Below are positions 1 to 12,372 of a stretch of DNA of 12,372 bases, one piece after another. A program made the translations under genes and the position numbers. The notes beneath the pieces are model-generated. The model was not told where the DNA came from. It saw only the letters and a program-made list of their open reading frames with translations, and made no database searches. Origin of the DNA: Acidobacteriaceae bacterium (GTDB lineage: Bacteria; Acidobacteriota; Terriglobia; Terriglobales; Acidobacteriaceae); assembly GCA_030044455.1 (NCBI GenBank), contig JASHVU010000579.1, forward strand, positions 1 through 12,372, read 5' to 3'. Numbering within the stretch: position 1 is the stretch's first letter; every line of letters begins with the position of its first letter.

Positions 1-74
1 GGCAGCAGCGAGCAGCCGGCCAGCATTACAGGCAGGGTCAGTCCGCAGGCGGAGAGTGCGCGGCGCGCCCTCAT
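1..74 (-). CDS. N-terminus of a putative lipoprotein (truncated by window edge)
   Basis: Too short for an ORF list, but the minus strand opens with an ATG at 74-72 that overlaps the mltG stop as ATGA, the usual sign of translational coupling. The 24 visible codons encode a lipoprotein-type signal: a basic start (MRARR), a hydrophobic core (ALSACGLTLPVM) and the lipobox L-A-G-C at residues 18-21, followed by SLL. Signal peptidase II would cleave before the Cys and leave a lipid-anchored protein. The mature domain lies outside the window, so no function can be given. It would be co-transcribed with mltG, suggesting an envelope role. The start and signal are seen directly; expression as a gene is inferred. 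Confidence 0.7.
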   Translation of the reverse strand, partial: MRARRALSACGLTLPVMLAGCSLL

Positions 75-1111
75 TTTCCACCTGTCTTCTTCAAGGCGCG
101 GCGGTAGCTGGCTACTTCGCGATTGTGTTCGTCGAGAGTGACGGCGAACACCGATTGTCCCTGCGCGTTGGCGCCCGCTGCAACAAAGTAGAGGTAATCA
201 GTGTTTGCCGGGTGCATGGCCGCGCGCAGCGACGGAATGCCGGGGTTGGCGATTGGGCCGGGAGGCAAGCCCGCGTGTATGTAGGTGTTGTATGCCGTGT
301 CCCGCTTCAGATCGCTCTGGTAGATCGTGCCGCGCCAAAGACCCTCAAGTTCGAGCCCGTAGATCACTGAAGGGTCCGTGCTGAGCGGCATCCCTTTCTG
401 CAATCGGTTAACAAAAACGCTGGCTACCAGCGGTCGCTCTGCGTCCACCGCTGTCTCGCGTTCCACCAGCGAGGCCACAGTGACCACCTGGTGAAAATTG
501 TCCTTCAGACCCAACTGCGCGGCAACCGCGCGAAATCGCTTCACCATTGCTCCGACAATCTGCTCAGGCTTTACATTACGTGCAAACCGATACGTGTCAG
601 GAAAAAGGTAGCCCTCAAGGCTCCTCGCCCCCGGATCGATATCTGAAATCAAGCTTATTTGATTGACGGCCGCATTCAGGAAATCCTGCTGGCTGCCAAA
701 CCCGCTCTGCTCCACGCGGTTAGCGATGTCAAAAATATTCGAACCCTCAGGTACTGTCAGTGCGCGGGTGTAGATATCTCCGCGGGCGATCCGCGCGTAC
801 ACTTCAACCACGGGCGCCGGACGATCGAAGCGATACTCGCCGGCGCGCAGTGTGCCGCGCCTGAACAGGCGCAACAAGTCGAAGGCATACTGGCTCCTCA
901 CGATCCCGGCCTGTTCGAGTGCTCGGCCGATGGTAAGGGTCGAAGAGCCCGGGTTCAAATCCACAAAAGTCTCCGTTGAAGGCCCATAGGGTGTGAGCAC
1001 CAGCCATGCTGCGGCGCCGGCAACGGCAAGCGCGACGAGAAGCAGAATTGGGAGGAGTTTTGTCCCCGCCCGCCCCGTTTTTCTCCTGCTCTTCCCTCTT
1101 CGCCTCGCCAT
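71..1111 (-). CDS. mltG: Endolytic murein transglycosylase MltG (YceG family)
   Basis: Inner-membrane lytic transglycosylase that cleaves nascent glycan strands and is thought to end peptidoglycan polymerisation. The 346-residue product has a short basic cytoplasmic N-terminus, one transmembrane helix (about residues 19-40), a LysM-like region and the YceG catalytic domain. Family motifs are clear: the ASLVERET motif at residues 213-220, which carries the catalytic glutamate, then LSTDPSVIYG and the YNTYIHAGLPPGPI stretch. I start at the ATG at 1111 (MARRRGK). The frame stays open to a TTG at 1189, but those extra 26 residues look non-coding, and a GAGGGA sits about 14 nt before the ATG. The stop overlaps the next gene (ATGA). 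The length fits the family. In many bacteria mltG neighbours ruvX on the same strand; here the two diverge. Confidence 0.95.
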   Translation of the reverse strand: MARRRGKSRRKTGRAGTKLLPILLLVALAVAGAAAWLVLTPYGPSTETFVDLNPGSSTLTIGRALEQAGIVRSQYAFDLLRLFRRGTLRAGEYRFDRPAPVVEVYARIARGDIYTRALTVPEGSNIFDIANRVEQSGFGSQQDFLNAAVNQISLISDIDPGARSLEGYLFPDTYRFARNVKPEQIVGAMVKRFRAVAAQLGLKDNFHQVVTVASLVERETAVDAERPLVASVFVNRLQKGMPLSTDPSVIYGLELEGLWRGTIYQSDLKRDTAYNTYIHAGLPPGPIANPGIPSLRAAMHPANTDYLYFVAAGANAQGQSVFAVTLDEHNREVASYRRALKKTGGK

Positions 1112-1440
1112 GACGCCGTTCTGAGTCCCTCTTTTTGGGAGTTGGTTGAGCTCGCTGGCACCAATCGGGCCGTTCAGACTATTCTTCAACCATTTAGGAC
1201 GCGAATTCGGCCCCTGGGGACTCTCAATCTTTCATTGTATCGGGTGTAATTAGCCGTTCGGTGTGGGAGCGTCGCTGGACCGAGCGCTGGTCTCGGCCAA
1301 TTCCGCCCTACGAACCGATAGGATTTTCGACCCCCAAAACGGTTGCGGTACTTCCTGGTCATTTAAAGAGCTGGTATCGAGGAGTTCTCATCGCGAGCCT
1401 TTGGTCGGAGCTTTAGGCTAGAAGCTAGGAGCGCCAAAAG
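1112..1440. other. Intergenic region between divergent mltG and ruvX
   Basis: This 329-bp stretch has no convincing gene. On the minus strand a TACAAT (1234-1239) could serve as a -10 box for mltG, but no good -35 is present. A small CCGAG/CTCGG inverted repeat lies near 1285-1302. The right end (1414-1443) is a copy of the dispersed GCTAGAAGCTAGGAGC-type repeat and supplies the ruvX ribosome-binding site. Confidence 0.5.
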
Positions 1441-1443
1441 CTG
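1427..1443 (+). promoter_or_regulatory. Shine-Dalgarno and CTG start of ruvX
   Basis: AGGAG at 1427-1431, a 9-nt spacer, then CTG at 1441. It decides the ruvX start because no standard start codon lies between the upstream in-frame TAG (1426-1428) and the conserved first strand. The site falls inside a GCTAGAAGCTAGGAGC-like repeat. Confidence 0.6.
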
Positions 1444-1911
1444 GAAACTGCCCCGCATCCCCGCTACCTCGCCCTAGACGTCGGCAACCGCCGCATCGGC
1501 GTAGCCGTTTCAGACGAGCTGGGCCTGACTGCGCAACCGGTTATGACACTGGAACGAAAACGGAGCCGGCGCGACGATCTACGGTCGCTGGCGCGGCTGG
1601 CGCGGCGTTATGCCGTGAGCGGGATTGTGGTCGGCAACCCGCTTCTGCCCTCTGGAGAAACTGGCCCTCAAGCACAGAAGACTCAGGCCTTTGCTGCAGA
1701 GCTTGGTGAATTGACCGGGCTGCCGGTCCATCTGTGGGATGAACGGCTGACCACCCGCGAAGCGCACCAGATTCTCTACGAAGCCGGCCACCAGCGGCAG
1801 AAGCATCAGAGGGTCGTGGACCAGGTGGCGGCCTCTCTCATCCTGCAGACTTTTCTCGACGAGAAGCGCTCCAAGATCCAGCAGGATCCGCCGTTGCCCA
1901 CTGCCGTATAA
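1441..1911 (+). CDS. ruvX: Holliday junction resolvase-like protein RuvX/YqgF, apparent CTG start
   Basis: RNase H-fold protein of the RuvX/YqgF family, proposed to act as a Holliday-junction resolvase-like nuclease and, in some bacteria, in 16S rRNA 5'-end processing. Counting from CTG 1441 the product is 156 residues. Family elements in order: YLALDVGNRRIGVAVSD (first acidic residue, Asp13), IVVGNPL, DERLTTREA (Asp100/Glu101) and VDQVAASLIL (Asp127). The first ATG is at 1543, but starting there would delete the first catalytic strand, which is clearly encoded upstream. The frame is open only back to the TAG at 1426, and the span between contains no ATG, GTG or TTG. AGGAG (1427-1431) lies 9 nt before the CTG at 1441, so CTG is the likely initiator. 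Identity is certain; the start codon is inferred. Confidence 0.93.
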   Translation: METAPHPRYLALDVGNRRIGVAVSDELGLTAQPVMTLERKRSRRDDLRSLARLARRYAVSGIVVGNPLLPSGETGPQAQKTQAFAAELGELTGLPVHLWDERLTTREAHQILYEAGHQRQKHQRVVDQVAASLILQTFLDEKRSKIQQDPPLPTAV

Positions 1912-1912
1912 T
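1907..1912 (+). promoter_or_regulatory. TATAAT -10 box candidate for greA
   Basis: A perfect TATAAT overlaps the ruvX stop codon, 60 nt before the greA ATG. No convincing -35 lies 16-18 bp upstream, and there is no extended TG. It is therefore only a candidate internal promoter separating greA from ruvX. Confidence 0.35.
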
Positions 1913-1937
1913 TGTCTTTCTAGTGCTTTTGAATCTC

Positions 1938-1960
1938 GCGGGCCAAGCTTCCTCGCCCGC
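1938..1960 (+). promoter_or_regulatory. GC-rich hairpin in the greA leader
   Basis: GCGGGC (1938-1943) pairs perfectly with GCCCGC (1955-1960) across an 11-nt loop, ending 12 nt before the greA ATG. There is no U-run, so it is not a standard intrinsic terminator. It occupies the position where a ribosome-binding site would normally be read. Confidence 0.4.
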
Positions 1961-1972
1961 TGCGGACCACGG

Positions 1973-2491
1973 ATGCCGGAACTGATAAAGAAACAACTCC
2001 TCGAAGAGATTAAGGCTCTCGAGTACGAGCTTGCTCACGAGCTGCCAGCCGAGATCAAGAAGGCCAGGGCACTGGGAGACTTGTCTGAGAACGCCGAGTA
2101 CCACATGGCCAAGCAGCGGCAGGAGTTTGTCAATGCCCGCCTGGGCCAGCTCAAGAAACGTATGGGCGAACTCTCCCTGGTCAATCTCGCAAACATTCCC
2201 AGAGACAAGGCGGGGTTCGGCTCGACGGTCGTGGTCTACGACTCAACCAAGGACGAGGAACTCGTTTACCGGCTGGTGACCAGCGAAGAGGCCGACGTTA
2301 CCAAGGGGCTGATTTCAACAACCTCACCCATCGGCCGCGGAATTGTTGGCAAGAAAGTTGGAGATGTGGCCGTGATCCACACACCAAACGGCAAACGTGA
2401 GCTTGAGATTCTGAAGTTGACGACGATTCACGATGAAGCCAGCAACGAAGGCGAGGCAGGCGAAGCTGCCGCGGCCGGTGCTGCACAGTAG
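1973..2491 (+). CDS. greA: Transcription elongation factor GreA
   Basis: GreA enters the RNA polymerase secondary channel and stimulates cleavage of backtracked transcripts. The 172-residue product shows the N-terminal coiled coil (about residues 1-75) with the tip motif GDLSENAEY, in which Asp36 and Glu39 match the metal-coordinating acidic pair of the family. The C-terminal FKBP-like domain includes SPIGRGIVGKKVGD and an HTPNGKRELEIL-type ending. The core length is standard; the last 20 or so residues are an Ala/Glu/Gly-rich tail that looks lineage-specific and disordered. It follows ruvX by 61 bp on the same strand. The start matches the family, but no Shine-Dalgarno precedes it; a hairpin lies there instead. 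Confidence 0.97.
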   Translation: MPELIKKQLLEEIKALEYELAHELPAEIKKARALGDLSENAEYHMAKQRQEFVNARLGQLKKRMGELSLVNLANIPRDKAGFGSTVVVYDSTKDEELVYRLVTSEEADVTKGLISTTSPIGRGIVGKKVGDVAVIHTPNGKRELEILKLTTIHDEASNEGEAGEAAAAGAAQ

Positions 2492-2503
2492 CAGAAGGAA
2501 CTA

Positions 2504-2592
2504 GCTGCTAGCTTCTAGCCTCTAGCTCTTTCCCGGTAAAGCAACAATTTTCGCTCTAGCGGTGACCAAGCTAGAGGCTAAAAGCCAGGAGC
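2504..2592. repeat. Imperfect 24-nt inverted repeat between greA and the next gene
   Basis: Arms at 2504-2527 and 2569-2592 are reverse complements at 21 of 24 positions, with a perfect 12-nt core (TAGCCTCTAGCT / AGCTAGAGGCTA) and a 41-nt loop. Both arms are built from the same GCTAGAAGCT-like unit seen near 1414-1443 and 3999-4042. The right arm carries AGGAG (2587-2591), the best Shine-Dalgarno for the following gene. Confidence 0.75.
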
Positions 2593-2603
2593 TCGTAACT
2601 CAA

Positions 2604-3230
2604 ATGACCTGGACAAGCGCTTTCGGCCGCGCCTGCGGTTGGCTGCTCGATCGCATCGTGCATGGCTTGGCGCTCACCCGGATCAATCCCAATTTCCTTA
2701 CCTTCTTCGGGCTGGTCATCAACATTGCCGCCGCGTTTCTGTTCGGCCACGCCAATGAATCCAACGCCGACCTGATGTTCTTCTATGCCGGCATGGTCAT
2801 CTTCGGCGCCGGCATCTTCGATATGGTGGACGGCCGCGTGGCCCGTCGCACCAACCAGGTAACGGTATTCGGCTCGTTCTTTGATTCGGTGATCGACCGC
2901 TACTCAGATGTTGTGCTGTTCTTTGGCCTGCTGGTTTATTACGGCCGCATTAACCGCTTTCGCTACGTGGTGCTGGTGGCCTTTGTCATGGTCACTTCGC
3001 TTATGGTGAGCTATACGCGCGCCCGCGCTGAGGCGCTCATCGGCCAGTGCAAAGTTGGATTCATGGAGCGCCCTGAACGCATCGTGCTCATCCTGCTGGG
3101 TGCGCTGTTCAACCACTGGGGCGTGATGGCTCCAGTGCTATGGGTGCTGGCGGTGCTTTCAACCATCACGGTGGTTCACCGCATCCAGTACACCTACCAG
3201 AACACCAAGCACCTGGCGCCGCTGGGATAG
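2604..3230 (+). CDS. CDP-alcohol phosphatidyltransferase family membrane enzyme
   Basis: Integral membrane enzyme that transfers a phosphatidyl group from CDP-diacylglycerol to an alcohol in phospholipid synthesis. From the ATG at 2604 (208 residues) the full family signature is present: Asp73, Asp76-Gly77, Ala80-Arg81, Gly90, Asp94, Asp98, matching D-xx-DG-xx-AR-x8-G-xxx-D-xxx-D. Several hydrophobic helices surround it. The later SYTRARAE and ERPERIVLILL segments resemble inositol-phosphate-type synthases (archaetidylinositol or phosphatidylinositol phosphate synthase) more than PgsA, but the acceptor cannot be fixed from sequence. A GTG at 2562 would add 14 residues read from repeat DNA and has no Shine-Dalgarno. 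AGGAG at 2587-2591 (12-nt spacing) favours the ATG. It converges with the flavin-reductase gene, 8 bp apart. Confidence 0.92.
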   Translation: MTWTSAFGRACGWLLDRIVHGLALTRINPNFLTFFGLVINIAAAFLFGHANESNADLMFFYAGMVIFGAGIFDMVDGRVARRTNQVTVFGSFFDSVIDRYSDVVLFFGLLVYYGRINRFRYVVLVAFVMVTSLMVSYTRARAEALIGQCKVGFMERPERIVLILLGALFNHWGVMAPVLWVLAVLSTITVVHRIQYTYQNTKHLAPLG

Positions 3231-3238
3231 ATGCGCCC

Positions 3239-3877
3239 TTATTGCTGCCGCTTCTTCCACTCCTCGTACGGAATCCGCGGAATGGTAATAAACGCATCGC
3301 GTGTGCGCACGTAGTTCCCCAGGCCGTTCATGCGGCCAATATTGTGCATCTTGTCGGAGTGGATGTACGGTCCTGCCGGATCGACGAATTCGTCGTCGAC
3401 ATGAATCTCAACCACGCGGCCAAGAATAATGCGCGAACGCCCAATCTCCATCGTGGTATATTCGCGGCACTCGAGTGCCGCATGCGCCTCGGCCAGGCGC
3501 GGCACTTTCACCTTCTCTGAAGGTACAGTCGTGAATCCCGCCAAATCCACCTCGCTCATTTCGGGCGGAAAATCAGTGGCGCAGATATTCATCTTTTCCG
3601 CAATATCTTCGGTAACAATGTTCACCACAAACTCGCCGGTCCGGCGGATGTTGCGCGCCGTGTCTTTGGGAACGAACTTTTCATCGGCGCGATTGGTTAC
3701 GCCCACGCCCACGATCGGCGGATCGGTGCAGAAGTAGTTAAATGCGCTGAACGGCGCTGCGTTTAACTGCCCCTGCTCGTCCATGCTGGTAATCAACGCA
3801 ATGGGCCGGGGAACAATAAGGCCGATCAGCAATTTGTAGGTTTCGCTGTTTGAAGTTTTATCGAGATCGAAACGCAT
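3239..3877 (-). CDS. Flavin reductase family protein (FMN-binding split barrel)
   Basis: A 212-residue soluble protein of the DIM6/NTAB flavin-reductase family. Members bind FMN in a split beta-barrel and usually act as NAD(P)H:flavin reductase partners of monooxygenases or as flavoproteins of unknown substrate. Visible features: the N-terminal YKLLIGLIVPRPIALITS segment, NAAPFSAFNYFCTDPPIVGVGV, the TARNIRRTGEFVVNI helix-strand region typical of the family, and the central ALECREYTTMEIGRSRIILGRVVEIHV strands. The ATG has a good ribosome site on its strand (AAAGGA, about 6 nt away). It stands alone, with no oxygenase neighbour to suggest a substrate, and its 3' end abuts the convergent phosphatidyltransferase gene. 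Confidence 0.9.
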   Translation of the reverse strand: MRFDLDKTSNSETYKLLIGLIVPRPIALITSMDEQGQLNAAPFSAFNYFCTDPPIVGVGVTNRADEKFVPKDTARNIRRTGEFVVNIVTEDIAEKMNICATDFPPEMSEVDLAGFTTVPSEKVKVPRLAEAHAALECREYTTMEIGRSRIILGRVVEIHVDDEFVDPAGPYIHSDKMHNIGRMNGLGNYVRTRDAFITIPRIPYEEWKKRQQ

Positions 3878-3928
3878 TTTTTCCTTTTAGCCGGCGATCA
3901 GATCTGAACAGTCCCCTGAAGCAGTAGC

Positions 3929-3971
3929 GCCGGGTTCCAGCCCGGTTGTCTGTGCGGGTGTCTACGCCCGC
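3929..3971. repeat. Two tandem GC-rich hairpins
   Basis: Hairpin A: CCGGG (3930-3934), loop TTCCAG, CCCGG (3941-3945). Hairpin B: GCGGGTG (3954-3960), loop TCTA, CGCCCGC (3965-3971), seven pairs with one wobble. They lie between two minus-strand genes, downstream of the thioredoxin-like gene and upstream of the flavin-reductase start. No U-run follows on either strand, so they are not standard intrinsic terminators. The form is like a REP/BIME-type intergenic repeat. Confidence 0.55.
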
Positions 3972-3998
3972 AAATCGCCGTCACTTAATGCAAACGGA

Positions 3999-4042
3999 AA
4001 GCTGAAAGCTAATAGCTAAGGGCCGCCATCCAGCTTCTAGCA
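3999..4042. repeat. Copy of the GCTAGAAGCT-like dispersed repeat
   Basis: The stretch contains AGCTGAAAGCTAATAGCTAAG and, a few bases on, CCAGCTTCTAGC (reverse complement GCTAGAAGCTGG). On the minus strand the latter supplies the TAG stop codon of the thioredoxin-like gene (4037-4039). It resembles the elements at 1414-1443 and 2504-2592. Confidence 0.55.
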
Positions 4043-4534
4043 ATTCACCACAACCGCTGAACACCCGCTGCGCTCGGGCCGCCACTGCACCAGAAAACTG
4101 GTCACAGACGACGACTGCATCCGGCGCATGGCCTCAAACTCGCCCTGCTTCTGGCTGTATAGCAGCTTGCCATGATCGCTCAGAACGGCCAGTGCGGGCA
4201 CTCCCTTGTCGAGCGGAACCCCGTAGCGTTTTGCGATGTCGAGGTTCTCATCCATGTGACCGATGTTGACGTGCACCAGCACAAAATTGGCATCGAGAAT
4301 GGGTTTGTTGGCGGGGTCGTGGAAGTAAATGTCGAGTACCTGGCAGTCACCGCACCAGTTGCCGCCGAAGTCGAGCAGAATGCGCTTGTGCTCGGCGGCA
4401 GCGATTTTGAGTGCGGCAGCCAGATCGACGCTGGCCTGCGACGGTTCGGGATAGATAACGCGATCAGCGGAACGCACCGGACCCGCGGCAAAGCAAACCA
4501 GCAAGGTCAGGGCGAGGAACTTGAGGGTTTTCAC
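4037..4534 (-). CDS. Secreted thioredoxin-family protein (CGDC active site)
   Basis: A 165-residue exported thioredoxin-fold protein. It has a signal peptide (residues 1-23, MKTLKFLALTLLVCFAAGP..RSA) and then a DUF899/thioredoxin_7-like fold: LLDFGGNWCGDCQVLD with the redox pair Cys61-Gly-Asp-Cys64, a following helix, FVLVHVNIG, and GVPALAVL, whose Pro113 is the expected cis-proline. It probably acts as a periplasmic thiol-disulfide oxidoreductase; direction and partners are unknown. The start is GTG, supported by GGAGG about 10 nt upstream. The last 17 residues (WRPERSGCSAVVVNC) carry two extra cysteines and end inside a dispersed repeat that provides the stop codon, so the native C-terminus may have been altered. 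A few residues of signal peptide also contain a Cys at position 14. Confidence 0.88.
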   Translation of the reverse strand: MKTLKFLALTLLVCFAAGPVRSADRVIYPEPSQASVDLAAALKIAAAEHKRILLDFGGNWCGDCQVLDIYFHDPANKPILDANFVLVHVNIGHMDENLDIAKRYGVPLDKGVPALAVLSDHGKLLYSQKQGEFEAMRRMQSSSVTSFLVQWRPERSGCSAVVVNC

Positions 4535-4640
4535 GGCTTGTGGACCTCCACAGCTGTCTTCAGTCTGCCATAAAGCGGCGGCAACGGTTTAAAAACTCAG
4601 CCTTACGGGCACCGGGCAAACCGGATACTCTTATTATTCG

Positions 4641-5087
4641 ATGCCTCACCCGGCCGATTTGCGTCAGCGTCTTGAAGCCACGTCGTTCCCTGATCTGGGC
4701 GCGATGATGGAGGGCTACGCCAAAGTAGCAATCAGCGTTGCTGCCTCGGAATTCGGGCAAAAGCTCAACTATTCCGCCGATTCCATTGATTCGCTCGACG
4801 AGGTGCTGATCATGGTAGGTGAGGGCCCGCAATTCGACCTCGAATTCGAGGTCCGCCTGTGGGGCAGCTACCTGGGCGAGGTGGTGCGCGAGCTTTACGC
4901 CGGGGCGTGGGAGATGTGTGTTTACCCCGGCGGAAATTCGTCGGTACCGGCGGTGAATGTGCGCGGTTCCCGCCTCTTTCCTCTGATGAAGGTCTATCGA
5001 CGGTTGACCGAGGGCGAAGAAGAGGACCTGCGTACGTTCTTCTCGAAGATTACTGAGCGGCTGGGCAAGCCGGCCAGGGTGAACTGA
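4641..5087 (+). CDS. Hypothetical protein, 148 residues
   Basis: I do not recognise this gene with confidence. It encodes a soluble, acidic protein with no signal peptide or membrane segment. The middle, VRLWGSYLGEVVRELYAGAW (residues 71-90), followed by a beta-rich PAVNVRGSRLFPLMKVYRRL and a final charged helix, recalls small DUF3806-like proteins, in which a 'G-x-YLGEV' turn is common; this resemblance is from memory and weak. Coding potential is good: the frame is long, composition is protein-like and codon use matches the neighbours. The ATG has no Shine-Dalgarno; AT-rich TTATTATT lies just before it, so a short or leaderless transcript is possible. It is divergent from the thioredoxin-like gene, 106 bp away. 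Confidence 0.75.
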   Translation: MPHPADLRQRLEATSFPDLGAMMEGYAKVAISVAASEFGQKLNYSADSIDSLDEVLIMVGEGPQFDLEFEVRLWGSYLGEVVRELYAGAWEMCVYPGGNSSVPAVNVRGSRLFPLMKVYRRLTEGEEEDLRTFFSKITERLGKPARVN

Positions 5088-5236
5088 ATCGGTTGCAGTG
5101 CCTTTGCATTTTATTGGTTTTCTGCACGCCTCTAATGAGCATTGATCACAGACCGCGCGAGGGGCATATCCCCACATCCCACACCGGCGACACCCCCATC
5201 CCCTTCCGACACCCCAGGCCTCTGCCAAAAGTCCCA

Positions 5237-5296
5237 AGGTCTATTGTTTTCAGCACGATAGAGGGCGGATTTGGCTGCCAGGTCTATTGCTTTCAG
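5237..5296. repeat. Direct repeat AGGTCTATTGYTTTCAG, two copies
   Basis: Copies at 5237-5253 and 5280-5296 match at 16 of 17 positions (T versus C at the eleventh base), with starts 43 bp apart, about four helical turns. Both are preceded by CCA and followed by CA or GCA. Spacing and conservation would suit a protein-binding pair, but no binding protein is implied by the sequence. Confidence 0.6.
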
Positions 5297-5540
5297 GCAG
5301 TTAAGATCCGGTGGTCTGCCGAGCCCCGGCCTGAAAAGCTCTTCACTGCATTCAGGATAGAACAGTGGCGGAAATAACCTGCAAAGGGAGTGGCGATGCA
5401 AGGATTCATTGAATGAAAGCGATAGAGAGGGAAGACGTCAGTCAGGGGATTGACTGCGACAACATCATTGGCGGCTGGTGTGAATTGCAGGCTGACCCTT
5501 TTGAACTTGCGGTTCACACGATGCGATGTAGTTCAACGCA

Positions 5541-5558
5541 GAGTGAGCTAGATCACTC
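5541..5558. promoter_or_regulatory. Inverted repeat upstream of tatA
   Basis: GAGTGA (5541-5546), spacer GCTAGA, TCACTC (5553-5558): perfect six-base arms about 80 bp before tatA. It could be an operator half-site pair or part of a leader structure. Confidence 0.4.
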
Positions 5559-5603
5559 GCCGGCTAACCGTTCTGTGCGACAATAATTCGGTAGTGAAGT
5601 GTG

Positions 5604-5623
5604 CGCCGCCTCAAGTAGCGGCG
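5604..5623 (+). promoter_or_regulatory. Hairpin directly 5' of the tatA ribosome-binding site
   Basis: CGCCGC (5604-5609), loop CTCAAGTA, GCGGCG (5618-5623), perfect pairing plus one wobble. The tatA Shine-Dalgarno GGAGGG starts at 5625, so the stem ends one or two bases before it. It may control access to the site or stabilise the 5' end. Confidence 0.5.
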
Positions 5624-5636
5624 TGGAGGGAAAACA

Positions 5637-5855
5637 ATGGGCGATCTACTTCAACCAACTCACCTGATTATCATTGGCATCCTGCTGCTGGTCCTTTTTG
5701 GCGCAAAGCGGCTACCGGAACTCGGCAAGGGACTGGGTGAGGGACTGAAGGGCTTTAAGGACGGCCTCAAGGGTCCCCAGGACCCGCCGGCGCCGCCGCC
5801 CGTTCAGCAGAATACTTCGGCCCCGACGAGCTCGGCTCCGATCGAGCCCAAGTAG
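5637..5855 (+). CDS. tatA: Sec-independent protein translocase subunit TatA/E
   Basis: Subunit of the twin-arginine translocase, which moves folded proteins across the inner membrane; TatA oligomers form the conducting assembly recruited by TatBC. The 72-residue protein has the diagnostic layout: a short polar N-terminus, one transmembrane helix (about residues 8-20), the Phe21-Gly22 hinge, and a basic amphipathic helix (AKRLPELGKGLGEGLKGFKDGL). A Pro/Ser/Thr-rich tail ends the protein. The polar residue near the start is His9 within THL rather than the more usual Glu of TatA. The ribosome site is strong (GGAGGG, 6-nt spacing). tatC and tatB are not adjacent, so this is an orphan tatA locus. 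A terminator follows 81 bp downstream. Confidence 0.95.
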   Translation: MGDLLQPTHLIIIGILLLVLFGAKRLPELGKGLGEGLKGFKDGLKGPQDPPAPPPVQQNTSAPTSSAPIEPK

Positions 5856-5936
5856 CTGGCGGCCTTCGACTGCAGCGGTTCGGGATTCGTTCGAATGCCG
5901 GGGGTGTAACCCCTGAAGAATGAGAGAACATCACAG

Positions 5937-5961
5937 GCCTGTGCCATCAGCACAGGCTTTT
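5937..5961 (+). terminator. Intrinsic terminator downstream of tatA
   Basis: GCCTGTGC (5937-5944), loop CATCA, GCACAGGC (5950-5957), then TTTT (5958-5961): eight perfect pairs plus a U-run. The left arm is also part of a 12-base palindrome, CACAGGCCTGTG (5932-5943), so a competing fold exists. There is no U-run on the minus strand, so it ends tatA, not the convergent EamA gene. Confidence 0.85.
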
Positions 5962-5983
5962 CTGCGTTTTGGGAATGCAGGCT

Positions 5984-6838
5984 CTACACACTCAGCATCA
6001 CGACCGCTGCCAGAGCCAGCCCGATTCCAGCCATCTGGCGGCGCGAGGGACGCTCGCGTAGCAGAATTGCCGCCAGCAGGATAGTTCCTGCCGGGTAAAG
6101 CGAAGAGACCATAGCGGCGATGTCGAGCCTGCCCGCCTGCGCCGCAAGAATGTAAAACAGGTTGCCCAGCGTATCCAGGATTCCTGCGACAATCCCGATC
6201 GCCAGGAAGGCTTTCATAGGCGCTTTCGTCCGCAATATGGAAAGGGCAACCAACAGCGCGCCCACGCCGGCAATTCGAGTCCAGGTGAGCGACCACAGCA
6301 CTCCGCCGCTCGATGCCAACTTGAGCAGAACCAGTTGGCACCCGAAGCCGATGCCGGCAAGCGTGCCGAGAAGGAGGGCGTTTCCGCCTGTACCCGGCTG
6401 GCGATGGACCGGCGGCGCCTGGGCCTGGTGGGTAATGAACCAGATCGCGGCACAACCGGTGGCCAGTCCGGCGATATTGACCGGTGCCGGCAGGCCTTCG
6501 CGCAGAAACGAAAACAGCACCGGGATGAGCGCGGTAAGCAAACCGGTCAGAGCCGCGGTCAACCCCATCGCGCCGATGGCCAGAGCCCGATAAAAAATCA
6601 CCAGAGATAATGCGCCCTCAAACCCACCCATCATGGCCAACATCGAGTAGTGAGTCGCCGGTGAAGGTAGATGAAGCGCGAAGCAAAGAAAAACGAGATA
6701 TGCCCCGGAAACAATCTGACCCGAAGTGACGATCAGCAGCGCGGGGGCGCGGCGCGAGCCCCATCCACCGGCGAAGTCTGACCCGCCCCAGCATGCGGCC
6801 GAGCACAGGCCGAGACCTGCCGACGCCGAACCACTCAC
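5984..6838 (-). CDS. EamA-family permease (DMT superfamily)
   Basis: A 284-residue polytopic membrane protein made of two EamA repeats with about ten hydrophobic helices, as in drug/metabolite transporters such as RhaT, YdcZ or RarD relatives. The N-terminal SAACWGGSDFAGGW segment, the mid-repeat YRALAIGAMGLTAALTGLLTALIPVL and the second-repeat counterpart ILAAQAGRLDIAAMVSSLYPAGTILLAAILLRE followed by the G-L-A-LAAVV helix are typical of the family. Length is standard and the substrate cannot be predicted. The start is GTG, 3 bp after the stop of the upstream VWA gene, so the two are co-transcribed and probably translationally coupled. It converges on tatA. Nothing in the sequence links the permease to VWA function beyond this arrangement. 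Confidence 0.9.
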   Translation of the reverse strand: MSGSASAGLGLCSAACWGGSDFAGGWGSRRAPALLIVTSGQIVSGAYLVFLCFALHLPSPATHYSMLAMMGGFEGALSLVIFYRALAIGAMGLTAALTGLLTALIPVLFSFLREGLPAPVNIAGLATGCAAIWFITHQAQAPPVHRQPGTGGNALLLGTLAGIGFGCQLVLLKLASSGGVLWSLTWTRIAGVGALLVALSILRTKAPMKAFLAIGIVAGILDTLGNLFYILAAQAGRLDIAAMVSSLYPAGTILLAAILLRERPSRRQMAGIGLALAAVVMLSV

Positions 6839-6841
6839 GGT

Positions 6842-8155
6842 TTACTTGTAATCCTGAGCTGAAGGATAGTACCCGGGCTTGGCAATCACGACCAGATCGG
6901 GCCGATCCACACGCACGTCGATCTTGCGGTACTTCGCGTCGTAGTTTGATTCGTGGCTGAAGTAACCGAGCGTGTACTGGTTGCGCGCTTCGCTGGCGAT
7001 CTTCTGGTAGCTTTTCTCAATGCCGTTGGTGCCGTTCTCTGAGTCAAGGTCCCCGCCGGTCATGGCCGTGTACTTGTAGAGGATGTTCGAGTACATCTCG
7101 AAGGGTAGGTGGAAGCGGTCGAGCCAACCCTCACCCCAGCGCGCAGAGTCGCCTACCAGCGTTCCATAAACTGCGATCTTGTTGGTCTGCAGGTAACGGA
7201 CAACTTCCTTCCACGTGGCCTTGCTGCCATACTCCTTGCCGTCAGAGACCACGTAGATGACGCGCCTGAACTGTTTCGGCCGGGTGGAAAGCTCGTGCGC
7301 CGCCATCAGGATGGCGTCATTGAGTTGGTGAAGCTCTTTGGGTAATGCAGTAATGCCATTCTCGCCAGCCGACCTTCCTTCCTGCAGAACCGGATCGACG
7401 CAATTGCCGTTCTCGCTCATGGGGCAGCCGCCAAATGGCCCCGTTGTGTAAGGGACGGTGGGGTCGGTGCCCTCATTCTCAGCGATTGAAAGCACTGCGG
7501 GCAGCCGGCTGCTTTGCCCACCGGTAAAGGTGGTCCATTCCTTGGTGCCGTGCGCATAGGTGAAAACCGCAACTTCGTCGTAGGGCGCCAGCGCGCCCTG
7601 CAAAGCCCCCAGCGACGTGTTCACTTTTGCCATCACCGGCGAGGGCAGGCTCTGGTCGATCACAAAGGCGATCGAAAGCGGCTGCGGGTCGACGCTGAAA
7701 ACGGCTGGAAGCTCGAGGGTGTTGTTCTCGTAGACCTTGAAGTCGCGCCATGTGAGCCCGACAACAGCGTGCCCCTTCGAGTCCTTTACCGTAACTGGGA
7801 CCTCGACAAAGTTGACGTTAACAACGAATTTCGGGAGGGCCTCGCTGCCCGCAGGAACCGCGCTCTGGCTTTGATCGTCTGTCGGCGGCTGGGTGGGTGC
7901 TGTAGTCGGAGCCGGAGCGGGCGGGGCGGGAGCCGGCGCCGCGGGAGTTGTGCTGCTGCTCGATGAGGTCTCAACCGGTCCTGTGCCCTCGCCAGGGGTA
8001 ATGGGACCCTGGGTACCTGGAAGCGGAGGCGGAGCCTGCGGAGTGGGTGCGTCTGGTACGGGCGTCTGCTGGTTCTGGGCGGGTGCCACGCGACTGAAAC
8101 CGAACCCCAACCCCAAGGCCACCAGCAGTGCTGCCGGTCCTCTAAAAGCACGCAT
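6842..8155 (-). CDS. Secreted VWA-domain protein (VWFA-related Acidobacterial type), degenerate MIDAS
   Basis: A 437-residue exported protein of a type greatly expanded in Acidobacteriota. It has a signal peptide (residues 1-26, ending APA before Gln), a long Pro/Ala/Ser/Thr linker (about 30-105), a short beta module (VVNVNFVEVPVTVKDSKGHAVVGLTWRDFKVYEN) typical of the family, a von Willebrand factor A domain, and the C-terminal YTLGYFSHESN...RKIDVRV...KPGYY ending. The MIDAS metal-site motif, normally D-x-S-x-S, reads D167-Q-S-L-P, so one metal-ligating serine is lost. A VVSDGKEYGS segment follows later. Two Cys in an inserted loop (GGCPMSENGNC) may form a disulfide. I start at the ATG at 8155 (GGGAGGAAG upstream); the frame runs back to 8275 but without a signal-like start. 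Function unknown, probably adhesion or protein binding. Confidence 0.9.
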   Translation of the reverse strand: MRAFRGPAALLVALGLGFGFSRVAPAQNQQTPVPDAPTPQAPPPLPGTQGPITPGEGTGPVETSSSSSTTPAAPAPAPPAPAPTTAPTQPPTDDQSQSAVPAGSEALPKFVVNVNFVEVPVTVKDSKGHAVVGLTWRDFKVYENNTLELPAVFSVDPQPLSIAFVIDQSLPSPVMAKVNTSLGALQGALAPYDEVAVFTYAHGTKEWTTFTGGQSSRLPAVLSIAENEGTDPTVPYTTGPFGGCPMSENGNCVDPVLQEGRSAGENGITALPKELHQLNDAILMAAHELSTRPKQFRRVIYVVSDGKEYGSKATWKEVVRYLQTNKIAVYGTLVGDSARWGEGWLDRFHLPFEMYSNILYKYTAMTGGDLDSENGTNGIEKSYQKIASEARNQYTLGYFSHESNYDAKYRKIDVRVDRPDLVVIAKPGYYPSAQDYK

Positions 8156-8338
8156 CACAGCCGTATCTTCCTCCCAAACTCCTGCATTCTTCGATGCAAG
8201 GCACACCCTCGAAGACTCGCTGTGGGGGTGCACCAGACAGAGTATCAGACGCGCCAGACCCCTGCAGGTTGCCAACCACTACGCGCAGACTTGGAATAAT
8301 GCTTTCTAAGCAGGCTCATTTTCGTCTAAATTCTCAGC

Positions 8339-9391
8339 ATGCGTATTCCCCTCGCGTTTGCCGTGCTCGCAGCCGCCTTGGTGGCTGTTCCCACCCCGGG
8401 ACGGTGCCAGCTTGCGCCCTCGCCCGATGCACCTCCGGTCAGCAATGCTCCTGCCGCGCCTGCCGACGAGACTCCCATGGCGACCTTCAAAGTAAACGTG
8501 AACCTGGTCGACATGTTCTTCACCGTCAAAGACAAGAACAATGAGCTGGTGCCGCACCTGACCAAGAGCGATTGCACCGTGCTTGAGGATAAGGTGCCTC
8601 AAACCCTGAAGAGCTTTGTGGCCGAGACCAACCTGCCTCTCACGCTGGGAATTCTGCTCGACACATCGGGGAGCCAGCAGCGCGTTCTTCCCCTCGAGCA
8701 GGACGCCGGCAGCCAGTTCCTTGAGCGCGTGCTGCGACGCCAGGACGAGGCATTCCTCGTCTCGTTCGATGTAAACGTCGACCTGCTGCAGGACTTTACC
8801 AACAGCGCCCATGAACTTGCCCACGCGATGAATAAGGCCCAGATCAACACCGCGGGCGGCAACGGATCGGGCATTCCGGGACTGGGCGGTGGAACCGTTC
8901 CAACTGTCGGCGATCCCAAGGGAACATTGCTTTACGATGCCATCAACCTGGCGGCAAATGAAAAGCTGAACCAGGAGACCGGCCGCAAAGCCATGATCAT
9001 CCTCACCGACGGCGAAGACGAAGGCAGCCGCACCAAGATCGGCGAAGCGATCGCCGCGGCCAATCGAAACAACGTCATCATTTACGTGATCCTGTGCGCC
9101 GACCGGGCGATGTATTGGAATTCGGGGATGGGCTACTACGGCTACTCCGCAGCCAAAAGAATTGCCGAGGAGACCGGGGGCAGGGTTATCGACGTCGGCA
9201 ACAACGGCCAAAAGCTTCAGGCCGCGTTTGAGCAGATTGAAGACGAGCTCCGTACGCAATATATCGCCAGCTATACGCCCAGCAACACCAAACTCGACGG
9301 CAGCTTCCGCCATATCGCCGTGCAATGCGGCGAAGGGATGAAGGTTGCGGTGCGCAAAGGCTACTACGCGGCCGCGCCGCAGCAGCAGTAG
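8339..9391 (+). CDS. Secreted VWA-domain protein (VWFA-related Acidobacterial type), intact MIDAS
   Basis: A 350-residue relative of the divergent neighbour. It has a signal peptide (about residues 1-23), a short Pro/Ala linker, the family beta module FKVNVNLVDMFFTVKDKNNELVPHLTKSDCTVLED, then a VWA domain with a canonical MIDAS: D108-T-S-G-S112, and a downstream LTDGEDEGS carrying the distal Asp. The ending DELRTQYIASYTPSN..FRHIAVQ..RKGYYA matches the family. A glycine-rich loop (GGNGSGIPGLGGGTVP) interrupts the domain. The start ATG has no Shine-Dalgarno; TCTAAA (8325-8330) lies about 9 nt before it, so a leaderless mRNA is possible. The two VWA genes diverge from a shared 183-bp region, suggesting joint control. 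A role in cell-surface binding is inferred only from the fold. Confidence 0.92.
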   Translation: MRIPLAFAVLAAALVAVPTPGRCQLAPSPDAPPVSNAPAAPADETPMATFKVNVNLVDMFFTVKDKNNELVPHLTKSDCTVLEDKVPQTLKSFVAETNLPLTLGILLDTSGSQQRVLPLEQDAGSQFLERVLRRQDEAFLVSFDVNVDLLQDFTNSAHELAHAMNKAQINTAGGNGSGIPGLGGGTVPTVGDPKGTLLYDAINLAANEKLNQETGRKAMIILTDGEDEGSRTKIGEAIAAANRNNVIIYVILCADRAMYWNSGMGYYGYSAAKRIAEETGGRVIDVGNNGQKLQAAFEQIEDELRTQYIASYTPSNTKLDGSFRHIAVQCGEGMKVAVRKGYYAAAPQQQ

Positions 9392-9858
9392 TCGGACGAT
9401 GACTGCGAAATCTTGCCTTATCCCCTGAAGGACGTTCTACAGCAAAGCCAGAGAAGGTGCGGCTTGCTTTGTTGCGTGCAAGGTCGCCGCTCCTTGAGGT
9501 CCCACCCCAGCGAGCAAAAACCACTCGCCGGAGGCGCGGGGGTCGCGTCGACTCAGGAGTTGCGAACTCGGGATACGGCATCTCAGGTCTTGCTATCGTC
9601 TCGGCCCGTTCCAAAGGCGAAAGAATTACACGGTCCGGAAAGAATTCCCCATCCGCCGCCCATCCGCGTCAATGCGAGTTGCCGTCGAGCGCCTGCCGTA
9701 AGCCACTTGCTGCAAGAAACTTAGCCGCTCCGCTGCCAATCGGGCTGCCCTTTGGCAAAGCAGGTGCTCTTCAAACTGCAGCAAAAAGCGATTGGCCGGC
9801 ATATTTTCCCCAGATCGCCCCGGCCGAACCCAAAGAAAACGATCTAGAGGAGATAGTT
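9392..9858. other. 467-bp gene-free stretch
   Basis: Frames crossing this stretch, including one in phase with the next gene back to 9457, have Arg/Pro-rich shadow-like composition and no signal or ribosome site. I see a GGCCGG/CCGGCC inverted repeat (9794-9799 and 9820-9825) in the last 70 bp and no clear terminator after the VWA gene. The promoter of the next gene presumably lies here, but I cannot place it. Confidence 0.45.
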
Positions 9859-10926
9859 ATGAAAACTGCTCTTCTGCTCGCGGTGGCATACGTCACTTAC
9901 TCGAGCATTCCCCTGTTAGCGCATCAGGCTGCTGCCAGCGCTCAGCAAAGCGCAACCGCAGGTCCCGTATTGCAGGAGTCAGCTCACGGCGGCACTACAG
10001 TTCAGGCAAAACCTGGTTCAGTCAACAACTCAGCGAATTTGAACGGCGCTGCCTCCGGTTCAACAACTACCGGTAGACTGTCGAATCAAACCGCAACATC
10101 GGCAAGTGCGGCAACGAACACGGCTTCGACGTTGAAGACCCCTTCTTCAATCTCTTCCTCCACTGCGACAAAAGCTGAGGAGATGAGCAGCGTGTCCGGC
10201 GAGCTTGAGGGCAAGCTTGACGCAAAGACCGCCAAAGTCGGTGAAACCGTCGTGCTGAAGACCACCGGGCAAGTAACCACCGTCGGCGGCACAGTGATTC
10301 CCAAAGGCACCAGGCTCATCGGTCATGTGACCGAAGCACAGGCGCACGACTCCGCTCATGCTGATTCGCAACTCGGCATCTCGTTTGACCGCGCCGAGCT
10401 GAAGAATGGCCAGAGCCTCGCGATTCACTCCACAATCGAGACGGTGAACCCGCGGCCTGACCTCACGGCTTCGAGCGCAATGGCCGGCGATGACATGTTC
10501 GCGAGCCCGATGGGCGGAGCCATGGTTGGCGGCCGCGCAATGGGCAGCGAGCGCGTTGGCGGAGGCGGGCTGATGGGCGGTGCAGCAGAACGCACCAGCG
10601 TTGAGACGGCGAGTGCCGGCCAGCACATCAGTTCTGCGACTGAAGGCACGGCTCACGGCACTGAAAGCGTCGCCCAAGGCAGTCGGCACGTGGCCGGCAA
10701 CGCCGCGGCGAACGCTACGGCCAACTTGCACGGAGTAGCGGCATCGGGCCATGCTGCGGCTTCGTCATCAAGCCGCGTGACGGCGCGCTCAACCGGTATT
10801 CCCGGCGTAATGCTGCGCAGCAACGATTCGGGTACCGTCTCAGGTACGCTCTCGGCGTCGAAGAAAAATGTTCATCTCGACAGCGGAACGCAGATGAACT
10901 TGAGCATTGCCGCGAGCGCCAAGTAA
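9859..10926 (+). CDS. Secreted Ser/Ala/Thr-rich protein with a conserved beta-rich domain
   Basis: A 355-residue exported protein. The start at ATG 9859 is set by AGAGGAGA 6 nt upstream and by the signal peptide that follows (MKTALLLAVAYVTYSSIPLLA, cleavage near residue 27). Residues 30-108 are low-complexity Ser/Thr/Ala/Asn. Residues 110-196 form the only ordered-looking part, from SGELEGKLDAKTAKVGETVV through VIPKGTRLIGHVTEA to LGISFDRAELKNGQ, an alternating beta pattern. The 'P-K-G-(T/S)-x-L-x-G-H-V' core recurs in secreted Acidobacteriota proteins as far as I recall, and resembles the TrbI/VirB10-like barrel motif; this is a suggestion, not an assignment. Residues 205-245 are Gly/Met-rich, the remainder Ala/Ser-rich. 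A lower-complexity structural or surface role is likely. No operon partner is evident. Confidence 0.8.
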   Translation: MKTALLLAVAYVTYSSIPLLAHQAAASAQQSATAGPVLQESAHGGTTVQAKPGSVNNSANLNGAASGSTTTGRLSNQTATSASAATNTASTLKTPSSISSSTATKAEEMSSVSGELEGKLDAKTAKVGETVVLKTTGQVTTVGGTVIPKGTRLIGHVTEAQAHDSAHADSQLGISFDRAELKNGQSLAIHSTIETVNPRPDLTASSAMAGDDMFASPMGGAMVGGRAMGSERVGGGGLMGGAAERTSVETASAGQHISSATEGTAHGTESVAQGSRHVAGNAAANATANLHGVAASGHAAASSSSRVTARSTGIPGVMLRSNDSGTVSGTLSASKKNVHLDSGTQMNLSIAASAK

Positions 10927-11132
10927 GAGCGGCCTTGCGCAACTTAAGTCAAGCGGGCGGGCCTGAGATTACCTTCGGTCCTGTCTCGTTTCGAGGCACT
11001 TGGTTACCTAAGTTGGACAACACCGTAATCTGGCGCACACAGTGCCTCATCGTTAGTATCGGCAGTGAAGAAAAAAACTTGAGGTGGGATGCAGAAAGAC
11101 GGCCTCGGTTTATTCATCCTACGGAGCCTGCC

Positions 11133-11384
11133 ATGATCGTGAACTGCACTGTGCACGATGGTTATGAGATCAGCCCCCGCTTTCGCAAGTCGATTGAGGA
11201 GCGAATTTCGAGACTCGAGCGAGACGCCGCGAGCGACCAGGCGCAGATTGACCGGCTCGAGGATCCCGATCATATTCACCGTCAGATGCGGCTGGTGATC
11301 GCTCAACAAGCCGAAGCACTGCGCATGAGGCTCTTCCTCGATCGCGCGCGTGCCCGGCTCCCTCGCCCGCTGATTGAGTTGTAG
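11133..11384 (+). CDS. Small charged hypothetical protein, 83 residues
   Basis: The ATG at 11133 has a good ribosome site (GGAG, about 7 nt upstream); the longer reading from 10935 has no supporting site and poor composition. The protein is soluble and rich in Arg, Glu and Asp. Its N-terminus, MIVNCTVHDGYEISPRFRKS followed by IEERISRLERD, is one beta-strand and a helix, reminiscent of the start of ribosome hibernation factor HPF/RaiA (beta strand, 'S/TP-x-(L/F)-R-x-x-x-E-x-(K/R)-(L/I)-x-(K/R)-L-E'). The rest is helical and lacks the remaining HPF strands. It could therefore be a very divergent or reduced HPF-like protein or an unrelated helical one. It ends at a bidirectional terminator-like hairpin. 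Confidence 0.6.
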   Translation: MIVNCTVHDGYEISPRFRKSIEERISRLERDAASDQAQIDRLEDPDHIHRQMRLVIAQQAEALRMRLFLDRARARLPRPLIEL

Positions 11385-11443
11385 CGCGGCCTGAGGAAAG
11401 CGCGGCTGTCAAGTTCCGGCCGGAAGTTAGAAAATACAATAGA

Positions 11444-11501
11444 GTAAGCAACAAACGAGGCCGTGACCTACCCCCGAGGCGCGGCCTTGCTTGTTTCTTA
11501 C
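11444..11501. terminator. Terminator-like hairpin between convergent transcription units
   Basis: Arms at 11444-11465 and 11480-11501 pair at 18 of 22 positions plus wobble, around a GGCCG/CGGCC core with a 14-nt loop. The lower stem is A-rich on the left (CAACAAACGAG) and T-rich on the right (TTGCTTGTTTC), so both strands get a U-rich 3' arm. It lies between the small gene (plus) and tRNA-Cys (minus), fitting a shared terminator. Confidence 0.6.
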
Positions 11502-11509
11502 GCAGAATT

Positions 11510-11585
11510 TGGAGCACCGGGAGGGGATTGAACCCTCGTATACAGGTTTTGCAGACCTGCGCGTTAGCCACTTCGCCACCGGTGC
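11510..11585 (-). tRNA. tRNA-Cys (anticodon GCA)
   Basis: Reading the minus strand from 11585: acceptor GCACCGG pairs with CCGGTGC (11520-11514), discriminator T at 11513 as expected for tRNA-Cys, and an encoded CCA at 11512-11510. The D arm contains GGCGAAGTGGCTAACGC. The anticodon stem is CAGGT/ACCTG with loop CTGCAAA, anticodon GCA (Cys). The T arm contains GAGGG-TTCAATC-CCTC. All four arms close without gaps, so the gene looks functional. A terminator-like hairpin follows on its strand. Confidence 0.97.
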
Positions 11586-11595
11586 TTGTATAGCA

Positions 11596-11722
11596 GGGAC
11601 TGAGGAATGAGGTACCAGCTTTATTGGAGTCTGTCCGCAGCATTGATTCAGCATCGAATTTTCTTAGTCCCTCGGTCCCAGCTTTCTTGTTCCCTCGTTC
11701 CCATTTTCCCTTGTTCCCTGTC
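11596..11722. repeat. Purine/pyrimidine-biased repeats next to tRNA-Cys
   Basis: Plus strand 11596-11612 is purine-rich (GGGACTGAGGAATGAGG). From 11667 to 11722 it becomes pyrimidine-rich with recurring (T)TCCC units such as TTGTTCCCTCGTTCCC, so the two parts form a loose inverted repeat around the GGGACyGAGG unit. No gene here. Confidence 0.45.
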
Positions 11723-11724
11723 AT

Positions 11725-11896
11725 TAAAAAACCCACCGCGCCATCGAGCGGGTGGGCTCATGCTTCCTGATCGTTGCTCTGGAAGCTTATCCGAGCTCGT
11801 ACCCCCGCGAATCACTGCTCTGACAGCAGCACAGACAAATCGCGGAGTGGAAATAGCTCGTCATCGCATTCTGTTGCTGCGCTCACCCACAGCAAT
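11725..11896 (-). ncRNA. Candidate structured small RNA with its own promoter and terminator
   Basis: On the minus strand a TTGACA promoter (11903-11931) predicts a transcript start near 11896, and a hairpin plus U6 ends it near 11725, giving about 172 nt. The sequence between is rich in perfect stems (plus coordinates): TTGCTG/CAGCAA (11890-11895, 11874-11879); CGAGCT/AGCTCG (11855-11860, 11792-11797) enclosing CTCCGCGA/TCGCGGGG (11840-11847, 11803-11810) and CTGCT/AGCAG (11825-11829, 11815-11819), a long rod; GCTTCC/GGAAGC (11781-11786, 11762-11767); then the terminator. No convincing protein gene is present, only a 25-codon frame without a ribosome site. Size and rod shape would suit 6S RNA, but I cannot find its closing stem and do not recognise a family. 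Confidence 0.55.
11726..11756 (-). terminator. Intrinsic terminator of the candidate small RNA
   Basis: On the minus strand CCCACCCGC (11756-11748), loop TCGATGGC, GCGGTGGG (11739-11732, one bulge), then TTTTTT (11731-11726). The plus strand has no U-run after the hairpin, so the signal is directional. Confidence 0.82.
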
Positions 11897-11902
11897 ATTT
11901 GT

Positions 11903-11931
11903 AGACTATTAATTAGCCGGGGCGGTGTCAA
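11903..11931 (-). promoter_or_regulatory. Promoter with perfect TTGACA -35 driving the candidate small RNA
   Basis: Minus strand: TTGACA (11931-11926), 17-bp spacer, TAGTCT (11908-11903). The -35 matches consensus and spacing is ideal; the -10 matches TATAAT at three of six positions (first, second, last). It lies 26 bp from the divergent phzF start. Confidence 0.6.
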
Positions 11932-11956
11932 GAAACTCAAGTTCTAATCGATCATA

Positions 11957-12372
11957 ATGAAACAATCGATGAAAAGCGCCATCGCACTCGAATACCACAT
12001 CGTCGACGTTTTCACGACTGAAGCTTTAAAAGGCAATTCGCTGGCCGTGGTGATGAACACCTGCGGCCTGACCACTGAGCGCATGCAGGCCATCGCCCGC
12101 GAATTCAATCTTTCTGAGACTGCGTTTGTTGAGCGCCGCGACACCGGAACCGAGCGTAGCGAAGGCGTGCGCGTGCGCATCTTTACTACGCAGGAAGAGC
12201 TGAACTTTGCCGGGCACCCCACCCTGGGAACGGCCAGTGTATTGATGCGCACGGCGCCGCAGTGCATTGAGAACCATACCGTGAAGCTCAAGTTGAACGT
12301 TGGTACGGTTCCTGTGCGCTTTTCAGCCGCGGGCAAGAGCAGCGACGCCGCCTATGGGGAAATGACGCAACG
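11957..12372 (+). CDS. PhzF-family isomerase/epimerase-like protein (truncated by window edge)
   Basis: The first 138 codons of a PhzF-family protein, which folds like diaminopimelate epimerase. PhzF itself isomerises trans-2,3-dihydro-3-hydroxyanthranilate in phenazine synthesis, but most relatives act on unknown substrates, and nothing here indicates phenazines. Visible motifs: YHIVDVFTTEALKGNSLAVV at the N-terminus, MQAIAREFNLSETAFV with Glu54 at the catalytic position, then VRIFTTQEELNFAGHPTLGTA, the second family hallmark. The ATG at 11957 is used; another in-frame ATG is at 11969, and neither has a Shine-Dalgarno. The sequence AATCGAT occurs on both sides of the first ATG (11946-11952, 11964-11970). 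The upstream neighbour is the divergent small-RNA promoter. Confidence 0.93.
   Translation, partial: MKQSMKSAIALEYHIVDVFTTEALKGNSLAVVMNTCGLTTERMQAIAREFNLSETAFVERRDTGTERSEGVRVRIFTTQEELNFAGHPTLGTASVLMRTAPQCIENHTVKLKLNVGTVPVRFSAAGKSSDAAYGEMTQ

What the first reader, a model, noticed from the sequence alone, without database searches (positions are those of the whole stretch)
11725..11931. Orphan structured small RNA between tRNA-Cys and phzF
A perfect TTGACA with 17-bp spacing and a directional hairpin-U6 terminator bracket about 170 nt that fold into three strong hairpins, one a long nested rod (11855 to 11792). There is no convincing protein gene. The complete promoter-to-terminator unit on the strand opposite phzF is hard to explain as a leader. 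It may be 6S RNA, whose size it fits, or an undescribed Acidobacteriota RNA.
Basis: partly seen in the sequence, partly recalled or inferred. Interest (0 to 1): 0.75.

Follow-up and report, generated by a model that had tools for sequence, protein, structure and literature searches.

The report
Cysteine-sensing switch before a spare tRNA-Cys
What looked like an orphan small RNA appears to be a switch in front of a second cysteine tRNA gene: a tiny cysteine-rich peptide is translated as a test, and if the ribosome stalls for lack of charged cysteine tRNA, the RNA refolds and the spare tRNA gene is transcribed.

Summary
The promoter-to-terminator unit is real, but neither orphan nor 6S, and it holds a protein gene. 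Minus strand 11864-11787 encodes MTSYFHSAICLCCCQSSDSRGYELG*, a poly-Cys leader peptide. Relatives in 16 genera share the anatomy: promoter, short Cys-rich ORF (87 leaders, 5.9 Cys on average), hairpin over the Cys codons, terminator, then usually tRNA-Cys, directly or after a peroxiredoxin gene. Other copies precede sulfate uptake, PAPS reductase, sulfite/nitrite reductase-family and cysteine synthesis genes. Helices 1:2 and 2:3 pair better natively than when swapped (0 of 5000 permutations). Seven of 24 terminator-to-tRNA gaps are 38 nt or less, and none of the 24 has a promoter match of 9/12 or better. Best reading: a ribosome-mediated, cysteine-codon transcription attenuator. Unexpectedly, the controlled gene is a second tRNA-Cys(GCA), 72% identical to the housekeeping tRNA-Cys, which sits beside tRNA-Gly without such a leader (0 of 40 loci). 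Ten searches of an open-access paper library listed no leader-peptide attenuator of a tRNA gene. Everything is computational; no expression was measured.

The parts
11926..11931 (-). -35 box TTGACA
   Evidence: Sequence; TTGAC-N17..19-TANNNT upstream of 82 of 87 homologous leaders, 0.29 expected
11903..11908 (-). -10 box TAGTCT (3/6 to the E. coli consensus, but TAGTCT-like in many relatives)
11787..11864 (-). Leader peptide ORF MTSYFHSAICLCCCQSSDSRGYELG* (ATG 11864-11862, TAA 11789-11787)
   Evidence: Cys-rich ORFs in 87 homologous leaders (shuffle control)
11823..11837 (-). Cys codon cluster C-L-C-C-C (codons 10-14): proposed ribosome stalling site
   Evidence: translation; CC present in 82 of 87 leaders
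11840..11860 (-). Region 1: 5' arms of the rod (11860-11855 and 11847-11840), before the Cys codons
   Evidence: fold; region 1:2 pairing native vs swapped, 0 of 5000 permutations
11792..11810 (-). Region 2: pairs with region 1 (UCGCGGGG 11810-11803, AGCUCG 11797-11792) or with region 3 (GCGGGGG 11808-11802, GCUCG 11796-11792)
11762..11786 (-). Hairpin directly after the stop codon, kept inside the antiterminator fold
   Evidence: hairpins of other sequence by eye in some relatives
11747..11759 (-). Region 3: terminator 5' arm (GAGCCCACCCGCU)
11726..11742 (-). Region 4: terminator 3' arm and T6 run
11586..11724 (-). 139-nt gap to the tRNA, best promoter-like match 7 of 12
11510..11585 (-). Controlled gene: second tRNA-Cys(GCA) ('Cys2'), acceptor stem GCACCGG, encoded CCA
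   Evidence: ARAGORN; Rfam tRNA; Cys1/Cys2 comparison

Best explanation
It is a ribosome-mediated transcription attenuator whose sensor is a poly-Cys leader peptide and whose output here is a second, non-housekeeping tRNA-Cys gene. RNA polymerase starts at the 11903-11931 promoter (minus) and transcribes the leader ORF. If Cys-tRNA-Cys is plentiful, the ribosome passes the CLCCC cluster and reaches the stop codon, region 2 is covered or paired with region 1, and region 3 pairs with region 4: transcription ends at the T6 run. If charged tRNA-Cys is scarce, the ribosome stalls on the Cys codons and covers region 1, so region 2 can pair with region 3 before region 4 is made. The terminator then fails and the polymerase reads into tRNA-Cys2. 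This closes a loop: shortage of charged tRNA-Cys induces a spare tRNA-Cys, as part of a wider cysteine/sulfur regulon. Shown by sequence: promoter, ORF, alternative helices and their covariation, gene order, two tRNA-Cys types. Inferred: transcription, translation, stalling, read-through, and the benefit of the spare tRNA.
For: Cys-rich ORFs: 18 of 18 aligned leaders, collected by DNA similarity and terminator, and 46 of 47 examined covariance-model hits of the genus (the other is cut by a contig end); at least 3 Cys with CC in 82 of 87 leaders vs 4.2 expected. Downstream of those 47: tRNA-Cys within 270 nt in 25 (one tRNA cut by a contig end), peroxiredoxin then tRNA-Cys in 4, other genes in 18. 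In other genera all 18 leaders precede tRNA-Cys, 14 of them via peroxiredoxin; of 29 loci, 17 do. Sulfur targets: sulfate ABC transporter, CysM-like/JAB/ThiS, NIR_SIR reductase, PAPS reductase. Native 2:3 and 1:2 duplexes beat swaps, 0 of 5000 each, also with one mean per genus (16). Ribosome at the first Cys codon: at least 4 pairs of 2:3 in 87 of 87; full RNA: 3:4 in 83 of 87; 11.0 pairs vs 4.4 in shuffles. No promoter match of 9/12 or better in 24 gaps, seven of them 38 nt or less, one 7 nt. Full signature: 18 of 28 Cys2 loci, 0 of 40 Cys1, 0 of 28 other tRNAs of one genome.
Against: No transcript, peptide or read-through was measured. Codon-position test on codons 2-8 shows no synonymous bias (0.349/0.384/0.382). 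For the window alone 12.5% of shuffles reach its 2:3 pair count; only 40 of 87 leaders are individually at or below 5%. In 41 of 87 the free nascent RNA already folds 2:3, and 1:2 forms in 66 of 87 only. 5 of 87 lack the promoter pattern; sites of 8/12 exist in some gaps. 6 of 28 Cys2 loci show neither leader nor, in the 1.0-1.5 kb at hand, an upstream peroxiredoxin. A strain-variant contig reads Arg for the first Cys codon (CCC kept). The 87 leaders were chosen by requiring a short ORF with 2 or more Cys, a loose rule (32 of 87 expected from shuffles), and the model's letters include the Cys codons. Peroxiredoxin, TIM-barrel and receptor targets are not obvious cysteine genes.
Confidence: 0.85

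Rival explanations
1. Free-standing small RNA (or small Cys-rich protein) that acts in trans; the terminator is the constitutive end of its gene and tRNA-Cys2 has its own weak promoter.
For: The terminator is strong, so a short RNA should accumulate; an attenuator's leader peptide can have a trans role (peTrpL of Sinorhizobium, start of the abstract of PMC7298713 in the listing). The window's gap is 139 nt, long enough for a promoter.
Against: Gaps of 7, 21, 24 and 32 nt in relatives leave little or no room for a promoter, and none of 24 gaps has a match of 9/12 or better; several different sulfur and cysteine genes follow the same leader; alternative helices covary.
Confidence: 0.08
2. The same leader device senses something other than cysteine supply, for example oxidative damage to cysteine, CysRS or tRNA-Cys, with peroxiredoxin as a main output.
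For: Peroxiredoxin is a frequent first gene, and in three loci it is followed by tRNA-Sec.
Against: Sulfate uptake, PAPS reductase and cysteine synthase-like targets point to cysteine supply.
Confidence: 0.2
3. Translation-independent cis element: a riboswitch or T-box-like RNA that binds cysteine or tRNA-Cys.
For: Conserved RNA structure with a terminator upstream of related genes.
Against: No Rfam match; conservation concentrates on the Cys codons, regions 1-2 and the terminator; Cys-rich ORF in 46 of 47 genus copies.
Confidence: 0.04
4. 6S RNA.
For: Length only.
Against: No RF00013 match even at E<=10; the 5' and 3' ends do not pair; ORF and terminator explain the conservation.
Confidence: 0.01

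Closest known systems
Ribosome-mediated (leader-peptide) transcription attenuators such as trp, his, pheST (recalled; Actinobacterial and Firmicute cases in passages of PMC1262725 and PMC2965389)
   Same: Leader ORF rich in the regulating codon, regions 1-4 with exclusive 1:2, 2:3 and 3:4 helices, intrinsic terminator
   Different: The controlled gene is a tRNA gene; [quoted passage not shown] an extra hairpin between regions 2 and 3 in the window
uORFC-8-2 motif upstream of cysS in Rhodobacterales (passage of PMC8632094)
   Same: Cys-codon uORF plus intrinsic terminator, proposed to respond to inadequate charged tRNA-Cys
   Different: Controls the synthetase, two tandem Cys codons, other phylum; here up to eight Cys codons in a row (L108), and the output is tRNA-Cys, peroxiredoxin or sulfur genes
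Poly-Cys leaderless sORFs of mycobacteria (Canestrari 2020, not held; cited in passages of PMC9094748; candidate leaders in passages of PMC1262725)
   Same: Poly-Cys leader ORFs before cysteine/sulfur operons; 18 of 82 leaders here have the -10 box only 3-13 nt from the start codon, so may also be leaderless
   Different: PMC1262725 reports no conserved terminator hairpins in mycobacteria; here there is a conserved intrinsic terminator with an antiterminator
selC* tRNA-Cys (passages of PMC7609411)
   Same: An additional tRNA-Cys isoacceptor
   Different: Cys2 here is drawn by ARAGORN as a canonical cloverleaf with anticodon GCA; one CysRS over the cut-off in each of 14 genomes

Membership tests
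Ribosome-mediated transcription attenuator | Promoter and short leader ORF with clustered regulatory codons | tested here: met
Ribosome-mediated transcription attenuator | Intrinsic terminator between leader ORF and regulated gene on the same strand | tested here: met
Ribosome-mediated transcription attenuator | Mutually exclusive 1:2 and 2:3 helices supported by covariation | tested here: met
   (0 of 5000 permutations, both helices, also by genus); the window alone is not significant
Ribosome-mediated transcription attenuator | Regulated gene has no other promoter | tested here: inconclusive
   No site of 9/12 or better in 24 gaps; sigma-70 consensus scan only
Ribosome-mediated transcription attenuator | Read-through rises when the cognate charged tRNA is scarce, dependent on leader translation | not testable with these tools
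   needs a reporter or RNA-seq
6S RNA (RF00013) | Match to the covariance model / long rod with central bubble and pairing ends | tested here: not met
T-box leader | T-box covariance model match | tested here: not met
   no T-box hit at E<=10
uORFC-8-2 motif | Upstream of cysS in Rhodobacterales | tested here: not met
   Other phylum and other downstream genes

The most novel reading that the evidence does not exclude
Many Acidobacteriaceae carry a dedicated, starvation-inducible second tRNA-Cys. A poly-Cys leader peptide measures charged tRNA-Cys and, on shortage, switches on this paralogous tRNA-Cys, with peroxiredoxin and sulfur-assimilation genes under sister switches. The housekeeping tRNA-Cys in the tRNA-Gly pair stays outside the circuit. 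The spare tRNA, with an altered acceptor stem, may be charged or used differently from the housekeeping one.
Probability: 0.6. Interest if true: 0.88.

Novelty: new variant of a known kind. Interest (0 to 1): 0.78.

Why it matters
Leader-peptide attenuators are known for biosynthetic operons and aminoacyl-tRNA synthetases; my paper searches listed none on a tRNA gene. Here the sensed molecule and the product are the same kind of molecule, so the circuit would be a direct feedback loop on tRNA supply. It also means that at least ten genera of one family keep two tRNA-Cys species, one in an ordinary tRNA pair and one behind a switch, which makes the question why bacteria keep unequal isoacceptor genes testable. 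And it gives Acidobacteriota, abundant soil bacteria with few annotated attenuators, a cysteine regulon that can be read from sequence.

Tried and rejected
6S, T-box and other Rfam families: no match (two chance eukaryotic hits far below cut-off). Orphan sRNA: set aside after relatives showed ORF and tRNA-Cys linkage. A second copy in the own genome (G000:C56) is a strain-variant contig of the same locus beside phzF, ending inside the leader. The idea that the genome's only tRNA-Cys is behind the switch was tested and rejected: a housekeeping tRNA-Cys exists. A second CysRS for Cys2 was not found: one match over the cut-off in each of 14 genomes. Synonymous-bias evidence for the peptide: negative. 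A loose Cys-ORF scan had a high background (17 of 39 Cys1 loci, 7 of 43 non-Cys tRNA rows; 32 of 87 expected in shuffles) and was replaced by the full signature and by the rule of 3 Cys with CC. Model R2 over the phylum (91 of 297 genomes) gives many weak, partly terminator-only hits; I do not use that count as a distribution.

Rows dropped before counts; of 30 fetched loci 18 hold the whole unit, L012 is cut, 11 are short chance matches (no unit by the pattern); of 49 rows 47 were examined (not G000:C56, the variant, nor G007:C176, not fetched); of 57 matches the 47 leader matches were used; 10 are reverse-strand, secondary or terminator-only; all hits were looked at; 4 of the 58 genomes (G065, G205, G212, G255) hold only a Thr-type leader or none. 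Leader set of 87: L012 left out (cut), L089 and L094 as repeats of L067 and L069, and of 29 loci L105 (near-copy of L104), L107, L111, L123, L126 (no Cys-rich ORF) and L127 (no ORF): 46+18+23. Start codons in that set were chosen by a script; in L010 it took an inner ATG, not the GTG start.

Full report
What was claimed. The pieces are there: TTGACA, 17 nt, TAGTCT on the minus strand; a hairpin and T6; a fold of -80.5 kcal/mol, z -3.4 against shuffles. phzF is confirmed by Pfam on the other strand, tRNA-Cys by ARAGORN and Rfam. No Rfam family matches the unit in a meaningful way, even at E<=10.

What it is. A DNA search of 99 related genomes gave 30 loci to read. Eighteen hold the whole unit, one is cut by a contig end, and eleven are short chance matches. 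All eighteen have a short Cys-rich ORF, and fifteen of them a tRNA-Cys in the fetched stretch. The window's ORF, 11864-11787 minus, reads MTSYFHSAICLCCCQSSDSRGYELG*. Relatives read MAYFFTPAMCMCCCQGCAARACSLG* and the like, with whole-codon length changes in the Cys run. A covariance model of these eighteen has no reading frame, though its letters include the Cys codons. It hit 42 of 80 genomes of the genus; 58 of 200 of the order, of which on reading 54, in 16 genera, have a Cys leader; and 28 of 299 of the class, one outside the family. These samples overlap. Of 47 genus hits examined, 46 have the Cys-rich ORF and one is cut. At least 3 Cys including CC in one short ORF: 82 of 87 leaders, 4.2 expected from dinucleotide shuffles. 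Fifteen named contigs with the exact terminator pattern belong to Acidobacteriales, Acidobacteriaceae and Terracidiphilus MAGs.

What lies downstream. In the 47: tRNA-Cys within 270 nt in 25 (in L008 the tRNA is cut by the contig end); a peroxiredoxin gene and then tRNA-Cys in 4; peroxiredoxin without tRNA-Cys in the fetched stretch in 7; a TIM-barrel/oxidoreductase pair in 7; an outer-membrane receptor in 3; a sulfate ABC transporter in 1. Pfam or NCBIfam was run on one or two examples of each kind; the others were named by eye from their sequence. In other genera, 18 of 18 leaders precede tRNA-Cys, 14 of them via peroxiredoxin; of 29 further loci, 17 precede tRNA-Cys. More poly-Cys leaders precede NIR_SIR-family reductases (sulfite or nitrite; no NCBIfam cut-off was reached), PAPS reductase in a different family of the phylum, a tetrapyrrole methylase, TauE and a PF03601 transporter (some by eye). 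Peroxiredoxin, the receptors and the TIM-barrel pair are not obviously cysteine genes; most of the rest fit sulfur or cysteine supply. One TIM-barrel locus keeps a tRNA-Cys remnant between leader and gene (score 60, best of 200 shuffles 25); the six others show none that clearly beats shuffles (L029: 5 of 200 shuffles reach it).

Why a leader and not an sRNA. The promoter pattern lies upstream of 82 of 87 leaders, 0.29 expected. In 24 leader-tRNA pairs the gap from terminator to tRNA is 7 to 270 nt; the best promoter-like sites reach 8 of 12, none 9, and seven gaps are 38 nt or less. Starting instead from tRNA genes, the full signature promoter-Cys ORF-terminator precedes 18 of 28 loci of this tRNA type, 0 of 40 of the housekeeping type, and 0 of 28 other tRNAs of one relative. 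Of the ten without it, two have the leader in front of an intervening peroxiredoxin gene (L136, L140), two carry a Cys ORF that fails the strict pattern (L146, L157), and six show nothing, nor an upstream peroxiredoxin in 1.0-1.5 kb.

How it likely works. Region 1 is just before the Cys codons, region 2 just after, regions 3 and 4 are the terminator arms. Region 2 can pair with 1 or with 3. Native duplexes are stronger than swapped ones: 2:3 -16.5 vs -15.2, 1:2 -20.2 vs -18.2 kcal/mol, 0 of 5000 permutations each; with one mean per genus (16) -18.0 vs -15.3 and -20.0 vs -17.0, again 0 of 5000. Region borders were set by script and some include flanking bases. The sequences differ while pairing is kept: GCGGG:CCCGC in the window's genus, TGGGTG:CACCCA in genus g31, TCTGGCG:CGCCAGA before an NIR_SIR reductase (L113) (read by eye). 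With a ribosome at the first Cys codon the exposed RNA forms at least 4 pairs of 2:3 in 87 of 87 leaders (85 of 87 at the last Cys); the full RNA forms the terminator in 83 of 87; free nascent RNA forms 1:2 in 66 of 87 but also 2:3 in 41 of 87. Shuffling the upstream part lowers 2:3 pairs from 11.0 to 4.4; 40 of 87 leaders are individually at or below 5%, the window is not (12.5%). The window's pairs are listed. This is the layout of a ribosome-mediated attenuator that senses charged tRNA-Cys. Codons 2-8 of the peptide show no synonymous bias, as one may expect if only stalling matters; this is a missing support, not a proof.

The surprise. A relative estimated 100% complete (G045, 60 contigs) has two tRNA-Cys(GCA) genes among 42 tRNAs: one paired with tRNA-Gly, one behind the leader. 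A full-length match to the first type is in 61 of 79 genomes of the genus, including the window's own (75 of 75 identical); the tool's tally of 66 includes three partial matches and two genomes whose only match is the second type. It sits beside tRNA-Gly in the window's genome and nine other genera of the family. All 63 leader-linked tRNA-Cys examined have the second type of acceptor stem (GCACCGG, GCACCGA, GCGCCGG, GCATCGG or GCACCAG); one of them, L119, is otherwise only 76% identical to the window's. All 30 housekeeping ones, which were collected by similarity, have GGCGCGG, 29 with tRNA-Gly in the stretch; the window's copy is 72% identical to them. All 93 end in U73-CCA and are called tRNA-Cys. 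From memory, E. coli CysRS also reads acceptor pairs 2:71 and 3:70, which differ here; passages of PMC7609411 name only U73 and GCA. Each of 14 genomes has one cysS over the cut-off. So the switch controls a spare tRNA-Cys, not the only supply. Why is inferred: restoring Cys-tRNA capacity, or a special role, with peroxiredoxin often beside it.

What is known. Cys-codon attenuators exist: uORFC-8-2 before cysS (PMC8632094, passages), poly-Cys leaders in mycobacteria (PMC1262725 and PMC9094748, passages; Canestrari 2020 not held). [quoted passage not shown] Judged by the titles and abstract openings listed, none of ten searches showed a leader-peptide attenuator of a tRNA gene. Several lists were cut (for example 15 of 196 rows), and the library lacks most subscription papers.

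Verdict. A new variant of a known kind: classical attenuation with an unusual output, widespread in a bacterial family. No expression data were available.

Noticed in passing
L121, L214, L217 (other genera of the family): Poly-Cys leader, peroxiredoxin, then a tRNA-Sec(UCA) gene of 98-99 nt where relatives have tRNA-Cys2; the peroxiredoxin keeps Cys in FTPVCTTE.
   Followed up: partly
L107, L111, L123, L126: Aspartokinase or homoserine kinase genes preceded by short frames with runs of Thr codons (read by eye) and a terminator: a likely threonine attenuator in Acidobacteriota.
   Followed up: no
L206, L207: A Trp-Trp leader before anthranilate synthase and a Leu-rich leader before 2-isopropylmalate synthase, each with a terminator, in other Acidobacteriota families.
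   Followed up: partly
L019:1572-1651: Degenerate tRNA-Cys between the leader and a TIM-barrel gene, suggesting the switch outlived its tRNA and changed targets.
   Followed up: partly
L031 (G000:C56): Strain-variant contig of the same locus, 96% identical over 169 nt, with the first Cys codon of the cluster reading Arg; the contig ends inside the leader, before the terminator.
   Followed up: yes
window 11660-11720: Near-repeats of TTCCC-rich words in the gap between terminator and tRNA; some relatives have other repeats (such as ACTGACAACTGA) in the same place.
   Followed up: no
L134, L151-L154, L156: tRNA-Cys2-type genes without a detectable leader; genomes G008, G009 and G010 have three or four matches to the tRNA-Cys2 query.
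   Followed up: partly
window 5637-5855: TatA/E-type twin-arginine translocase subunit (Pfam PF02416).
   Followed up: no
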